From Silvanigrella paludirubra (GTDB lineage: Bacteria; Bdellovibrionota_B; Oligoflexia; Silvanigrellales; Silvanigrellaceae): a stretch of DNA of 64,000 nt. The stretch is taken from the NCBI RefSeq assembly GCF_009208775.1, contig NZ_WFLM01000001.1, positions 475,325 to 539,324 on the forward strand, given 5' to 3'. Each line of letters starts with the position of its first letter. The first letter of the stretch is position 1. Made by a program: the position numbers and the translations under genes. Of the stretch, positions 1 to 64,000 are shown in pieces. The notes beneath the pieces are model-generated. The model saw only the letters and a program-made list of their open reading frames with translations, was not told the origin of the DNA and ran no database searches.

Positions 1-374
1 CAGAAGAATTAGAAATTTTTGAAAAGTTATTTTTAGAAAAGTCGCTTGATTGGAAAATTATTAACGAATGTGATGATTTTTTATTTGATGGTAATGAGTT
101 TTTTTTTCCAGATTATAAACTTGTGAATTTAAGTAAGAGTATATACTTAGAAGTTTTTCATAAATGGCATAAGTCATCATTAATCAGAAGGTTAAAAAAT
201 ATAGAAAATATTACTAATATTCATTTAATAATAGCGGTATCAAAAAATCTTTTAAAAGATACAGAAATTAATAAAGCGATTACAAATTCAAATATATTTA
301 AACAACACGGTTTTTTATTTAGAGAAATGCCAACTGTAAATCAGGTGTTAGAAAAACTTTCCTCATTCATTTAA
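1..374 (+). CDS. DUF790-family (Bax1-like) nuclease, C-terminal part
   Basis: An open frame enters from the left edge (first full codon at 3) and ends at the stop at 374; only about 123 C-terminal residues are visible. The part beginning at the GTG at 123 is not a separate gene, because the frame is open upstream. Features that fit the DUF790 C-terminus are an acidic stretch followed by FFFPDY, then the segment LEVFHKWH and a basic RRLKNI helix, and near the end FLFREMPTVNQVLEKL. In archaea DUF790 proteins (Bax1) are nucleases that partner an XPB-type helicase; the helicase, if present, would lie outside the window to the left. Family assignment rests on motif memory and is fairly firm; function in this organism is inferred. 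Confidence 0.6.
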   Translation, partial: EELEIFEKLFLEKSLDWKIINECDDFLFDGNEFFFPDYKLVNLSKSIYLEVFHKWHKSSLIRRLKNIENITNIHLIIAVSKNLLKDTEINKAITNSNIFKQHGFLFREMPTVNQVLEKLSSFI

Positions 375-380
375 AGAAAC

Positions 381-430
381 GACAATGTATTGACTCCGTA
401 TTTCTATAGTCTCAATTCTTAAAGTGTAAA
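381..430 (+). promoter_or_regulatory. Upstream element shared by the first two solute-binding genes (copy 1)
   Basis: The 50 bases ahead of the first binding-protein gene contain ACAATGTATTGACTCCGTA followed some 25 bases later by TTAAAGTGTAAA. Nearly the same two blocks occur ahead of the second gene at 1274-1327. TTGACT (390-395) resembles a -35 box, but I cannot find a -10 at standard spacing, so calling it a promoter is tentative. Confidence 0.3.
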
Positions 431-475
431 ATGAAATAAGCATTGAAAATCGATATTTTAAGGATAATAGAGACT

Positions 476-1234
476 ATGATAAAAACACCTCGAGCAGTAA
501 ATGTCATTCTGTTTGCCTTTTTAAGTTGTGTTTCTCTGGAAGCTAAATCGGAGGATATAAATATTTATGCCGAAAGTGTTCCTTCTGAAATAGAAAATTT
601 AGGCGAAAATCGAATAGGTGGTGTTGGTGGAGAAATTTTAACCGAAGCCTTAAAAACGAATCAAATAAGTTATAAAATGATATGGTCAAGATGGAAAGTT
701 GCTCAACAACAGGTTCAGGCAAATAAAGATAAAAAATCTTTTATCGTTCCTCTCACTAGAAATCCAGAAAGAGAAGCTAAATACAACTGGGTTTCAAAAA
801 TTTATGAAGTAAATACCGTTTTTTTTATAAAAAAAGGAAATAAAAAAATCAACTCTTTAAAAGAAATTCAAGGGAAAAAAATAGGAGTTCTTCTTGAAAG
901 TTCTTATGAACAAAAAATAATAAATGCTAAAGGAGCTGCGTTTAAAAATGAAATTTCTTCAGTTCCTTATGATAATTTAAATGCTAAAAAACTTTTAACA
1001 GGTGAAATAGATGCTTGGTATGATGCCATTATTGGTGGCAATGCTTTTATAAAAACTGAAAAATTAGATAGAAATCAATTTGAATATGGAAATGTGATAG
1101 ATAAAGAAGATAATTATATTGCAACAACAAATAGCACATCTTCGCTTCTTATTAATAAAGTAAAAAATGCAATTGAAAATTTTAAAAAGACAAAAAAATA
1201 TTCTGAAATTGTAGAGAAGTATATTACTAAATAA
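476..1234 (+). CDS. Periplasmic solute-binding protein, family 3 (paralogue 1 of 4)
   Basis: Predicted 252-residue periplasmic binding protein of the SBP_bac_3 type, the class that normally delivers amino acids or similar small solutes to an ABC permease. The ATG at 476 is preferred over the TTG at 443: AAGGA lies at 460-464, and starting here gives a clean signal peptide (MIKTPRAVNVILFAFLSCVS, cleaved near AKSED). The mature protein has the block shared by all four paralogues: GGxGGEILTEAL near the N-terminus, FIVPLTRN in the middle, KKIGVLLESSYE after the hinge, and a C-terminal Lys-rich helix. No permease or ATPase gene is adjacent. It is the most divergent of the four copies. It could instead serve as a sensing partner for the chemoreceptors just downstream. 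Confidence 0.8.
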   Translation: MIKTPRAVNVILFAFLSCVSLEAKSEDINIYAESVPSEIENLGENRIGGVGGEILTEALKTNQISYKMIWSRWKVAQQQVQANKDKKSFIVPLTRNPEREAKYNWVSKIYEVNTVFFIKKGNKKINSLKEIQGKKIGVLLESSYEQKIINAKGAAFKNEISSVPYDNLNAKKLLTGEIDAWYDAIIGGNAFIKTEKLDRNQFEYGNVIDKEDNYIATTNSTSSLLINKVKNAIENFKKTKKYSEIVEKYITK

Positions 1235-1273
1235 TTTGAAATAATAAGACAAAATTATGAATCCTATTTTTGA

Positions 1274-1327
1274 GACAATATATTGACTTCGTAGTTTTGA
1301 ATTAAATAAAGAACTGTTAAATTGTAA
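1274..1327 (+). promoter_or_regulatory. Upstream element shared by the first two solute-binding genes (copy 2)
   Basis: ACAATATATTGACTTCGTA recurs here, followed by TTAAATTGTAAA, matching the element at 381-430 in order and approximate spacing. The flanking intergenic bases are otherwise different, so the blocks are either conserved regulatory sequence or the edge of the duplicated unit. The third and fourth paralogues lack it, which fits them being co-transcribed from here. Confidence 0.3.
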
Positions 1328-1355
1328 AGGAATTTAATTTAAAGGGGTATTGAAT

Positions 1356-2114
1356 ATGTCAAGCAAGAAAAATTTATTTTTGAAAATTTCGATGTCAGTA
1401 TCTTTGTTTTTTACAGTGGCAGCTTATGCAGAAGACATAACAATTATGACAGAGAATTTTCCATCTGAAACAGATAAAGTAAGTGAAAACAAAATTGGTG
1501 GGATAGCAGGAGAAATAATTACAAAAGCTTTAGAAGCTAAAAAAATTACATTTAAAATGGCTTGGTCACCCTGGAAAAGAGCTCAACAAGAGACACAATC
1601 TAATAGCGATAAAAAATCATTTATTATTCCTTTAACTCGCAATGCAGAAAGGGAATCTAGTTATAATTGGGTTGCTAAAATTTATGATGCCGATACAGCA
1701 TTTTTAACGTTAAAAGGAACAAATAAATTAGATTCTTTAGCTGATGCAAAAGGGAAAAAAATTGGCGTGTTACTTGGGTCTTCTTATGAAGGTACAATAG
1801 TAGACGCAAAGAGTGGGTTAACAAAATCGGATATTGAAGCAGTGGCAAATGATGCGACAAATGCAAAAAAATTAGAAGCTGGTAAAATATACGGTTGGTA
1901 TACGGGAGTAATTGGTGGTATTGCTGTTTTAAAAGCAGAAAAAATTTCAATTTCAAAAATTGAAATTGGTAAAAATATAGATCGTGAAGAAAACTATATA
2001 GCGACAGCAAAAGATACACCTGCAGAACTTGCAAATAAAGTAAAAGATGCCATTGAAAGTTTTAAAAAGACACCACAATATTCTGCAATTATAAAAAAAT
2101 ATGCAGGAAAATAG
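1356..2114 (+). CDS. Periplasmic solute-binding protein, family 3 (paralogue 2 of 4)
   Basis: Predicted 252-residue secreted binding protein, very similar to the copies on both sides. The ATG at 1356 is chosen over the TTG at 1350 because AAAGGGG at 1341-1347 is well spaced from it. The signal peptide ends near AAYAED. Conserved family blocks follow in order: ITIMTENFPSETDK, IGGIAGEIITKALEAKK, WSPWKRAQ, FIIPLTRNAERE, KKIGVLLGSSYEG, and a C-terminus with FKKTPQYSAIIKKY. The two alpha/beta lobes expected for SBP_bac_3 fit this length. It probably begins a transcription unit that continues through the third copy, whose ATG lies 33 bases after this stop. The ligand cannot be read from sequence. 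Confidence 0.82.
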   Translation: MSSKKNLFLKISMSVSLFFTVAAYAEDITIMTENFPSETDKVSENKIGGIAGEIITKALEAKKITFKMAWSPWKRAQQETQSNSDKKSFIIPLTRNAERESSYNWVAKIYDADTAFLTLKGTNKLDSLADAKGKKIGVLLGSSYEGTIVDAKSGLTKSDIEAVANDATNAKKLEAGKIYGWYTGVIGGIAVLKAEKISISKIEIGKNIDREENYIATAKDTPAELANKVKDAIESFKKTPQYSAIIKKYAGK

Positions 2115-2147
2115 TTTTGATTATTTTTATTTATAAGGACATTTTAC

Positions 2148-2915
2148 ATGACATATTTTTTTCTTAATAAAGCAACAATTTTTAAAACATTTATTTCAGT
2201 ATCTTTTATTTTATCTCTATCAGCAAAGGCAGAGGACATCACAATTTGTACACAAGTTCTTCCAGCTAAAACAGATAAACTAGGTGAAAATCAAGTTGGA
2301 GGTATTGGCGGAGAAATAATTACAAAAGCTTTAGAAGCTAAAAAAATATCGTTTAAAATGTCTTGGCTCCCTTGGAAAAGAGCTCAAGAAGAAACTTTAG
2401 AAAATTCAGATAAAAAATCTTTTATTATTCCTTTTACAAGAAATGCAGAAAGAGAGCCCAAATATAATTGGGTTTCTAAACTTTATGATGCAGAAACTAT
2501 TTTTATTACGCAAAAAGGATCAGCAAAAATAAATTCAATGGCTGATGCTAAAGGGAAAAAAATTGGAGTTTTATTAGGTTCATCTTATGAAACTGCAATA
2601 TTAAATACAAAAAATGGTTTTAATAGTACAGATATAGAAGCTGTTCCAAATGATGTGACAAATGCTAAAAAATTAGAGGCTGGGAAAATTAATACTTGGT
2701 ATACTGGTGTAATTGGAGCAATTGCCACTTTTTCATCTGAAAAAATTGATAAATCCAAATTTGAATTTGGAAATAAAGTAGATGTAGAAGAAAACTATAT
2801 TGCTACAGCAAAAAATACGGACGCTAATTTAGTAAAAAAAGTAAAAGATGCAATTGATAGTTTCAAGAAAACTCCTGAATATTCTTCAATTATAAAAAAA
2901 TATACTGGAAAATAG
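2148..2915 (+). CDS. Periplasmic solute-binding protein, family 3 (paralogue 3 of 4)
   Basis: Predicted 255-residue secreted protein of the same SBP_bac_3 set. The ATG follows AAGGACATTTTAC, a good ribosome-binding site. The signal peptide MTYFFLNKATIFKTFISVSF ends near SAKAED. Mature-domain blocks match paralogue 2: GGIGGEIITKALEAKK, LPWKRAQEE, FIIPFTRNAERE, KKIGVLLGSSYET and a closing FKKTPEYSSIIKKYTGK. This copy is closest to paralogue 2, suggesting a recent duplication. Differences cluster in the surface loops and the segment around ITICTQVLPAK, so ligand preference may have diverged. A 14-base-pair inverted repeat lies just behind the stop. Confidence 0.82.
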   Translation: MTYFFLNKATIFKTFISVSFILSLSAKAEDITICTQVLPAKTDKLGENQVGGIGGEIITKALEAKKISFKMSWLPWKRAQEETLENSDKKSFIIPFTRNAEREPKYNWVSKLYDAETIFITQKGSAKINSMADAKGKKIGVLLGSSYETAILNTKNGFNSTDIEAVPNDVTNAKKLEAGKINTWYTGVIGAIATFSSEKIDKSKFEFGNKVDVEENYIATAKNTDANLVKKVKDAIDSFKKTPEYSSIIKKYTGK

Positions 2916-2925
2916 TTAATTATAT

Positions 2926-2969
2926 TTGATAATATTTAAAATAAAAAAAATTAACTTAAATATTATCAA
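2926..2969 (+). terminator. Hairpin between solute-binding genes 3 and 4
   Basis: TTGATAATATTTAA (2926-2939) is perfectly complementary to TTAAATATTATCAA (2956-2969), with a 16-base A-rich loop. There is no long T run after it and the stem is AT-only, so it is either a weak terminator or attenuator that lowers expression of the fourth copy, or an mRNA-stabilising hairpin. Confidence 0.35.
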
Positions 2970-2995
2970 TTAAAATAATTGAAAAGGATTAAAAA

Positions 2996-3778
2996 ATGTT
3001 AAAACAAAAAATAAATAATAAATTTATAAATAGAATTATAGTTTATTTGTTTGTTTTAAATTTTTTATCAATTAAAAATATATATGCAGAAGATGTTACA
3101 ATTATTACCCAAGAATTTCCAGCTAAGACAGAAAAATGGGGAGAAAAAGAGATTGGCGGAATTGCAGGTGAAATTATAACTAAAGCTTTAAAAGAAAATA
3201 ATATTTCTTTTAAAGTGATTTGGATGCCTTGGAAAAGAGCGCAAGAGTCATGTCTAGAAAATTTAGATAAAAAAACTTTTATTATCCCTTTTACTAGAAA
3301 CAAAGAGAGAGAAAATAATTATATTTGGAGTGCAAAATTATATAATGCAGATACTATCTTTGTAACTTATAAGGGTTCTAAAATTATTAATTCAATTAGT
3401 GAAGCTAAAAATAAAAAAATTGGTGTTTTATTGGCTACATCATATGAACTATCATTATTAAATCCTAAAAATGGATTAAATAAATCAGATATTCGATCGG
3501 CTCCACATGACTATATCAATTTAAAAGATCTTCAAGATAAAACAATATATGCATGGTATACAACATCTATTGGAGCCTATTCTTTTTTGAGAGATCAGAA
3601 AGTAGATTTATCCTTGTTTGACTTTGGAAAAAAAATAGAAACAGAAGAAAATTATATCGCAACTGCAAAATCAACGGATCCAAAAATTATCAAAAAAGTA
3701 AAAAAAGCTATAGATTCATTTACTAAAACAGCTCAATATAATTCAATTATAAAAAAGTATACGGGTAAAAATCCTTGA
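2996..3778 (+). CDS. Periplasmic solute-binding protein, family 3 (paralogue 4 of 4)
   Basis: Predicted 260-residue secreted protein, the last of the four tandem copies. GAAAAGGATT precedes the ATG. The signal peptide is longer and more basic (MLKQKINNKFINRI then a hydrophobic run) and ends near IYAED. The mature part keeps IGGIAGEIITKALKE, WMPWKRAQE, FIIPFTRNKERE, KKIGVLLATSYE, and the C-terminal IIKKYTGK. The hinge Gly-Ser of the other copies (LLGSSYE) is changed to LLATSYE here and the following loop differs, so it is probably functionally distinct. An AT-rich 272-base intergenic region separates it from the chemoreceptors. Confidence 0.8.
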   Translation: MLKQKINNKFINRIIVYLFVLNFLSIKNIYAEDVTIITQEFPAKTEKWGEKEIGGIAGEIITKALKENNISFKVIWMPWKRAQESCLENLDKKTFIIPFTRNKERENNYIWSAKLYNADTIFVTYKGSKIINSISEAKNKKIGVLLATSYELSLLNPKNGLNKSDIRSAPHDYINLKDLQDKTIYAWYTTSIGAYSFLRDQKVDLSLFDFGKKIETEENYIATAKSTDPKIIKKVKKAIDSFTKTAQYNSIIKKYTGKNP

Positions 3779-3986
3779 TTTTTATGATATAATATTAAAA
3801 TAATCTTTTTATTTTAACTGTTTATAAGATGATGATATTTTATAATAAAGTTATTTTTAAAGGTATTAAAAATATTATAACCTACCTCCGATTATTTAAC
3901 TGTTCAATGATAAATAGCAATGCCTTTTAAATATATGATATTATTGTATTATAAATATTTTTTATTCCAGTACTCATAAAATTAAA

Positions 3987-4013
3987 TAAATATCTTATTT
4001 TTTAAACCGATAT
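3987..4013 (+). promoter_or_regulatory. Sigma-28 (FliA)-like promoter of chemoreceptor 1
   Basis: TAAATATC (3987-3994), an 11-base spacer, then ACCGATAT (4006-4013). This compares well with the flagellar sigma-28 consensus TAAAGTTT-N11-GCCGATAA. The element ends 37 bases before the chemoreceptor ATG. A matching element sits ahead of the second receptor, which supports the call. The rest of 3779-4050 holds nothing else I recognise. Confidence 0.55.
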
Positions 4014-4050
4014 TTATATGACGCTATCGTTTTGAAAGGATAAAAGAGGG

Positions 4051-5526
4051 ATGGATTTAAAGAACAAGTCTTTAAATATAAAAATTTTATATGTTATCAT
4101 CCCTATTACTATTGTAACGATTGGACTTTATTTTGTTTATCAAATATTAGACACAAAAAAACAATTGCAAAATGAATTTGATAAAACAATAATAAACTCT
4201 GTTTTAATATTAAAGCCATCTTTGTCGGCAAATATATATAATTTAGAGAAACAAAATGTACTAAACTCTATAAAAGGACTTTTTATAAATGAAAATATTA
4301 TTAAATCAGTAATTTTTAGTGATAAAAAGTCACCTTTTATTGGCTTATCACTTAAAGAAGATAAAACATTAGTTGAAATGCCTTTAGATTTAAATATAGC
4401 TGATTATACAACTGAAAATGATTTAAAAAACATACAAGGTGTTGTGATTTCAACAAATAAACAAAATAAAAGAGTATATTTGTCTAGCATAATAGATGTT
4501 GAGTCTAAAAGATTTGATGGAGTTATTGTTGTAGAGGCTGACATTAATCAACTTAACAAACAAATTTTAAAAATGATTTTTAGTGCAATTATAGGCACAT
4601 TAATTTGTATTTTATCAATTATTATTTTATCTTACTATATAATTGACAAAATTATTACAAGACCATTAAATAGTTTAACTTTTGAAGTTGGCCATCAATC
4701 GGATGATATTTATGATACAAATAAAAAGTTAAATTCTTCATTTATAAAAGTTTCTAATTTATCTAAACAACAAAGTGATGGTATGAATCAAATTCAAAGC
4801 CAAATGGAGCAAATGGTCCATGCTGTTGATAGTACCAAAAAAAATGCAGAAGATTGTAACCGCATTGTAGATCATTTAAATACAAAAACAAAAGAAGGAA
4901 ATAATATTGTTCATAGTATGACTTCTGCTGTTGAGAAAATAGATAAATCAAGTGAAAATTTGCATGATATTTCAAAAATAATTAAAGATATATCAACAAA
5001 AGCAGCGGTCATAAATAATATTGTATCTAAAACAGAATTATTATCTTTAAATGCTTCCATTGAATCGGCTAGAGCAGGAGCTTTAGGAAAAGGATTTTCT
5101 GTTGTTGCTGAAGAGGTTGGTAATTTAGCTAAGATGAGTGGAAAAGCAGCTAAAGAAATTCAAACACTTATTTTTGAAAGTCAAAAAGTAGCTGAAAGTG
5201 TTATTTTACAAATGAATAATAGTGTAATAGATATTAAAAATAGTTCAGTTAATGTCTCTCATTCTTTTAAAGAAATTTCTGATGAAGTGATTAATATTTT
5301 TAATAATACAAAAGATATTCAAAATTCTACTTCTATGCAAACAACGAGTATTAATGAAGTTTTAAGTTCAGTAAACAATGCAACATCATTAAATAGTGAA
5401 ACGTTTAATGAAATGAATGGTTTGGTTGTGTATGCAAAAGAGATAGACACTCAATGTAATAAGTTAACAAATATTACAGTATCTATGAATGATATTATTT
5501 CAGGTTCTAAAAAAGCTAAATCTTAA
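4051..5526 (+). CDS. Methyl-accepting chemotaxis protein (paralogue 1)
   Basis: Transmembrane chemoreceptor of 491 residues. TM1 is at about residues 10-30, a small periplasmic sensor domain follows, TM2 is at about 175-198, then a HAMP-like start (RPLNSLTFEVG) and a cytoplasmic coiled coil. The signalling hairpin tip is recognisable near residues 328-360 through TELLSLNASIESARAG and GFSVVAEEVGNLAKMSG, the region that contacts CheA/CheW. AAAGGA at 4035-4040 sets the ATG. It is a close paralogue of the next gene. No che genes are nearby, so it must work with a signalling core encoded elsewhere. The neighbouring family-3 binding proteins are a possible source of liganded input, but that is only suggested by position. 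Confidence 0.92.
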   Translation: MDLKNKSLNIKILYVIIPITIVTIGLYFVYQILDTKKQLQNEFDKTIINSVLILKPSLSANIYNLEKQNVLNSIKGLFINENIIKSVIFSDKKSPFIGLSLKEDKTLVEMPLDLNIADYTTENDLKNIQGVVISTNKQNKRVYLSSIIDVESKRFDGVIVVEADINQLNKQILKMIFSAIIGTLICILSIIILSYYIIDKIITRPLNSLTFEVGHQSDDIYDTNKKLNSSFIKVSNLSKQQSDGMNQIQSQMEQMVHAVDSTKKNAEDCNRIVDHLNTKTKEGNNIVHSMTSAVEKIDKSSENLHDISKIIKDISTKAAVINNIVSKTELLSLNASIESARAGALGKGFSVVAEEVGNLAKMSGKAAKEIQTLIFESQKVAESVILQMNNSVIDIKNSSVNVSHSFKEISDEVINIFNNTKDIQNSTSMQTTSINEVLSSVNNATSLNSETFNEMNGLVVYAKEIDTQCNKLTNITVSMNDIISGSKKAKS

Positions 5527-5549
5527 AGTTAAATAGTAAAATAAAATCT

Positions 5550-5576
5550 TAATATTTTTCTTATAAATACCGATAA
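5550..5576 (+). promoter_or_regulatory. Sigma-28 (FliA)-like promoter of chemoreceptor 2
   Basis: TAATATTT (5550-5557), an 11-base spacer, then ACCGATAA (5569-5576), close to TAAAGTTT-N11-GCCGATAA and to the element ahead of chemoreceptor 1. The start codon follows 40 bases later. Two independent matches with identical spacing make a flagellar-class promoter plausible. Confidence 0.55.
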
Positions 5577-5616
5577 AAATATAGAAATTCATTTTGAATT
5601 AAGGAAATTTTAATTG

Positions 5617-7095
5617 ATGAATTATTTTAATAATAAATCTTTAAATTTAAAAATTCTAATTGTAATTGTTCCAATCGTTATTGTCTCAATTAGTATTTAT
5701 TTTATTTATGAAATTTTAGAAGCAAAATCTCAATTTCAAAATGAATTTGATAAATCTATAAGTAATTCCGTATTAATTTTAAAGCCTTCATTATCAGCAA
5801 ATATTTATAATTTAGAGAAACAAAATGTTGTTAACTCTGTTAAAGGTTTATTTATAAATGAAAATATTTCTAAAGCAATTATTTTTGGTGAAAAAAAGAC
5901 TCTATTTGTAGGTATTGAAATTAAAAATAACAAGGATTTTAATGAAATAACTTCAAATTTGAATTTATCTGAGTATACGAATATTTCTGATCTAAAATCG
6001 ATTCAAGGTGTTATCGCTTTAACAAGTAAAAGTAATAAGAGAGTTTATATTTCTTCAATTGTAGATAAAGAAACCTCGCGTTTTGATGGTGTTATTGTAA
6101 TCGAAGCAGAATTAAGCCAATTAAATAAACAGATTAATAAAATGATCTATACAGCAATTTTTGGTTTATTTCTTTGTGTTTGTTCAATTGTGATATTGTC
6201 TTTTAGTATTATTAATAAAATAGTATCAAAACCTTTGCAAATTTTATCTACTCAAATAGGGCAACAATCCGATGATATTTATTCAACAAACAAAAAACTA
6301 AGTGGCTCTTTTATCAGGGTATCAGGATTGTCTAAATCTCAAAGTGATTCGATTGTTCAAATACAATCCCAAATGGATCAAATGGTAGAAATTATTGCGC
6401 AAACTAAAAATAATGCAGATGAATGTATTCGCATTGTAGATCATTTAAATAATAAAACAAAAGAGGGAAGTAGAATTATAGAAACAATGACTCTATCTGT
6501 AGGAAAGATTGGTAAATCAAGTGAAAATCTCCAAAATATCTCGAAAATGATAGGAGATATTTCGGCAAAAGCAAAAGTAATTAATAATATTGTATCTAAG
6601 ACCGAGTTATTATCTTTAAATGCATCTATTGAGTCTGCTCGAGCTGGTGCATTAGGAAAAGGCTTTTCCGTTGTTGCTGAAGAAGTTGGTAATTTAGCGA
6701 AAATGAGTGGTAAAGCTGCCAATGAAATTGATACATTAATATCTGAAAGCCAAAAAGTGGCTGAAATTGTAATTCTTGAAATGAATAATAGTGTCGGAGA
6801 AATTAAGAATAATTCAGTAAATGTTTCAAATTCATTTAAAGATATTGCTTCTGAAGTAACAAATATTTTAAGTAATACAAAAGAAATTCAAGATTCAACA
6901 AATAAACAAAACTCAAGCATTGTTGAAGTTGTAAGTTCGGTAAATACAGCTGGTGAAATAAATAATCAGACATTTGATGAAATGAAATCTTTAATTTTAT
7001 TTGCAAAAGAGATAGATTTACAATGTGATAAATTAAAGAATATTATGGAATTAATGAATAATATAATTCTTGGTCAAAAAGATAAAATAAAATAA
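5617..7095 (+). CDS. Methyl-accepting chemotaxis protein (paralogue 2)
   Basis: Chemoreceptor of 492 residues, near-duplicate of the preceding gene. The ATG at 5617 is preferred over the TTG at 5614 because AAGGA lies at 5601-5605. Topology is the same: TM1 about residues 10-30, periplasmic sensor with the shared stretch SLSANIYNLEKQNV, TM2 about 175-197, HAMP-like SKPLQILSTQIG, then the cytoplasmic helical hairpin with TELLSLNASIESARAG and FSVVAEEVGNLAKMSG. The two receptors differ most in the middle of the sensor domain, so they probably sense related but distinct signals. The last 200 bases are copied at 9815-10010, in front of the BamA-like gene. Confidence 0.92.
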   Translation: MNYFNNKSLNLKILIVIVPIVIVSISIYFIYEILEAKSQFQNEFDKSISNSVLILKPSLSANIYNLEKQNVVNSVKGLFINENISKAIIFGEKKTLFVGIEIKNNKDFNEITSNLNLSEYTNISDLKSIQGVIALTSKSNKRVYISSIVDKETSRFDGVIVIEAELSQLNKQINKMIYTAIFGLFLCVCSIVILSFSIINKIVSKPLQILSTQIGQQSDDIYSTNKKLSGSFIRVSGLSKSQSDSIVQIQSQMDQMVEIIAQTKNNADECIRIVDHLNNKTKEGSRIIETMTLSVGKIGKSSENLQNISKMIGDISAKAKVINNIVSKTELLSLNASIESARAGALGKGFSVVAEEVGNLAKMSGKAANEIDTLISESQKVAEIVILEMNNSVGEIKNNSVNVSNSFKDIASEVTNILSNTKEIQDSTNKQNSSIVEVVSSVNTAGEINNQTFDEMKSLILFAKEIDLQCDKLKNIMELMNNIILGQKDKIK

Positions 7096-7098
7096 AAT

Positions 7099-7562
7099 AA
7101 AATTTAAAATAATTGAGTTAAGCCAAAGCTTAATCCGTTTAGCTTAAATTGTGAAGTTTCATGACAAACGCTACATTTTGTGATTGAAATAAGTTTTGAA
7201 TATATGAAAAAGAATGAAATTATTAAACCTAGAAATTCAAAATATTTATGATAGGTAGAACAAAAGTGAATGTCTCACATCTCTTGAAATATCACTCTTA
7301 AATGGAGTTATAGTTTGTGCATAATCTATTCTTACGGCTATTTTATTTATATTTTTAAATGGAATTCTAATTCCCATTTCATAACTAGAGGCACTTTGTT
7401 TGGAAATAAATTGATTTACATCGTCTCATTATACTCTTCTTTATTTGAATTTGTTAAATTTAATCCTGCTGTAGAGTTTATTAATGAAGTAAATTGAAGC
7501 CCACTTTGGCTTAGATCATTTCATCTATATTTAATATATCGTTTATTTCACTAGATTCTTGG
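7099..7562 (-). pseudogene. Decayed copy of the BamA-like gene
   Basis: Pieces of the minus-strand gene at 10011-11318 recur here in order. 7099-7135 matches its last codons (including the terminal GLTQLF). 7301-7425 matches about 10054-10180, then the copy jumps to sequence matching about 10446-10530 and finally about 10640-10670. About 165 unrelated bases (7136-7300) are inserted and hundreds are missing, so no reading frame survives. The copy ends abruptly at about 7562 against IS3-type transposase sequence. A short open frame in the opposite direction at 7315-7497 is an artefact of this fragment. Confidence 0.7.
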
Positions 7563-8165
7563 AATACTATATTTAGTGAATTCAAACCAAGTTCTCTTTT
7601 TAAATTATCTTGCATGCTCCAACCTATTATGGATATTGAAAAAGTATCTAAAATTATGCACAAAAATAAATCCAGCCTTCTTTAGTTGGAATATAAGTAA
7701 TATCGCTATTCAAATTTCATTTGGTTTATAGGAGGTAAAGTCTCCTGAAATTAAATTTGGACTATTTAATGCTTGTTTATCAATTTTTGTTGTTGTTTTA
7801 AACCATTTATAAAAACCACTTTTAGAAATGCACATTACTTTACAAAGTTAAAAAATTGCATAATTAAGCTTCTCTAGCAAAATAAACTCGTACTTTAATC
7901 GAGCTGCTTTGCAAAGAATAATTTAAGTTATCCTTTTTGCCATTACAGCGTTTCCAACTATTCAAAGAGGGATAAGAAACTCCAAACTCCTTAGCTATCA
8001 AATTGGACAACCCTTCTATATGAACGCATAAGTTTATAGCATATTGTCCACTAAAAGGAATTACTTTAGCTATTATTTCAATGAGGATTTAAAAACAGCA
8101 TTTTTGTTTAGACATGGAAATGTTGAGTTTGTCAAAATCTATTTTTAAACTCATAAGGAAGTTCT
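7563..8165 (-). mobile_element. IS3-family insertion sequence remnant (OrfA and N-terminal half of OrfB)
   Basis: Reading the minus strand shows a broken IS3-type transposase. From about 8060 to 7930 a helix-turn-helix resembling OrfA is visible (LSNLIAKEFGVSYPSLNSWK). OrfB follows with CKVMCISKSGFYKWFK near 7850-7800, DITYIPTKEGWIYF near 7700-7665 carrying the first catalytic Asp, and IIGWSMQDNLKRELGLNSLN near 7640-7575. Stops and frameshifts interrupt it (for example after SYKPNEI and after FCA). The frame then runs straight into the BamA-like fragment at about 7562, so the C-terminal half is missing here; a matching C-terminus lies at 9728-9815. From 8166 to 8468 I see only AT-rich sequence. 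Confidence 0.7.
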
Positions 8166-8468
8166 GAGAAATTTTTGAATAAATTAAAGAAGATAAAATT
8201 AAAAAGTGAAAAGCATTAAAATTTTCTGATAATATAATCTCCGATTATAATTGAATTATATATCTAATATAGAAATGAAAAAGTAAGCAAATAAAAAAAG
8301 ACTAATTTTTTGATAAACTAAATTTAATGAAAAAATTATATAATTTAATGAAATATCTAATAAAAAAAATTAGAACAATATATTTATTGAAATTTATAAT
8401 AAAAGATATTAATCAGTAGTCGTTAAAATGTATATGAGAGTGTGTCCTTTAATGAAATGAGATTATGA

Positions 8469-9599
8469 ATGTATAACAAAGAAGTTAAAGATATAAAAAT
8501 TTCTCAAAGAATTAGCGGAATCGATTCTTTAAGAGGAATAGCAGCTATTATTATGGCTCTTTTTCATGCAAATTCTGCCTTTGGTTTAAATTTTAATGTC
8601 CCTAATTTTAGATTAGATATTTTCTTTATATTAAGTGGGATTATAATGGCACTAGTTTATGAAGATAAAATATATAGTGGAAAAATTAATTTTAAAGATT
8701 ATTTTGTAAAAAGAATCTCAAGATTGCTACCTTTGCATTATATTACATTATTTTTGACATTAATTTTATTTATATTATATATTATTTCAGGTAAATCTTA
8801 CTTGGTTCCTCCTGAAAGTAATATTTTTACTTTTTTTCTTCATCTTTTTCTTCTTCAAAATATTGGATTAACTGAGACTCTTACTTGGAATTATGTTTCT
8901 TGGTCAATTTCAGCTCAAATAATTATTGAAACTATTTGGTTTTATTTTTTGTATAAGAAAAATAAATCATCATATTTATATTTGTTTGTAATTATAATCT
9001 GCATGTTTATTATAATTAAATCTTTTGGTTTAGGCTTTGTTGATGTTGCATCGAATCCTAGTATAATTTATATTAATGCTGGTATGTTAAGATATTTAAT
9101 GGATTTTTGTATTGGAGTGTTAATTTATAGATTTTTCTGTGTTAGATTTAAAATGTTTTATATGATTCCGAATTATATTTTAAATGTTATTTCTCTTATA
9201 ATAATGATATATCTTATAACAATTTGGACCTTCAAAAACTTATATTTTGAAGGTTCAGATTTTGTTAATGCTTTATTTGTTTATCCTTTATTAATTTGTA
9301 TTTGTATTAATAACAAAACGATTCTTAGTAAAATTATAAATACTTATTTTCTATCTTATTTAGGAAAAATCGCATATTCAATATTTCTGATTCATCCTTT
9401 AATTATTGTATTATCATGGAAGATTCAAAAATATTTTGATTTTCATTGGATTCTATTGCTTTGTTTATATTATTTTATATTAATTGTAGCATCCCATCTT
9501 TCATATAATTTTATAGAAATTCCAGGAGCAAGATTAGTAAATAAAATATTTGAAAAAGTTAAAAAAAGAAAAAATTATGTAATAAAAATAAACAATTGA
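8469..9599 (+). CDS. Acyltransferase family 3 (OafA/YrhL-type) membrane protein
   Basis: Integral membrane acyltransferase of 376 residues that would transfer an acyl group, often acetyl, to a surface sugar or lipid. The N-terminus has the family signature IDSLRGIAAIIMALFHANSA, with the conserved His in the first membrane segment, followed by RLDIFFILSGIIMA and then RISRLLPLHY. About ten hydrophobic segments follow, and a Lys-rich tail closes the protein, as is usual for Acyl_transf_3. No Shine-Dalgarno sequence is obvious before the ATG. It stands alone, between two halves of a broken IS3 element, so it may have been acquired or trapped there. No polysaccharide genes are adjacent, and the acceptor is unknown. 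Confidence 0.85.
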   Translation: MYNKEVKDIKISQRISGIDSLRGIAAIIMALFHANSAFGLNFNVPNFRLDIFFILSGIIMALVYEDKIYSGKINFKDYFVKRISRLLPLHYITLFLTLILFILYIISGKSYLVPPESNIFTFFLHLFLLQNIGLTETLTWNYVSWSISAQIIIETIWFYFLYKKNKSSYLYLFVIIICMFIIIKSFGLGFVDVASNPSIIYINAGMLRYLMDFCIGVLIYRFFCVRFKMFYMIPNYILNVISLIIMIYLITIWTFKNLYFEGSDFVNALFVYPLLICICINNKTILSKIINTYFLSYLGKIAYSIFLIHPLIIVLSWKIQKYFDFHWILLLCLYYFILIVASHLSYNFIEIPGARLVNKIFEKVKKRKNYVIKINN

Positions 9600-9727
9600 T
9601 AAATGAGATTAATGTTTAAGTGTAAAATTTTAAAGTGATTTATATTATATATTATGATCGTGATCCAACTTTACAGATGATACTTTTTTCCTAAGAAAAG
9701 GTGATACGATCCTTAAAAAGAAGGCTG

Positions 9728-9815
9728 TTATATTACATAATTTTCTTCATATTCTAAAGGTGCATGATAATCAAGGGCAGAGTCAGCACGAATTCGATTA
9801 TAAAACACCTCTATA
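9728..9815 (-). mobile_element. IS3-family transposase C-terminal remnant
   Basis: On the minus strand the bases read IEVFYNRIRADSALDYHAP then LEYEENYVI and a stop, which is the typical end of an IS3-family OrfB (pattern IEVFYNR.R.HS.L.Y.SP.EYE). It is cut off at about 9815, exactly where a copy of the chemoreceptor 3' end begins. The bases 9656-9727 may include the element's right terminal repeat, but no partner was found. Confidence 0.7.
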
Positions 9816-10010
9816 CAAATAAAAAAAACTCAAGTTTTGTTGAAGTTGTAAGTTCGGTAAATACAGCAGGTGAAATAAATAATCAAACATTTGATGAAAT
9901 GAAAACCTTAATTTTATTTGCAAAAAAAATAGATTTACAGTGTGATAAATTAAAGAATATTATGGAATTAATGTATAATATAATTCTTGGTCAAAAAGAT
10001 AAAATAAAAT
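9815..10010 (+). pseudogene. Duplicated 3' end of chemoreceptor 2
   Basis: This stretch is a near copy of 6898-7098, the last 65 or so codons of chemoreceptor 2, with a few substitutions and a 10-base deletion at the stop. It continues into the 3' end of the BamA-like gene just as 6898-7135 does, so the two places share the junction between a chemoreceptor and a BamA-like gene. It has no start, signalling tip or membrane segments and cannot encode a receptor. Confidence 0.75.
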
Positions 10011-11318
10011 TTAAAATAATTGAGTTAAGCCAAAGCTTAATCCGTTTAGCTTAAATGGAGTAATAGTTTGTGCATAATCTATTCTTACAGCTATTTTATT
10101 TATATTTTTAAATGGAATTCTAATTCCCATTCCATAACTAGATGCGCTTTGTTTGGAAATAATTTGATTCACATCGTTTCCTGTATTTGCCATATCAAAA
10201 AAGGGAACTACTTGAAAAGCAAAAGTATTACCTTCCCAAGCAGTATATCTGAATTCAAAATTGAGATAATAAGCTGTTTTCCCATTAAATTGGCTATAAT
10301 TAAATCCTCTAACTTTATCTAAACCTCCCAAGAATGTGAGTTTAATTGGGTTATTAGAATCAGTGCCATAAAATCCAAGGCGAGTTGCAATATATGTGCT
10401 TTTTAAGAAAGAGATAGGATAAAATCCTAAAATAGTTGCTGTTGTTTCATTATAATCTTCTTTATTTGAATTTGTTAAATTTAATCCTGCGGTTGAATTT
10501 ATCAATGAAGTAAATTGAACCCCACTTTGAGTTAATTCATTAAAGTTAATAATGCCTAAGTTTAGTCTTGATTGCAAAGAAACAGTAGTATAGCTATAAG
10601 GGGTTTTAATATTATTTTGTTGATTTATATTTACTTCATCTGTACTTAAAATATCATTTATTTCACTAGATTCTTGATATAAAATACCTCCACCATAATC
10701 AAAATAATCAGTAAATTTCCAGAGAAAATAAGGATTAATAGAAGATCCTTTGAATGATAAGTATCCTATTTCTTTGCTATTTGAGTCAAAATAGATATCC
10801 TTTTTATTAATGACATTAGCTATTATTCCCATTATAACATTATTATCAAAGGCATAATTATCTAATAATGATAACGATAAATTTGGTTTATTGTTTTCAA
10901 CTTTTATATTAAAATTAGCGATATAAAGTTCATTAAAAAGATTGGTATCAAAAACACCAACAGAATAATATGAAGTTCCCCCTCCAGAACCTGCTATTAG
11001 ATAAGGGATAATTGTCCATTTTTTTTCCATGTTAAAAACGATTTTTATTTCATTTTTACTTTCTTTAACTTCAATAATTTCTGCAGTTACATTTGTAAAA
11101 ACAGTCGTGTTTTTTATATTTTGGATAGCATTATCTATTTTCGATTTATTGTATTCTTCCCCACTTTTCAATTGAGTTATACTTTTTAAAGTTTCAATTG
11201 ATGTATTTTCATTGCCTTTAAATTCGATCTCTTTTATTTTTCTAGTTTCAGAAAAACATTCAGAAAAAATAAATATTTCAATTACAATAATCGCTAAAAT
11301 AAATTTATTTTTAAACAT
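10011..11318 (-). CDS. BamA/TamA-like outer-membrane protein with one POTRA domain
   Basis: Predicted 435-residue outer-membrane protein. A signal peptide (MFKNKFILAIIVIEIFIFSE) is followed at about residues 25-95 by a POTRA-like fold (IKEIEFKGNENTSIETLKS, later FTNVTAEIIEV). From about 105 on there are alternating beta-strands, with the conserved-looking FLGGLDKVRGFNYSQF segment that resembles the G-x-RGF motif of Omp85 L6 loops. The chain ends in GLTQLF, a BAM-recognised terminal Phe. One POTRA and a short barrel make it much smaller than housekeeping BamA, so it is more likely a lineage-specific Omp85 relative in protein or lipid insertion. A broken copy lies at 7099-7562. Confidence 0.75.
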   Translation of the reverse strand: MFKNKFILAIIVIEIFIFSECFSETRKIKEIEFKGNENTSIETLKSITQLKSGEEYNKSKIDNAIQNIKNTTVFTNVTAEIIEVKESKNEIKIVFNMEKKWTIIPYLIAGSGGGTSYYSVGVFDTNLFNELYIANFNIKVENNKPNLSLSLLDNYAFDNNVIMGIIANVINKKDIYFDSNSKEIGYLSFKGSSINPYFLWKFTDYFDYGGGILYQESSEINDILSTDEVNINQQNNIKTPYSYTTVSLQSRLNLGIINFNELTQSGVQFTSLINSTAGLNLTNSNKEDYNETTATILGFYPISFLKSTYIATRLGFYGTDSNNPIKLTFLGGLDKVRGFNYSQFNGKTAYYLNFEFRYTAWEGNTFAFQVVPFFDMANTGNDVNQIISKQSASSYGMGIRIPFKNINKIAVRIDYAQTITPFKLNGLSFGLTQLF

Positions 11319-11452
11319 TTAAAAAACCTAAGTGAAATAGTTAATATAAAGTAATTTTCAGGTTTTACTATTAAATTTTTATTTTTTCAATAGGTTAAGG
11401 AGAATAATAAATTTTTTATTATTTGCTATAAAATTCAAAATTATGAAATTAG

Positions 11453-12766
11453 TCATTTGATTTTTTTAATACATTTGAATCTTACAATGTTATAGACTTC
11501 AGTTTCGATTGGGTGTATTTCAAATTTATTTTTTAAATAAAAATTTACATTTTCTTCATCCGTATCTACTTCTATTTTTTTATTAAATTTGTTATAAATA
11601 TAGTTTAAAAAATAGGAACCTATTTTTCTTCCTCTTAGTTCTTCTTTTATAGATAAATGCTTGATTAGTATTTTATCATCTAGAATATGTGCTGCAAGAA
11701 TTCCAATAAGTTCTTTTTCTGAAGATGAAATATGTGAATTAAATTCAGAATAAATGGCATACATTTTTAATGGAGATTCTTTATTTTTTGTGTATTTATC
11801 AATTAATTTATTGAGTCTATCTTCATCATGAAAATGCAATGACTTATTTAAGTGAAATTTAATTTCAGATTTATTAAAATTATCTTGTGAATTTAATTGA
11901 ATGATTGTTAAATTTATTTGTTTTATATAATTATTAAAATAGTTATTATAAGCAGAATTCATAAGCTTTATCAGGCATGATTTTCCAGAAAAAAACACTT
12001 CATTGGAATAAATATTTAATGTAGTAAACGAAATTTTTTGAATTAAAATTTCTTCTTTAAATTTATTTCCCTTTAAAATTAAATTCCCTTGGCTATCAAA
12101 AATGGAAGCATAACCTGAACAAATATATTTGCCATCAAAATCCCAAATAATATCGCTTGTAATAAGCCATACTTTGTTTTCGTAGGCTCTTGTGATGTAA
12201 TTCGTTCTTTTTTCAAGATGTTCAGAAATAGTTTGAAAATTTTTGTTCTTATTATAGGATAGACAAAATATAATTTGTGCATTTTGTAGAGCAAGTATTC
12301 TTGCAGGTTCTATAAAAGAGGCATCTGTAGAAATGATAATTCCATATTTGATTCCTTTTTTTTCAAATATAGGAAATGATATTCCGCAGCTAAAATAATC
12401 AAAAGGTGGATGAGAATATGATTTTCTATATTTTCCAATACATAATCCACTTTCAATAACAACAGCTGTGCTATAAATTTTATTATTTTCTTCTTCAATT
12501 AATCCTAGGATCAGTGTTGTTTTAAAATTTTTAATACTCTCACAAAAATCTTTAAAATATTTTTCACTCAAATTTATTGAATTTTGGGAAGCGTCATTAA
12601 AATTTTCGAAAATACCCTGTAAAAAGCATTCAGGCATGCATAAAATATCTACATGATTATTTTCGCAAAATATTAAAGAATCTTTAATTTTATTTTGATT
12701 ATAATTTAAATTTTTTTCTTTAATTTTTCCTTGAAATGTAGCTATTATTAAATTATTATTTTCCAT
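11453..12766 (-). CDS. Nitrilase-like domain fused to a GNAT domain, catalytic Cys replaced by Ser
   Basis: 437-residue cytoplasmic fusion. Residues 5-250 form a carbon-nitrogen hydrolase domain. Of its Glu-Lys-Cys triad, E46 (MPECF) and K115 (GKYRKSY) are in place, but the nucleophile position of the usual ICYD motif reads ISTD, giving S146 (codon TCT). The rest of that helix (FIEPARILAL) is normal, so the alignment is clear. Residues about 335-420 look like a GNAT N-acetyltransferase, with LRGRKIGSYFL as the acetyl-CoA loop. With Ser at the nucleophile, amide hydrolysis is likely lost or altered; the domain may now only bind a substrate that the GNAT half acetylates. It is a single gene with no obvious operon. 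Confidence 0.75.
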   Translation of the reverse strand: MENNNLIIATFQGKIKEKNLNYNQNKIKDSLIFCENNHVDILCMPECFLQGIFENFNDASQNSINLSEKYFKDFCESIKNFKTTLILGLIEEENNKIYSTAVVIESGLCIGKYRKSYSHPPFDYFSCGISFPIFEKKGIKYGIIISTDASFIEPARILALQNAQIIFCLSYNKNKNFQTISEHLEKRTNYITRAYENKVWLITSDIIWDFDGKYICSGYASIFDSQGNLILKGNKFKEEILIQKISFTTLNIYSNEVFFSGKSCLIKLMNSAYNNYFNNYIKQINLTIIQLNSQDNFNKSEIKFHLNKSLHFHDEDRLNKLIDKYTKNKESPLKMYAIYSEFNSHISSSEKELIGILAAHILDDKILIKHLSIKEELRGRKIGSYFLNYIYNKFNKKIEVDTDEENVNFYLKNKFEIHPIETEVYNIVRFKCIKKIK

Positions 12767-12928
12767 ATAATCAACTTAAAGTTTAAATATTAGTTATAAA
12801 ATAAAAATGAATGATATTAGAATTCATTTTTATTTTATAACTAATACATAAAATGGATGATTTAATCAAATTTATTTATATGATATTGTTTTGTGATTTT
12901 AAGTGTATGATTTTTTGGGTGTTAAAAG

Positions 12929-12963
12929 AAACAAAGGGGATAAAACTTTTATCTCCTTTGTTT
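12929..12963. terminator. Strong bidirectional hairpin terminator
   Basis: AAACAAAGGGGATAAAA (12929-12945) pairs with TTTTATCTCCTTTGTTT (12947-12963) over 17 base pairs with a single G-U, followed by a T-rich tail on the plus strand. It sits behind the small minus-strand peptide gene and can stop transcripts in either direction. Confidence 0.75.
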
Positions 12964-12997
12964 TTATTTTTATAGATAATAAATTTTGAAATAAAAT

Positions 12998-13099
12998 TTA
13001 TTTTTGTATTTCTTTTTTATCTATTTGTATGAAGTTTGTATTTTTATGAGATGCAAAAAAAGCTAAGCAAATTAATAAAAATATATAGTATTTAATCAT
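12998..13099 (-). CDS. 33-residue hydrophobic peptide
   Basis: A short frame with an excellent ribosome-binding site (AAAGGAGAACTAC just before the ATG at 13099). It encodes MIKYYIFLLICLAFFASHK and then a polar, Lys-rich tail of 14 residues. The first half is a single membrane segment or signal sequence. It has its own downstream terminator at 12929-12963, which makes a real transcription unit more likely. The sequence resembles no family I know. It could be a small membrane protein, a type I toxin-like peptide or a lipoprotein-like fragment (Cys11). No antisense RNA is evident. Reality of the gene rests on the ribosome-binding site and terminator only. Confidence 0.4.
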   Translation of the reverse strand: MIKYYIFLLICLAFFASHKNTNFIQIDKKEIQK

Positions 13100-13563
13100 G
13101 TAGTTCTCCTTTATAATTATATAATAGTATATAATTTTCCTATTTTATATTTATATTTTAATTAAATCAATTAAAAATTTGTGTTATTTTAAATAAATTT
13201 GTAATATATCAATAATATCATGTAATAATAATTTCTATTTTTGTTTATTTAAGTTAAATTGTTAATTTATCGCTTGTTTTAATTGTATAAAAAACATAAG
13301 AAATTCTTTTTAATGATTAATGGTGGTTAGGATGCCATTCTATAATAATCTTAAGTAACTATAATCTTTTGAAAAATATTTATTTTTAAGTAAAAATAAA
13401 ATTAGAATTAAATATATTTTACTATAAATAGGTAAAAATTTTTTCATTGTTTATTTGATTATTAGGCAATAATTTCATATTTGATTTCCCTATAACTGGT
13501 GTATTTTAATATAAAATTAGATCTGTAAAATTAATTTAATAAGATAATTTATGGAGGTTTTTT
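13100..13563. other. AT-rich intergenic region
   Basis: About 460 bases without an open frame or a recognisable repeat. It is more than 75% A+T by eye and presumably holds divergent promoters for the small peptide gene on the left and the barrel protein on the right. GGAGG at 13553-13557 is the ribosome-binding site of the latter. Confidence 0.4.
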
Positions 13564-14220
13564 ATTAATTTACATAAAATATTTATATACATTAATATGC
13601 TTTTTAGTGCTAATATCTGCTTTTCTCAGGAATTTTCTAGTTCTGGTGGCGGCAAAATAGATTTACTAGTAAGTGGCGGTTATACTGCAATTAAAATTCA
13701 AAGTAACACATACACTGGTTACGAAGCTGGAATAAAGTTGCTTGTTCCGTTTATGACTTCAAAAGATTTTTATGTTGGTCTGGGTGCTAAATATGATTAT
13801 GCGACATTTGATCCTCCTTCTACTCAATCTCAAGTTTCATTTAGTCATCAATATGACTCGTTTTTAGCTGGACTCGATTTTGGTTACAAATTCACAACTT
13901 CGTTATTAGACATTTTAATTAATCCCTATGCCTATTACTCATTTTATGATACTTGGCTTCAAACAACGACAACCGCAACTTTCCAACAGACATATTCACC
14001 TTATATTATCCATAATCTAAATTATGGGATTGGCCTTTGTCTACTTTTTAAAATTATGTTTGATTCTAACACTGGATTATATCTTGGTCCTAGCGGTTAT
14101 TATTCGAATGCTTATATGGTTTACCAAAATGCAACAGATAGTAAAGGTAACAAATATGCGGGAGGTGAAGGGTCTTATTCTTTATATACAGCTAATTTTA
14201 CCGTGGGAATGTTCTTTTAA
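13564..14220 (+). CDS. Small outer-membrane beta-barrel-like protein with a probable ATT start
   Basis: About 218 residues from a proposed ATT start at 13564. The first ATG in frame, at 13597, has no ribosome-binding site and begins inside the hydrophobic core of the signal sequence. ATT at 13564 lies six bases behind a perfect GGAGG (13553-13557) and gives NLHKIFIYINMLFSANIC after the initiator, a normal signal peptide cleaved near FSQ. The mature chain alternates aromatic and small polar residues in strands (SGGYTAIKIQ, FYVGLGAKYDYA, LAGLDFGYKF, YSLYTANFTVGMFF) and ends in Phe, as expected for an OmpW/OmpA-type eight-stranded barrel. No specific family was recognised. Confidence 0.6.
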   Translation: MNLHKIFIYINMLFSANICFSQEFSSSGGGKIDLLVSGGYTAIKIQSNTYTGYEAGIKLLVPFMTSKDFYVGLGAKYDYATFDPPSTQSQVSFSHQYDSFLAGLDFGYKFTTSLLDILINPYAYYSFYDTWLQTTTTATFQQTYSPYIIHNLNYGIGLCLLFKIMFDSNTGLYLGPSGYYSNAYMVYQNATDSKGNKYAGGEGSYSLYTANFTVGMFF

Positions 14221-14345
14221 TTTATTTTGAATCCTCTCTCTTTCTATTTTTAAATGAATTCATTATATTTAATTTATATTTGCAAATAAAATAGAAATCC
14301 TGTATTAATTTCTGTTCTATCTTCAGAAAGAAGGAGATTAATGAC

Positions 14346-14828
14346 ATGATTTTATTGCAAACAAAAATAAATTCCCTAATTGGAGATCTTTATCTTGTTG
14401 CTTCAGAAAAAGGTTTAAAAGGTGTTTATTGGCAAAAACAACCCTATCAATTTCATGATTATAAAAATGAAAAAATAAATTATATTTTATCTCAAACAGA
14501 AAAACAGCTATCGGAATATTTTTCGGGTCATCGTCGTGAATTTAATTTAGATCTCGATATAGTAGGTACCCCTTTCCAAAAAAAAGTTTGGAACCAATTG
14601 CTTAAGATTCCTTATGGAACTACTTTTTCTTATCTTGAAATTTCGAAACAGATTGACAATGAAAAAGCGTTTCGAGCAGTAGGTAATGCAAATGGAAAAA
14701 ATCCATTTAGTATAATTATTCCTTGTCACCGTGTGATTGCTTCTGACGGATCTTTGGGGGGTTATGCTGGTGGAGTTGATAGAAAAATAAAATTATTAAA
14801 TTTAGAAAAAAATAGGGCTTGTTTATAA
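14346..14828 (+). CDS. ogt: Methylated-DNA--protein-cysteine methyltransferase
   Basis: 160-residue DNA repair protein that removes alkyl groups from O6-alkylguanine by transferring them irreversibly to its own Cys. The acceptor motif IIPCHRVI is present near residue 127, followed by GSLGGYAGG, and the DNA-binding wing-helix precedes it (FQKKVWNQLLKIPYGTTFSY, FRAVGNANGKNP). The length is typical of Ogt, without the Ada regulatory domain. GAAGGAGATTAATGAC provides a strong ribosome-binding site; an overlapping ATG at 14341 stops after two codons. It converges on recA, with a shared hairpin terminator between them. Confidence 0.93.
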   Translation: MILLQTKINSLIGDLYLVASEKGLKGVYWQKQPYQFHDYKNEKINYILSQTEKQLSEYFSGHRREFNLDLDIVGTPFQKKVWNQLLKIPYGTTFSYLEISKQIDNEKAFRAVGNANGKNPFSIIIPCHRVIASDGSLGGYAGGVDRKIKLLNLEKNRACL

Positions 14829-14852
14829 AAACCCTTATACATTGCGCTTATG

Positions 14853-14888
14853 TTTAAAGGTAACAAGTATATTCTTGTTACCTTTAAA
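14853..14888. terminator. Convergent terminator between ogt and recA
   Basis: A perfect 15-base-pair stem: TTTAAAGGTAACAAG (14853-14867), six-base loop, CTTGTTACCTTTAAA (14874-14888). It is centred between the two facing stop codons and, being symmetric, can serve both genes. Confidence 0.75.
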
Positions 14889-14915
14889 AATTTTATGAGC
14901 CTGTGGGATAAGTTT

Positions 14916-16079
14916 TTATTCTGCAGTTGCTGTCGCCCCGGCACCGCGGCGTCCAGGTTTTGCTGGTGTAGATTGTGAAGAAGGAAGAACTTGTGTTGCT
15001 CCTGGAAGGGATTTTACACCGGATTCTTCTGAAGAGCTTTCACTGTCAGAGGATGTTGCTGTTTTAATTAAATTAGCGCGCGCTCTAACAGCTGTTTCTA
15101 TTTTTGCTAATGTCTCTGGGTGTTCTCGCAAATATTCTTTTGCGTTTTCTCTTCCTTGTCCAAGGCGTTCTCCATTGTAAGTAAACCAAGTTCCGCTTTT
15201 TTGAATGATTTCGGCATCAGGTGAAGAAGCAAGATCAAGAAGATCTCCTTCTCTGCTAATTCCTTGTCCAAACATAATGTCAAACTCAACTTCTTTAAAT
15301 GGCGCTGCCACTTTGTTTTTTACAACTTTTACTTTTGTGCGATGCCCTGTGGTGTCATTTCCATTTTTAATGGCAGCCGCTCTACGGACTTCTAGGCGTA
15401 CAGAGGAATAAAACTTAAGCGCTTGGCCACCCGTTGTTGTTTCGGGATTGCCAAATACAACTCCAATTTTCATACGAACTTGGTTGATAAAAATAACGCA
15501 GCAGTTTGTTTTAGAAATGCTTCCTGTCAGCTTACGAAGTGCTTGGCTCATAAGACGTGCTTGAAGACCCATGTGGCTGTCGCCCATTTCGCCTTCAATT
15601 TCTGCTCTTGGAGTAAGAGCAGCAACGGAGTCGACAACAATGAGATCCACTGCGCCACTACGAACAAGCATATCAACGATTTCAAGTGCTTGTTCTCCAT
15701 TGTCGGGTTGGGAAACAAGAAGATCAGAAGTGTTTACACCAATTTTACGTGCATAACCAACATCAAGAGCATGTTCGGCATCAATAAAAGCAGCGATACC
15801 TCCCTTTTTTTGGCATTCGGCAATGGCATGTAGCGTGAGTGTTGTTTTACCACTGGACTCCGTCCCATAAATTTCGACAATACGCCCTTTTGGAATGCCG
15901 CCCACGCCAAGGGCAACATCAAGGCTAATAGAGCCTGTAGGGATTACCTGTATTTCCTGAGCAATTTTTGATTCATCGGAAAGGCGCATGATCGTGCCTT
16001 TCCCAAATTGTTTTTCTACAGATTGGAATAAGGTTTCGAGAGCCTTAAATTTATTCGCATTCGATTCAACAGCCGACAT
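14916..16079 (-). CDS. recA: Recombinase RecA
   Basis: 387-residue RecA, the ATP-dependent strand-exchange protein and co-protease for SOS repressors. The Walker A loop is GTESSGKTT near residue 71, Walker B is [10 protein letters not shown], the L1 loop is [16 protein letters not shown], and the L2 loop carries [20 protein letters not shown]. The C-terminal part has [20 protein letters not shown] and a Ser/Ala/Pro-rich tail that is longer than average. Base composition is visibly richer in G+C than the accessory regions, as expected for a core gene. The ATG at 16079 follows AAAGGAGAAGACC. It is transcribed away from ddl. Confidence 0.97.
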
Positions 16080-16120
16080 GGTCTTCTCCTTTTATTGCAA
16101 AGATAAATTGCACATGCTTA

Positions 16121-16149
16121 GATATAGATAGGTATTCGATAACGTGCAA
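16121..16149 (-). promoter_or_regulatory. Probable recA promoter
   Basis: On the minus strand TTGCAC (complement of 16144-16149) is followed after exactly 17 bases by TATATC (complement of 16121-16126), about 40 bases ahead of the recA ATG. This is a good housekeeping-sigma promoter. Confidence 0.5.
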
Positions 16150-16164
16150 CCAGGTACTTGTGTA

Positions 16165-16188
16165 GTATGCTTCCTTTGGGAAGGATAC
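16165..16188. promoter_or_regulatory. Inverted repeat upstream of recA
   Basis: GTATGCTTCC (16165-16174), four-base spacer, GGAAGGATAC (16179-16188): a 10-base inverted repeat with one mismatch, just upstream of the recA -35. It is a candidate operator, possibly for a LexA-type repressor, although it does not match the LexA boxes I know from other groups. Confidence 0.35.
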
Positions 16189-16300
16189 CATACATTTGTA
16201 TTATCTATTTTTTCATAACCCTTGTTCAGTTTCAATTCAAGTGGGGTAAGTGTATTTTCCAATTTGGGTGTATGATTTTTGTAAAAGAGGGAGAGAAAAA

Positions 16301-17506
16301 ATGGAACGCGATGAAAATAAGGAAAAAGTAGTAGCTGTATTGTTTGGCGGAAGATCCAGTGAACATGAAATTTCATTAAGATCCGCTCTTTTTATTTTAA
16401 AAAATATTCCTGAAAAATATAAAATGATTCCTGTTGGAATCAATCGAAATGGCATGTTTTATAGTTTGTCAGGTACATTTAAAGCAAGTGATTTTGTAAA
16501 TGTTACAGTTGAAGATCTTGCAATTATTGTCAAAGGAAGTATTCCTGTTTCATTAGCGGGAAGAAAAAATCTAAAAACACTTTTGTTACCTTATATAAAA
16601 GATGAAATTCAAAAACAACCTTTACAATTTTCTTATTCTGATTCTGGCCAAACAGATCAATTTCGTATTTTAAATTTAGATGCATCTTGTTTTTTTCCTG
16701 TTTTACATGGACAAAATGGAGAAGATGGTCGATTGCAAGGTCTATTTGAATTAGCTGAAGTAGCATATGTAGGCTGCGATATGCGTTCAAGTGTTGTAGG
16801 AATTGATAAAGACATTCAAAAACGACTTGCAAGAGATGCGGGTGTTTCTGTTGCAAAATATGAGCTCATTGAGGCTGAAGGATTTGAAAAAGAAAAAGAA
16901 AAAACAATATCACGGATAGAAAAATCAATAGGCTATCCATGTTTTGTAAAACCAAACTCTCTAGGTTCTGCGGTTGGCACAGGAAGGGCAAAAGATCGTT
17001 TAGAATTAGAAAAACTAGTAAAAGAAGCTCTTGCTTTTGATCAAAAAGCATTAGTTGAAGAGCCTATGGTGGGAACTGAGGTAGAATGTGCATTTTTAGG
17101 TACAGCTTATTCTCCTAAAGTGACAAAAGCGGGTGAAATTGCGCCAAAAGATTTTTATTCTTATGAAGAAAAATATGCCAATAGTTCAGAGGCGGAACTT
17201 TTTATTCCTGCCCGTTTATCAGATGAAAGAATGATTGAGTTGCAAGAATCTGCAAAAAAAATTGCCAATGTAACAGGCATTTCTGGTTTATGCCGGATAG
17301 ATTTTTGGAATTGCAAAAAAACCAACCGTTTTATATTTAATGAAATTAATACATTACCAGGCCTTACTTCCATCAGTATGTTTCCCAAATTGTGGGAGCA
17401 TGAAGGTGTTTTAGGAAAGGAATGGATTGAAGAAGTGATTGAAGAGGCTTATCTTCGGAAGAAACGTGTTGATAAAAGCCAATATGGTATAAAAGCAACA
17501 ATCTAG
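16301..17506 (+). CDS. ddl: D-alanine--D-alanine ligase
   Basis: 401-residue ATP-grasp enzyme that makes the D-Ala-D-Ala dipeptide for peptidoglycan. The ATG at 16301 follows AGAGGGAGAGAAAAA; the open frame runs upstream to 16250 but nothing supports translation there. The N-terminal domain has VAVLFGGRSSEHEISLRSA. The middle region has FPVLHGQNGEDGRLQGLFE with the conserved His-Gly and VGCDMRSSVVGIDKD. The ATP-binding and metal site show PCFVKPNSLGSAVGTG and FNEINTLPGLTSISMFPKLW, containing the metal-binding Asn-Glu-x-Asn. It is longer than E. coli DdlB because of insertions near residues 80-120. fusA follows after a 130-base gap. Confidence 0.93.
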   Translation: MERDENKEKVVAVLFGGRSSEHEISLRSALFILKNIPEKYKMIPVGINRNGMFYSLSGTFKASDFVNVTVEDLAIIVKGSIPVSLAGRKNLKTLLLPYIKDEIQKQPLQFSYSDSGQTDQFRILNLDASCFFPVLHGQNGEDGRLQGLFELAEVAYVGCDMRSSVVGIDKDIQKRLARDAGVSVAKYELIEAEGFEKEKEKTISRIEKSIGYPCFVKPNSLGSAVGTGRAKDRLELEKLVKEALAFDQKALVEEPMVGTEVECAFLGTAYSPKVTKAGEIAPKDFYSYEEKYANSSEAELFIPARLSDERMIELQESAKKIANVTGISGLCRIDFWNCKKTNRFIFNEINTLPGLTSISMFPKLWEHEGVLGKEWIEEVIEEAYLRKKRVDKSQYGIKATI

Positions 17507-17636
17507 TATCTTCCTAATAGAAAAGCCTAAAAATGGCTATTGAAATTCAATGAAAAATCAGATAACACAGGGCGTGTTTCCCGTCCGCTGGTTTGGACTG
17601 AAGTTTTAACCATTTTTATGTTGAGTTGGATTAATC

Positions 17637-19739
17637 ATGACAATCAAAGACCTCTCCCGTGTAAGAAATATTGGTATTTCTGCCCATATCGACTCAGGAA
17701 AGACGACTCTTTCCGAACGTATCCTTTTCTATACTGGAAAAATCCACAAGATTGAAGAAGTAAAAGGAAAATCTGGTGTTGGCGCAACAATGGACAGTAT
17801 GGATCTTGAGCGTGAAAAAGGAATAACAATTCAGTCCGCTGCTACATTCTGCCAGTGGAAAGACCTATGGGTCAACCTTATTGACACTCCTGGTCACGTT
17901 GACTTTACAGTTGAAGTGGAACGTTCCCTTCGCGTTCTTGATGGTGCTATTCTTGTTCTTTGTTCTGTGGCTGGAGTTCAGTCTCAGTCCATTACAGTTG
18001 ACCGCCAAATGCGTCGTTACCGTGTTCCTCGTATTGCATTTGTAAACAAAATGGACCGCGCTGGCGCGAATCCATACCGCGTATGTCAACAGCTTCGCGA
18101 AAAATTAAATCATAATGCTTGGATGGCTCAAATGGCTATCGGTGCAGAAGATCGTTTCCAAGGTGTTGTCGATCTTCTTACTATGAAAGCATTTTATTTC
18201 GATGGTGCGAATGGTGAAAACGTTCGTGAAGAAGAAATTCCAGTAGACATGATCGAAGAAGCAAAAACTCGTCGTAGTGATCTTATTGGAGCTCTGGCTG
18301 ACTTTGACGATGTTCTTGCTGAAAAATTCTTAGGCGACGAATACGTTTCTGCTGAAGAAGCTGCAAAAGTTATGCGTAAAGCCGTTATTAGCTTACAATT
18401 TACTCCTGTATTCTGCGGTTCCGCATTTAAGAATAAAGGTGTTCAACTTCTTTTAGACGCTGTTGGTTCTTATTTACCAGCTCCAAACGAAGTTTCTAAC
18501 GAAGGTCTTGACCAATCTAACAATGAGGCTCCATATCCTCTTAAATCTGAGCCAGATCTTCCTCTTGTTATGCTTGCGTTTAAACTTGATGAAACACGTT
18601 ATGGGCAGCTTACTTTCATGCGTATCTACCAAGGTACTGTGAAAAAAGGCGATATGCTAATCAATATGGCTTCTGAAAAACGCGTTAAAGTGCCTCGCAT
18701 TGTGCGCTTACACTCTGACGAAATGGAAGATATTGAAGAAGCTTCTGCTGGCGACATTGTTGCTTTATTTGGTGTTGATTGTGCATCTGGTGATACATTC
18801 ACAGACGGCAAAATTAACGTAACTATGGCTTCTATGTATGTTCCAAATGCGGTAATTTCTTTGGCTGTTGCTCCTAAAGACAAAGCAGCACAAACAAATT
18901 TCTCAAAAGCATTAAATAAATTTACAAAAGAAGACCCAACTTTCCGCGTTTCCCGTGATGAAGAATCTGGCGAAACTATTATTGCTGGAATGGGTGAACT
19001 TCACCTTGAAATTTATGTTGAACGTATGAAACGTGAATTTAACTGTGAAACCATTGTTGGCAAACCACAAGTTAACTTCCGTGAAGCACTTACACAACGT
19101 GCTGAAATTAACTACACACACAAAAAGCAATCTGGTGGTTCTGGTCAGTTTGCTCGTATCGTTGGTTATATGGAACCATTGGTTGATGCTGGTGATAAAA
19201 TCTATGAATTTTCTGACGACACTGTTGGTGGTTCTATTCCAAGACAATTTATCCCTGCTTGTGAAAAAGGTTTCGTAGAGCAAATGAAAACAGGTCTTCT
19301 TATTGGAGCTCAAGTTGTTGGCGTGAAACTTATCGTAAATGATGGTTTACACCACCCAGTGGACTCTAATGAAATGGCATTTAAAACATGTGCGATGACA
19401 GGGTTCCGTGAATCTTACATGAATGCAAAACCTGTTATTCTTGAGCCAATCATGAAGGTTGGTATTGAAGGTCCTGAAGAGTTCCAAGGAACAATGATGG
19501 GTCTTATCAACCAACGTCGTGGTGTTATTATGGGTACAGCTGGAAACGGCGGCTACTGCCAAATTGAAGCTGAAGTTCCATTAACAGAAATGTTTGGTTT
19601 CTCAACAGATCTTCGTTCTGGTACACAAGGTAAAGGTGAGTTCTCTATGGAATTTGCTAAATATGCTTCTGTTCCACGTAATGTTCAAGACGACATGATA
19701 GCAAAATACAAAGCAAAAAGAGCTGCTGAAAACAAATAA
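17637..19739 (+). CDS. fusA: Elongation factor G, spd/mitochondrial EFG1 type
   Basis: 700-residue translational GTPase that drives ribosomal translocation. The GTP site is clear: [15 protein letters not shown] (G1), GITIQSAA (G2), DTPGHVDF (G3), NKMDRAG (G4). The switch region reads [18 protein letters not shown], which is the signature of the mitochondrial EFG1 and bacterial spdEFG1 group instead of the usual EVHDGAATMDWM of canonical EF-G. Domains II to V follow at normal length ([20 protein letters not shown] in domain [18 protein letters not shown] in domain V). It stands outside a str operon, with no rpsL, rpsG or tuf beside it. Codon use is C-ending and biased, as in a highly expressed gene. 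Confidence 0.95.
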
Positions 19740-19764
19740 TTTTCATTTATACTCGTTTAGTTTG

Positions 19765-19808
19765 AAAAACCGCATGAATGGTATCATAATCATCATGTGG
19801 TTTTTTTT
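19765..19808 (+). terminator. Terminator of fusA
   Basis: AAAAACCGCATGA (from 19765) pairs with TCATGTGGTTTTTT (about 19794-19807) and is followed by more T residues, 25 bases after the fusA stop. This is a textbook intrinsic terminator. Confidence 0.75.
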
Positions 19809-19856
19809 ATGTTATTTTTTAAATATGAAACGAGATTATAAAATATAGGGGAGTGT

Positions 19857-20312
19857 ATGAAAGTATCGAGTGAAATTTCTAGCGGGCTTTCTTCATTAGT
19901 TCAAGTACATGGAACAATTTTACAACAACTCAGAATTCATAAAAACATATGTAAGTTGTGGGGCTATGAAAAATTAGCGGCTGTCATTTTGACTCAAAAT
20001 GATTCAGTTTGTTGTCATTTAGACAAACTAATTACAATGATGCTAAAGGAAGAATATATTTTTGATCTTCAAAATTTAAATAAATTAAATATAGGCCAAA
20101 CAGTTGAAGAAATTTTGGTCAGTGATCGAATTATGGCGGAATCATGTGGAGAATTAGCTGTAAAGCTTACGCTAATTTCTCACCAAATAGAAATTCGTAA
20201 AACTCTTGAAGAAATGTCTTTATTGCAAAGATCATATGCGAGTTTAATGGATCAACAACTTGAGCTTGTCAGACAAATGGGAACTCAGTTTTACTTAGCG
20301 ACTCGCTGTTGA
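19857..20312 (+). CDS. Bacterioferritin-like protein lacking the ferroxidase ligands
   Basis: 151-residue, all-helical protein that aligns without gaps over long stretches with E. coli bacterioferritin: the WG pair at 35-36, then LQNLNKLNIGQTVEEIL (Bfr LQDLGKLNIGEDVEEML) and a C-terminal LELVRQMGTQFYL (Bfr LDLIQKMGLQNYL). At the aligned diiron positions E18 is His, E51 is Val, E127 is Gln124 and H130 is Tyr127; only H54 is kept, and E94 is at best shifted by one (E95). The haem ligand M52 is Cys. It therefore probably cannot oxidise iron and may be a structural subunit of a mixed cage or something unrelated to iron. The ATG follows AGGGGAGTGT. It overlaps the next, convergent gene by 18 bases. 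Confidence 0.65.
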   Translation: MKVSSEISSGLSSLVQVHGTILQQLRIHKNICKLWGYEKLAAVILTQNDSVCCHLDKLITMMLKEEYIFDLQNLNKLNIGQTVEEILVSDRIMAESCGELAVKLTLISHQIEIRKTLEEMSLLQRSYASLMDQQLELVRQMGTQFYLATRC

Positions 20313-21050
20313 TTTTGGCAGAAATTTCGTTTTTTTAATTTTCCATTTTTTTATTGGTTTATTTAATGAATTTTCAAATTTAGTATTTAATTCCTTTAAT
20401 GTTTCTTGTAATTGTTTTATTTCAGAGTTTAATTGAAAAATAGAGAGTTGAATTTGATTCATAACTTCTTTATTGTTGAGAATCATTTTTTGTAACAAGT
20501 GTTCTTTCTTTAAATTATATTGATTTAAAGATTGAATGAGGTTTTCATTTTGTATTGACTTTTCTTTTATGAAATGAATATTTTTTTTTGTTTCAATTTT
20601 TTCTTCTTTATTTTGCTCACTTAAAAAAATTGTTTTCGCTGAAAATAAGACTTTTGAATTTGTTTGATTTTTTAAATTTCTTTTTTTTAATTGAACCGTT
20701 TCGGCAGAATAATTATTGTTTTCATGAAATTCAATATTTTCTTCTGTTTGGTACTTTACGGCTTTTTCTAAATACGAGTTATGAAATTGATTTCCTTGTA
20801 ATTGCGATCTTTGATGATTTAAAATTTCACTTAGCTTATAAAATAGGCGATTTCTGGTATCAATTTTGCGGCGTTCATATGTAAAAACACCTTTACTCGT
20901 TAATTGAGATAATCGCGATCGATTTACACCTAATATTTGAGCAGCTTCTTCTGCGCCTATTGTAAAACTCTCTATGTTTTCTTCATACGTATGAATCTCA
21001 TTTCTATTTTGTTTTTTATCAAACTGTTCAAACATATTTTGAGTTTCAGA
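20295..21050 (-). CDS. DNA-binding protein with N-terminal helix-turn-helix and coiled-coil tail
   Basis: 251 residues from the ATG at 21050, which follows GAGGAACATTCGA; an upstream ATG at 21116 lacks a ribosome-binding site. Residues about 25-75 form a MerR-like or excisionase-like helix-turn-helix: FTIGAEEAAQILGVNRSRL, then SKGVFTYERRKIDTRNRLFY, which reads as helix-turn-helix plus wing. The middle is Asn/Gln/Lys-rich and disordered. Residues about 195-240 are a predicted coiled coil (MNQIQLSIFQLNSEIKQLQE), and the end is very basic. It is divergent from kdpFABC with about 140 bases between, so it may regulate that operon, but nothing in the sequence proves it. It tail-overlaps the bacterioferritin-like gene by 18 bases. 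Confidence 0.5.
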   Translation of the reverse strand, partial: SETQNMFEQFDKKQNRNEIHTYEENIESFTIGAEEAAQILGVNRSRLSQLTSKGVFTYERRKIDTRNRLFYKLSEILNHQRSQLQGNQFHNSYLEKAVKYQTEENIEFHENNNYSAETVQLKKRNLKNQTNSKVLFSAKTIFLSEQNKEEKIETKKNIHFIKEKSIQNENLIQSLNQYNLKKEHLLQKMILNNKEVMNQIQLSIFQLNSEIKQLQETLKELNTKFENSLNKPIKKWKIKKTKFLPKSTASR

Positions 21051-21191
21051 CATTCGAATGTTCCTCGGAAAAGTTGCATTTACCAAAATGCAGGAATATA
21101 TACCTCTGAATACCATACCACAAAGGAGGCATAGTACCTTATATTTCTCATTTAAATTTAGAATAAATCTTATTGATCAAGGAATATATAC

Positions 21192-21284
21192 ATGTACTCA
21201 CAGTTCGTTGACTATGGATTAATTGCTGTTTCCATAATCGTTTTTTTATATCTATTTTATATGCTAATTTTTTCAGAGGATTAA
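21192..21284 (+). CDS. kdpF: KdpF-like small membrane subunit
   Basis: A 30-residue frame with AAGGAA ahead of its ATG, encoding MYSQFVDYGLIAVSIIVFLY and then a short hydrophobic end. Size, single membrane span and position directly before kdpA match KdpF, the peptide that stabilises the KdpFABC potassium pump. Its last codons contain the GAGGA that serves as ribosome-binding site for kdpA, so the two are translationally linked. Sequence conservation in KdpF is too low to decide on similarity alone. Confidence 0.65.
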   Translation: MYSQFVDYGLIAVSIIVFLYLFYMLIFSED

Positions 21285-21290
21285 CTTAAA

Positions 21291-23015
21291 ATGAAAATTC
21301 AAGATATTTACCAACTCATTTTTTTTGTTTTGGTTTTACTTGCTGCATCTTATCCTTTAGGCCTTTATATCAATAAATTAATGAGTGGTGAAAAGGTCTT
21401 CTTAATCCCGATTTTGTCTCCCTTAGAAAAATTAATCTATAAAGTAACGGGAATAAATATAAATGAAAATCAATCTTGGCAGAAATATACATTTGATTTA
21501 ATTGTTTTTAATTTAATTATATTTTTATTCACTTTTTTTCTTTTAAAATTCCAGAATGTTTTACCTTTAAATCCACAAAATTTTCCCGGGCTATCTAATG
21601 AGCTATCTTTTAATACAGCGGTTAGTTTTTTAACGAATACAAATTGGCAAGCATATTCTGGTGAAAGTACGATGAGTTATTTTTCGCAAATGGTTGCTTT
21701 AACTTCCCATAATTTTTTATCTGCTGCGACAGGTTTTGCAGCATGCATTGCGATTATAAGAGGCTTTTGCCATTCCGAAACAAAAGGAATTGGTAACTTT
21801 TGGGTGGATTTAACAAGATCTATTCTTTATTTGTTACTTCCTTTGTCTTTTATTTTAGCTCTTATTTATATTTCTCAAGGTATGATCCAAAATTTTTCTC
21901 CATACACACAAATAAAAACATTAGAAGGGGCAAATCAAGTGATAGCCCAGGGGCCTGTAGCTTCACAGGCCGCTATTAAGCTTCTTGGTACAAATGGCGG
22001 TGGTTTCTTTAATGCAAATGCGGCTCATCCATTTGAGAATCCAAGCGCCATGATTAATTTTATTCAAATTTTAACTATCATTTTAATTCCTAGTGCTTTG
22101 GTATTTACGTTTGGAAAAATGGCAAAACATATGAAGCACGCTGTTTCTATTTGGATTACGATGGCTATTTTATTTTTGGTAGGAGTTTTTGTCTTTTCCT
22201 ATTATGAATATTTAGGCAATCCAAATTTTGTAAATCAACTTCACTTAAATTCTTCTTTAAACATGGAAGGTAAAGAAACACGTTTTGGTATTTTTGCGAC
22301 TTCACTTTTTACTACAGTAACAACGGATTCTTCCTGTGGTGCCACAATGTCTGCTCATAGCAGTCTGACTCCTATTGCAGGAATGGTTGCTTTAGTTAAT
22401 ATGTTATTAAATGAAGTTATTTTTGGTGGAGTAGGCTCTGGTTTATATGGAATGTTACTTTTTGTTGTGATTGCTGTCTTTATTGCTGGTTTAATGGTTG
22501 GTAGAACGCCAGAGTATTTAGGTAAAAAAATTGAATCCTATGAAATTAAAATAGCGATGTTTCCTGTAATTGGAATTAGTGTAGCAATTTTGGTTGGTTT
22601 AGCTATAGCTTCGGTATCTACAATAGCAAAATCATCAATTGGAAACCCTGGAACTCATGGTTTTAGTGAAATGTTATATGCTGTTACTTCCACTGTTCAG
22701 AATAATGGAAGTTCCTTTGGATCTTTAAATGCAAATACTTCGTTTTGGAATTATTTAACTTCAATATTAATGATTTTTGGTCGTTATTTAAATTTAATAC
22801 CTTTACTCGCCATAGCAGGTTCTATGTCGAAAAAGAAATCACGTCCCATGTCTGAAAATTCATTTCCAATTCATGGTGGTGTGTTTATTATTTTGCTTTT
22901 AGGTACTATACTTATTGTTGGTGCTTTGGTTTATTTTCCCGCATTATCACTAGGCCCTGTTTTAGAACATTTGCAATTATTCTCTTCTGTTCTTTCTTCT
23001 TCAGGAGCTAAATAA
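21291..23015 (+). CDS. kdpA: Potassium-transporting ATPase subunit KdpA
   Basis: 574-residue channel-like subunit of the high-affinity potassium pump, which binds and passes K+ across the inner membrane. About ten membrane segments are visible. The four degenerate selectivity-filter loops can be found in order: [51 protein letters not shown] and [14 protein letters not shown]. Length matches E. coli KdpA (557) closely. It follows kdpF by six bases and precedes kdpB by one, a tight operon. The family is normally induced under potassium limitation by KdpDE, but here the sensor genes downstream are incomplete. Confidence 0.96.
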
Positions 23016-23016
23016 A

Positions 23017-25050
23017 ATGACAAAATTAAATTCCAATCTTTTTTCTACTCCACTGTTATTGCCAGCTATAAAACAATCTTTTGTAAAACTTCACCCGAAA
23101 ATTCTTTATAAAAATCCTGTTATGTTTGTTGTTGCTGTTGGAAGTTTAATAACGACTTTATCTATTTTGTCAGATTTGTTTTCTAATAATTATGAGAATT
23201 TGAATTTTACATTACAAATTTCGATTTGGTTATGGTTTACCGTGTTATTCGCTAATTTTGCGGAAGCTTTAGCAGAAGGAAGAGGTAAAGCTCAAGCGGA
23301 AAGTTTAAAAAAAACCAGACGTGATACGCAAGCAAGTATTATCGATCTCAAAACAAAAATCATGCGCACCGTTTCTGCTTCAACTTTAGTCAAGGGCGAT
23401 CATGTTGTTGTAAATGTTGGTGAAGTTATTCCATCTGATGGAACTGTAGTAGAAGGCATGGCCACAGTAGATGAATCTGCAATCACAGGAGAATCTGCTC
23501 CTGTGATTCGTGAATGCGGTGGGGATCGCTCTGCAGTAACAGGGGGGACTACGGTTTTATCTGATAAAATTATTGTAATGGTAACAGCTGAGCCTGGTAA
23601 ATCTTTCTTAGATAAAATGATTTCTTTGGTAGAGGGGGCTGAAAGAAAAAAAACTCCTAATGAGATTGCTCTTCATATATTATTGTGTGGGCTTACAATT
23701 ATCTTTTTATTAGCGGTTGTTACGTTAAAACCTTTTGCTCTTTTTCAAAATACATCTGTTTCCATTGTTTCATTAATTGCTTTATTAGTTTGCTTAATTC
23801 CTACAACAATTGGTGGGTTGTTATCTGCTATTGGGATTGCAGGAATGGATAGAGTTTTGCAAAGAAATGTGATTGCGATGTCAGGTAGAGCTGTAGAAGC
23901 CGCTGGAGATGTTGATATTTTATTATTGGATAAAACGGGGACAATAACGGTTGGGAATCGTATGGCGACGGAGTTTTTTCCATGTCCCAATGTTACGGTA
24001 GATGAACTTGCAAAAGCATCTCTCGCTGCTTCTTGGTTTGATCAAACTCCAGAAGGTCGCTCTATCATTAAATTGGCAAATGAATTACATGCCTATTTTC
24101 AATTGCCAGCCAACTCAATTCCTATTCCTTTTACTGCGGAAACAAGAATGAGTGGTGTGGATACTCCTTCTGAGTCTTTTCGAAAAGGCTCTATGGAATC
24201 CATTTCATCATGGGTAAATTCATTGGGATCAAAACTTCCTGAAGAAGTTTTAGCTAATGTAACAAAAATTTCAAAACTTGGTGGCACTCCTCTTGTAGTT
24301 GCAAAAGGATCAAAAGCTCTTGGCGTTATATATTTAAAAGATGTTGTGAAACCTGGTATCAGCGCCAGATTTGAACGAATTCGCGCAATGGGCATTCGAA
24401 CAATCATGATAACAGGAGATAATAAATTAACAGCCGCTGCAATTGCTTCTGAAGCGGGTGTCGATGATTTTCTTGCAGAAGCAAAACCTGAAGATAAATT
24501 AGATTTAATAAAGTCCTTTAAAAAAGAAGGATTGATGGTGGCAATGACAGGAGATGGGACAAATGATGCTCCTGCATTAGCCCAAGCTGACGTAGGATTG
24601 GCAATGAATACGGGGACTCAAGCTGCTCGAGAAGCAGGTAACATGATCGATCTCGATTCCGATCCAACAAAAGTTATAGAAATAGTTGAAATAGGAAAAC
24701 AATTATTAATAACACGCGGCGCTTTAACAACTTTTAGCATTGCAAATGATGTTGCTAAATATTTTGCTATCATTCCTTCGCTATTTTTAGCATCCATTCC
24801 AAGTTTAGGTATTTTTAATATCATGCATCTTGCTAGCCCAGAAAGTGCTATTTTATCTGCTGTTATTTTTAATGCAATTATTATTATAATTTTAATTCCT
24901 CTAGCTTTAAAAGGAATTAAATATAGACCACGTTCGGCAATGAGTTTGTTACGTTATAACTTGGTTGTATTTGGTCTTGGTGGAGTTATCGTTCCTTTTA
25001 TTGGTATAAAAATGATCGATCTAATAATAAATGCATTTAATTTAATATAG
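23017..25050 (+). CDS. kdpB: Potassium-transporting ATPase ATP-binding subunit KdpB
   Basis: 677-residue P-type ATPase that powers K+ uptake through KdpA. The actuator domain has TGES ([10 protein letters not shown]), the phosphorylated Asp is D305 in [12 protein letters not shown], and the nucleotide domain has KGSMESIS and the hinge motif [17 protein letters not shown]. Seven membrane segments fit KdpB. The motif around the phosphorylated Asp, DKTGTIT, is canonical. The start lies one base after the kdpA stop and the stop is 14 bases before kdpC. All residues I can check for catalysis are present, so the pump looks functional. Confidence 0.96.
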
Positions 25051-25064
25051 GAATTAAAATAATT

Positions 25065-25655
25065 ATGCTTAAGACATTTTATCGAGCAATCAGTTTCTCC
25101 CTTTTTATGTATTTTTTAGTTGGTATTTGTTATCCTTATGCGACGTATTTTTTAGGATTAAATTTATTTCCAAAACAAAGTAAGGGGAGTCTTATTTTTC
25201 AAAATGGAATACCTGTGGGATCCGAATTGATAGGACAAAATTTCTCTCAAGCAAAATATTTTTGGGGACGTCCTTCAGCAGCTGGTGAAAAAGGATATGA
25301 TGCAACAAGCTCTGGAGCATCAAATTTAGCAACAACAAATAAAGATTTAATAGATAGAATAGAGAAATCTATTCAAGAATTTCTCAGACAAAATCCATCT
25401 ATCAAAAGGGAAGAAATTCCAACAGATCTTGTTACCGCATCGGCAAGTGGATTAGATCCTGAAATTTCAATTCAATCTGCAAAAATTCAAATTCCTCGTA
25501 TTGCGAAAGCTCGAAATATAAGTGAAAATAATTTGAATTTATTAGTTGATAAGTTAACTCAAAATCCAACCTTAAGTTTTATTGGTACGGAAAGAGTGAA
25601 TGTTTTACTTTTAAATATTGAATTAGATAAAGAAACATCTAAATTGAAGAATTAA
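25065..25655 (+). CDS. kdpC: Potassium-transporting ATPase subunit KdpC
   Basis: 196-residue subunit with one N-terminal membrane segment (about residues 8-28) and a periplasmic domain that caps the KdpA entrance. Family signatures are GSELIGQNFSQAKYFWGRPS, SGASNLATTNKDL and, near the C-terminus, TASASGLDPEIS. These are all typical. GGAATTAAAATAATT precedes the ATG, a moderate ribosome-binding site. The gene ends one base before kdpD. Confidence 0.95.
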   Translation: MLKTFYRAISFSLFMYFLVGICYPYATYFLGLNLFPKQSKGSLIFQNGIPVGSELIGQNFSQAKYFWGRPSAAGEKGYDATSSGASNLATTNKDLIDRIEKSIQEFLRQNPSIKREEIPTDLVTASASGLDPEISIQSAKIQIPRIAKARNISENNLNLLVDKLTQNPTLSFIGTERVNVLLLNIELDKETSKLKN

Positions 25656-25656
25656 T

Positions 25657-26763
25657 ATGAAAACATTTGAAGAAATTCTTGAAAGTAAAAGAAGAGGATC
25701 TTTAAAAATTATTATGGGATATGCTGCTGGTGTAGGTAAAACCTATTCCATGCTTTCTGAGGCACAGGCTTTAAAACAGCGAGGTTTTGATGTTGTCATT
25801 GGTTATGTGGAACCCCATAGAAGGCCAGATACACAATCTCTTGTTATTGGCTTAGAACAAGTTCCTTTAAAAAAATATTCCGTTGGTAATATGGAATATT
25901 ATGAAATGGATGTAGACGCTATAATTAAAAGAAATCCTCAAATTGTGTTGGTTGATGAATTAGCGCATACAAACGCGCGTGGCAGTAAGCATGAAAAGCG
26001 TTATATGGATGTGATCGATATTTTAAACTCACAAATTAATGTAATAACAACTTTAAATGTTCAGCATTTAGAATCTGTTGCAGATAGAGTTTCTTCTGCA
26101 ACAAAAGCTTCTGTTCATGAAAGAATTCCAGATAAAATTTTACAGTTGGCTCATCAAATTGTTATGGCCGATATTAGTATGGAAGATCTTCGAGAACGAC
26201 TCCGTCTTGGAAAAATATATGATCAAGATAAGGTAGATAATGCTCTTATAAATTTTTTTACTTACAATAATTTATCTTTTTTACGTGAAATTTGTTTAAG
26301 AGAAGCAGCAGGAAATCAATTTCAAAAAATGCAAGAAAATAGTTTTGGAGAAGGAAAAGTTTTTGCTGAAGAAGCTGTTATGGTTGCGCTTAGTTCCGAT
26401 CCGACAAATGCTCCAACTCTTATTCGTAAAGGAACAAAAATGGCGGCTCGTTTATCGAGCCGTGTTTATGTTACTTATGTTCAAAAAAAAGCAGAAGATC
26501 CTTCTCATATTGATTCACAACTCCAAAGAAAATTACAACAAAATTTTGAATTAGCAACGAAACAAGGAGCGATTGTTCGCATTTTACAAGGTGAAAATAT
26601 TTCAGATGTTTTAGTTAACTTTGCATTTGAAAATAAAATTCGTCATGCTGTCTTTGGTAAATCAAGATTAACACCTTTGAGAGAACGCCTTCGTGGTTCC
26701 ATTTTACTAGAATTTATTCATGATGCGGTCGGAATTGATGTTCATATTATTAGTGTAGAATAG
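25657..26763 (+). CDS. kdpD: KdpD N-terminal sensor domain without kinase
   Basis: 368 residues matching only the cytoplasmic N-terminal half of KdpD. The KdpD domain (residues about 10-215) has the Walker A loop GYAAGVGKTYSML and VLVDELAHTNARGSKHEKRY, followed by VQHLESVADRV. A universal-stress-protein-like domain follows (about 235-368, ending DAVGIDVHIISVE). The four membrane segments, GAF, HisKA and HATPase domains of full KdpD (about 890 residues) are absent; the frame simply stops. Short KdpD proteins of this kind are known in some other bacteria. It presumably senses K+ or ATP and acts through a partner, perhaps the next gene, since no kinase or KdpE is in the cluster. Confidence 0.9.
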   Translation: MKTFEEILESKRRGSLKIIMGYAAGVGKTYSMLSEAQALKQRGFDVVIGYVEPHRRPDTQSLVIGLEQVPLKKYSVGNMEYYEMDVDAIIKRNPQIVLVDELAHTNARGSKHEKRYMDVIDILNSQINVITTLNVQHLESVADRVSSATKASVHERIPDKILQLAHQIVMADISMEDLRERLRLGKIYDQDKVDNALINFFTYNNLSFLREICLREAAGNQFQKMQENSFGEGKVFAEEAVMVALSSDPTNAPTLIRKGTKMAARLSSRVYVTYVQKKAEDPSHIDSQLQRKLQQNFELATKQGAIVRILQGENISDVLVNFAFENKIRHAVFGKSRLTPLRERLRGSILLEFIHDAVGIDVHIISVE

Positions 26764-26773
26764 CGAGAAAAAA

Positions 26774-27883
26774 ATGAATGTTTTACCTCCTATGCGACGA
26801 GAAATCTTATTTCAAGTATTAAAGATTGTTTTTTTATCTAGCGCTCTTTCTTTGTTTTTAATATTATCTATTTATTTTAGCGCTAAAAATCCAAAAAACA
26901 CTTTAATATTTAATTATCAATCTATAAATAGTTTATTAATAATGTCTGATAATCTTGATTCTTTGTTCCTAGCTCAAAATAATTTAATTCAACTTCGAAA
27001 AAAAGAGGTAGAAAGTTTTGAAGATAATTTAGTTAAATTAGAGAATGAGAAAGTTAATATAGATTCATTTAAAAAAATTAGAGAATTATTTGAAAAATAT
27101 AAAAATAATGAAAAAAAAATGGGTTATAATGAATATTTTATATTGCGTAGTCTTTTAAAAGAACAAATTCAGAATTATCAAGAAAAAACTTCAAAAATTA
27201 TAGTAGATAGAGAGTCTTTTACAACAAAAGTTTTAATTTTATCTGTTATTATATTTTTAATATCTTTAATTGTATCTGTTTATTATTCTGAGAAAATTTC
27301 TGGTAAAATAGCCTATCCTATAAAAAAAATATCTGAAGTTTTACAAAATAAACCAAGTTTTGGACAAAAATTAAAATTCCCTCTACCTGAAAATCTTGAA
27401 ATCAAAAATTTAATAATAGAACTAAATGAGCTTTGGAAAAGACTAAGTGAAATTAATAATAATAATGTTAAAAGTTTGAATGCTCAAAGAAATGAATTTG
27501 ATGTTGTTTTAGATACCATTGAAGATCCCATAGTTGTTTTAGATCATTTGGGAAAAATTGAGCACCATAATAAATTTTTCGCAAATTTGGTGGGTGCGAA
27601 GCCGAACTCTCTTAACTTTCAAGCTTGGAATGATGTTTCTTTATCTTCATTGAGTTATTTGCAGTTAAGAAATCTTTTAAGAAATGAAAATATAGAAGAA
27701 TCTTTATTTTGGGCGGTTTTAGATAATTCAGATAAAATTTTTCGTCTAAGAAAACGCTATATATTTGATAGCAATAAAAAACGTTGTGGAACCATTTTTA
27801 TCTTACATGATATCACTTATTCATTCCCCCTTGAAAAATTTAAGGAAATGTCGTTGAAGCTTAAAGAATCTCAGACTAAATAA
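26774..27883 (+). CDS. Membrane HAMP-PAS protein lacking a kinase domain
   Basis: 369 residues. Two membrane segments (about 17-37 and 151-172) bracket a helical periplasmic region. A HAMP-like linker follows (ISGKIAYPIKKISEVLQNK), then a coiled coil and a PAS domain (about 240-345: FDVVLDTIEDPIVVLDHLGK onward, with GTIFILHDITY at its end). This is the usual input half of a sensor histidine kinase, but the protein stops at FKEMSLKLKESQTK, exactly where the dimerisation His helix would begin. No frameshifted kinase sequence follows. It starts 10 bases after kdpD, so the two are co-expressed and may together replace the membrane and input parts of KdpD. Confidence 0.75.
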   Translation: MNVLPPMRREILFQVLKIVFLSSALSLFLILSIYFSAKNPKNTLIFNYQSINSLLIMSDNLDSLFLAQNNLIQLRKKEVESFEDNLVKLENEKVNIDSFKKIRELFEKYKNNEKKMGYNEYFILRSLLKEQIQNYQEKTSKIIVDRESFTTKVLILSVIIFLISLIVSVYYSEKISGKIAYPIKKISEVLQNKPSFGQKLKFPLPENLEIKNLIIELNELWKRLSEINNNNVKSLNAQRNEFDVVLDTIEDPIVVLDHLGKIEHHNKFFANLVGAKPNSLNFQAWNDVSLSSLSYLQLRNLLRNENIEESLFWAVLDNSDKIFRLRKRYIFDSNKKRCGTIFILHDITYSFPLEKFKEMSLKLKESQTK

Positions 27884-27948
27884 GAAGAGTCCTTTTTTTT
27901 TGAGTTTAGAGTGTTTAAAGTAAAATTTTTAATGAAAGTCATCTAAAT

Positions 27949-28173
27949 ATGAAAAATAATCTTTTAATATTAATTACTTGTATTTTTGCAGTCTCTTGTA
28001 CAGTATCCATCGGCGATTCTAAAGATCAAGCAAAAAAATCAGACGAAGAGATTGTCAATGAGATGTGTAATGAAGGGAATCTCAAAGCATGTGAGGTTGT
28101 TGATCTCATCCAAAAGAAAAAAGAAGAAAAATATCAGAGAGTTATAAAAGAAAGTGGTATAAGAAGTAAGTAA
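27949..28173 (+). CDS. Small lipoprotein of unknown function
   Basis: 74-residue predicted lipoprotein. The signal ends in a lipobox (FAVSC, Cys at residue 17) followed by TVSIGDSKDQAKKSD. The mature chain is short, charged and helical, with one further pair of Cys residues (EMCNEGNLKACEV) that could form a disulphide. The NEGNLKACEV motif recalls the small Sel1-like or Cys-pair lipoproteins, but I do not recognise a family. It stands alone downstream of the kdp cluster. Confidence 0.6.
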   Translation: MKNNLLILITCIFAVSCTVSIGDSKDQAKKSDEEIVNEMCNEGNLKACEVVDLIQKKKEEKYQRVIKESGIRSK

Positions 28174-28246
28174 TATTTTTATTGATTTTTTCTTTATTAT
28201 AAAATAGATTTTTCAATGATTTATTATAATAATTGAGGTTAAATCA

Positions 28247-29344
28247 ATGCCTAAAGTCCCGTATCTTTTTTCCTTAAGTAAACAAATCATTTTTTTCTTT
28301 GTATTTGTTTTCTTTTTTATAGGTTGCCAATCAACAAATAAAAATAAATTAAAAAAGTCATCTCAATTTGATAAAGCTCTCGTTTTTTACGCTTCTGACG
28401 ATCCCATTTGGTTACCTTATTTTTCCAATTCATTTACACGCCGTATTTCTGAAGATGGAGTCTATAATGCTGTTCAAAATCGTGATTTAAATAAAGAATG
28501 GATGATTAATAGTTTAGGTAATCAAGAAGATGTTCTTGTTGAAGATAAATTTCTTTTATATTCAAATAAATTGCGTGGATTTATTTTGGCTGGAAACTTT
28601 TCTAAAGCTCAAAAATTGTCTGTTATTTATATGAGAGATGCAGTCTTATTATTATCAAACAATCCTTCTTCTGTTTCTTTTTCTTATGCAACGCTAGCAT
28701 TTTGGTCTGCAATATCAAATTTAAAAACTTCAAATTCTTTAGCTAGAGATTATGGAATTATTTATGAAAAATATTCTTCTTTTAGTGTTAAAGATAATTT
28801 AGAATCACAGGTTGATTCCAAATTAATTGATAAATTAAAATCAATAACTATGCCCTATATTGCAAAACAGAAATCAATAAAAATTTTAAATGCTAAAAAT
28901 TGTACGACTTTTATTGATGGTCAAGAATTAAAATCTTCTGCAATTATGTTACCACCTAAAATGCAAAGTGTAATTTCAGCTAGCTGTTCAAATGGTTCTT
29001 TTTCTCAAGTTTTTATTGCGGAAAAATATTCAAGTATCAAAATTTCCCCTTATATGCCTTCTTCTTTTTATTCAATGCCTAGCGTCGCTTCTCTCCCTAA
29101 AGAGCAAATTTTATCTTTGAGGCCTTCTGCAATTATTCTTATCTATTGGTCTCATTCCGATAAATATATGGAATCACAACTTGTCGATCCGAAAAGTTTT
29201 TCAGTTGTTAAAAAAACACGTATTCTTTTGTCTTCCAAAAAGGATTTAGATGAAGCAGGTGATAATCTAATCGCTTTTCTAAGGTCTAAAAATACCCAGA
29301 GTCCTAAAACTTCTTCCCAAGGCTTGACCTCGTCATCCAATTGA
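28247..29344 (+). CDS. Lipoprotein of unknown function
   Basis: 365-residue predicted lipoprotein: the hydrophobic signal ends in FFIGC with the lipidated Cys near residue 27. The mature part is rich in Ser, Lys and Asn. It has a predicted helical region around residues 90-180 (LRGFILAGNFSKAQKLSVIY and ATLAFWSAISNLKTSNSLAR), reminiscent of repeat scaffolds, then a beta-rich domain after residue 200. The segment SASCSNGSFSQVFIAEKYSS resembles a PEGA-type carbohydrate-binding repeat, which is only a suggestion. The last 25 residues are low complexity. ATTGAGGTTAAATCA precedes the ATG. Function unknown. Confidence 0.6.
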   Translation: MPKVPYLFSLSKQIIFFFVFVFFFIGCQSTNKNKLKKSSQFDKALVFYASDDPIWLPYFSNSFTRRISEDGVYNAVQNRDLNKEWMINSLGNQEDVLVEDKFLLYSNKLRGFILAGNFSKAQKLSVIYMRDAVLLLSNNPSSVSFSYATLAFWSAISNLKTSNSLARDYGIIYEKYSSFSVKDNLESQVDSKLIDKLKSITMPYIAKQKSIKILNAKNCTTFIDGQELKSSAIMLPPKMQSVISASCSNGSFSQVFIAEKYSSIKISPYMPSSFYSMPSVASLPKEQILSLRPSAIILIYWSHSDKYMESQLVDPKSFSVVKKTRILLSSKKDLDEAGDNLIAFLRSKNTQSPKTSSQGLTSSSN

Positions 29345-29501
29345 CCTATCTCCTTGCCCATATGCGCTGTCAAAAGCTTGTCATTTCTTGGATGCCATTT
29401 ATTACATCTTTTTCATTTGAATTATCTGCTTATTTCCTACGCTTTTAAGTATTAATGCTCGTAAAATTTGAATAACTTTTGTGTCAGGAACTTTTATGCT
29501 C

Positions 29502-29515
29502 ACACTATTGACAGC
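29502..29515 (+). promoter_or_regulatory. NrdR box 1 (upstream, weaker)
   Basis: ACACTATTGACAGC is a weaker match to the NrdR box consensus ACACwATATATwGT. It starts 32 bases before the second box, three helical turns, which is the spacing seen in known NrdR-regulated nrd promoters. Confidence 0.5.
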
Positions 29516-29519
29516 GTCT

Positions 29520-29547
29520 TTTGACATGCGTTAACACTATATATAAC
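29520..29547 (+). promoter_or_regulatory. nrdAB promoter with overlapping NrdR box 2
   Basis: TTGACA (29520-29525), 16 bases, TATAAC (29542-29547) form a good promoter. ACACTATATATAAC at 29534-29547 matches the NrdR box and covers the -10, so bound NrdR would block transcription when dATP is plentiful. The nrdR gene itself is not in the window. Confidence 0.65.
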
Positions 29548-29725
29548 AAGTGTCGGCATTTTCATCCTACTTAATGAAGTGCCGCAATTCCTCGCTAAGA
29601 GAAGATTTGCGGTAGATGAATTTTTGCGGCATTGGGTACCATTCATTTGTATGGCTATGTATTAACTGCTCTTTTCCTTGACTTAAAAAGTGGAACGACT
29701 TGTACACCATCTGGAGAAATATTTC

Positions 29726-32107
29726 ATGGCGATGTCCTCTTATAAACCTCATCATCCTAAAGCGAATTTATCTGAGTTAAATTTTTCTAGCGTTGATTTT
29801 AACTCTTCATTGCAGAACATCATTCTCGATGTCCGTCCGCTTATAGAGCAAGGAAGAGAGTATTCTTACATAGCGGCAAGTATACTTTCTGAGCAACTCA
29901 GGCTCGAAGTCTTAAAAACAATAGGGTTAGAAGCTACCGTTTCAAACTTACCAGAGCAGGAAAAGGTTTATCCCACTCTTTCTCAATATGTTCACTATGG
30001 AACAGAGCAAGGGCAATTATCGAATCGTCTACGTGAATTAGATCTCGAATATTTAAATTCTTGCATAAAACATGATCGTAATTATTTATTTGATTACATT
30101 GGCGCACATACTCTTTATGATCGTTACCTTTTGCATAAAAAGGGAATGAGATATGAAACTTGGCAACATTTTTGGATGCGTGTTGCTATGGGTGTTGCTT
30201 TAGCAGAAGGCAATGCAACCGAAGCCACAAAATATGCGGCAGAATTTTATGAAGTCATTTCTCAAATGCTTTATGTACCAAGTACCCCAACATTATTTAA
30301 TTCAGGTACAAACCACTCTCAAATGTCTTCGTGTTTTTTAACAACAACACAAGATGATCTTCTCGATATCTATCGTCAGTATTCTGATAACGCGATGTTA
30401 TCAAAATATGCAGGAGGTTTAGGTAACGACTGGAGTAACATCCGTGGAAGTGGGAGTTGGATTAAAGGAACAAACGGCCGTTCTCAAGGTGTTATTCCTT
30501 TTATAAAGGTACAAGATTCCTCTACAATAGCGGTGAATCAAGGTGGAAAAAGAAAAGGCGCTGTTTGTGCTTATTTAGAAACATGGCATTTAGACATTGA
30601 AGATTTTCTTGAATTAAGAAAAAATACAGGCGATGAACGTCGTCGTACTCATGATATGAATACAGCAAATTGGATTCCTGATCTTTTTCTTGAAAGAGTA
30701 GAAAGTAACAGTGAATGGACACTATTTTGTCCTTCAGAAACTCCCGATCTTCATGACGCCTATGGAGATCACTTTAAAAAATTATATGAAGATTATGAGC
30801 AAAAAGCATCGCTCGGTCAAATCCATAATTTCAGAAAAATTTCTGCTGTTCAGCTGTGGCGCAAAATTTTAACGATGATTTTTGAAACAGGACATCCTTG
30901 GGTTACATTCAAAGATCCTTGTAATTTAAGAAGTGCACAACGTCATATCGGCGTAGTTCATAGCAGTAATTTATGTACAGAAATTACTTTAAATACAAAT
31001 GCAGAAGAAACAGCTGTTTGTAATTTAGGTTCTATAAATTTAAAAGCAGTCTTTCAATCTGAAAATCCTGGAAAAACATTAGAGCATGCCGTGCGTGTTG
31101 GAATGCGCATGTTAGACAATGTGATCACAGAAAATTTTTATCCTATAAAATCAGCAGAAACGGCAAATCATCGCCATCGTCCTGTTGGAATGGGATTTAT
31201 GGGTTTTCAAGATGTTTTATATATGAAAAAAATACCTTATTCAAAACCAGAAGCAATGTGGCTTTCTGAAAAAATTGCAGAACAAATAAGTTTTCATGCA
31301 ATTAAAGCATCTGCTACTTTAGCAAAAGAAAGAGGCTCTTACTCAAGTTTTCAAGGCTCTACTTGGTCTAAGGGTAAGGTTCCAAAGGACACCATAACCG
31401 AATTAGGTTCACATGTTAAGGTACCAGAAGCGCCTTCAACTTATCTCTCAAAATCGGGAGAGTTGTTACCTTGTGATACGCTATTATCTCAAGATGGCTT
31501 TAACACTCTATTAGACTGGGATGAAATTCGTTCTCTTGTTTCTGCAGGAATGAGAAATAGTCTTTGTTTAGCAGTTGCACCAACGGCAACAATTTCAAAT
31601 ATTTCAAATTGTACTCAATCTATTGAACCGACTTATAAAAATCTTTATGTGAAAAGTAACATGGGTGGTGAATATACAATTATTAATGAGTATTTAATAG
31701 ATGATCTTAAAAGCTTAGGCTTGTGGAATACAGAACTTTCTCGTGAATTAAAACTTTGCGATGGTGCTGTGAGTGAATTAAATATTCCTGAAAACATCAA
31801 AGAGCTATATAAAACAGCTTTTGATATTGAACCAGAGCAATTGATTCGCTGTGCCGCATTACGTCAAGTTTATATAGATCAAGCTCAAAGCTTAAATTTA
31901 TATATGTCTGCTCCTAGTGGGAAAAAAATTGATGAAATGTACCGCTATGCATGGCATTCTGGCTTGAAAACAACTTATTATTTAAGAACAAAAGCAGCTA
32001 CAAGTGTAGAAAAATCAAGTATATCTTCAAGAAAAAAAGAAGCAATTATAGCGCCCGAGGTGAAAGCTTGTTCGATAGACAATCCAGAGTGTGAGTCTTG
32101 TCAATAA
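29726..32107 (+). CDS. nrdA: Ribonucleoside-diphosphate reductase, alpha subunit (class I)
   Basis: 793 residues from the ATG at 29726, which follows CTGGAGAAATATTTC; the upstream GTG at 29690 has no ribosome-binding site. The large subunit reduces ribonucleotides using a thiyl radical. Key parts are visible: STPTLFNSGTNHSQMSSCFL with one redox Cys, NLCTEITLNTNAEETAVCNL with the Asn-Cys-Glu active site and the second redox Cys, PTATISNISNCTQSIEPTYK, the radical-path YY in KTTYYLRTKA, and a C-terminal Cys pair (PECESCQ) for regeneration. The N-terminal ATP-cone typical of dATP-inhibited enzymes is not evident, so control may rely on NrdR. nrdB follows after 28 bases. Confidence 0.95.
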   Translation: MAMSSYKPHHPKANLSELNFSSVDFNSSLQNIILDVRPLIEQGREYSYIAASILSEQLRLEVLKTIGLEATVSNLPEQEKVYPTLSQYVHYGTEQGQLSNRLRELDLEYLNSCIKHDRNYLFDYIGAHTLYDRYLLHKKGMRYETWQHFWMRVAMGVALAEGNATEATKYAAEFYEVISQMLYVPSTPTLFNSGTNHSQMSSCFLTTTQDDLLDIYRQYSDNAMLSKYAGGLGNDWSNIRGSGSWIKGTNGRSQGVIPFIKVQDSSTIAVNQGGKRKGAVCAYLETWHLDIEDFLELRKNTGDERRRTHDMNTANWIPDLFLERVESNSEWTLFCPSETPDLHDAYGDHFKKLYEDYEQKASLGQIHNFRKISAVQLWRKILTMIFETGHPWVTFKDPCNLRSAQRHIGVVHSSNLCTEITLNTNAEETAVCNLGSINLKAVFQSENPGKTLEHAVRVGMRMLDNVITENFYPIKSAETANHRHRPVGMGFMGFQDVLYMKKIPYSKPEAMWLSEKIAEQISFHAIKASATLAKERGSYSSFQGSTWSKGKVPKDTITELGSHVKVPEAPSTYLSKSGELLPCDTLLSQDGFNTLLDWDEIRSLVSAGMRNSLCLAVAPTATISNISNCTQSIEPTYKNLYVKSNMGGEYTIINEYLIDDLKSLGLWNTELSRELKLCDGAVSELNIPENIKELYKTAFDIEPEQLIRCAALRQVYIDQAQSLNLYMSAPSGKKIDEMYRYAWHSGLKTTYYLRTKAATSVEKSSISSRKKEAIIAPEVKACSIDNPECESCQ

Positions 32108-32135
32108 AAATCTTTCATCTTAAAGGAGAACATTT

Positions 32136-33119
32136 ATGTTAATTAATGAAGTTAGACCTCAACTTATGCCATTTAAATACCCATGGGCATGGGATGAGTT
32201 TAAAAATTTATGTAAAAATCATTGGCTCCCACAAGAAATTTCAATGGCTTCTGATATAGCTCAATGGAAAAATCAAGGTTACCTTACTCAAGATGAGCGT
32301 CACCTTATTAAAAAAATATTAAGTTTTTTTGCTAATACAGACGTGTTAGTGGGTGATAATATTATTATGGCAATTTATAAGCATATTACCAACCCAGAAT
32401 GCCGTCAGTATTTAACGGCACAAGCATTTCAAGAAAGTATCCACTCTTGGAGTTATTCCCATATTGTGGAATCTCTCTCTATGGATCAACAAGAAGTTTT
32501 TGGTGAATTTAAAAAAGTAGGAACAATTAAAGATAAACACGATTTTCAATCCCAGTTTTTTGAAGGGATTTTAAATGAAAGCTTTTCTACAAAAACAGCT
32601 GAAGGCCGTTCTCTGTTTTTAAAGAATTTGTGCGCTTATTATATTGGCATGGAAGGTATGCAGTTTTATAGTGCCTTTGTTCTTTTATTAAACTTTAAAC
32701 GTCGTAATCTTCTTGTTGGTACATCAGAACAACTAGAATATATTGTTCGTGATGAAAGCTTACATTGTCGATTTGGTACAAAACTAATTAATCAATATAT
32801 CGAAGAAAATATTGATATTTGGACACCAGAATTAAAAGAAGAAGTAAGAAAAAATATTGAGCATGTTGTTGAGTTAGAAGATGCGTTTGTTGCAGATTCT
32901 CTCCCTCGTGATATTCTTGGGCTTTCTCGATCCCAATTTGCAAGATATATTCGTTATATTGCAGATAGACGTATCGAAAGCATAGGTTTAGAACCCATTT
33001 ATGGTGAAGAAGAAACTCCATTTCCTTGGATGAATGAAATTATGGATCTTCCAAAAGAAAAGAACTTTTTTGAAACACGCGTTACAGAATATCAAACAGG
33101 TTTTGGTTTAGAATGGTAA
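32136..33119 (+). CDS. nrdB: Ribonucleoside-diphosphate reductase, beta subunit (class I)
   Basis: 327-residue diiron protein that generates the radical used by NrdA. All metal ligands can be placed: D69, E100 and H103 (FQESIHSWSY), E173 (GMEGMQF), E207 and H210 (VRDESLHCRFG). The spacings (31, 3, 34 and 3 residues) are those of E. coli NrdB. Tyr107, four residues after H103, corresponds to the radical Tyr122, so it is a conventional tyrosyl-radical enzyme and not a Phe-containing class Ic form. The start follows AAAGGAGAACATTT. It is the second gene of the nrdAB operon. Confidence 0.95.
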   Translation: MLINEVRPQLMPFKYPWAWDEFKNLCKNHWLPQEISMASDIAQWKNQGYLTQDERHLIKKILSFFANTDVLVGDNIIMAIYKHITNPECRQYLTAQAFQESIHSWSYSHIVESLSMDQQEVFGEFKKVGTIKDKHDFQSQFFEGILNESFSTKTAEGRSLFLKNLCAYYIGMEGMQFYSAFVLLLNFKRRNLLVGTSEQLEYIVRDESLHCRFGTKLINQYIEENIDIWTPELKEEVRKNIEHVVELEDAFVADSLPRDILGLSRSQFARYIRYIADRRIESIGLEPIYGEEETPFPWMNEIMDLPKEKNFFETRVTEYQTGFGLEW

Positions 33120-33199
33120 AAATGACATAAGTTAACAGATTGATCCAAATAAATAAAGAAGCTATCGTTAAAGAAGAATAATTCAATGAGGTTAATCAC

Positions 33200-33475
33200 A
33201 TGTATTGGAACCAATTGATTAAAGCTTTTTTCATTATGATAGCTTCTTTCTTTTTGTGGAGTTCTTGTAGTAAACAAGACTCTGTAGATTTAATGGTAGA
33301 TATACCTGAGTTATTAAGAAGAGACAAACTGGCATCTTTTTATGGGCCAGAGGCAAAAAAACATTGTGAGCATTTTCGTAAAGTTTATGCAGGATTTTGT
33401 GATACTGTAAATCAACCGTATATAAAATGTTATGACTTAAACGATAAAAAGTATAAGTTAACAGAATGTGATTAA
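33200..33475 (+). CDS. Small lipoprotein of unknown function
   Basis: 91-residue predicted lipoprotein. The signal sequence MYWNQLIKAFFIMIASFFLW ends in a lipobox with Cys23 (SSC), followed by SKQDSVDL. The mature domain has four Cys residues (CEHFRKVYAGFC and later IKCYDL, TECD), probably two disulphides, so it is periplasmic. The ATG follows AATGAGGTTAATCAC. A 12-base inverted repeat (33155-33166 and 33238-33249) encloses the ribosome-binding site and first codons. I do not recognise a family. Confidence 0.6.
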   Translation: MYWNQLIKAFFIMIASFFLWSSCSKQDSVDLMVDIPELLRRDKLASFYGPEAKKHCEHFRKVYAGFCDTVNQPYIKCYDLNDKKYKLTECD

Positions 33476-33517
33476 TAAAATCAATTTTAATTCCTTAGCA
33501 AAAACAAAAAAACTTGG

Positions 33518-33565
33518 TATAAACCTTTTGCACATATTTCAAATAATAGTGCTCAAAGGTTTATA
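33518..33565 (+). terminator. Long hairpin after the lipoprotein gene
   Basis: TATAAACCTTTTGCAC (33518-33533) pairs with GTGCTCAAAGGTTTATA (33549-33565), a 16-base-pair stem with one bulge and a 15-base loop, located between the lipoprotein and the YdcF-like gene. No clean T run follows, so it may be a terminator or a processing/stability element. Confidence 0.45.
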
Positions 33566-33588
33566 TCAATAAAATAAGGAATTCGAAA

Positions 33589-34452
33589 ATGAATGAAACA
33601 ACACAAATTTCGAATTGGAATTTAGATCTCAAAAACTATTTAAAAGAATTCACTTTTGATGCGGGACTACCTAGCATCATGCTGCTTTTGTGTTGTTTGT
33701 TATTATGGCTCTGTATTTTTCGAAAATTAATGAAAATCTTACTTACCTTTGCAAGTTTTTTTATTATCATAATATGCTTTAAAAAAACCCCAGATTATCT
33801 TTCAAATTTTTTACTTTCCCCTGAATCTAAAAAACTGCAAAATCAAAATTTTTTAAGCCAAAAGATAGAGCTAATTCCTGATCCTCTTCCTAATTGTGCA
33901 AAAAATGCGAATGCCATCATTGTGCTTGGCGCTGGTATATATCAAAAAGATTTGCCATCAATTATTTCACAAACAAGATTATTAGGATTAACGGAATTAT
34001 TAAAAGAGTCAAACTATAAAAAACAATGGGAATCAAATAAAACTCCAATAATTATTACGGGTGGTTATACAAATAAGTATATTTCTCAAAGTGAAGCTCA
34101 AGCTATGAAAGAGTTTATACATTATACTTATGGAAATTCAGCAATAAATTATAAAATTATTACTGAAAATGAAAGCAAAAATACCTATCAAAATTCAGCA
34201 TATTCAAGAGAAATATTTGAAAAAAATAATTATAATAAAAATATTATTCTGCTTACAAGTAGTACCCATATGTTTAGAGCAAAACGTACCTTTGAAAAAC
34301 AAGGTTTTCAAGTTTGTCCTATTCCTGTAACCTCCTTTGAGTCCAATGGAAGCGGGATTTTTAATTTTGCAAATGCTGTAACAACTGTTGGTTTATTAAA
34401 TGAATATATAGGTATAGCAGGCTATGGCTTAAAAGGTTGGCTAAAACTCTAA
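33589..34452 (+). CDS. YdcF/ElyC-family (DUF218) membrane protein
   Basis: 287 residues. Two hydrophobic segments lie at about residues 28-60 and the DUF218 domain at about 95-265. Signatures are NANAIIVLGAGIYQ, PIIITGGYTNK, SEAQAMKEFI, ITENESKNTYQNSA and ILLTSSTHMFRAKRTFEKQG, exactly the order seen in the SanA/ElyC/YdcF group. ElyC-type members influence envelope polysaccharide or peptidoglycan precursor use; the precise reaction is unknown. AATAAGGAATTCGAAA gives the ribosome-binding site. It is a single gene between the lipoprotein and efp. Confidence 0.85.
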   Translation: MNETTQISNWNLDLKNYLKEFTFDAGLPSIMLLLCCLLLWLCIFRKLMKILLTFASFFIIIICFKKTPDYLSNFLLSPESKKLQNQNFLSQKIELIPDPLPNCAKNANAIIVLGAGIYQKDLPSIISQTRLLGLTELLKESNYKKQWESNKTPIIITGGYTNKYISQSEAQAMKEFIHYTYGNSAINYKIITENESKNTYQNSAYSREIFEKNNYNKNIILLTSSTHMFRAKRTFEKQGFQVCPIPVTSFESNGSGIFNFANAVTTVGLLNEYIGIAGYGLKGWLKL

Positions 34453-34559
34453 AATCCTGTTTTCCGTTCCTTTATAATCAGCAAAATCCTGAAAAAGCTG
34501 CATTGCAATTTTATAATTAAGATGTTAGTTCCAATTTCGCATGAAAAGGAGTTTTCTTT

Positions 34560-35135
34560 ATGAGTAGTATGTACGATACCCGTGACTTTCGCCGTGGGCT
34601 AAAAGTTCTTATGAATAATGATCCTTGGATTATTGTTGATTTTCAACATGTTAGTCCAGGAAAAGGCGCAGCTTTTACGCGCACAAAAGTAAAAAACTTA
34701 AGAACAGGGCAAGTTGTCGAACACAACATAAAAAGTGGAGACAAGCTCGAAAAACCTGATGTCGAAGAAAGAAACATGCAGTTTTTATATAATGATGCTG
34801 ATGGTTATCATTTTATGGATACAGGAAATTATGAACAAATATCTTTAACCAACCTCGAAGTTGGTGACACAAAAAACTACTTAATTGAAAATTCAATCAT
34901 TAAGGTCGTGTTTTTTAATAGCAAGCCTATTGGTGTTGAAACAGAAACATTTGTTGAATTAAAAGTTGTAGAAACATCTCCTGGAGTTCGTGGCGATACC
35001 GCAACGGGAGGTAGTAAACCTGCAAAATTGGAAACAGGGCTTGTGGTAAGCGTGCCATTCCATATTAATGAGGGTGATATTCTTCGCATAGATACAAGAG
35101 AAGCTGTTTATGTAGATAGAGTAAATCGTAAATAA
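34560..35135 (+). CDS. efp: Elongation factor P
   Basis: 191-residue EF-P, which relieves ribosome stalling at consecutive prolines. The N-terminal KOW-like domain has the modification loop VSPGKGAAFTR with Lys35 (equivalent to E. coli K34), so lysylation by EpmA/EpmB-type enzymes, or another modification, is possible; those genes are not here. The C-terminal OB domains carry VVETSPGVRGDTATGGSKPA and INEGDILRIDTREAVYVDR, both diagnostic. AAAAGGAGTTTTCTTT precedes the ATG. An internal Met at residue 4 is an alternative start. An intrinsic terminator follows. Confidence 0.96.
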   Translation: MSSMYDTRDFRRGLKVLMNNDPWIIVDFQHVSPGKGAAFTRTKVKNLRTGQVVEHNIKSGDKLEKPDVEERNMQFLYNDADGYHFMDTGNYEQISLTNLEVGDTKNYLIENSIIKVVFFNSKPIGVETETFVELKVVETSPGVRGDTATGGSKPAKLETGLVVSVPFHINEGDILRIDTREAVYVDRVNRK

Positions 35136-35160
35136 GTTTTTATAAATGAATTGAGTTTTT

Positions 35161-35195
35161 AAAGCTGGTAGATATTTAAATCCACCAGCTTTTTC
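35161..35195 (+). terminator. Terminator of efp
   Basis: AAAGCTGGT (35161-35169) pairs with ACCAGCTTT (35183-35191), followed by more T residues; the arms can extend by GA/TC with one mismatch. It lies 25 bases after the efp stop. Confidence 0.75.
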
Positions 35196-35399
35196 ATTAT
35201 TCATTGAAGAATTAAAATTTGTTTTTTTCTTAAAATAAAAGGGATTTCTTTTTCAAGGTATTGACTTTACTTAAGGAATTATGGAAATCTGTTGATGTTT
35301 TAGTTAAGAGCTTTAAAAGTTCTTTTTTTGGGTATATCTATACACAAGTACCTTTGTCTAAATTGTGAAACAAGGTATATATTTAGAGGAACCACAATA

Positions 35400-35927
35400 A
35401 TGATTGATGTAAATAAGATTGAAAAATTAATGTCCTTAATGGCGAAGCATGGTTTTGATGTTGTGCAGGCAGAATCTTCTGGCGAAAAAATATCACTAGC
35501 AAGAAATGTTTCTCATACAGGAGTATTTCAACCACAAGTGGCTGGGTATTCTCCAAACATTTCTCATGCTAGAAGTTCTTCAAATACAGCAAATATTTCA
35601 ATGGAGTCCATTGAAGAAAATGAAGTATCTTCTTCAGCTCCTTCAAAATCAGAACCACCAAAAGAAACAAAAAAACAACCTGAAGGGACAACAATAACAA
35701 GTCCTTTTGTAGGTACATTTTATCGTTCCGCTGGTCCTGACCAAGCACCTTTTGTTGAGTTAGGCTCAAGAATTAAAAAGGGTCAATCACTTTGCATTGT
35801 AGAAGCAATGAAACTCATGAATGAAATTGAATCTGAAATTGACGGTGAAATTGTTGCGATTCTTGTAGATAACGCAAAACCAGTAGAATTTGGAACTCCA
35901 CTTTTTATCGTTGCTCCTGCTAAGTAA
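35400..35927 (+). CDS. accB: Biotin carboxyl carrier protein of acetyl-CoA carboxylase
   Basis: 175 residues from the ATG at 35400, chosen because AGAGGAACC precedes it; the open frame upstream to 35328 lacks a ribosome-binding site. The N-terminal region ([20 protein letters not shown]) is the usual AccB dimerisation part, then a Ser/Pro/Lys-rich linker, then the biotinyl domain: [20 protein letters not shown], the biotinylated Lys in [12 protein letters not shown], and VEFGTPLF at the end. The thumb present in E. coli AccB is recognisable as [11 protein letters not shown]. accC follows after 26 bases, and the two make the biotin carboxylase half of fatty-acid initiation. A hairpin can form between TACCTTTGT and ACAAGGTA around 35349-35380, just ahead of the ribosome-binding site. 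Confidence 0.95.
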
Positions 35928-35953
35928 ACAGAAAATAATGTGAGTAAATAAAC

Positions 35954-37294
35954 ATGAAAAAAATTCTTATTGCTAACAGAGGCGAAATTGCGGTTCGAAT
36001 TATCCGCGCTTGTCGAGAGCTTGGTATCAAAAGTGTTGCCATCTACTCCCAAGCTGATGCACATAGTTTGCACGCAAAACTTGCTGATGAAAGTATTTGT
36101 ATAGGACCAGCAGAAAGCAAAAAAAGTTACCTTCATATCCCTGCTATTATTGCGGCGGCTGAAGTAAGTGGCGCCGATGCCATTCATCCTGGTTATGGAT
36201 TTTTATCTGAAAATGCACATTTTGCTGAAGTTTGTGAAAAATGTAATATTAAGTTCATTGGACCAACTCCAGAGCAAATGAGAAAACTTGGCGAAAAAGT
36301 AGCAGCTCGCGAAGTTGCGCGTAAAGCAGGACTTCCTTTTTTACCAGGTTCTAAATCTGCAATTGAAAGCATTGATGTCGCCAAAAAAACAGCAAAAGAA
36401 ATTGGTTTTCCTGTTATTTTAAAAGCAAGTGGTGGGGGCGGTGGACGAGGCATGAAAATCGTTCACAAAGACTCTGACCTTGAAAAAGCCTATTTTACTT
36501 GCCGCCAAGAAGCTGCTGCAGCCTTTGGAAATTCAGAAGTATATTTAGAAAAATATCTTGAAAACCCTAGACACGTCGAAATTCAAATCATGGCAGATAA
36601 ACATGGCAACATTGTTCATTTGGGAGAACGTGATTGTAGTATTCAACGCCGTCATCAAAAGGTGATCGAGGAAGCTCCTTGTAATTTATTAAATGAAAAA
36701 GAAAGAAATAAAATTGGATCTTATGCTGTTTCATTAGCCAAAGAAGTTGGTTATCATGGCGCGGGTACGGTTGAATTTTTAATGGATGACGATAAAAACG
36801 TTTATTTTATGGAAATGAATACTCGTATTCAAGTTGAACATCCAGTAACGGAACAAATTACGGGTGTCGATCTTGTTCGTACACAAATACTTGTTGCGAT
36901 GGGTGAAAAACTTCCTTTTACACAAAAAGATATTCAAATTAAAGGCCATGCCATAGAATGTCGTATTAATGCGGAAGATCCAAAAAGTTTTGCTCCATGG
37001 CCTGGAAAAATTACAGCATATTCTAGCCCTGGTGGATTAGGTGTACGTGTAGATGGTTTTGTTTATCATGGATATACTGTGGTACCTTATTATGATTCCA
37101 TGTTAACTAAATTAATTGTTACAGCTGATACAAGAGAACTTGCCATTAAAAAAATGGAATGTGCTTTAAAAGAATTTATAATTGATGGAATACGAACAAA
37201 TATTCCTTTTCATTTAGAAGTTTTAAAACATCCTGACTTTATGCAAGGAAAACATTCTACTCGCTTTTTAGAACGTGCCGGATTTGTAAAGTAA
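35954..37294 (+). CDS. accC: Biotin carboxylase
   Basis: 446-residue ATP-grasp enzyme that carboxylates the biotin on AccB. The N-terminal domain starts KKILIANRGEIAVRIIRACR. The glycine-rich ATP lid is KASGGGGGRGMKIV, followed by EKYLENPRHVEIQIMADKHG, GERDCSIQRRHQKVIEEAPC and MEMNTRIQVEHPVTEQITG, holding the metal-binding Glu, Asn and catalytic Arg. Length equals E. coli AccC. It forms a two-gene operon with accB, the normal arrangement in proteobacteria. It is convergent with the porin-like gene, only 13 bases away. Confidence 0.97.
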   Translation: MKKILIANRGEIAVRIIRACRELGIKSVAIYSQADAHSLHAKLADESICIGPAESKKSYLHIPAIIAAAEVSGADAIHPGYGFLSENAHFAEVCEKCNIKFIGPTPEQMRKLGEKVAAREVARKAGLPFLPGSKSAIESIDVAKKTAKEIGFPVILKASGGGGGRGMKIVHKDSDLEKAYFTCRQEAAAAFGNSEVYLEKYLENPRHVEIQIMADKHGNIVHLGERDCSIQRRHQKVIEEAPCNLLNEKERNKIGSYAVSLAKEVGYHGAGTVEFLMDDDKNVYFMEMNTRIQVEHPVTEQITGVDLVRTQILVAMGEKLPFTQKDIQIKGHAIECRINAEDPKSFAPWPGKITAYSSPGGLGVRVDGFVYHGYTVVPYYDSMLTKLIVTADTRELAIKKMECALKEFIIDGIRTNIPFHLEVLKHPDFMQGKHSTRFLERAGFVK

Positions 37295-37307
37295 ATCTAT
37301 TTTATAA

Positions 37308-38579
37308 TTAAAAAAGGTACTGCACTTCAGTAAAAAAGGCGGAAGCATTTTTTAATTCTCCAAAAAAGCTGTCACTTGGTCCTCCATAAATTTCTGCTCC
37401 GATAATCCCTTTCCAATTATCATTTATAGAATAGTTTACTTTAGGTTTAATAAAATAATCTTTTTTATTAAACCAATAAACAATAGCAGCTTCAATTTCC
37501 AACGATTGATTCCATAATTTATAGTTTGGACGAAATGTAAAACCATATTGATCTTGTGCTTCTTGTTGTGTAAGTATTCTTTGTTGTTGTAATATTGATA
37601 ATAAAGATAAATTTGTAAATGAATTTTGATCTTGAAAATTATAAATATGGCGATATAAAGCCTGTAAATTTAAATTAAAATTTTCTAATATATTTCTATC
37701 AATTCCTATAACAGCATATAAAAAATTATTTTGTTTAAAATAATCAATTCCCTGGCTATTTGTTGTTATTGTATAGGCTATCTCAGAGCGAATTCCAAAA
37801 TCTCCTAAATTAATTGCAAAATCACCACCAAAAGATTGAATATGATCAAATGTTAAATCAATATTTAATCCATTACTATCAATTGAGCTAAGAGTTAAAT
37901 TAGGGATTTTTGAAAATCCATTAAAGTAACTAAAAGAATAATCAATAGTTTCACTTGATTTATCAATTTTTAATGCAAATTGGGTTTCAGGATTAGATGG
38001 AGATTTACTATTTAAAGAAATACCAGGTTGGGATTTAATAGGATAAACAGGAGATACCCATTCAGGAATCCAAATCCCAATAAATCGAAATCCATTCAAA
38101 TTAAATACAGTTTTTGATGAAAAAACCCCGAGACGCTGATCATCATCATTTGTAAAAAGTTTTTTATAATTTTTAACAGAAAGATTATCCGTTGGATTTA
38201 TTTTATCGGCTCTCCCCCAAACAATAATCTGACGACCATTTCTAAAATCAAAGTCTCCCAAAGTATTATCAATATAAGCTTCTCTAAAAACAATATTATT
38301 TATTTTATTTCCTAATATATTTTCATCTTGTAAATAAGTCTCTAAATAAAATTTTGTTCCAATTATTTCTTCAGAACGCAAATTTAACCATGCAGAACCT
38401 ACAGCAAAGTTTCTTGTGTCTGTAAAATTTTTATCATTAGTCCAATAAGATCCACGAACAGAACCAGTTAAATCAATTTTATCTAATAAACTTTTATCTA
38501 TAGATTGAGCAAAAATACTTAAATTACAAAAAGGAAACAACGAAATTAAAAAAAGAAAAATTCTTATATTATTTTTCAA
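37308..38579 (-). CDS. Outer-membrane beta-barrel protein of the RND operon (DUF1302-like)
   Basis: Predicted 423-residue outer-membrane protein. The frame is open to an ATG at 38618, but that would put 49 bases inside the upstream gene and ruin the signal. A TTG at 38579, overlapping the last codons of the LolA-like gene, gives KNNIRIFLFLISLFPFCNL after the initiator and cleavage after IFAQ, so I take that as the start with coupled translation. The mature chain is built of amphipathic strands (LTGSVRGSYW, NLRSEEIIGTKFYLETYLQD, FRNGRQIIVWGRADKINPTD) and ends in EVQYLF. The R-Q-x-V-W-G-R-A-D pattern recalls DUF1302 proteins, which accompany RND exporters and LolA-like proteins. It would be the outer-membrane end of that system. 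Confidence 0.6.
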   Translation of the reverse strand: MKNNIRIFLFLISLFPFCNLSIFAQSIDKSLLDKIDLTGSVRGSYWTNDKNFTDTRNFAVGSAWLNLRSEEIIGTKFYLETYLQDENILGNKINNIVFREAYIDNTLGDFDFRNGRQIIVWGRADKINPTDNLSVKNYKKLFTNDDDQRLGVFSSKTVFNLNGFRFIGIWIPEWVSPVYPIKSQPGISLNSKSPSNPETQFALKIDKSSETIDYSFSYFNGFSKIPNLTLSSIDSNGLNIDLTFDHIQSFGGDFAINLGDFGIRSEIAYTITTNSQGIDYFKQNNFLYAVIGIDRNILENFNLNLQALYRHIYNFQDQNSFTNLSLLSILQQQRILTQQEAQDQYGFTFRPNYKLWNQSLEIEAAIVYWFNKKDYFIKPKVNYSINDNWKGIIGAEIYGGPSDSFFGELKNASAFFTEVQYLF

Positions 38580-39369
38580 GAGAACGTGTTGTAAATAGGT
38601 CATCAGAAACCCCAACATTTACTTTATAATTTTTAAATTCAATGATAGTTTTGTGGTTTGATTGTACATTTTCAGCTTCTAAATACATAGGTTGCCATTT
38701 TGAATTTTTATCATCTACTTTTTTTATATCTTTTGCTTTAAATTTTTTTAATAGCTCGCCTGAAGTATCATAAGATTCACCTTTTATAGAAACGAAACTT
38801 TCTTTATCAATCCAACTTATCTGCTTAGAATAACCTGAGTTTTCTTTTGTTTCCTCATTTTTAGGTGTAGATTCAATTACCCAACAATTTTTATCATCTA
38901 TCTTTTCTTCTTTTAAAATTTTATGATTCCAATTATCTGGTTTATGACCAATAACATCACCATAAGAAAAATCAGTGCCCACAAATGAATCTTTTTTATT
39001 ATTTGAAACAAGTCTTCTTACTTTTTTAAGAGCAGGTAAGTAAATCCAAATATCATCATCTTTTCCTGTATGCTCAATCATTAAAGTTTTTGTTCCTTTC
39101 ACATCGCTTGGAGATAGAAAAGTAACTAAACGCATATTGTCTTTTGTTCCTTTAATTAATTTAGTTTGACCAATTGTATCTCTAATTCGCTCTTGTCCTG
39201 AATTATTTATTAATTTAAATGTTGAATCCGATGAAGAATCAATAACTTTAGAGGTAATATAATTCCGATTGGCAATATCATTTGCAGATAAATTTTGTGC
39301 ACTTATTTTTGAGTTTATAAAAATACCATGTAGACAAATAAAAAAATAAATTGAATTTTTCTGAATCAT
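38569..39369 (-). CDS. LolA-like outer-membrane lipoprotein-sorting family protein
   Basis: 266-residue secreted protein (signal MIQKNSIYFFICLHGIFINS, cleavage near ISAQ). The fold-determining blocks resemble the LolA_like group found beside RND exporters: MRLVTFLSPSDVKGTKTLMI, DDIWIYLPALKKVRRLVSNN, FVGTDFSYGDVIGHK, NCWVIESTPKN, and IEFKNYKVNVGVSDDLFTTR. Such proteins are thought to carry a hydrophobic cargo through the periplasm. It lies between the exporter (three bases upstream) and the outer-membrane barrel (overlapping by 11 bases), so the three probably form one path from inner to outer membrane. The cargo, probably a lipid or hydrophobic molecule, is not identified. Confidence 0.75.
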   Translation of the reverse strand: MIQKNSIYFFICLHGIFINSKISAQNLSANDIANRNYITSKVIDSSSDSTFKLINNSGQERIRDTIGQTKLIKGTKDNMRLVTFLSPSDVKGTKTLMIEHTGKDDDIWIYLPALKKVRRLVSNNKKDSFVGTDFSYGDVIGHKPDNWNHKILKEEKIDDKNCWVIESTPKNEETKENSGYSKQISWIDKESFVSIKGESYDTSGELLKKFKAKDIKKVDDKNSKWQPMYLEAENVQSNHKTIIEFKNYKVNVGVSDDLFTTRSLEK

Positions 39370-39372
39370 AAA

Positions 39373-41706
39373 TTATTTTCTTTCCTCAAAAATAAATTTT
39401 GGTCTTAAAGTAAATATTAGTGATGGAAATATAGTTAATGTTGAGATAGAGCTTACAAGCATCGCAGTAGCAATTAAAAAACCCATCCAAATATGAATCA
39501 TAAAGCCATAAGATAACATTAAAACACCAAATCCTCCTGCGACAGCAGAAGATACAAAAAGTGCTGCTTTTCCAGCAGACATAAATGCTTTTTTGATAGC
39601 TGTAGACTCATCTATTGAATTTCTCAATTCTTCTCGCATTCGAAAACTCATATAAATACCATAATCAGCGCCAATACCAACAGCCATTGCTGAAATTAAA
39701 GAAGTAGATATTTCAAGTGGTATTCCAAATAAGCCCATAATTCCAAAGTTAACAAAAACAGCTGCTAAAAGTGGAACTAAAATTAAAAACCCTGCTAAAA
39801 AAGAACGAAAAACCAAGGAAGTAATTAAAAAAACAGTGGTGATAATTTGAAGTATGTTAAGAATTTTATCATGAACAATAATCTCATTAATAGCTACAGT
39901 AGATAAACTTCCTCCACCAAATAAAATTTTAATGTCCTTAGGAAATTTATCTGCAACAAATTTTTTAACATTTTTAACAAGATCAGCAAGAACAAGAGAG
40001 GAATCTGTTTTAACAAAAGCAGTGACAAGTGCACGTTTGTAATCATTATCTACATAGCTATCAAAATCTCCAGGATCACCTGAATTAGAATAAAGAAACA
40101 AATATTGCGCAACAAGATCTTGACTTGTTGGAATATTAAAATATTTTAAATTGTTATTATTCATAGATTGGTTCATTTTTTTAATAAATTCAACAATAGA
40201 AATTGTTTTTCCAATATTTTCATTTTTATTTAGATAATTTTGTAAATTATCTATAGCTACTAACACATCTGGTCTTTTAATAGAATCTTGAGTGGGACCT
40301 TCAATAACAGCATAAAATAGATTTGTACCCGCCATATATTCATTAATTTTTTTGTCATCTAAAATAAATTGATCATTTTTACCTATATCATGCTTTTGTG
40401 AATTATCTACTTTAAGCCAATAACCACCCAAAGAAAGTATTAAAATAAGTGTTCCAACAAAATAAAATACAGATTTACGATGAAACATTGAAATTTTATA
40501 AAACCATTCTGTAGCATTATCCCAAATACTAATAGATCCTTCTCTACTAAGTTCTCGCTCTCCTGGAGGTTTTAATAAAGATCTAAGTGCGGGAATAAAA
40601 GTCATTTCTAGAATAAGTGCTGAAATAATTCCTGCTCCTGTAAATATTCCAAATGTTCTTATGGATCGCAATTCAAAAATAGTAAGTGAAAAAAATCCAA
40701 GAGCAGCTACAGAACAAGCTACAAACATGGTTGGTCCTACTTTTGATAGTGAATTTAATACAGCAATATTGTTTATTTCTCTTGGATCTTTATTTGGTTT
40801 ATCATTTTTTATTTTAGAGTATTCCTCATAATATCGTTTTAAAATTTGTACAGCATGACCTGCAGCAATGGCAAGTATTAAAATTGGGGTACAGGCATTA
40901 AATACATCAAAAGGTTCATGCATCATTCCTAATAAACCCGCAGACCAAACTACTGCTAATAATGCTGTAACAAGAGGTAAAATGAGAGCTTGTTTTGTTC
41001 GAAAAGCTTCATAGTGGATCAAACCAATAATAAAAAGAGAGAGGGGAAATAAAAAAATCATTCGCGAAGAATATTTTTCAAGTAAACCTAAATACATCGC
41101 CATTCCTGAAAGATATATTTGAATATTTTCATCACGCTCTGGTTGTACAGTTTCTTCTACAAAATTTTTAATTTCTAAAAAGCCATTTTTTGGGAATTTA
41201 AACTCAGCAATAATTAATGTTGTTTTTTCATCATTTGAAATAATAAGATTTTTATAAACTGGATTATTATCGATTGCTTTTTTTAATTCAATAAATTCTG
41301 AATCCTTTGTAGGAATTTTATGAATTAGAGGTTTAACGATCATACCTTCAGAATTACCTTCAATATTTTTTGTTTTTTTAGAAGTTAAACTTGTTATGTT
41401 AGTTCTTACAGAAAGCGGCGAATTTTGAATTTTATTTGTGATATTTTGTACTTTTTGTAAAACATTTTTTTGAAAAATAGTACCATTTTGAGGTCTTATT
41501 CCAATAACAACTGTAACCTTGTTACCAAAAATTTTTTCTATTAAATTTTGCGTTACAATCATTGGATGTGTTTGTGGAAGAACTGAGTCTGGATCTATTA
41601 TAATATTTAGCGATTTTAGTTGATAAATAAAAAATAATGTAATAATAGTTGTCATAATTAAAACTATATTTCTATGTTTTATTATTTTAGAAATATAATT
41701 TACCAT
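39373..41706 (-). CDS. RND-superfamily exporter (MMPL/COG1033 type)
   Basis: 777-residue inner-membrane transporter. Twelve membrane segments are arranged as 1 + 5 + 1 + 5 with two large periplasmic loops (about residues 40-210 and 430-620). The two repeats show the family pattern: RMIFLFPLSLFIIGLIHYEA with ILAIAAGHAVQILKRYYEEY, and SLISAMAVGIGADYGIYMSF with AIKKAFMSAGKAALFVSSA. The GxGxDY motif in the second half is typical of sterol/lipid-type RND permeases (SSD/MMPL) and not of AcrB-type drug pumps. Its stop is three bases from the LolA-like gene and its start overlaps the preceding gene by one base. The proposed role is proton-driven export of a lipid or hydrophobic compound. Confidence 0.85.
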   Translation of the reverse strand: MVNYISKIIKHRNIVLIMTTIITLFFIYQLKSLNIIIDPDSVLPQTHPMIVTQNLIEKIFGNKVTVVIGIRPQNGTIFQKNVLQKVQNITNKIQNSPLSVRTNITSLTSKKTKNIEGNSEGMIVKPLIHKIPTKDSEFIELKKAIDNNPVYKNLIISNDEKTTLIIAEFKFPKNGFLEIKNFVEETVQPERDENIQIYLSGMAMYLGLLEKYSSRMIFLFPLSLFIIGLIHYEAFRTKQALILPLVTALLAVVWSAGLLGMMHEPFDVFNACTPILILAIAAGHAVQILKRYYEEYSKIKNDKPNKDPREINNIAVLNSLSKVGPTMFVACSVAALGFFSLTIFELRSIRTFGIFTGAGIISALILEMTFIPALRSLLKPPGERELSREGSISIWDNATEWFYKISMFHRKSVFYFVGTLILILSLGGYWLKVDNSQKHDIGKNDQFILDDKKINEYMAGTNLFYAVIEGPTQDSIKRPDVLVAIDNLQNYLNKNENIGKTISIVEFIKKMNQSMNNNNLKYFNIPTSQDLVAQYLFLYSNSGDPGDFDSYVDNDYKRALVTAFVKTDSSLVLADLVKNVKKFVADKFPKDIKILFGGGSLSTVAINEIIVHDKILNILQIITTVFLITSLVFRSFLAGFLILVPLLAAVFVNFGIMGLFGIPLEISTSLISAMAVGIGADYGIYMSFRMREELRNSIDESTAIKKAFMSAGKAALFVSSAVAGGFGVLMLSYGFMIHIWMGFLIATAMLVSSISTLTIFPSLIFTLRPKFIFEERK

Positions 41707-42221
41707 TATTTATCCTTTTTTATTTTATAAATTTTGATAATTTGAAATATAGTAATATCCCATCTTGGAACTTTTTTTTTGTATTCGGAGTATAAGTCAC
41801 CAAATTTTGAATATAAGAACTTTTCTTCAGGTTTTATTTGAAAAATAGTTATATAAGTATAAAAAATAAATGGCATGATCCAAGGACTTAAATTTCCTAA
41901 AATAAAAGCGAATCCAAATAAAATAACAAGACTTCCTAAATAAATTGGATTTCTTGTATATTGAAAAATACCAGAAGTGACTAGCTTGCTTGTCAAATCA
42001 AGTTCTGTTGGGCTTATTGTAGTTTTTGCTTTTTTGAGTTGGAATATTGAGGTAAAAATAATTAAAATACCATTTAAAATAAAAATAATTCCTAATAAGT
42101 TCCAAGGATAAATCAAAATCTTCTTTATTGAGTAATATGTATTTAATATATACATTATTAACAATGAAATAATGAAAATGATTGGAGGAGGTATTTTTGC
42201 TTCAAGAAATTTAATATTCAT
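41706..42221 (-). CDS. Isoprenylcysteine carboxyl methyltransferase-like membrane protein
   Basis: 171-residue integral membrane protein of the ICMT/phospholipid methyltransferase-like group. Four to five membrane segments are seen, and the C-terminal SAM-binding block is clear: VTSGIFQYTRNPIYLGSLVI, then the conserved Glu-Glu region IKPEEKFLYSKFGDLYSEY with KKKVPRW. In bacteria such proteins methylate membrane-bound small molecules. It is the first gene of the minus-strand operon with the RND exporter (overlap of one base), so its product may be the exported compound or a lipid modified before export. No precise substrate can be read from the sequence. Confidence 0.75.
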   Translation of the reverse strand: MNIKFLEAKIPPPIIFIISLLIMYILNTYYSIKKILIYPWNLLGIIFILNGILIIFTSIFQLKKAKTTISPTELDLTSKLVTSGIFQYTRNPIYLGSLVILFGFAFILGNLSPWIMPFIFYTYITIFQIKPEEKFLYSKFGDLYSEYKKKVPRWDITIFQIIKIYKIKKDK

Positions 42222-42340
42222 ATTACTTATTTTATATATGTTAATATTTAAAAAAGTCTTTCTTGAAAATCATATTAAATTAAAAATTTACAGTCAAAAA
42301 AAAATTTTGACATAAGAATCTATTTGTCTTTTATAAGAAG

Positions 42341-42727
42341 TCAATTTTTAAAAAGAATAACTGTGGCAATAGCATATTCTTCATGATGACTTAAGGAAAC
42401 ATCATAATCTTCTATCTCTAAGGAAGCTAAAATTTTTTTTATATTGTCTGTAATATTTATAAAAGGCCTTCCATTTGTTTCATTTTCTACCCATATTTCT
42501 TTTGGGCTTACACCATTTGCATAAAGTCCAGTACCAAGAGCCTTAGCAAAAGCTTCTTTGGCAGCAAAACGAGCGGCATAGGACGCTGTTCTGCCCTTGG
42601 GTTTGCTTTCACAGTAGGCAATCTCATTGGGATGAAATACTTTTTGAATGAAATTTCCTACAGATAACGATTTTTCAAAACGAGGAATATGGACCAGATC
42701 ATTACCTGTGCGCATTTTTTTTGCCAT
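42341..42727 (-). CDS. acpS: Holo-[acyl-carrier-protein] synthase
   Basis: 128-residue phosphopantetheinyl transferase that activates ACP. The metal-binding Asp is D10 in TGNDLVHIPRF and the Glu is E58 in RFAAKEAFAKALGTG, both as in E. coli AcpS. The C-terminal part has VSLSHHEEYAIATVIL. It is a normal-length AcpS, used for fatty-acid synthesis. A second in-frame Met at residue 5 is an alternative start, and no strong ribosome-binding site distinguishes them. It is divergent from clpP. Confidence 0.93.
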   Translation of the reverse strand: MAKKMRTGNDLVHIPRFEKSLSVGNFIQKVFHPNEIAYCESKPKGRTASYAARFAAKEAFAKALGTGLYANGVSPKEIWVENETNGRPFINITDNIKKILASLEIEDYDVSLSHHEEYAIATVILFKN

Positions 42728-42808
42728 TTCTAAGCTTGTCCCACTTTCTTGTTTGAATTATAATTAAAATCAAATCATTTCCTAAAATTGAAATGAGAAG
42801 GAGCCCAA

Positions 42809-43393
42809 ATGCCAAACCATGATGATTTGACCTCAATTTTTGAAGCCACGACTCAAAAAAAACTTTTTGATCAGCGCATCGTCATTCTTTCAGAAGCTAT
42901 CCATGCAGCATCTGCAAAAAGAGTTATTGAACAATTATTTGCCTTAGAAGCCGCTGATGCAACTAAGGAAATTTGGTTATTCTTAAATAGCCCAGGTGGT
43001 GAAGTCAACTCAGGCTTTGGAATATATGATACCATTCGTTTTGTGCGCCCAGAAGTAAAAATTATTGTAACAGGGCTTGCCGCTAGTGCTGCTACTGTTG
43101 TTTTACTTGCCGCAGAATCAAAACACCGTTATTCTATGCCAAATTCAAGACTATTAATTCATCAACCTTTAATAGGTGGAAGTATCCAAGGCCAAGCATC
43201 TGATATTGAAATTCATGCAAAAGAAATTTTAAAAACTCGTGAAAAAATAGCGGAACTTTATACAAAAGAAACAAAACAACCGATAGAGCGAGTTCGTAAA
43301 GATATAGAGCGTGATTATTGGATGACAGCTCAAGAAGCCCTAGAGTATGGACTAATTACAAAAGTAATTTCTTCTTGGAATGAAGTAAGATAA
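42809..43393 (+). CDS. clpP: ClpP-family serine protease, variant type
   Basis: 194-residue Clp protease proteolytic subunit. The catalytic Ser93 lies in GLAASAATVVLLA (usually AASMGA), His118 in RLLIHQPLIGG, and Asp169 in IERDYWMTAQEALEYG, so the triad is intact. The oligomerisation region LFLNSPGGEVNSGFGIYDTI is conserved. The motif around the Ser differs from the housekeeping ClpP and no clpX, clpA or tig is adjacent, which suggests a second ClpP paralogue (ClpP2-like) with its own partner. AGAAGGAGCCCAA is a strong ribosome-binding site. Confidence 0.85.
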   Translation: MPNHDDLTSIFEATTQKKLFDQRIVILSEAIHAASAKRVIEQLFALEAADATKEIWLFLNSPGGEVNSGFGIYDTIRFVRPEVKIIVTGLAASAATVVLLAAESKHRYSMPNSRLLIHQPLIGGSIQGQASDIEIHAKEILKTREKIAELYTKETKQPIERVRKDIERDYWMTAQEALEYGLITKVISSWNEVR

Positions 43394-43401
43394 TTTACTT
43401 A

Positions 43402-43438
43402 AAAAAGGCAATTAAAATAAATTTCTAATTGTCTTTTT
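43402..43438. terminator. Convergent terminator between clpP and eutC
   Basis: AAAAAGGCAATTA (43402-43414) pairs with TAATTGTCTTTTT (43426-43438), with one G-U pair and an 11-base loop. The A run on one side and the T run on the other let it serve both convergent genes. Confidence 0.65.
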
Positions 43439-43462
43439 CCTGCTTTTGTTGATAAAAATGTA

Positions 43463-44245
43463 TCAAGTTTCTAAAGTAACAATCCCAGAATCTTCAATAA
43501 ATATACTTTCATCTTTTAAAAGAACTCCACTGCTATTTATTTTTTGAGCTTCAATTAAAAGCCATGCTGTTTTAAAAGCAGCTTCTTTGTATGAAAGTCC
43601 TTGAAGTCTAACATTTGAAATGCAGTTTCTTTCTGATTCTTTTTTTCCCTTTTTTGGATTCCAAGTTAAATAAATTCCTAAACTATCGGGAGAAGAAAGG
43701 CCAGGACGCTCTCCAATAAAAATAATGGAGGCTTGACTTTGTAATGCTTCGCCTATTTCGTCACTTAATGCAACTCGAGCCTGTTGAGCAATAATAATAG
43801 GATTTAATTTAAATGTTGTATTTTTCAATGCATGATTTAATTCAAATAATAAGGGACAAGCATTTATATTTATAGCTGTTGCTGAAAGACCATCACCAAA
43901 TATTATAGTAATATTTCCTTTATCTATATTTTTTTCTTTTAAAAATTCCAATGAGTTTTCTGAAAGCTGTCTACCTAAATTAGGATTCATTAAATATTCT
44001 TTTTTATTTAATGCTTTGCTATTTACAATAAATGATTTAAAATTATTTTCTAATAATAATTTCTGAATATTTTTTATATCTAATTCTTTATATATTGCAT
44101 CTTTTGCAAGTGCGTGTGACATGCCAAATTTTAATAATTCATCAGTGGGTATGCTATTTCCTGTTCTACCAAGAGCTATTCTTGCATCTGTATGTTCTTT
44201 AAAAGAACTCCAAACATCTTTTTTAATAATATTATTTTTATTCAC
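43463..44245 (-). CDS. eutC: Ethanolamine ammonia-lyase, small subunit
   Basis: 260-residue light chain of the B12-dependent ethanolamine ammonia-lyase, which splits ethanolamine into acetaldehyde and ammonia. Signatures are HTDARIALGRTGNSIPTDEL, LSENSLEFL with ITIIFGDGLSATAININACP, and IIFIGERPGLSSPDSLGIYL with CISNVRLQGLSYKEAAF. It lies 10 bases behind eutB, the usual order. No other eut genes (reactivase EutA, transporter, microcompartment shell or regulator) are in the window, so this is a minimal cytosolic pathway; acetaldehyde would have to be handled by a dehydrogenase elsewhere. Confidence 0.94.
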   Translation of the reverse strand: MNKNNIIKKDVWSSFKEHTDARIALGRTGNSIPTDELLKFGMSHALAKDAIYKELDIKNIQKLLLENNFKSFIVNSKALNKKEYLMNPNLGRQLSENSLEFLKEKNIDKGNITIIFGDGLSATAININACPLLFELNHALKNTTFKLNPIIIAQQARVALSDEIGEALQSQASIIFIGERPGLSSPDSLGIYLTWNPKKGKKESERNCISNVRLQGLSYKEAAFKTAWLLIEAQKINSSGVLLKDESIFIEDSGIVTLET

Positions 44246-44255
44246 AATTTTTACC

Positions 44256-45629
44256 TTATGATATTTGAAGTAATGGATGTTTTAAAGAAGGAGAAATAAT
44301 GTTACCTATTGTGTCAAGTAAACCAATATTAGATAACCAATTTTCAAATTCGGGAGCTCTTTTTAACTTTAAAAGATCACGTAAATAGAGGGCATCATGA
44401 AAAGATGTACTCTGATAATTTAACATAATATCATCAGCACCCGGAATTCCCATGATAAAAGTAACGCCTGCATTCCCTAATAATGTAAGTAAAATATCCA
44501 TATCATCTTGGTCTGCTTCTGCATGATTTGTGTAACAAATATCACAACCTATTGGGAGACCTAGTAATTTTCCACAAAAATGATCTTCTAAACCTGCTCT
44601 TATTATTTGTTTTCCATCAAATAAATATTCAGGACCTATAAATCCAACAACGGTATTTACCAAAAGAGGTGAAAAATGTCTTGCCACTGCATAAGCTCTC
44701 GCTTCGCATGTTTGCTGATCTATATCAAAATGAGCGTCCGATGAAAGTGCACTACCTTGTCCTGTTTCAAAATACATTACATTATTTCCAATCGATCCTC
44801 GATTTAGCGATAAAGCAGCTTGATAAGACTCATTTAAAATAGAAAGATTAATTCCAAAATGTTCATTTGCTTTTTGCGTTCCAGCAATAGATTGAAACAC
44901 AAGATCAATGGGAATATTTTTTTCTATTAATTTTATTGAATTTGTTACATGAGTCAAAATACAGGATTGAGTTGGAATTTGAAATTTTAAAATTATATCG
45001 TTTAATAATTCATTCATAGTAGCTAAAGTTGTTAAGTTATCACTTACAGGATTAATACCAATAACTGCATCTCCACTTCCATAAAATAGTCCGTCAATAA
45101 GGGAAGCTGTTATGCCTTTTAAATCATCTGTAGGATGGTTTGGTTGCAAGCGAACAGATAATCTATTTGGAAGTCCAATCGTATTTCTAAATTTTGTAAC
45201 GACGCGGCATTTTTTAGCTACTGTAATCAAATCCTGATTTCTCATAAGTTTGCTAGTGGCAGCAGCCATTTCAGGGGTTATCCCTTTTGAAATATGGTTT
45301 AATTTTTCTGATGTTGCTTCGTCAGATAATAACCAATTTCGAAAGTCACCTACAGTCAAATGAGAAATATATTGAAATGAATTTTTATCATGGGTATCTA
45401 TTATCAGTCTTGTTACCTCATCTTCTTCATAAGGAACTAAACTTTCAGTTAAAAAATATTTTAATGGAATTTCAGCTAAAGCAAATTTAGCCGCCATTCT
45501 TTCTTCCGCATTAATTGCTGAAATACCTGCAAGGTTATCACCAGAGCGTTCAGGGGATGCTTTTGCAAGTAAAGTTTTTAAGTCTTTAAATTGAAATATT
45601 TTATTACCAATAGTATGTTTATAAATCAT
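44256..45629 (-). CDS. eutB: Ethanolamine ammonia-lyase, large subunit
   Basis: 457-residue heavy chain carrying the active site, a TIM barrel that binds ethanolamine and adenosylcobalamin. It starts with the usual FQFKDLKTLLAKASPERSGD, and contains AGISAINAEERMAAKFALAE, LPNRLSVRLQPNHPTDDLKG, LIDGLFYGSGDAVIGINPVS and MYFETGQGSALSSDAHFDID, all typical. Length is that of E. coli EutB (453). It is co-directional with eutC. The region upstream, to the RCC1-repeat gene, is 300 bases of AT-rich sequence that must hold its promoter; no cobalamin riboswitch-like B12 box was found. Confidence 0.95.
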   Translation of the reverse strand: MIYKHTIGNKIFQFKDLKTLLAKASPERSGDNLAGISAINAEERMAAKFALAEIPLKYFLTESLVPYEEDEVTRLIIDTHDKNSFQYISHLTVGDFRNWLLSDEATSEKLNHISKGITPEMAAATSKLMRNQDLITVAKKCRVVTKFRNTIGLPNRLSVRLQPNHPTDDLKGITASLIDGLFYGSGDAVIGINPVSDNLTTLATMNELLNDIILKFQIPTQSCILTHVTNSIKLIEKNIPIDLVFQSIAGTQKANEHFGINLSILNESYQAALSLNRGSIGNNVMYFETGQGSALSSDAHFDIDQQTCEARAYAVARHFSPLLVNTVVGFIGPEYLFDGKQIIRAGLEDHFCGKLLGLPIGCDICYTNHAEADQDDMDILLTLLGNAGVTFIMGIPGADDIMLNYQSTSFHDALYLRDLLKLKRAPEFENWLSNIGLLDTIGNIISPSLKHPLLQIS

Positions 45630-45932
45630 TTGATAAGTATTCCATGAAAGGATTTATTTTAATTGAGCCATTAGATAATTACAATATAATTTTTAATTAT
45701 ACAAATATTTTAAATAAAAAATAATAAAAATATAGACATAATAAAAGATTTAATTTTAGGAAAATATTGCATTTAAATTGTCAAATTTAAAATATTTAAA
45801 AATTTTTAATCTATAATAATATTAATATAAATAAAATTTTTATAAATCAGATTGAAGGTTTTTTAGTTGGCTAAAATATTATTAAAAATATATTAAAATG
45901 AAATAAAGTTATATTAAAATAAAGGAATTTCT
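45630..45932. other. AT-rich divergent intergenic region
   Basis: About 300 bases between eutB (leftward) and the RCC1-repeat gene (rightward). It is over 80% A+T by eye, with many TATAAT-like words, so individual promoters cannot be picked out. No open frame of note, repeat or riboswitch-like structure was seen. Confidence 0.35.
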
Positions 45933-47201
45933 GTGAATATAAAAAGTATTTTAATATTTTCAAATATTTTTGTGGTTTTCATTTCTTGCAATCAGCTTTA
46001 CGATTTAAACGATCCTACAATTCCGTTATCAGAAAATACATTTAACTCTCTTGATGAACTTGTAAACTATTCTATAAAAATTGGATATGTTCCTTCCTAT
46101 ACAACAAATGGAGGTGAATATGGTTTAATTAGTTTAGGTGATACGAGTGGATGTGTTGTTATGAGAAATGGAACTGTAAAATGCTGGGGCTACAATGCAA
46201 ATGGACAACTTGGTACAGGTGATTTAGTGAATAGAGTAACACCTACACTTGCTTCAGCATTACCAACAACTACGGTAACGGGAGGTGATTTTTCCGTTGC
46301 TATTGCTTCTGAATATCAACATTCTTGCGGTTATTTTAAAACAGGTTTTAAATGTTGGGGTGATCAAACAAATGGTAAACTAGGGAATGGCGTTACATCA
46401 TCTACAAATCAATTAACACCTGTTTCCGTAACAAATTTATCTGGCAGGCAATTAAAGAAATTTAATGCTGGAGATAATCATTCATGTGGGCTTTTTGTTG
46501 ATGATGGTAGCATTAAATGTTGGGGTGATAATGCAAGCGGGCAATTAGGAGATGGGACTACAACAGTGAGATCAGGTGGAGTTACTCCAGTTACGGGTGG
46601 CACTTCATTTTCTTTTTCATGCGCAGATTTTACGAGTTGCTCCGTATCTACTGCTAATCAATTAAAATGCTGGGGGGGTATTTTATCTGCGACTTCTCCA
46701 ACATTAGTTTCATCAAATGCGACTTTTGTATCTAGTGGAGAGGGAGGACATATGTGTTTCATTACCACTGCTCAAAACGTCCAATGCTTTGGAAACAATT
46801 CAAATGGACAATTGGGAAATGGTTCAACAGGAGGCTCTTCCACTACCCCTGTGACTGTGTCAAATCTCACTGGAGCGAGTATGGTTATTGCAGGAAATAA
46901 TCACACGTGTGCTGTTACAAACAATAATCAATCTGCTTATTGCTGGGGAGATAATTCGACAGGACAATTAGGTGCTGGTGTTTCTTTAACGAACTATAGT
47001 GTTCCTCAAAAAGTTGTTGGACTTCCTTCTGGTGCAATCATTGTTGATATTGCTTCTGGTGATGCCGTAAGTTGTGTTTTATTATCTAATGATGATGTCT
47101 ATTGCTGGGGGAATAACTCAAGCAATGACTTTTTGGGGGTTGCTAAATCTACTGCAAATTCTTCAACAGCAATTAAAATTTTAAATAGAGCTGATCCTTA
47201 A
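45933..47201 (+). CDS. RCC1-repeat beta-propeller lipoprotein
   Basis: 422-residue secreted protein. The GTG start follows AAAGGAATTTCT. A signal with lipobox FISC (Cys near residue 19) anchors it in the membrane, and residues about 85-415 make seven RCC1 repeats, each with a CWG (once CFG) core and mostly GQLGxG after it: KCWGYNANGQLG, KCWGDQTNGKLG, KCWGDNASGQLG, KCWGGILS, QCFGNNSNGQLG, YCWGDNSTGQLG, YCWGNNSSND. That is one seven-bladed propeller. Every blade also has a Cys 8-13 residues before the CWG Cys, so each blade probably holds a disulphide, as expected for an exported protein. RCC1 propellers are protein-binding scaffolds; a role in adhesion or interaction with a host or prey is an inference. 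Confidence 0.8.
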   Translation: MNIKSILIFSNIFVVFISCNQLYDLNDPTIPLSENTFNSLDELVNYSIKIGYVPSYTTNGGEYGLISLGDTSGCVVMRNGTVKCWGYNANGQLGTGDLVNRVTPTLASALPTTTVTGGDFSVAIASEYQHSCGYFKTGFKCWGDQTNGKLGNGVTSSTNQLTPVSVTNLSGRQLKKFNAGDNHSCGLFVDDGSIKCWGDNASGQLGDGTTTVRSGGVTPVTGGTSFSFSCADFTSCSVSTANQLKCWGGILSATSPTLVSSNATFVSSGEGGHMCFITTAQNVQCFGNNSNGQLGNGSTGGSSTTPVTVSNLTGASMVIAGNNHTCAVTNNNQSAYCWGDNSTGQLGAGVSLTNYSVPQKVVGLPSGAIIVDIASGDAVSCVLLSNDDVYCWGNNSSNDFLGVAKSTANSSTAIKILNRADP

Positions 47202-47381
47202 TAATTTGAATGTTATTTTAACTTATAGTAACAAATCATCATTAATAAATAATAAAATATTTTTTAAAATAGGCTTATAATTTCAAGCATACAAAATATT
47301 TTAAAATTTAATTGGCTAAAATAGAATTTAAAAAAAATAGTGGTATCATATTTTACGTAATTTGAAATAAAGGAGATTGCC

Positions 47382-48011
47382 ATGTCATCTACATTAGAAA
47401 TTTTAAAAAAACGCACATCAGCAAATAATTTTAATAATACAAAACAAATAAGCGAATCAGATATCCGAGAACTTATTAGTTATGCCTGTGAAGCCCCCTC
47501 TTCTTTTAATATTCAACACTGGAGATTTGTTGCAGTAACTGAAAAGGATGTTAAGGAAAAATTAAAAGCTGTTGCGTTTGGTCAACAAAAAATATCTGAT
47601 GCTGCTGTTACATTTGCGGTGTTGGGAGATCTCAAAGGAATAGATAAACTTTCTGAAGCAATTTCTCCCATGCTTAAATCTGGTGCTATAGATCAAAAAG
47701 CTCATGATGGTTGGCTTGGAATGGCAACGGGAATGTATAAAGATAATCCACAATTAGTTCGTGATGAAGCTATTCGTTCAGCCTCTTTAGCTGGAATGAA
47801 TCTTATGATTGCAGCTCAAGCAAAAGGTTTTGTCAGTGGCGCAATGGTGGGCTTTGATCCTGAAGGAGTTAAAAAGGTTCTTGGAATTTCAGATCGCTAT
47901 GTGCCTGTAATGTTAATTGCAGTTGGCCCTGAAGCTCCTGGAAATTGGCCTCGCAAACCACGGTTTTCAGTTGATCAAGTTTTAAGTTTGAACAAGTTTA
48001 AAGAGTTTTAA
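47382..48011 (+). CDS. Nitroreductase-family protein
   Basis: 209-residue FMN-dependent oxidoreductase. The N-terminal FMN-binding pattern is KKRTSANNFNNTKQISESDI with EAPSSFNIQHWRFVAV. The mid region shows DEAIRSASLAGMNLMIAAQAK, and the C-terminus VPVMLIAVGPEAPG with NWPRKPRFSVDQVL, all usual for the NfsB-like nitroreductases. These reduce quinones, nitro compounds or flavins with NAD(P)H. AAAGGAGATTGCC gives a strong ribosome-binding site. It is convergent with the NADP-dependent reductase. Confidence 0.88.
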   Translation: MSSTLEILKKRTSANNFNNTKQISESDIRELISYACEAPSSFNIQHWRFVAVTEKDVKEKLKAVAFGQQKISDAAVTFAVLGDLKGIDKLSEAISPMLKSGAIDQKAHDGWLGMATGMYKDNPQLVRDEAIRSASLAGMNLMIAAQAKGFVSGAMVGFDPEGVKKVLGISDRYVPVMLIAVGPEAPGNWPRKPRFSVDQVLSLNKFKEF

Positions 48012-48075
48012 ACTACGAGTAGATTTCATTTTTTTATTTGTAGATTGTTTGGGCTTTATGTTATTTTTTTTAAAT

Positions 48076-48714
48076 TCATTTTCTTCTAAGAATTCCAAAA
48101 GAAAAATCTCTGCCCATTCCAAATTTATATGCAGATTGTATCCATAATAAGGCAAAAGGTTCTAATAATCGAGCACTAGATAATGGACCTACATCTAAAG
48201 ATTCAAAGCCAATATCTTCTATTAATTTTGCAACAACACTTCTGTTTTTTTGATCGTTACTACAAAAAAACATAATTGATTTTCTATTTTCCAAAATAGG
48301 ATCTTCCATTATATTAAATCCAGTTGTATTAAATGATTTATATACAAGGCATTCAGGTGCTAAATTTTGAATTATTTCAGATCCAGATGTATTGTGTCCT
48401 ACTTCTAATCCACTCAAATCTTTTTTTAATGGATTTGTGCAATCAATTAAAATTTTATTTTTAAGATGACTTGAAATAGATTTTATCAACTCTTCAACAG
48501 CACTCCAGGGTGTTGCTAAATAAATGATATCGGCTTTTATTATAGAATCAATAATACTGTTAATTTCTATAGAGCTTCCTAATTCTTTCTTTAAATTTAT
48601 ATTTTTATCTGAATTTACATCTCTTACTCCAAAAAATACTTTATGACCTTTTTGGAAAAGTTTTTTTGCAAGAGTACCTCCTACATTACCTGAACCTATA
48701 AATGAAATATTCAT
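48076..48714 (-). CDS. F420-dependent NADP reductase-like protein
   Basis: 212 residues from the ATG at 48714 (AAGGAGAGTTTTAAA upstream); an earlier in-frame ATG at 48780 has no ribosome-binding site. The Rossmann fold begins ISFIGSGNVGGTLAKKLF, then the phosphate-binding GVRD, IIYLATPWSAVEELI and LIDCTNPLK, and GPLSSARLLEPFALLW. This is the NADP oxidoreductase, coenzyme F420-dependent family (PF03807). Bacterial relatives often lack F420 and act as NADP-dependent reductases of unknown substrate, so the F420 name should not be taken literally here. It is convergent with the nitroreductase. Confidence 0.8.
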   Translation of the reverse strand: MNISFIGSGNVGGTLAKKLFQKGHKVFFGVRDVNSDKNINLKKELGSSIEINSIIDSIIKADIIYLATPWSAVEELIKSISSHLKNKILIDCTNPLKKDLSGLEVGHNTSGSEIIQNLAPECLVYKSFNTTGFNIMEDPILENRKSIMFFCSNDQKNRSVVAKLIEDIGFESLDVGPLSSARLLEPFALLWIQSAYKFGMGRDFSFGILRRK

Positions 48715-48872
48715 TTTTAAAACTCTCCTTATAATAAATAAGTAATACTTAAAAGAAGAAAATTGAAAATGTTTCTTCAAAATTCTATTTTATACATTTT
48801 TATAAAACTTATTATGCCATAATTTGGTTAAAAATTTAAAATTTATTTGAAAAAAAATAAACTTTTTTTAAA

Positions 48873-49694
48873 CTATATATAGAAAATGACATTAAAGAAG
48901 GTATAAATAATTTTTTTTACTTCTTCAGGTTTATCCCAAAAAACAGCATGTCCTACATTTTTAAAAAATATTGATATATCATCAAAGTTTTCTTTCAAAT
49001 AATTTAATTGAATGCCAGGATCCTCTTCACCTATTAGAATCTTTATTTTTTTTCTATGCTTTTCAACACATTCTTTAGGGCTTATTCCTTCTAAATTCAT
49101 GACTGATTTATACCAATACTCTCTCATTTCTCCATCAGCTCTTAGAACATTTTCCACAATTTTATCAACTTTAAATTCATTTTGATATGAATTTGATTTT
49201 AAGCCTCCATTTGAAACGTAAAATTTTGCTTCATTTTTTGTTAAATTATTTTTACCAATAAGTGGCGTTGCCTCATTAAAAATAAATACCTTATCAAAGT
49301 TTTTTTCAATATAAGAGCAAGGTGAATATCCATCTAAAATAACATTTTGTATGAAATTATATTTATCAAGTATTTCTAATGCAATATTGCCACCAATAGA
49401 CCAGCCGTAAATATTTAAATTTTTAATTTTTAAATCAGCTAATAGTTCTATAATAGAGTCTGCAAATCCAGAGATTGAATAGGATTGTTTTTTATTTTTT
49501 GAATTTTCACTTTCTCCATGTCCAAGAAGATCAATGGATAGAATTCTAAAGTTACTATATAAATTATTTATTAAATAATGAAAAATCTCTTTGCTACAAG
49601 AAAGTCCATGAATTAATAAAAGGCAATTATTTGAATTTGAGTTCATGTCATAATAAGAAATATTGCCAAAATTTGACTGAAATATTTTTAGCAT
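48873..49694 (-). CDS. Alpha/beta hydrolase
   Basis: About 273 residues from the ATG at 49694 (GGAAAGC upstream), preferred over 49718. The oxyanion and nucleophile motifs are LLLIHGLSCSKE and IYGWSIGGNIALE (Ser nucleophile). The acid is in LIGEEDPG, and the catalytic His in KNVGHAVFWDKPEEV. These give the Ser-Asp-His triad of esterases, lipases and related enzymes. The cap region between residues about 130 and 200 is short. It has no operon partner; substrate unknown. Just upstream lies a stretch of decayed DNA. Confidence 0.85.
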   Translation of the reverse strand: MLKIFQSNFGNISYYDMNSNSNNCLLLIHGLSCSKEIFHYLINNLYSNFRILSIDLLGHGESENSKNKKQSYSISGFADSIIELLADLKIKNLNIYGWSIGGNIALEILDKYNFIQNVILDGYSPCSYIEKNFDKVFIFNEATPLIGKNNLTKNEAKFYVSNGGLKSNSYQNEFKVDKIVENVLRADGEMREYWYKSVMNLEGISPKECVEKHRKKIKILIGEEDPGIQLNYLKENFDDISIFFKNVGHAVFWDKPEEVKKIIYTFFNVIFYI

Positions 49695-49718
49695 AAAATT
49701 AGCTTTCCGCTGGTACAA

Positions 49719-50356
49719 GTATTATTTTTAAGAGAGAAATGAACTGAATTCAGAAATTCTCTTTATGAAAACAATAAGAACTGCATGATTTGCAAAAAGA
49801 GTTCTCCTTTTAGTACACAAATTGAAGGTCAATTTCAAGTTTCTGCTTAAATTATGAGACTTTTTTTGTCAACTAAGGTGACTTGGGAGCAATGCTACTC
49901 GGTTAAGCTGAACCTGATAAAAGAATTGTTGATTTTACTCTTTTTCTTTGTCCAAAAGAATTTTTACTTTCTCGATAATTAACTCGGGATATTTTTGTTC
50001 CTATATATTCTAGTAAGTTATTTAGTTCATTCAATGAAAATGATACTAATTGAATCAAATTATCTGAAATAATATTTAATGCACTTTATATATTCACTTT
50101 TAAATTCCAAGAACTTTTTCTTAAAATTAATGTTTCTTTAAGTTTCTTTTCCTCAGTGTAGATTTTTTTATCAAATAACCTAAAATTTTCAAAACATAGG
50201 CTTTTAGAATGACCGTTTTTTTCTCTTCATTTCTAGAATTGAAATATCTTTATTTATAATTGATATTGCTAAATAAGACTCCTTTGAATTCATATTATAT
50301 ATTATTAACCTAATTTTTATTTTTGCTTTTAAAATTAATTCTCGTTCTTCTTTAGC
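49719..50356. other. Decayed, non-coding stretch
   Basis: About 640 bases with no intact open frame. On the minus strand short pieces look like decayed coding sequence, such as an ATG-started fragment near 50295 (MNSKESYLAISIINKDISIL) and YRESKNSFGQRKRVK near 49950, but both are interrupted and I recognise no family. I treat it as pseudogene debris next to the IS6-type remnant. Confidence 0.35.
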
Positions 50357-50388
50357 TTAACTGAATGGCATTGACTCCCTAAGTTGCA
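50357..50388 (+). repeat. IS6-type terminal-repeat-like sequence, copy 1
   Basis: TTAACTGAATGGCATTGACT, followed by CCCTAAGTTGCA. The first 20 bases recur at 58089 and 59269 with few changes. The remnant transposase starts immediately after this copy. The words GGCATTGACT and GTTGCA resemble the ends of IS6-family elements. Confidence 0.4.
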
Positions 50389-50620
50389 GACTAGTAGAAG
50401 AACTTTTGGCAGAGCGCGGATTTTTTGTAGATCATACGACTATTCAACGTTAGATTGTGGAATACTGTCCAAAATTACTTAAGAAGTTTTATAAGCTTAG
50501 GAAAAGCATCTATGGAAGTTGGAGAATGGATTAGACTTACATCAAGGTAAAATATCAGTGGCATCACCTTTATCCATTCCAAGATTCTTTGTTACCTTCG
50601 ATTCTTTGCAACAGAACCTT
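50389..50620 (+). mobile_element. IS6-family transposase remnant
   Basis: On the plus strand one frame reads LVEELLAERGFFVDHTTIQR, stop, IVEYCPKLLKKFYKLRKSIY then GSWRMD, stop, TYIKVKYQWHHLYPFQDSLL. With Trp and Glu in place of the two TAG codons this is the N-terminal to middle part of an IS6/IS26-family transposase, including the first catalytic Asp (WRMD). The start, the later catalytic residues and the C-terminus are missing. It lies 150 bases left of the amino-acid biosynthesis-like cluster. Confidence 0.75.
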
Positions 50621-50773
50621 TTATTTAATTTTATATTTTCAAATTAAAGATAAAACTAGTAAATTAATTTATTAAAATTAAAATAAATATATTTTATTTA
50701 AAATTGACTTTCTTTATAATTAAGAATATCAAATTTTTAGATCATAAACAATTTAAAGAATAGGCGAGATATT

Positions 50774-51778
50774 ATGGCAAAAAAGAATATTTCATATGAA
50801 GAAACATATTTAGTAACACATTCAACAATAAATTCACTAAGGTCCTCTGTTATTTCAATGGGATTTAAAGAAATTCTACCTTGTATTATTTCAAAAAAAT
50901 ATGAACCAGGAGCAAAGCATTCTATTGCAATTCTTGGAAATAAAGAATTACCAAATATTTTAAAAAATGATTCATCTGTAGCAGCAATAGGTAAAGAAGC
51001 TTATTATTTACCCGTTAGCCATGTTGTTGAAAAACAAATGTCACTTCAATTTTTACAAAAAGCATTTTGTGTAGCTCCTTGTCTGCGTCTTTTAATGGAT
51101 GGCGAAGAAAAATCTGGAAAACATATTTATAATTTTTTTCAATTTGAAATTGAATGGCGAACAGAAAGTATGGAAGAAGTGTTTTTGACAGCAAATAAAA
51201 TTTTAAATAAAACTGCAGAAATTCTGTTAAGTGATAACGATATCATATCTATTTTAAATAAAAAAAATATACCGTTTAAAAACTTAGAATCTCTTTCTAC
51301 ATTACAGTTTCCTATCGTTTCATTTAGAGAAGCACAAAAATTAGTTGGAAAATCTACCAATTGTAATCAAGATTTTACGCAAGATGAAGATACAATTCTT
51401 TCCAATAATTTTAATTCTCCATTTTGGATATTTGATTACCCTGCTGGAGTAAGAGATTCTATTTATCATGAAAACGAAAAAGGAACATTCGATACTTATG
51501 ATTTAATGCTTCCATTTGGATTTGGTGAATTAACGACTGGAGGTATTAGACCTCAATCTAAAGAAGAAATTGTAAAGCAATCAATTACATTGGGTAAATC
51601 ATATTATCCAGCATATGCCGACTGGAAAGAAACAAGTAAAGTGCAAACTGCAGGATTTGGAATAGGCATTGAAAGATTTATGCGCTTTATAACAGACAGT
51701 AATTCAATATTAAATTTTGTTCAATATCACGATGATGGCCCAAATAAAAATATATGTGAAAGTTTTTTTGAAAATTAG
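50774..51778 (+). CDS. Stand-alone class II aminoacyl-tRNA synthetase-like enzyme (asparagine synthetase / AsnRS-like)
   Basis: 334 residues with only the catalytic core of a class IIb synthetase of the Asp/Asn type, and no N-terminal anticodon-binding OB fold. Motif 2 is CLRLLMDGEEK followed by KHIYNFFQFEIEW, with the Arg and His positions kept. FWIFDYPAGVRDSIYHE and FDTYDLMLPFGFGELTTGG match the AsnRS amino-acid pocket, and motif 3 is intact in GFGIGIERFMRF. Archaeal proteins of this design make asparagine from aspartate (AS-AR type), so this one could do the same or activate an Asp/Asn-like acid as adenylate. It opens a seven-gene cluster, with the next ATG 24 bases after its stop. AGGCGAGATATT precedes the ATG. 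Confidence 0.75.
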   Translation: MAKKNISYEETYLVTHSTINSLRSSVISMGFKEILPCIISKKYEPGAKHSIAILGNKELPNILKNDSSVAAIGKEAYYLPVSHVVEKQMSLQFLQKAFCVAPCLRLLMDGEEKSGKHIYNFFQFEIEWRTESMEEVFLTANKILNKTAEILLSDNDIISILNKKNIPFKNLESLSTLQFPIVSFREAQKLVGKSTNCNQDFTQDEDTILSNNFNSPFWIFDYPAGVRDSIYHENEKGTFDTYDLMLPFGFGELTTGGIRPQSKEEIVKQSITLGKSYYPAYADWKETSKVQTAGFGIGIERFMRFITDSNSILNFVQYHDDGPNKNICESFFEN

Positions 51779-51802
51779 ATAAATTTTGAGGTATATATAA
51801 AG

Positions 51803-52693
51803 ATGTTTTATATAGAAATATCAAATAAATTAAAATCAGAAATTAATAATTTGAGTGAATTCTCAGATAATACAATATTTTTTAATCCTGAGAAATTTGA
51901 GATTGCAGTAAATTTAATTGAAAAAAGACATTCTGAAGAAATTAATGAAATAAAATTATTAATTCAAAAAAATGGATATTTAGTTATTAAAAATTTACCA
52001 ATTGAATTTGAATTACCGTATACACCAAATGCCCCAGATGAAATTATTCAAAAAAAACATTATATAAGTGAAATAAATCTCGTTTTTATAGGTTATATTA
52101 TTGGTAGAATATTTTCATTTGAAGATGAAAACAAAAATAAAATTCATAATGTATTTCCATCTATAAATCATCAAGAATATACTAGCAGTCTAGGCTCTAA
52201 ACATCATTTATCATTACATACTGAAATAGCATTTTCAAAGTTTAAGCCAGACTATATTTCTCTAATTTGCGTTCGCAAGTCAAAAAATTTATCACCAACC
52301 CTATTATGTGATATGAAAAAAGTTTTTGAGGCAGTGCCAAAACATATATGGAATATTATTCAAAATGAAGATTATTTTATAAGACAACCAGCAACTTTTA
52401 AATCTGAAACTATTTATCGAAAAATAAAAGCAATTGAATTAGAAGAAAATAATAATTTTAGCTTCTTTTTTAATTTTATAGATGGAATGATGGTATCACT
52501 ATCTCAAAAAAGTCATGAAGCTTTAGATGTTATAAAAGATTATGTTTATAAATTAAAAGAAGAAGTTCTTTTAGAAGAAGGGCATGCAATTGTAATTGAT
52601 AATCATCGCTTTCTTCATGGTCGAGATCAAATACAAGCAAATTTTGATGGTTTTGATAGATGGCTTCAAAGAATTTATATTAGAAAAAAGTAA
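51803..52693 (+). CDS. AsnO/clavaminate-synthase-type Fe(II)/2-oxoglutarate oxygenase
   Basis: 296-residue non-haem iron oxygenase. The metal ligands are HTE (H139, E141, in LSLHTEIAFS) and a distal H272 (HRFLHGRDQI), and R286 in GFDRWLQR should bind 2-oxoglutarate. HxE in place of HxD, with a long N-terminal part before it, is characteristic of the clavaminate synthase, AsnO (L-asparagine beta-hydroxylase) and VioC group, which hydroxylate free amino acids. In this cluster an asparagine- or aspartate-like substrate is the natural guess, supported by the AsnRS-like neighbour. It is co-transcribed, and its end precedes the ATP-grasp start by 28 bases. Confidence 0.75.
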   Translation: MFYIEISNKLKSEINNLSEFSDNTIFFNPEKFEIAVNLIEKRHSEEINEIKLLIQKNGYLVIKNLPIEFELPYTPNAPDEIIQKKHYISEINLVFIGYIIGRIFSFEDENKNKIHNVFPSINHQEYTSSLGSKHHLSLHTEIAFSKFKPDYISLICVRKSKNLSPTLLCDMKKVFEAVPKHIWNIIQNEDYFIRQPATFKSETIYRKIKAIELEENNNFSFFFNFIDGMMVSLSQKSHEALDVIKDYVYKLKEEVLLEEGHAIVIDNHRFLHGRDQIQANFDGFDRWLQRIYIRKK

Positions 52694-52721
52694 CAGTACT
52701 TTATATTATAAAAGGTTTAAT

Positions 52722-53987
52722 GTGAAAAATTTATTATTTATAGTTGAATCATCCGTTTTGGGAGTCAAATATTTATGTGAAGCTGCAAAATATTTAAACT
52801 TTAATCCAGTTATTTTATCTGAAATAACAAATCAAGAAGGAGATGCTAAAAAGCAAATATTAGACGAAACGTATTTAAAATGCGAAACCTCATCATTTGA
52901 TGGAATTGTTGCAGGAATACAAAATTATCATGAAATTTATGAAAATAAAAAAATAGAAGGCCTTGTAACATTACTAGATAGCAGAATTCATATATGCTCT
53001 GAAGTATCTCAATTTTTAAATATAAAAGGAATTGAATCTTCATGTCAAATTACAAAAAACAAACAAAATATATGCCGTGATATTGAGGAATATTCACCAA
53101 AATATTTTTCTCTAGAAGATTTTTATTCTAACAAAATTAGTAATTATTTTAAAAATAATGAAAAAATTTGTATTAAATTAAAATATGGAGCAGGAGGAAA
53201 GGGTTTTTTTATTGTAGATAATTTTGAAATTCTGTTAGAAGAAATTTCAAAAAGATCTTTAACTCCAGAAGAATTTTTTTCTCAATACTTTTTGCAGCAG
53301 TATATTCATGGTGAACTTGTTAGTGTTGAAGGATATTTTTTAAATAATGAAGTTAATATTTTTGAATTTACAGGAAGAAGAAAGATAAAAGACACTGAAT
53401 GTTCACTTGTTTTTCCTTATAGTAAAAATATTACTTTAATTCAAAAAGATAAAATATATGATTGTTTATTAAAAATTAAGAGTCATTATAAATTAAAAAA
53501 ATCTTTTTTTCATATTGAATTCATAATAACTGCTAATGATATATACTTAATTGATGCAAATATTGGTAGGCCACCAGGGGGTAATTTAATTGAGCTTATT
53601 TGTTATTCATTTGGTATAAGTGTTACAGATTTTTTTAAAAACTATCTTTCTATTGTCCTTAAAAGTAATGAATTTTTAAATTTTAAAAAAATAAAAATAA
53701 AAGACAATATTTATACTTTTAATGATACATTAAATTCAAGTAAATCTTATTTGGGTGTAGGCTATGGAGTTCCTTTAAGTACAACTTTTATTTCTCTTGA
53801 TTATACATCAAATGATAACCTTTCATATATCAATGCAATTGATCCAAATACAAAAGTGTGTAAAATGGGTGAAACAAATTGGGCATGGGTTGGTTTAGTT
53901 TCAGGAGAAGAATCAAATGTAATAAGTGAATTAAGTAAAATTAAAATTATTACTACAGATGGAGTATTTTCACCAGTATGGCATTAA
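52722..53987 (+). CDS. ATP-grasp amino-acid ligase
   Basis: 421 residues from the GTG at 52722 (AAAGG ten bases before; an ATG two bases earlier is followed directly by a stop). The open frame extends upstream, but only into the previous gene. ATP-grasp elements: KLKYGAGGKGFFIVDNF (glycine-rich lid), QQYIHGELVSVEGYF, FFHIEFIITANDIYLIDANI with GRPPGGNLIEL, giving the Glu and Asn metal ligands. This is the class of carboxylate-amine ligases that make dipeptides and peptide antibiotics (BacD-, DdaF-like). It probably joins the modified amino acid to a second amino acid or amine. The MFS gene starts 10 bases before its stop. Confidence 0.78.
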   Translation: MKNLLFIVESSVLGVKYLCEAAKYLNFNPVILSEITNQEGDAKKQILDETYLKCETSSFDGIVAGIQNYHEIYENKKIEGLVTLLDSRIHICSEVSQFLNIKGIESSCQITKNKQNICRDIEEYSPKYFSLEDFYSNKISNYFKNNEKICIKLKYGAGGKGFFIVDNFEILLEEISKRSLTPEEFFSQYFLQQYIHGELVSVEGYFLNNEVNIFEFTGRRKIKDTECSLVFPYSKNITLIQKDKIYDCLLKIKSHYKLKKSFFHIEFIITANDIYLIDANIGRPPGGNLIELICYSFGISVTDFFKNYLSIVLKSNEFLNFKKIKIKDNIYTFNDTLNSSKSYLGVGYGVPLSTTFISLDYTSNDNLSYINAIDPNTKVCKMGETNWAWVGLVSGEESNVISELSKIKIITTDGVFSPVWH

Positions 53988-55267
53988 ATAGCATTACTCA
54001 AATATTAAAAATAAATAAAGATGGTTTTTCTATACCATTTTTAACAATCCGCTGTTTCACCGTTTTTTGTGAACAAGCGATACTTTTTTTTATCCCTATT
54101 TATATATATTCTTTAACAAACCGCACATCATTCTCGGGAATTTCATTTGTAATAGAGTGGCTTCCTACACTATTGCTTATACCATATGCAGGAATTTTAT
54201 TAGATAAATTTCCTACCAAGGTTTCGTATTTTCTTATTGATTTTTTAAGAGCAATTATTATTTCACTATTGTCTATTTTTATTATATTTAATTTAAATTG
54301 GGTTCTTATTGCATTTTGTTCTTCGATTTTAGCAATATTAAGTGCATTAAGTTTTGTCTGCCAAGAAAAAGTTCTTGCCACAAAATTTATTGGAAGTAAA
54401 TTTGTTTCTTTCCAAATGACTTTACAAATATTTGAACAGTTAGGAACTATTTTTGGCCCACTTGTAGGTGTTTTCTTTATTAAAAAAAGTGAAATATTTT
54501 ATTTTTTATTTGGTTGTTCCACATTTTTTGTGATAACCTCAATTATAATGCCTTTACTTTTAAAACACTCTCGTTTTCACGAGCCAAAATTAAAAATAAA
54601 TAATTTTAAATCGAATGTTATAAAACAACTCTATAGTTCAATTTCTTATATAGTAAAAAATAAGCCTTTACTATTTATAATTTTTATTACACTTTGTGTA
54701 AATTTTACTTATGGTTATGTTAATGTTATTACTCCATTTCGTGTCATAACAGAACTTGGAAAATCAAATTCAGATATTCTTATTTTAACATCGTATGCTG
54801 CTATTGTAAGTATAGTTATTCTAATCATTTCATTTATTTTTGTAAATATAAATAAAATGTATTTAGGAATTGCCTCATTTATTTCAATAATGATTGGAGC
54901 CTTTGTAATTTGCACAAGTACAAGTTACCATTTTTATATTATTGGTTATTGCATGATCTTTTCATTGTTACCTATGTTTTCGGTGTTTATTAGGTATTTT
55001 AGAAATATATTTACAGATAAAGAATTATTTTCACAAGTTGTAAGTGCAATTGTTGTAATTAATAGATTGAGCTTTCCAATTGTTGGATCATGCATAGCTT
55101 TAACTTCATTATTATTTAATCCAAAATATTTTTTAATAGGATGTCTTGTATTTTTTTCTTTATTTGGTTTTATTGCGTTTAGAATTTTAAAGTTTTATTG
55201 TGAAATGCAAGTAGATTTAGAAGTTAAAACAATACAAACTACAAGTTTGCTTAAAGGAAAAACATGA
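53978..55267 (+). CDS. MFS exporter
   Basis: 429-residue transporter with about 12 membrane segments and the short motifs of the MFS drug/metabolite exporter class (LLIPYAGILLDKFPTKVS resembles motif A). Two six-segment halves are visible, separated by a loop with a Lys-rich stretch (FHEPKLKINNFKSN). Its ATG lies inside the last codons of the ATP-grasp gene, so translation is coupled. It probably exports the cluster product, or protects the cell from it. The last bases overlap the start of the racemase gene (ATGA). Confidence 0.82.
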   Translation: MALNSITQILKINKDGFSIPFLTIRCFTVFCEQAILFFIPIYIYSLTNRTSFSGISFVIEWLPTLLLIPYAGILLDKFPTKVSYFLIDFLRAIIISLLSIFIIFNLNWVLIAFCSSILAILSALSFVCQEKVLATKFIGSKFVSFQMTLQIFEQLGTIFGPLVGVFFIKKSEIFYFLFGCSTFFVITSIIMPLLLKHSRFHEPKLKINNFKSNVIKQLYSSISYIVKNKPLLFIIFITLCVNFTYGYVNVITPFRVITELGKSNSDILILTSYAAIVSIVILIISFIFVNINKMYLGIASFISIMIGAFVICTSTSYHFYIIGYCMIFSLLPMFSVFIRYFRNIFTDKELFSQVVSAIVVINRLSFPIVGSCIALTSLLFNPKYFLIGCLVFFSLFGFIAFRILKFYCEMQVDLEVKTIQTTSLLKGKT

Positions 55268-56028
55268 AATTTGATAATTACATTCCACAAGTTAATTCAA
55301 ATCATTATATAAATAAACCAAAAATTGGAATTATTGCAGGTATGGGGCCAAAATCAACTGGCCCATTTATAGAAAAAGTAATATTTTATTTTCAAACTAT
55401 TTTAAATTTTCAAAAAGATGATGATTTTCCTTATATAAATATTATTTCACTTCCAACACCATTTAGTATTAAAGAAACTATCGATAAAAATATTACATTA
55501 TTTGATTTAAAATATTCTTTAGATTCTTTATCAAACAGTAAAATAAATTTTATAGCAATACCATGTAACACAGTTCATAAATATTTTACAGAGTATAAAG
55601 AGTTTACTAATATTCCTATACTTAATATAATTGATGAAACAGTTAATTTTATAATACAAAATACTAAGGATAAAAAAATAGCTTTACTTGCAACAGCAAG
55701 TACTATTTCTTCAGAACTTTATCAAAATGAATTTAATAAAAATGGCTTATCTCTTATATTAGATTCCAGTATCCAAGAAAAATTTGATTCACTTTTAAAT
55801 ATGATTAAAAATATCGAATTTTCTGATGAAATAAAAATTGAAAAATGGCTTTCTCTTGAAAAAGAATTAATTACAAAAGGTGCAAAATCTATTCTTTCAG
55901 CATGTACAGATCTGTCATTTTTTCTTAATAAATTACCATTTAAGCAAAAACTAATATGTTTTGATTCTATGGATATTTTAGCGAAACAAGTTGTAATATA
56001 TTATTCAAAACTTGCAAATATTAATTAA
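55264..56028 (+). CDS. Aspartate/glutamate-racemase-family enzyme
   Basis: 254-residue cofactor-independent racemase of the Asp/Glu family. It starts GIIAGMGPKSTGPFIEKVI, and the two catalytic Cys are C101 (IAIPCNTVHKY) and C214 (LSACTDLSFFL), with LLATASTISSELYQ between. The second Cys motif is ACTD where the family usually has GCTE. Its start codon overlaps the MFS stop by four bases (ATGA). It can supply a D-amino acid (for instance D-Asp or D-Asn) as building block. PLP is not needed. Confidence 0.82.
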   Translation: MKFDNYIPQVNSNHYINKPKIGIIAGMGPKSTGPFIEKVIFYFQTILNFQKDDDFPYINIISLPTPFSIKETIDKNITLFDLKYSLDSLSNSKINFIAIPCNTVHKYFTEYKEFTNIPILNIIDETVNFIIQNTKDKKIALLATASTISSELYQNEFNKNGLSLILDSSIQEKFDSLLNMIKNIEFSDEIKIEKWLSLEKELITKGAKSILSACTDLSFFLNKLPFKQKLICFDSMDILAKQVVIYYSKLANIN

Positions 56029-56053
56029 TAATTTTAAGATGTAGGGTAAAAAA

Positions 56054-56563
56054 ATGTTAGTTTCTGATAATCTTATTTCATATTTAAATCAATCTTTTGC
56101 AAAGTATTCCTTATTAGATCATAAACCAACATTAACCAGTGAAGAAAGTTTGAGCGTAAGAATTGAAGCTGGATATAAAAACATTGTGGGTGCTAAAGCT
56201 TTATTACTTGAACTATTGCAAAAAGATATTGAATTACGAGAAAGGGTATTGTGCATACTTCCTGGTAGTTCAAAATTAAATGAAAAAAAATTAGTTGAAG
56301 CTATTGGATATGGAAAGAAATTAAAATTTTTAGATAAAGAAACTATGTTAAGAGATTATAACCTTGTTCCTGGTAGTGTTCCGCCCTTTGGTAATCCAAT
56401 TATTATTGTTAAACATTTTATCATAGATTCTGATATTTTTCAGGCACCTCTTCTTGGTTTTAATGCGGGATTATTAACGAGATCAATTATAATTGAACCA
56501 CAAGAATATAAAAAAGTTCTTAAAAATTATACTATCGCTTCAATAGCAAATAGGGATATTTAA
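56054..56563 (+). CDS. YbaK/ProX-type aminoacyl-tRNA deacylase-like protein
   Basis: 169-residue protein of the YbaK/EbsC editing family, which hydrolyses mischarged tRNAs in trans (for example Ala- or Cys-tRNA-Pro). Signatures are GYKNIVGAKALLLEL, with the conserved Lys (K48), RVLCILPGSSKLNEKKLVEA, and LVPGSVPPFGNP (residues 104-114). In a gene cluster that handles an unusual amino acid, a stand-alone deacylase would clear tRNA charged with it, so self-protection is a reasonable inference. It is preceded by GTAGGGTAAAAAA and lies 25 bases behind the racemase. Confidence 0.75.
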   Translation: MLVSDNLISYLNQSFAKYSLLDHKPTLTSEESLSVRIEAGYKNIVGAKALLLELLQKDIELRERVLCILPGSSKLNEKKLVEAIGYGKKLKFLDKETMLRDYNLVPGSVPPFGNPIIIVKHFIIDSDIFQAPLLGFNAGLLTRSIIIEPQEYKKVLKNYTIASIANRDI

Positions 56564-58006
56564 ATGAATACACTTAGGATATCAACTCCTTTGATCTCAC
56601 TTGATTTATCTCCATTTTATTTAAAATCAGGTGATTATGATTTAGCGCGAGCCCTCTTTTCGCCTTGGTTTTTATATGATGGTAATATTAAGCCATATTT
56701 AATTGAAAAATACTCAGCAAATGAAAATTTTACTATATTTCGTTTTGAAATAAAAAAAAATCTTTACTTTCATAATAAAAGAGAAGTTAATTCACAAGAT
56801 TTTAAATTTAGTTTGCAAAGAGGAATGCTTTTTAATGCAAGAAATAGTTTTAAAAATATTTTACTTTGTATTGAAGGTTCATATCAAATTGATGATTTTA
56901 CTGATATATATAAAGACTGTGTTTCAGGAATTAAATTAATTAATAATTATACATTTGATATTATTTTAAAATATCCTTGTTCTCATTTTCCTATCTATTT
57001 TACTAGGTCTGCTTTAAGTATTGTTCCGTATGAAGCACTTGATGATGATAAACCTTGGCTTTGGAAAAAATATCCTATTGGAACGGGAGCATTTCAAGTA
57101 ATTGAAAATATAAATAATAAAGTACAATTAGAGTTAATTAAATTTCCATTACATTTTTCAACTAACAGCTCATTGTTTCAAAAGATAATTTTTAGCCAAC
57201 CGAATTCTGAATTTAAAGCTGATATTACTTTAGATCAAGAATATTCATATTATCCAAATTTTTTGCATGTTGAATCTAAATTTTCGATGATTATTGCCCT
57301 TGAGCATTTTCATCATACAGGACCAACAGAATATTTTTTATTTTTGAGAAAATTAATAAATTCTGCGCTTGATAAAAATATTTTTATTAAATACTATATA
57401 GAAAATTCTAATTTATCGGCCATTGAAACAAATCAATTTTTACCCACTTCTATAAAAAAGTATAATTTTATAAAAAAAATGGATGATTTTAATTCATTAT
57501 ATATAGAATTTTTAGAAAAATTTGAAAAAATCCCTTTTATTAATATTGTTGTATATAATTTATATGGTAAAGAATCTATTATCTATAAACTTCAAATATT
57601 ATTATTTGAAACTCTGCAAAATTTTAATTTGCCTGTACAAATTAAATATTGTGACTCACTTGATTTTGATTTAAATCCTATTCAGCATTATGTTATTTTA
57701 GCAAGCTCAAGTTTTAACTATCCAGTGCAAGATAATTTATCTTTATTTTTTTCAAATACAAATGAAATTTTTCGTTATGAAGACTCTGATCTGTTGAATT
57801 TAAAAAAAATAATAAAACAAGCTGGTATTGAAAATAATTTGGATAAAAAAGAAGAATTGTATTTAAAGTTTCACGAAAATTTAATAAATTTAGGTTTAAT
57901 ATATCCACTATTCGAAACTTTTGAATATGCTTGTATCAATACTTCCATAATGGATCCAAAAAAAATATTTTATCATGGATACCATCCATATTATGAGTTT
58001 ATGTAG
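56564..58006 (+). CDS. Family-5 solute-binding-like protein without a signal peptide
   Basis: 480 residues resembling the peptide/nickel-binding SBP_bac_5 family: NENFTIFRFEIKKNLYFHNK, VNSQDFKFSLQRGM, YPIGTGAFQVIENINNK, and the later VQDNLSLFFSNTNEI. It begins directly with MNTLRISTPLISLDLSP, without a hydrophobic signal, and the ATG is immediately after the deacylase stop, so there is no room for one. It should therefore be cytoplasmic, like the ligand-sensing C-terminal domain of SgrR, but there is no DNA-binding domain. It could bind the cluster's peptide-like product or precursor. Nothing suggests an ABC transporter nearby. Confidence 0.6.
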   Translation: MNTLRISTPLISLDLSPFYLKSGDYDLARALFSPWFLYDGNIKPYLIEKYSANENFTIFRFEIKKNLYFHNKREVNSQDFKFSLQRGMLFNARNSFKNILLCIEGSYQIDDFTDIYKDCVSGIKLINNYTFDIILKYPCSHFPIYFTRSALSIVPYEALDDDKPWLWKKYPIGTGAFQVIENINNKVQLELIKFPLHFSTNSSLFQKIIFSQPNSEFKADITLDQEYSYYPNFLHVESKFSMIIALEHFHHTGPTEYFLFLRKLINSALDKNIFIKYYIENSNLSAIETNQFLPTSIKKYNFIKKMDDFNSLYIEFLEKFEKIPFINIVVYNLYGKESIIYKLQILLFETLQNFNLPVQIKYCDSLDFDLNPIQHYVILASSSFNYPVQDNLSLFFSNTNEIFRYEDSDLLNLKKIIKQAGIENNLDKKEELYLKFHENLINLGLIYPLFETFEYACINTSIMDPKKIFYHGYHPYYEFM

Positions 58007-58088
58007 CTCTTTTATTTTTTGGTTAACCCAAGTTTTCAAACAAGTTAACAGCAGATGACAAAAAACTCATAACTTACAACTCATAACA

Positions 58089-58119
58089 TTAACCGAATGC
58101 CATTGACTTGCAAATAACC
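58089..58119 (+). repeat. IS6-type terminal-repeat-like sequence, copy 2
   Basis: TTAACCGAATGCCATTGACT, then TGCAAATAACC. The first part matches the copy at 50357 and both parts match the copy at 59269. TTGCAAATA is similar to the end of IS26-type elements. It lies 80 bases after the last gene of the cluster. The remainder of 58007-58268 holds nothing else I recognise. Confidence 0.4.
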
Positions 58120-58268
58120 TCTATATTACAATACATAATCTAGAGATGAACATAAGTTAAAATTACCTTCCATATTAATATTGCTCTTTACCTTATAAAA
58201 AGTATTATAAAAATATAAAGTTCAGATAACTGATAAAATATCCAAAATAATTTTGGAAGGAGTTCTGT

Positions 58269-59057
58269 ATGACAAAAATTTGGATTGTTGATGCTTTTAC
58301 AGACACTGCTTATAGAGGAAATCCTGCTGCAGTGATGATTGTAGACGAATTTCCACTAAATATGCTGCAAATTGCCAAAGAAATGAATTTATCAGAAACA
58401 GCCTTTGTAATGCCACTAGGTGGAAATCGATTTCATATACGTTGGTTTACTCCTACTGCAGAAGTAAAGCTTTGTGGTCATGCGACACTTGCTGCAGCTC
58501 ATGTTTTAATGTCTACGAAGTTAATTTTAAGTGACAGTATTATATTTGATTCATTATCAAACGAACTTTTGGTAAATAAAATATCTGATTCATATTCGTT
58601 AGACTTTCCTTTACAAAAAATTGGTCAAAACATATCTAAAGAGCTTTATAAAAAAGCTTTACAATTAAATGACGAAATTCTTGAAGTAGTAAAAGCATTT
58701 GACGATGTTTTAGTTCTTGTTAAGGATGAGGATATTGTAAAAGAATTATCCCCAGATTTTTCAAGATTATTGGAGGTTGATGCAAGAGGAGTTATTGTTA
58801 CAACTCATTCTTCGAAATATGATTTTGTTTCTAGATTTTTTGCTCCTAAATTAGGTGTAAACGAAGATCCTGTTACGGGTTCTGCACATTGTAAACTTGC
58901 TGATTATTGGAGTAAAAAATTAAATAAAAAAGAATTAATTGCCTATCAAGCAAGTGAAAGAGGAGGTGTTATTAAAATTTTAGTTAACGATGAAAGAGTT
59001 ATATTAAATGGAAAAGCTATAACAATTCTTGAAGGTAAATGGTTAGTTCAAATTTAA
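58269..59057 (+). CDS. PhzF-family isomerase
   Basis: 262-residue member of the PhzF family, named for the isomerase of phenazine biosynthesis. The conserved YRGNPAAVMIVDEF, the catalytic Glu in LSETAFVMP (E45), RWFTPTAEVKLCGHATLAAA and EDPVTGSAHCKLADYW are all present. Most bacterial members are not in phenazine clusters and their substrates are unknown. GGAAGGAGTTCTGT gives a strong ribosome-binding site. It stands alone between two of the IS6-like repeats, so it may be part of the mobile block, but a link to the preceding seven genes is unproven. Confidence 0.88.
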   Translation: MTKIWIVDAFTDTAYRGNPAAVMIVDEFPLNMLQIAKEMNLSETAFVMPLGGNRFHIRWFTPTAEVKLCGHATLAAAHVLMSTKLILSDSIIFDSLSNELLVNKISDSYSLDFPLQKIGQNISKELYKKALQLNDEILEVVKAFDDVLVLVKDEDIVKELSPDFSRLLEVDARGVIVTTHSSKYDFVSRFFAPKLGVNEDPVTGSAHCKLADYWSKKLNKKELIAYQASERGGVIKILVNDERVILNGKAITILEGKWLVQI

Positions 59058-59458
59058 ATCTAATGAAAAATGAGAATATATAATTGATTCCTTTATTTTA
59101 ATATTTCAAAAGTATGCCAAAAAAAAAATTGGAAATTAGCTCAAAATTGCTTTCCAAAAAGATGAAATATTTTTAGTCCTTTTTCATTTAGAATTATCTT
59201 TGCTTTTTGCATCAAAGCGCCCAAGACCCCTATTCAGCGAAAATGATTGGTCAATATTACAAGATTTCTTAACCTAATGCCAATGATCTAGGGGATTCAT
59301 GCAAATAACCACAATTTTATTCTCGTCATTTTGAAATAAGCTCTATTTTGATAATTTAAAAAACTAAATTTATTATTAATATAGATTTACTTTATCATAA
59401 TTTACAAATTTAAATTTAGGATTTTTATAAGATCATTTTCGTATTTAAAAAATATTTA
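59058..59458. other. Intergenic region with a short gene remnant
   Basis: 400 bases, AT-rich, with no intact gene. At 59208-59276 a short plus-strand frame, ASKRPRPLFSENDWSILQDF followed by a stop, looks like the end of a gene that has lost its start; I do not recognise it. An IS6-like repeat follows at 59269. Confidence 0.35.
59269..59310 (+). repeat. IS6-type terminal-repeat-like sequence, copy 3
   Basis: TTAACCTAATGCCAATGATC, then TAGGGGATTCATGCAAATAACC. Both blocks match copy 2 at 58089, with an 11-base insertion between them, so the two are related; copy 1 shares the left block. Confidence 0.4.
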
Positions 59459-60922
59459 TTAATTTAAATTATCTATATAGATTAGCATGTTTTTAGAAAC
59501 TATTTCTGCTTGTTCTAAACAGTCTGAAATGGAAGGACCTTTTATATAATTGCCAGTAAAAAAGAGACCCGGAACCAATGCTTCTATTTTCCAAATAGCT
59601 TCAAGAACTTTGTCTTGTTCTATTGTTGCTAAAGGAATATAATTATCCCATTTAACAACATGAGTGAAATCAAAATAAATATTTTTATCAATAATTTTAG
59701 TTTCCAATAATCTTAATTTTGAAATTTCAATTAATTCTTCATTTGATTTTTGATTTATGAGGGGATTTCTATCACCGCCTAATAAAACTCTGAACAAATT
59801 AGAATTAGTCGGGGCATGACTAGGGTAGGTGGAATGAACAAAAATTGTTCCTAAAATATCTTTAGACCATTCACCTGCTAGAGCGCCAAAGCCTTTGATG
59901 GATGTTGTATTTTCTGGAATATTACTGGAACCTAATCCAATAATTGCAATGCTATGTGACTCAATGTTTTTTAATTTAAGAAAGGATTTTTCTAATTCTC
60001 CTTTTTCTAATTCCATTGATTGAATGGAAATATTTTGATCTCTCCATGGTTGTCCTGAATACAATACACAATGATATTGTTCTTGATATAAATTATTTTC
60101 TTTTAGAAAATTTACAGATATAAAATTAGACTCTCTTTTTATTAAATTAACATTAGAATTTAAATTTAAAACAAGTTCAATATTATTTTTTAAGCATTCT
60201 TTTTTTAATTCATTAAATAAAGTATTTACTAGAAATTCCATTCCATTCGAAAAACTTGCCAATCCTTTTGGAGAGGATTTTTTCTTTTTTAAAAACAAAT
60301 TTTTGCATAAATGAATAAAACCCATTTTTATTAGACTACCATAACCGTTTTCTAGTGATTGTAGTTTAGGAAAAGTATACCTTAATAATAACTTTCTTGA
60401 TCCACCACCCCAAATTCCAAAAGATAGGGAAACAAGAAAAGTATTTGCAAATTTTTTTCCAAAACGACGTTCAAAAAATGAATAAAGGGTTTCATTTAAA
60501 TTAATAGTTTTAGGTTTTTTAATAAATATTTCTAAAAATATTCTAAAAATATCTTTAAATTTTAATAATCCACTCTTTTTTAATTTAAAAATATTTGGTG
60601 TTAAAGCCACGCATAATTTTTGAGTTAAAATATAACGTTTTTGTTCTTTTTGGTTTGGTAAAATGACTTGATTTTCTATTTTTAAATCTTGAAGGCATTT
60701 TAAAAATGATTCTCTATTTAATAAAACTCCTTGAGCACCATGCTCTAGTCTAAAATGATTTATATATGTGCTTTTAAGAACACCACCAATCGTTTCTTCT
60801 TTATCAAAAAGAGCTATTTTTTTTATATTTTTATTTTCACTTCTAGATAAAAGATAGGCGGATCTTAGACCAGATATTCCTGCACCAATAACAGCTATAT
60901 CTATGCTTTTGTTCTGACTCAT
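59459..60922 (-). CDS. hemY: Protoporphyrinogen oxidase (HemY/PPOX type)
   Basis: 487-residue FAD-dependent oxidase that converts protoporphyrinogen IX to protoporphyrin IX in haem synthesis. The dinucleotide-binding motif is IAVIGAGISGLRSAYLL, followed by EETIGGVLKSTY and LEHGAQGVLLNRESFL. Mid-protein LVSLSFGIWGGGSRKLLLRY and SFSNGMEFLVNTLFNEL fit the PPOX family (usually GVYAGDPxxLS and GGMxxL). The C-terminus LVPGLFFTGNYIKGPSISDC with LEQAEIV binds FAD. It is transcribed alone, TATAAGGTC preceding the ATG. No other hem genes are nearby. Confidence 0.88.
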   Translation of the reverse strand: MSQNKSIDIAVIGAGISGLRSAYLLSRSENKNIKKIALFDKEETIGGVLKSTYINHFRLEHGAQGVLLNRESFLKCLQDLKIENQVILPNQKEQKRYILTQKLCVALTPNIFKLKKSGLLKFKDIFRIFLEIFIKKPKTINLNETLYSFFERRFGKKFANTFLVSLSFGIWGGGSRKLLLRYTFPKLQSLENGYGSLIKMGFIHLCKNLFLKKKKSSPKGLASFSNGMEFLVNTLFNELKKECLKNNIELVLNLNSNVNLIKRESNFISVNFLKENNLYQEQYHCVLYSGQPWRDQNISIQSMELEKGELEKSFLKLKNIESHSIAIIGLGSSNIPENTTSIKGFGALAGEWSKDILGTIFVHSTYPSHAPTNSNLFRVLLGGDRNPLINQKSNEELIEISKLRLLETKIIDKNIYFDFTHVVKWDNYIPLATIEQDKVLEAIWKIEALVPGLFFTGNYIKGPSISDCLEQAEIVSKNMLIYIDNLN

Positions 60923-61135
60923 ATATTTAGACCTTATAACAGAAAAATCTCAAAAACCGTGGGCATCATGATTTATTTTCTAAATTCCGTCAATAATAAT
61001 CTTAGGTATTAAATATAAATTTCCAAAAGGAAGTTTTGAAAAAATTAAGAAATGATTTTTAATATGACTTTTTAAATGTAACATTAAAATTTGAGTTTTG
61101 TTATAAAATTATTTAATGTAAATCGGAACCATTTG

Positions 61136-61270
61136 AAAATAATTTTTGCCGCAAAACGTTTTGGTTCTGCGGATGAAATGGCTAAAGTTGTTTTATTTCT
61201 TGCTTCTTCCGATTCAAGTTACCTATATGGTTCTCACATTTTGGCTGATGGTAGTTTTGCAAATATTTGA
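61136..61270 (+). pseudogene. C-terminal stub of a short-chain dehydrogenase
   Basis: The plus-strand frame reads AAKRFGSADEMAKVVLFLAS then SDSSYLYGSHILADGSF and a stop. This is the end of an SDR-family oxidoreductase (pattern GR-G-x2-E-x-A-x3-FLAS-D, then G-x2-L-x-DGG). Nothing upstream continues it: no catalytic YxxxK or Rossmann motif is found, so only the last 40 residues remain. The next gene begins 20 bases behind. Confidence 0.6.
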
Positions 61271-61290
61271 TGAAATAGGGAAAAAATAAA

Positions 61291-61857
61291 TTGACTTCCA
61301 TACTAAAAAAAGTTTTGCAGTGCAAATACTGCGTGAATGAACTTCCTTTAAAGCCTAAACCAATTTTAAATTTTTCTGCCAGTGCAAAAATTTTAATTGC
61401 TGGACAAGCCCCAGGTATCAAAGCTCATGAATCTGGAATTCCTTGGAATGATCAAAGCGGAGAAAGGTTGAGGGATTGGTTAGGAATAGATAAAGATATA
61501 TTTTATAATCCAAAGAAAATAGCAATAGTTCCTATGGGATTTTGCTATCCAGGTAAAGGAAAATCTGGAGATTTACCACCAAGAAAAGAATGTAAAGAAA
61601 TTTGGTTTGAAAAAATTCATGAAGAATTAAGTAACATTCAATTAAAAATTATTATTGGATCATATGCTCAAGAATATTATTTTTCATTAAAAAATGAAAC
61701 TTTAACGGACGTTGTTAAAGCATGGAAAAAGTATTTACCATCATGTATTCCATTGCCTCATCCCTCACCAAGAAATAATATTTGGTTAAAAAAAAATCCT
61801 TGGTTTGAAAAAGATCTTATACCTGTTCTAAGAAAAAAAGTAGCTTTGTATTTATAA
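61291..61857 (+). CDS. Uracil-DNA glycosylase family protein
   Basis: 188-residue protein of the UDG superfamily (family 4/5-like, COG1573). The N-terminus has CKYCVNELPLKPKPI, followed by ILIAGQAPGIKAHESGIPWN (motif A: GQAPG) and DQSGERLRDWLGI, and near the C-terminus PLPHPSPRNNIW (motif B: HPSPRN). These are typical. The TTG at 61291 is the first usable start, with TAGGG ten bases before; a nearby ATG is followed by a stop. Related proteins are widespread and may remove uracil or other damaged bases. It is convergent with the yceI pseudogene. Confidence 0.82.
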   Translation: MTSILKKVLQCKYCVNELPLKPKPILNFSASAKILIAGQAPGIKAHESGIPWNDQSGERLRDWLGIDKDIFYNPKKIAIVPMGFCYPGKGKSGDLPPRKECKEIWFEKIHEELSNIQLKIIIGSYAQEYYFSLKNETLTDVVKAWKKYLPSCIPLPHPSPRNNIWLKKNPWFEKDLIPVLRKKVALYL

Positions 61858-61923
61858 AAAAACTTAAGTCTTTTAATAATTTTAAAAATACAAAATATTA
61901 AATTTTAATGAAATGACAAAGAA

Positions 61924-62543
61924 TTATTTTGAAGATGCCATTTCAATGGAATCAAGATCTATTTGAATTTTAACATCATTACCAACCGCAGCTTCTCCTG
62001 CAATTCCTGTCATTCCATCTCCATTCCATTTAATACCATAATCCTGGCGAACTATTTTTACAGATGCAGAGCCTCCAAGATGTTGCTTTTTATCAAGTGG
62101 ACTAACTCCTGGTCCTGCAATATCTGTTACGTCAAGAACAACCGATTTTGTAACGCCATGAATTGTAAGATCACCTGTTACTTTTAATCCATTTTTACCA
62201 TTTGCTTTTGCACTTTTAGAAACAAAAGTAATTTTACCGAATTTCGTAACATCTAAAAATCTGGAGATTTAACATGCTCATCTCTTTTTGAATTTCCAGT
62301 ATCAATTGAACTTGCATCAATTTCAGCATTTACTTTAGTGCTTTGAGGATTTTTTGGATCATATTCAATCGTGCCGGTAAATTTTTTAAACTCACCTTTT
62401 ACTGTATTAATTCCTAAATGACGTACACCAAATTCAACTTTAGTATGAACAGGATCTAATTCATATTTTGATGCAATTGCGTATGAAAAAGAAGGTAACA
62501 AAATTGAAGTGGACAAAACAGATAGTGCTATTTTATAGTTCAT
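61924..62543 (-). pseudogene. yceI: YceI-family periplasmic protein with a frameshift
   Basis: The ATG at 62543 (ATAAGGGGAGTTAAG upstream) starts a signal peptide and a YceI lipocalin-like domain: YELDPVHTKVEFGVRHLGI, VKGEFKKFTGTIEYDP, IDASSIDTGNSKRDEHVKSP. The frame stops after DF (near 62260). Shifting frame by one restores the rest of the domain to 61924: LDVTKFGKITFVSKSAK, LKVTGDLTIHGVTKSVVLDV, GGSASVKIVRQDYGIKWN and VKIQIDLDSIEMASSK. The break is at a TTTTT run where one more T would give DFLDVTKF. It is either a recent pseudogene or a sequencing error in a homopolymer. An intact version would be a 200-residue isoprenoid-binding periplasmic protein. Confidence 0.8.
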
Positions 62544-62731
62544 CTTAACTCCCCTTATAAATAAATAATCACAAGAAAACAATTATTAAATTCGGTTGGG
62601 TATATTCTTATTCTAAAATCATTGTCAAATAAATTAATAAGTTGTATAAGCCAGTTGTTCTTGTAAGTCCAATTAGTTTTCTGTTCGATTCTCATTTTTT
62701 AGTAACCTCAATTTAATTTTTGGAGAAAAAC

Positions 62732-64000
62732 ATGAGTTCTTCAGCACGTCCTAAAAATATTCTTTTAATTATTGCAGACCAATATCGTCATCCTGGGAAC
62801 GTTACCGAACAAACAGAGGGTTTTGATAATCATTTAAAATCGATTCTTGGTTTTCAAGGTGATGTTACTTCTGCAAATCCGTATCAGGAATTTTTTCCTG
62901 GATTAATGCGCTTACGTAAAAATGCTGTTGTATTAAAAAATCATATGATTGCATCAAGTGCATGTATTCCAAGTCGATCCGCACTTTTTACAGGGCAGTA
63001 TGGAACTCGAACAGGTGTAACACAAACAGATGGAATATTTAAAAGTGGTGAAGCAAGTCAGTTTCCTTGGTTAAAACAAGATGGCATTCCTACATTAGGT
63101 AACTGGATGCAAGCTGCAGGTTACCGAACACATTATTTTGGGAAATGGCATTTATCGCATCCTTCAATTTCTTCATTAAAAGAATTTGGTTTTGATAATT
63201 GGGAACTTTCATACCCAGAACCACATGGTTCTCTTGTTAATAATTTAGGAATTTATCGCGATCCTATTTTTGCAGATAGTGCTTGCAGTTTTTTACGAAG
63301 AGAAGGACTTGGTGCTCCATTTGGAATTTCACTTGCAAAACAAGAACAAAATGATCCATTAGGTAACGTACCAAATCCAGCAGAAACTCCTCCTTGGTTT
63401 GCCGTAGTGTCATTTGTAAATCCGCATGATATTGCAACTTATCCTGCAGTTACAGCTGTAGCACTTCCTAATGCAAATTCGGAATCATCAAATAATAATA
63501 ACGTAACACAATCACCTTTAGGACCATTGTCTGTTCCTAAGCATGGAGAAAAATCTGTTTTTCCAGTAGGAGGAACAATGAAAGTTCCTTTAAATGAGAA
63601 GGGTTTCCCCCAAGCCAATTCTGAAATTGTTCCTACTTATAATGAAACATTAGAAGATAAACCTAGTTGTCAAAAAGATTATGCCTATAAAATGGGTCTA
63701 TCTTTAAGTTCTAAAATGGGACTAAATGAAGCAAAAAATATGGAGAAAAATGGAGCGATCACACAAGATAACGTAACAAATTATGCAGTCAATGTTGCAT
63801 TAAGAAGTTCAATTCCATTTGCACTTGCAGAAAATAAAGAACAAGTTTCCTTAAAGTTTATTCAATTTTATGCTTATTTACATGCACTCATGGATACTCA
63901 TATTAATAGAGTATTGCAAACATTAGAAGAAACAGGTCAAGCAGAAAATACGATTGTTGTTTTTTTAACAGACCATGGCGAATGTGGCGCTGCTCATCAT
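62732..64000 (+). CDS. Type I sulfatase-family enzyme, N-terminal part
   Basis: An open frame from the ATG at 62732 (TGGAGAAAAAC upstream) runs off the right edge; 423 residues are visible. The start NILLIIADQYRHP has the metal-binding Asp (usually ADD, here ADQ). The activation motif is ACIPSRSALFTGQY: Cys converted to formylglycine in CxPSR. GYRTHYFGKWHLSH gives the Lys and His of the active site, and TDHGECGAAHH near the end is the usual DHG motif. No signal peptide is present, so it may be cytoplasmic. Such enzymes hydrolyse sulfate or phosphate esters; the substrate is unknown. The sulfatase-modifying enzyme is not in the window. It is divergent from yceI. Confidence 0.85.
   Translation, partial: MSSSARPKNILLIIADQYRHPGNVTEQTEGFDNHLKSILGFQGDVTSANPYQEFFPGLMRLRKNAVVLKNHMIASSACIPSRSALFTGQYGTRTGVTQTDGIFKSGEASQFPWLKQDGIPTLGNWMQAAGYRTHYFGKWHLSHPSISSLKEFGFDNWELSYPEPHGSLVNNLGIYRDPIFADSACSFLRREGLGAPFGISLAKQEQNDPLGNVPNPAETPPWFAVVSFVNPHDIATYPAVTAVALPNANSESSNNNNVTQSPLGPLSVPKHGEKSVFPVGGTMKVPLNEKGFPQANSEIVPTYNETLEDKPSCQKDYAYKMGLSLSSKMGLNEAKNMEKNGAITQDNVTNYAVNVALRSSIPFALAENKEQVSLKFIQFYAYLHALMDTHINRVLQTLEETGQAENTIVVFLTDHGECGAAHH

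Follow-up and report, generated by a model that had tools for sequence, protein, structure and literature searches.

A seven-gene cluster of Silvanigrella paludirubra is one version of an uncharacterised cluster family centred on a relative of asparagine synthetase

Closest described systems

The clavulanic acid cluster of Streptomyces clavuligerus, which includes an ATP-grasp ligase, has in common with the locus described here an oxygenase of the clavaminate synthase family and an OppA-type binding protein. Clavulanic acid biosynthesis requires OppA2, for which binding of a peptide intermediate has been proposed (PMC7830376). The S. paludirubra cluster differs in that its binding protein is signal-less and that a beta-lactam synthetase (AsnB-like) is absent from 50774-58006, its first enzyme, hereafter AsnL, being unrelated to beta-lactam synthetase. 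By profile and fold, the amino-acid ligases nearest to the cluster ligase are BacD and BL00235, at ~15% identity; the other bacilysin pathway genes have no counterpart in the cluster. With the archaeal-type asparagine synthetase A (AS-A; PRK06462; Pyrococcus 3p8t), AsnL shares the stand-alone class II core, the Asp-side Lys and motif 3, but it has lost the motif-2 Glu and carries signatures of its own, common to the AsnL set. Respective to the AsnO/VioC/clavaminate synthase enzymes, the fold family, iron site and Arg pair are alike but the position selecting the side chain appears to differ; in AsnO itself, the D241N variant accepts Asp (PMC9968057).

In the papers searched, including those on Bacillus, Xenorhabdus and Agrobacterium, the gene combination matched no described pathway. 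PesC of the nitrilobacillin system, described as "asparagine synthetase-like," was rejected as kin of AsnL because it is of the unrelated AsnB type, and the phosphonate clusters of Pantoea ananatis were discarded as different.

Organisation of the gene cluster

Within the window, i.e., the whole stretch of 64,000 nucleotides analysed, an ORF check found seven + strand ORFs at 50774-58006. Each has a single stop codon, at its end, and the gaps between them are, in gene order, 24, 28, -10, -4, 25, and 0 bases. Recomputation of coordinates, strand and stops thus gave exactly the seven packed genes of the original prediction, with gaps of 0-28 bases and two overlaps, and its family calls for all seven proved correct by HMM, the Pfam matches being, in the same order, tRNA-synt_2 (class II core), TauD, ATP-grasp_4, MFS_1, Asp_Glu_race, tRNA_edit, and SBP_bac_5. 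The GC content is 24.7% in the cluster versus 29.8% in the remainder of the window. The features are as follows:

50376..50621, + strand: decayed IS6-family transposase remnant, not a working part (identity to an annotated IS6 transposase)
50774..51778, + strand: AsnL, stand-alone class II synthetase core (tRNA-synt_2, PRK06462, homologs, fold)
51803..52693, + strand: Fe(II)/2-oxoglutarate amino-acid hydroxylase of the clavaminate synthase/AsnO/VioC family (TauD, profile matches, conserved residues)
52722..53987, + strand: ATP-grasp ligase of the L-amino-acid ligase type, BacD-like (ATP-grasp_4, profile, fold of model)
53978..55267, + strand: MFS efflux transporter (MFS_1, weak TIGR00900)
55264..56028, + strand: cofactor-free Asp/Glu-type racemase (Pfam, TIGR00035, two Cys)
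56054..56563, + strand: YbaK/ProXp-type aminoacyl-tRNA deacylase (tRNA_edit, weak PDB matches)
56564..58006, + strand: family-5 (oligopeptide) binding protein without signal peptide (SBP_bac_5, Bacillus siamensis ortholog)

A PhzF gene (58269-59057) was rejected as a part of the cluster, lying beyond a 262 bp gap and having no counterpart in the relatives. A promoter scan was uninformative, its match count being that of shuffled sequences.

A cluster family shared with distant bacteria

The cluster family is defined here by linked genes for AsnL, the oxygenase, the ATP-grasp enzyme, the MFS protein and the racemase, all present in S. paludirubra. These five core genes are collinear, as here, in Pantoea sp. 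JZ29 (on a plasmid), Erwinia sp. 198 and Xenorhabdus beddingii, the enterobacterial MFS protein belonging to another subfamily. Bacillus siamensis KCTC 13613 likewise has all five, including a related MFS gene, together with an orthologous binding protein that is also signal-less, but in another gene order and with a second ATP-grasp gene. Since the core order is conserved in three enterobacterial genera and the set recurs in Bacillus, the linkage exceeds chance, and the possibility that the genes are unlinked in relatives was not borne out. The S. paludirubra cluster is therefore not unique to this genome but one version of a wider, uncharacterised family, common to plant- or insect-associated bacteria and an unrelated phylum, which defines a small, testable type of cluster without large peptide synthetases.

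A reduced version occurs in Rhizobiaceae, where AsnL and the oxygenase only, with no ligase or racemase, stand next to a LysE-type (amino-acid) exporter. As these two enzymes alone are retained beside an exporter, they probably make the exported building block. On one A. vitis plasmid, an asparaginase II gene directly follows the oxygenase, which fits a side-chain amide, but this neighbour is not general, being missing in L016-L018.

Taken with the predicted functions, this distribution somewhat favours a biosynthetic cluster that moves horizontally and whose product, an exported small molecule, contains a beta-hydroxylated amino acid of the Asp/Asn type as its building block.

AsnL, the central enzyme

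The central enzyme of the cluster, AsnL, is related to asparagine synthetase but uncharacterised. The tRNA-synt_2 match (82 bits) spans residues 7-316 of 334, and the best NCBIfam match is PRK06462, asparagine synthetase A, with 129.6 bits, below the curated cut-off of 309. The fold matches both AsnRS and AS-A (TMt 0.70 for AS-A), but no anticodon-binding domain was found in AsnL, unlike the N-terminal one of AsnRS. Where the AsnRS of the same genome reads EGE, AsnL aligns with EKQ, i.e., Lys versus Gly, and this Lys of AspRS and AS-A is invariant in AsnL. Because it follows AspRS and AS-A rather than the AsnRS pattern, AsnL is, judging from its residues, an Asp-side enzyme.

Identity to the eight AsnL homologs is 45-58%, against only ~25% to AS-A, and all nine sequences keep KQ while departing from AS-A at two signatures, namely the motif-2 RxE (RLE), which becomes RLL/RLV, and S-x-R-E, which becomes G-I/V-R-P (GIRP/GVRP). 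With the motif-2 Glu lost and IRP in place of ERE, AsnL may use substrates other than Asp and ammonia. The earlier description as "AsnRS/asparagine-synthetase-like" hence stands for the family relation, the word "asparagine" being only partly backed on account of these two departures. Four Asn_synthase (AsnB-type) matches occur in the genome, which makes it improbable that the asparagine of proteins depends on AsnL.

These departures, from AsnRS as well as from AS-A, the low identity to AS-A and the AsnB-type genes already at hand would also suit an enzyme which activates the Asp side chain but does not use ammonia as the nucleophile, passing it instead to, e.g., hydroxylamine or an amine and yielding an Asp-derived amide or hydroxamate instead of asparagine. 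The conserved core, however, holds no second enzyme making such a nucleophile, and asparaginase follows in one plasmid version, so that this alternative is considered unlikely. The cluster family would show how a class II synthetase core came to serve side-chain chemistry. The AlphaFold model (pLDDT 72) is of low confidence over motif 2 and no active-site claim is based on it; in the AsnL tree, which had a wrong ORF as outgroup, just one branch is well supported and the topology was not used. In Streptomyces, related AS-A genes lie together with genes for glutamate mutase and NRPS, a setting in which a non-standard Asp would be amidated and which speaks for the amidation proposed for AsnL.

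The oxygenase and its amino acid

Besides Pfam TauD, profile matches of the oxygenase comprise OrfP, NapI, VioC, KDO, AsnO and CAS. The HxE...H iron triad and the Arg pair are conserved, i.e., the equivalents of AsnO H155, E157, H287, R301 and R305, while identity to the AsnO/VioC/clavaminate synthase enzymes is low and every equivalog cut-off is missed. At the column of AsnO D241, the residue by which AsnO selects asparagine, rhizobia have D, enterobacteria N and Bacillus H, while the present protein has I with an adjacent D, in a locally uncertain alignment. The prediction of an "AsnO-type oxygenase" holds for the AsnO/VioC/clavaminate synthase family, a preference for asparagine being only partly backed as the D241 position varies between lineages.

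This variability, together with a nine-sequence oxygenase profile in which the arginine hydroxylases OrfP, NapI and VioC outscore AsnO, would count against the Asp/Asn reading and suit an oxygenase whose substrate is Arg, Lys or another basic amino acid of this kind, with AsnL and the ligase attaching an Asp unit and the hydroxylated residue being neither Asp nor Asn. Against this, the high profile scores are partly explained by four rhizobial rows, the equivalent of AsnO E125 is E here, in enterobacteria and in Bacillus, and the rhizobial versions pair AsnL with an oxygenase and exporter only, therefore one amino acid probably serves both enzymes. A basic substrate is thus regarded as quite unlikely, and a hydroxylated Asp/Asn-type residue is retained. 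A genome scan with this oxygenase alone gave no matches, one-sequence patterns being too narrow.

Ligase, racemase and transporter

Although the longest ligase ORF begins at TTG 52596, GTG 52722 is the more likely start, judging from homologs and from an AAAAGG stretch that resembles a ribosome site. The protein matches ATP-grasp_4 with 39.2 bits (cut-off 27), its profile search finds BacD and BL00235, and its AlphaFold model (pLDDT 80) finds 3vmm and 3vot in Foldseek. By domain, profile and fold it thus resembles L-amino-acid ligases, and peptide-bond formation is predicted. The racemase scores 73 bits in Pfam and 93.4 bits with TIGR00035, just over the cut-off of 93.1, and both catalytic-type cysteines, C101 and C214, are invariant. 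The transporter (MFS_1, 46 bits; weak TIGR00900 match in NCBIfam) is nearest, in sequence, to an efflux subfamily.

Some Firmicutes ligate D-Asp to peptidoglycan precursors, and the pairing of an Asp racemase with an ATP-grasp ligase recalls such a system, in which the cluster would serve the cell wall and make no diffusible metabolite. That the ligase finds BacD/BL00235, that ligase and racemase are missing from the rhizobial form, and that an exporter, an oxygenase and a patchy horizontal distribution fit it ill make this extremely improbable.

Deacylase and binding protein

The putative deacylase matches tRNA_edit with 53.1 bits (cut-off 25.5) and, weakly, ProXp-ala and YbaK in the PDB; it keeps the Lys in GAKALL (aligned with a Geminocystis homolog) and PGSVPPFG. 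It is set apart from YbaK proper, the Cys-tRNA(Pro) deacylase, by 29.2 bits with TIGR00011, under the cut-off of 153. Among the clusters compared, this gene is found in S. paludirubra only; a role in self-protection is probable from its family.

The binding protein (SBP_bac_5, 65 bits) has no hydrophobic signal segment, unlike the family-5 binding proteins of ABC importers with their secretion signal or lipobox, nor is there a signal in its full-length, 32% identical B. siamensis ortholog, and it is presumably cytosolic. A peptide-binding protein beside a racemase could alternatively belong to an operon for uptake and degradation of peptides containing Asn or hydroxy-Asp. The cluster, however, has no ABC permease or ATPase genes, the binding protein lacks a signal, the transporter is closest to an efflux subfamily and both ligase and synthetase use ATP, which renders uptake very improbable and leaves export of a biosynthetic product as the preferred reading.

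Proposed biosynthetic route

All steps proposed for this product are taken from family chemistry, set beside an observed gene set with its families, clustering, rarity and variable site. AsnL would adenylate the side-chain carboxylate of Asp (or hydroxy-Asp) and transfer it to ammonia, the oxygenase would hydroxylate the amino acid in its free form, with C3 as the most likely position, and the BacD-like enzyme would couple the hydroxylated product to a second amino acid via an acyl phosphate, the racemase supplying or inverting the alpha centre. The MFS protein would then export the peptide, the YbaK-type protein may hydrolyse mischarged tRNA bearing the unusual amino acid, and the binding protein may keep either the finished peptide or an intermediate bound in the cytosol. 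Regarding the product, conserved co-occurrence in other phyla lends good support to a small-molecule cluster that activates, hydroxylates, ligates, racemises and exports an amino acid of the Asp/Asn type, the exact product first suggested, a beta-hydroxy-asparagine-type dipeptide, being a candidate only.

A more speculative proposal, judged rather unlikely as a whole, is that AsnL represents a new AS-A/AsnRS branch which has specialised, in secondary metabolism, in activating the side chain of hydroxylated Asp (or in using another nucleophile), and that the cytosolic peptide-binding protein and the aminoacyl-tRNA deacylase jointly shield the producing cell against the amino-acid antimetabolite it makes. 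The cluster might also reveal a new amino-acid antimetabolite along with the genes that protect against it, namely those for the deacylase, exporter and binding protein. A set of five to seven genes is easily expressed and its product searchable by mass spectrometry.

Genomic site

A scan with the AsnL alignment found AsnL in 1 of 58 genomes of its own phylum and in none of the viral contigs scanned. AsnL is without counterpart in the congeners, among which the cluster site is variable. Just upstream lies the IS6 remnant, which shares 41% identity with an annotated IS6 transposase in a 70-aa alignment (BLASTP, E 2e-18) and is interrupted by two in-frame stops. Horizontal movement, as part of the favoured reading, goes together with this rarity, the variable site and the IS6 trace. 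Of note, the IS6 fragment was missed by Pfam and detected by BLASTP.

The Cluster and Its Genomic Site

The seven packed genes claimed at 50774-58006 in the original prediction, which guessed their product to be a beta-hydroxy-asparagine-type dipeptide or a similar amino-acid antibiotic, are all present, intact and spaced as described. For the third gene, the GTG at 52722 is preferred as start over the TTG of the longest open reading frame.

Genes of the cluster (window positions, all + strand)
50774-51778, AsnL, similar to asparaginyl-tRNA synthetase (AsnRS) and asparagine synthetase A (AS-A)
51803-52693, oxygenase
52722-53987, ATP-grasp ligase
53978-55267, MFS exporter
55264-56028, racemase
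56054-56563, YbaK-type deacylase
56564-58006, family-5 binding protein

The cluster has a GC content of 24.7%, compared with 29.8% in the remainder of the window, and neither tRNA nor Rfam RNA genes were found within these 64 kb. In three congeners, the counterparts of the gene at 42809-43393 and of the oxidase-like gene at 59459-60922 directly adjoin; in a fourth (locus L060), they are separated by EutBC plus about 5 kb and, in the window, by 16 kb including the cluster.

Features of the variable site (window positions)
43463-45629, EutB and EutC of ethanolamine ammonia-lyase, on the margin of the site; present in L060, missing at the site in the three other congeners
50376-50621, decayed piece of an IS6-family transposase with two in-frame stops, immediately upstream of the cluster

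Together with the rarity of AsnL, this variable site and the IS6 piece point to acquisition of the cluster by horizontal transfer. By eye, the protein encoded at 45933-47201 seems to carry RCC1-like repeats.

Distribution of the Cluster Family

With 45-58% identity between lineages, against about 20-44% for the remaining cluster genes, AsnL is the best search handle for the family. Relatives were collected by plasmid and genome searches, and the expected co-occurrence was borne out, the five-gene core being collinear in three genera and rearranged in Bacillus siamensis.

Related loci
Pantoea sp. JZ29 plasmid (L010), Erwinia sp. 198 (L015), Xenorhabdus beddingii (L014): AsnL, oxygenase, ATP-grasp, MFS, racemase, collinear
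Bacillus siamensis (L019): AsnL, ATP-grasp, MFS, second ATP-grasp, oxygenase, racemase, binding protein
P. stewartii DC283 (L013): decayed copy, core broken in several genes
Rhizobiaceae and Phyllobacterium: short form, AsnL, oxygenase, LysE exporter
One A. vitis plasmid: short form with asparaginase II inserted
A. ampelinum S4 (L012): decayed copy, AsnL split, most of the oxygenase missing

Scans by order (395 genomes for Xenorhabdus, 300 for B. siamensis, 398 for Phyllobacterium) and of 58 genomes from the window's own phylum each yielded AsnL in a single genome, the one identified before. The ATP-grasp gene was not found in congeners, which gave distant ATP-grasp matches only. The cluster in the window is a real, rare and mobile small-molecule cluster, the seven-gene version of a wider, so far uncharacterised family, of which a description may already exist elsewhere. 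The opposite strand next to the X. beddingii cluster (L014 4373-8925) probably carries a second small-molecule locus, with genes for a radical SAM protein, an ATP-grasp/2OG-Fe dioxygenase fusion and an MFS-like protein.

AsnL

Amino-acid and dipeptide clusters lacking large peptide synthetases are a known class, of which this is a new variant with a distinct enzyme branch, AsnL, at the centre. AsnL consists of a class II synthetase core with no further domain; its top curated family is PRK06462 "asparagine synthetase A", at a score far under the cut-off, and its relatives of solved structure are archaeal AS-A (the Pyrococcus structures 3p8t, 3reu and 3rl6 being among the matches) and AsnRS. 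In AS-A, as in the Pyrococcus enzyme, the beta carboxylate of Asp is converted to an adenylate, which then reacts with ammonia. In the alignment, AsnL retains the Lys typical of Asp-side enzymes (EKQ, vs. YKQ/HKQ in AS-A homologs and EGE in the genome's own AsnRS), and all nine AsnL sequences lack the motif-2 Glu, with IRP/VRP replacing ERE throughout. Since the window's genome has four AsnB-type matches, AsnL probably does not serve protein synthesis. In Streptomyces, AS-A homologs are flanked by glutamate mutase and glutamate-synthase-like genes near NRPS genes, which suggests amidation of methyl-Asp. On two plasmids (L032 7182-11195; L033 7080-11183), consecutive genes for a two-subunit glutamate mutase, AS-A and a glutamate-synthase-like protein adjoin NRPS genes and resemble a module for methyl-asparagine supply.

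Oxygenase, Ligase and Racemase

The oxygenase falls within the clavaminate synthase/AsnO/VioC family, its iron triad and Arg pair being present in the alignment; by analogy with this family, hydroxylation would occur at C3 of the substrate. The AsnO variant D241N is an Asp hydroxylase (PMC9968057). At this column, where the alignment is weak, the residue is D in rhizobia, N in Pantoea, Erwinia and Xenorhabdus, H in Bacillus, and I followed by D in the window; if correctly aligned, and only as a lead, the enterobacterial oxygenases may accept an Asp-type carboxylate and the rhizobial ones an amide.

For the ATP-grasp enzyme, a single-sequence search gave no solved relatives; a five-homolog profile matches BacD and BL00235 alongside pyruvate carboxylases, and these two L-amino-acid ligases are again matched by the AlphaFold model (pLDDT 80), together with further ATP-grasp enzymes, e.g., biotin carboxylases. 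The racemase scores above the TIGR00035 cut-off, both Cys being invariant.

The cluster is very probably biosynthetic. Because the rhizobial unit comprises AsnL, oxygenase and amino-acid exporter only, AsnL and the oxygenase would most likely together produce one exported amino acid, which the other cluster genes would convert into a peptide; that the product is a hydroxylated Asp/Asn peptide is favoured by a little over even chances.

Deacylase and Binding Protein

Distant from YbaK proper and weakly matching ProXp-ala, the deacylase retains the Lys and PGxxPPFG. Its putative role would be to hydrolyse tRNA that has been wrongly charged with a non-standard amino acid. On a plasmid of Geminocystis sp. 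NIES-3709, a YbaK-type homolog (34%) lies two genes past a related TauD-type oxygenase (L035 11890-14031), perhaps a further case of a hydroxylated amino acid guarded against by tRNA editing; this pairing is an independent hint that the oxygenase and deacylase functions belong together. The same plasmid also encodes a B3/4 editing-domain protein (L035 1898-2590).

The binding protein (SBP_bac_5) begins right at the mature fold, and the B. siamensis cluster holds a full-length ortholog (32%), likewise after the racemase and without signal. A precedent is found in clavulanic acid biosynthesis, where the essential OppA2 is believed to bind a peptide intermediate (PMC7830376). Elsewhere in the window's genome, contig C6 (282731-291940) carries a tandem array of at least six genes for family-5 binding proteins.
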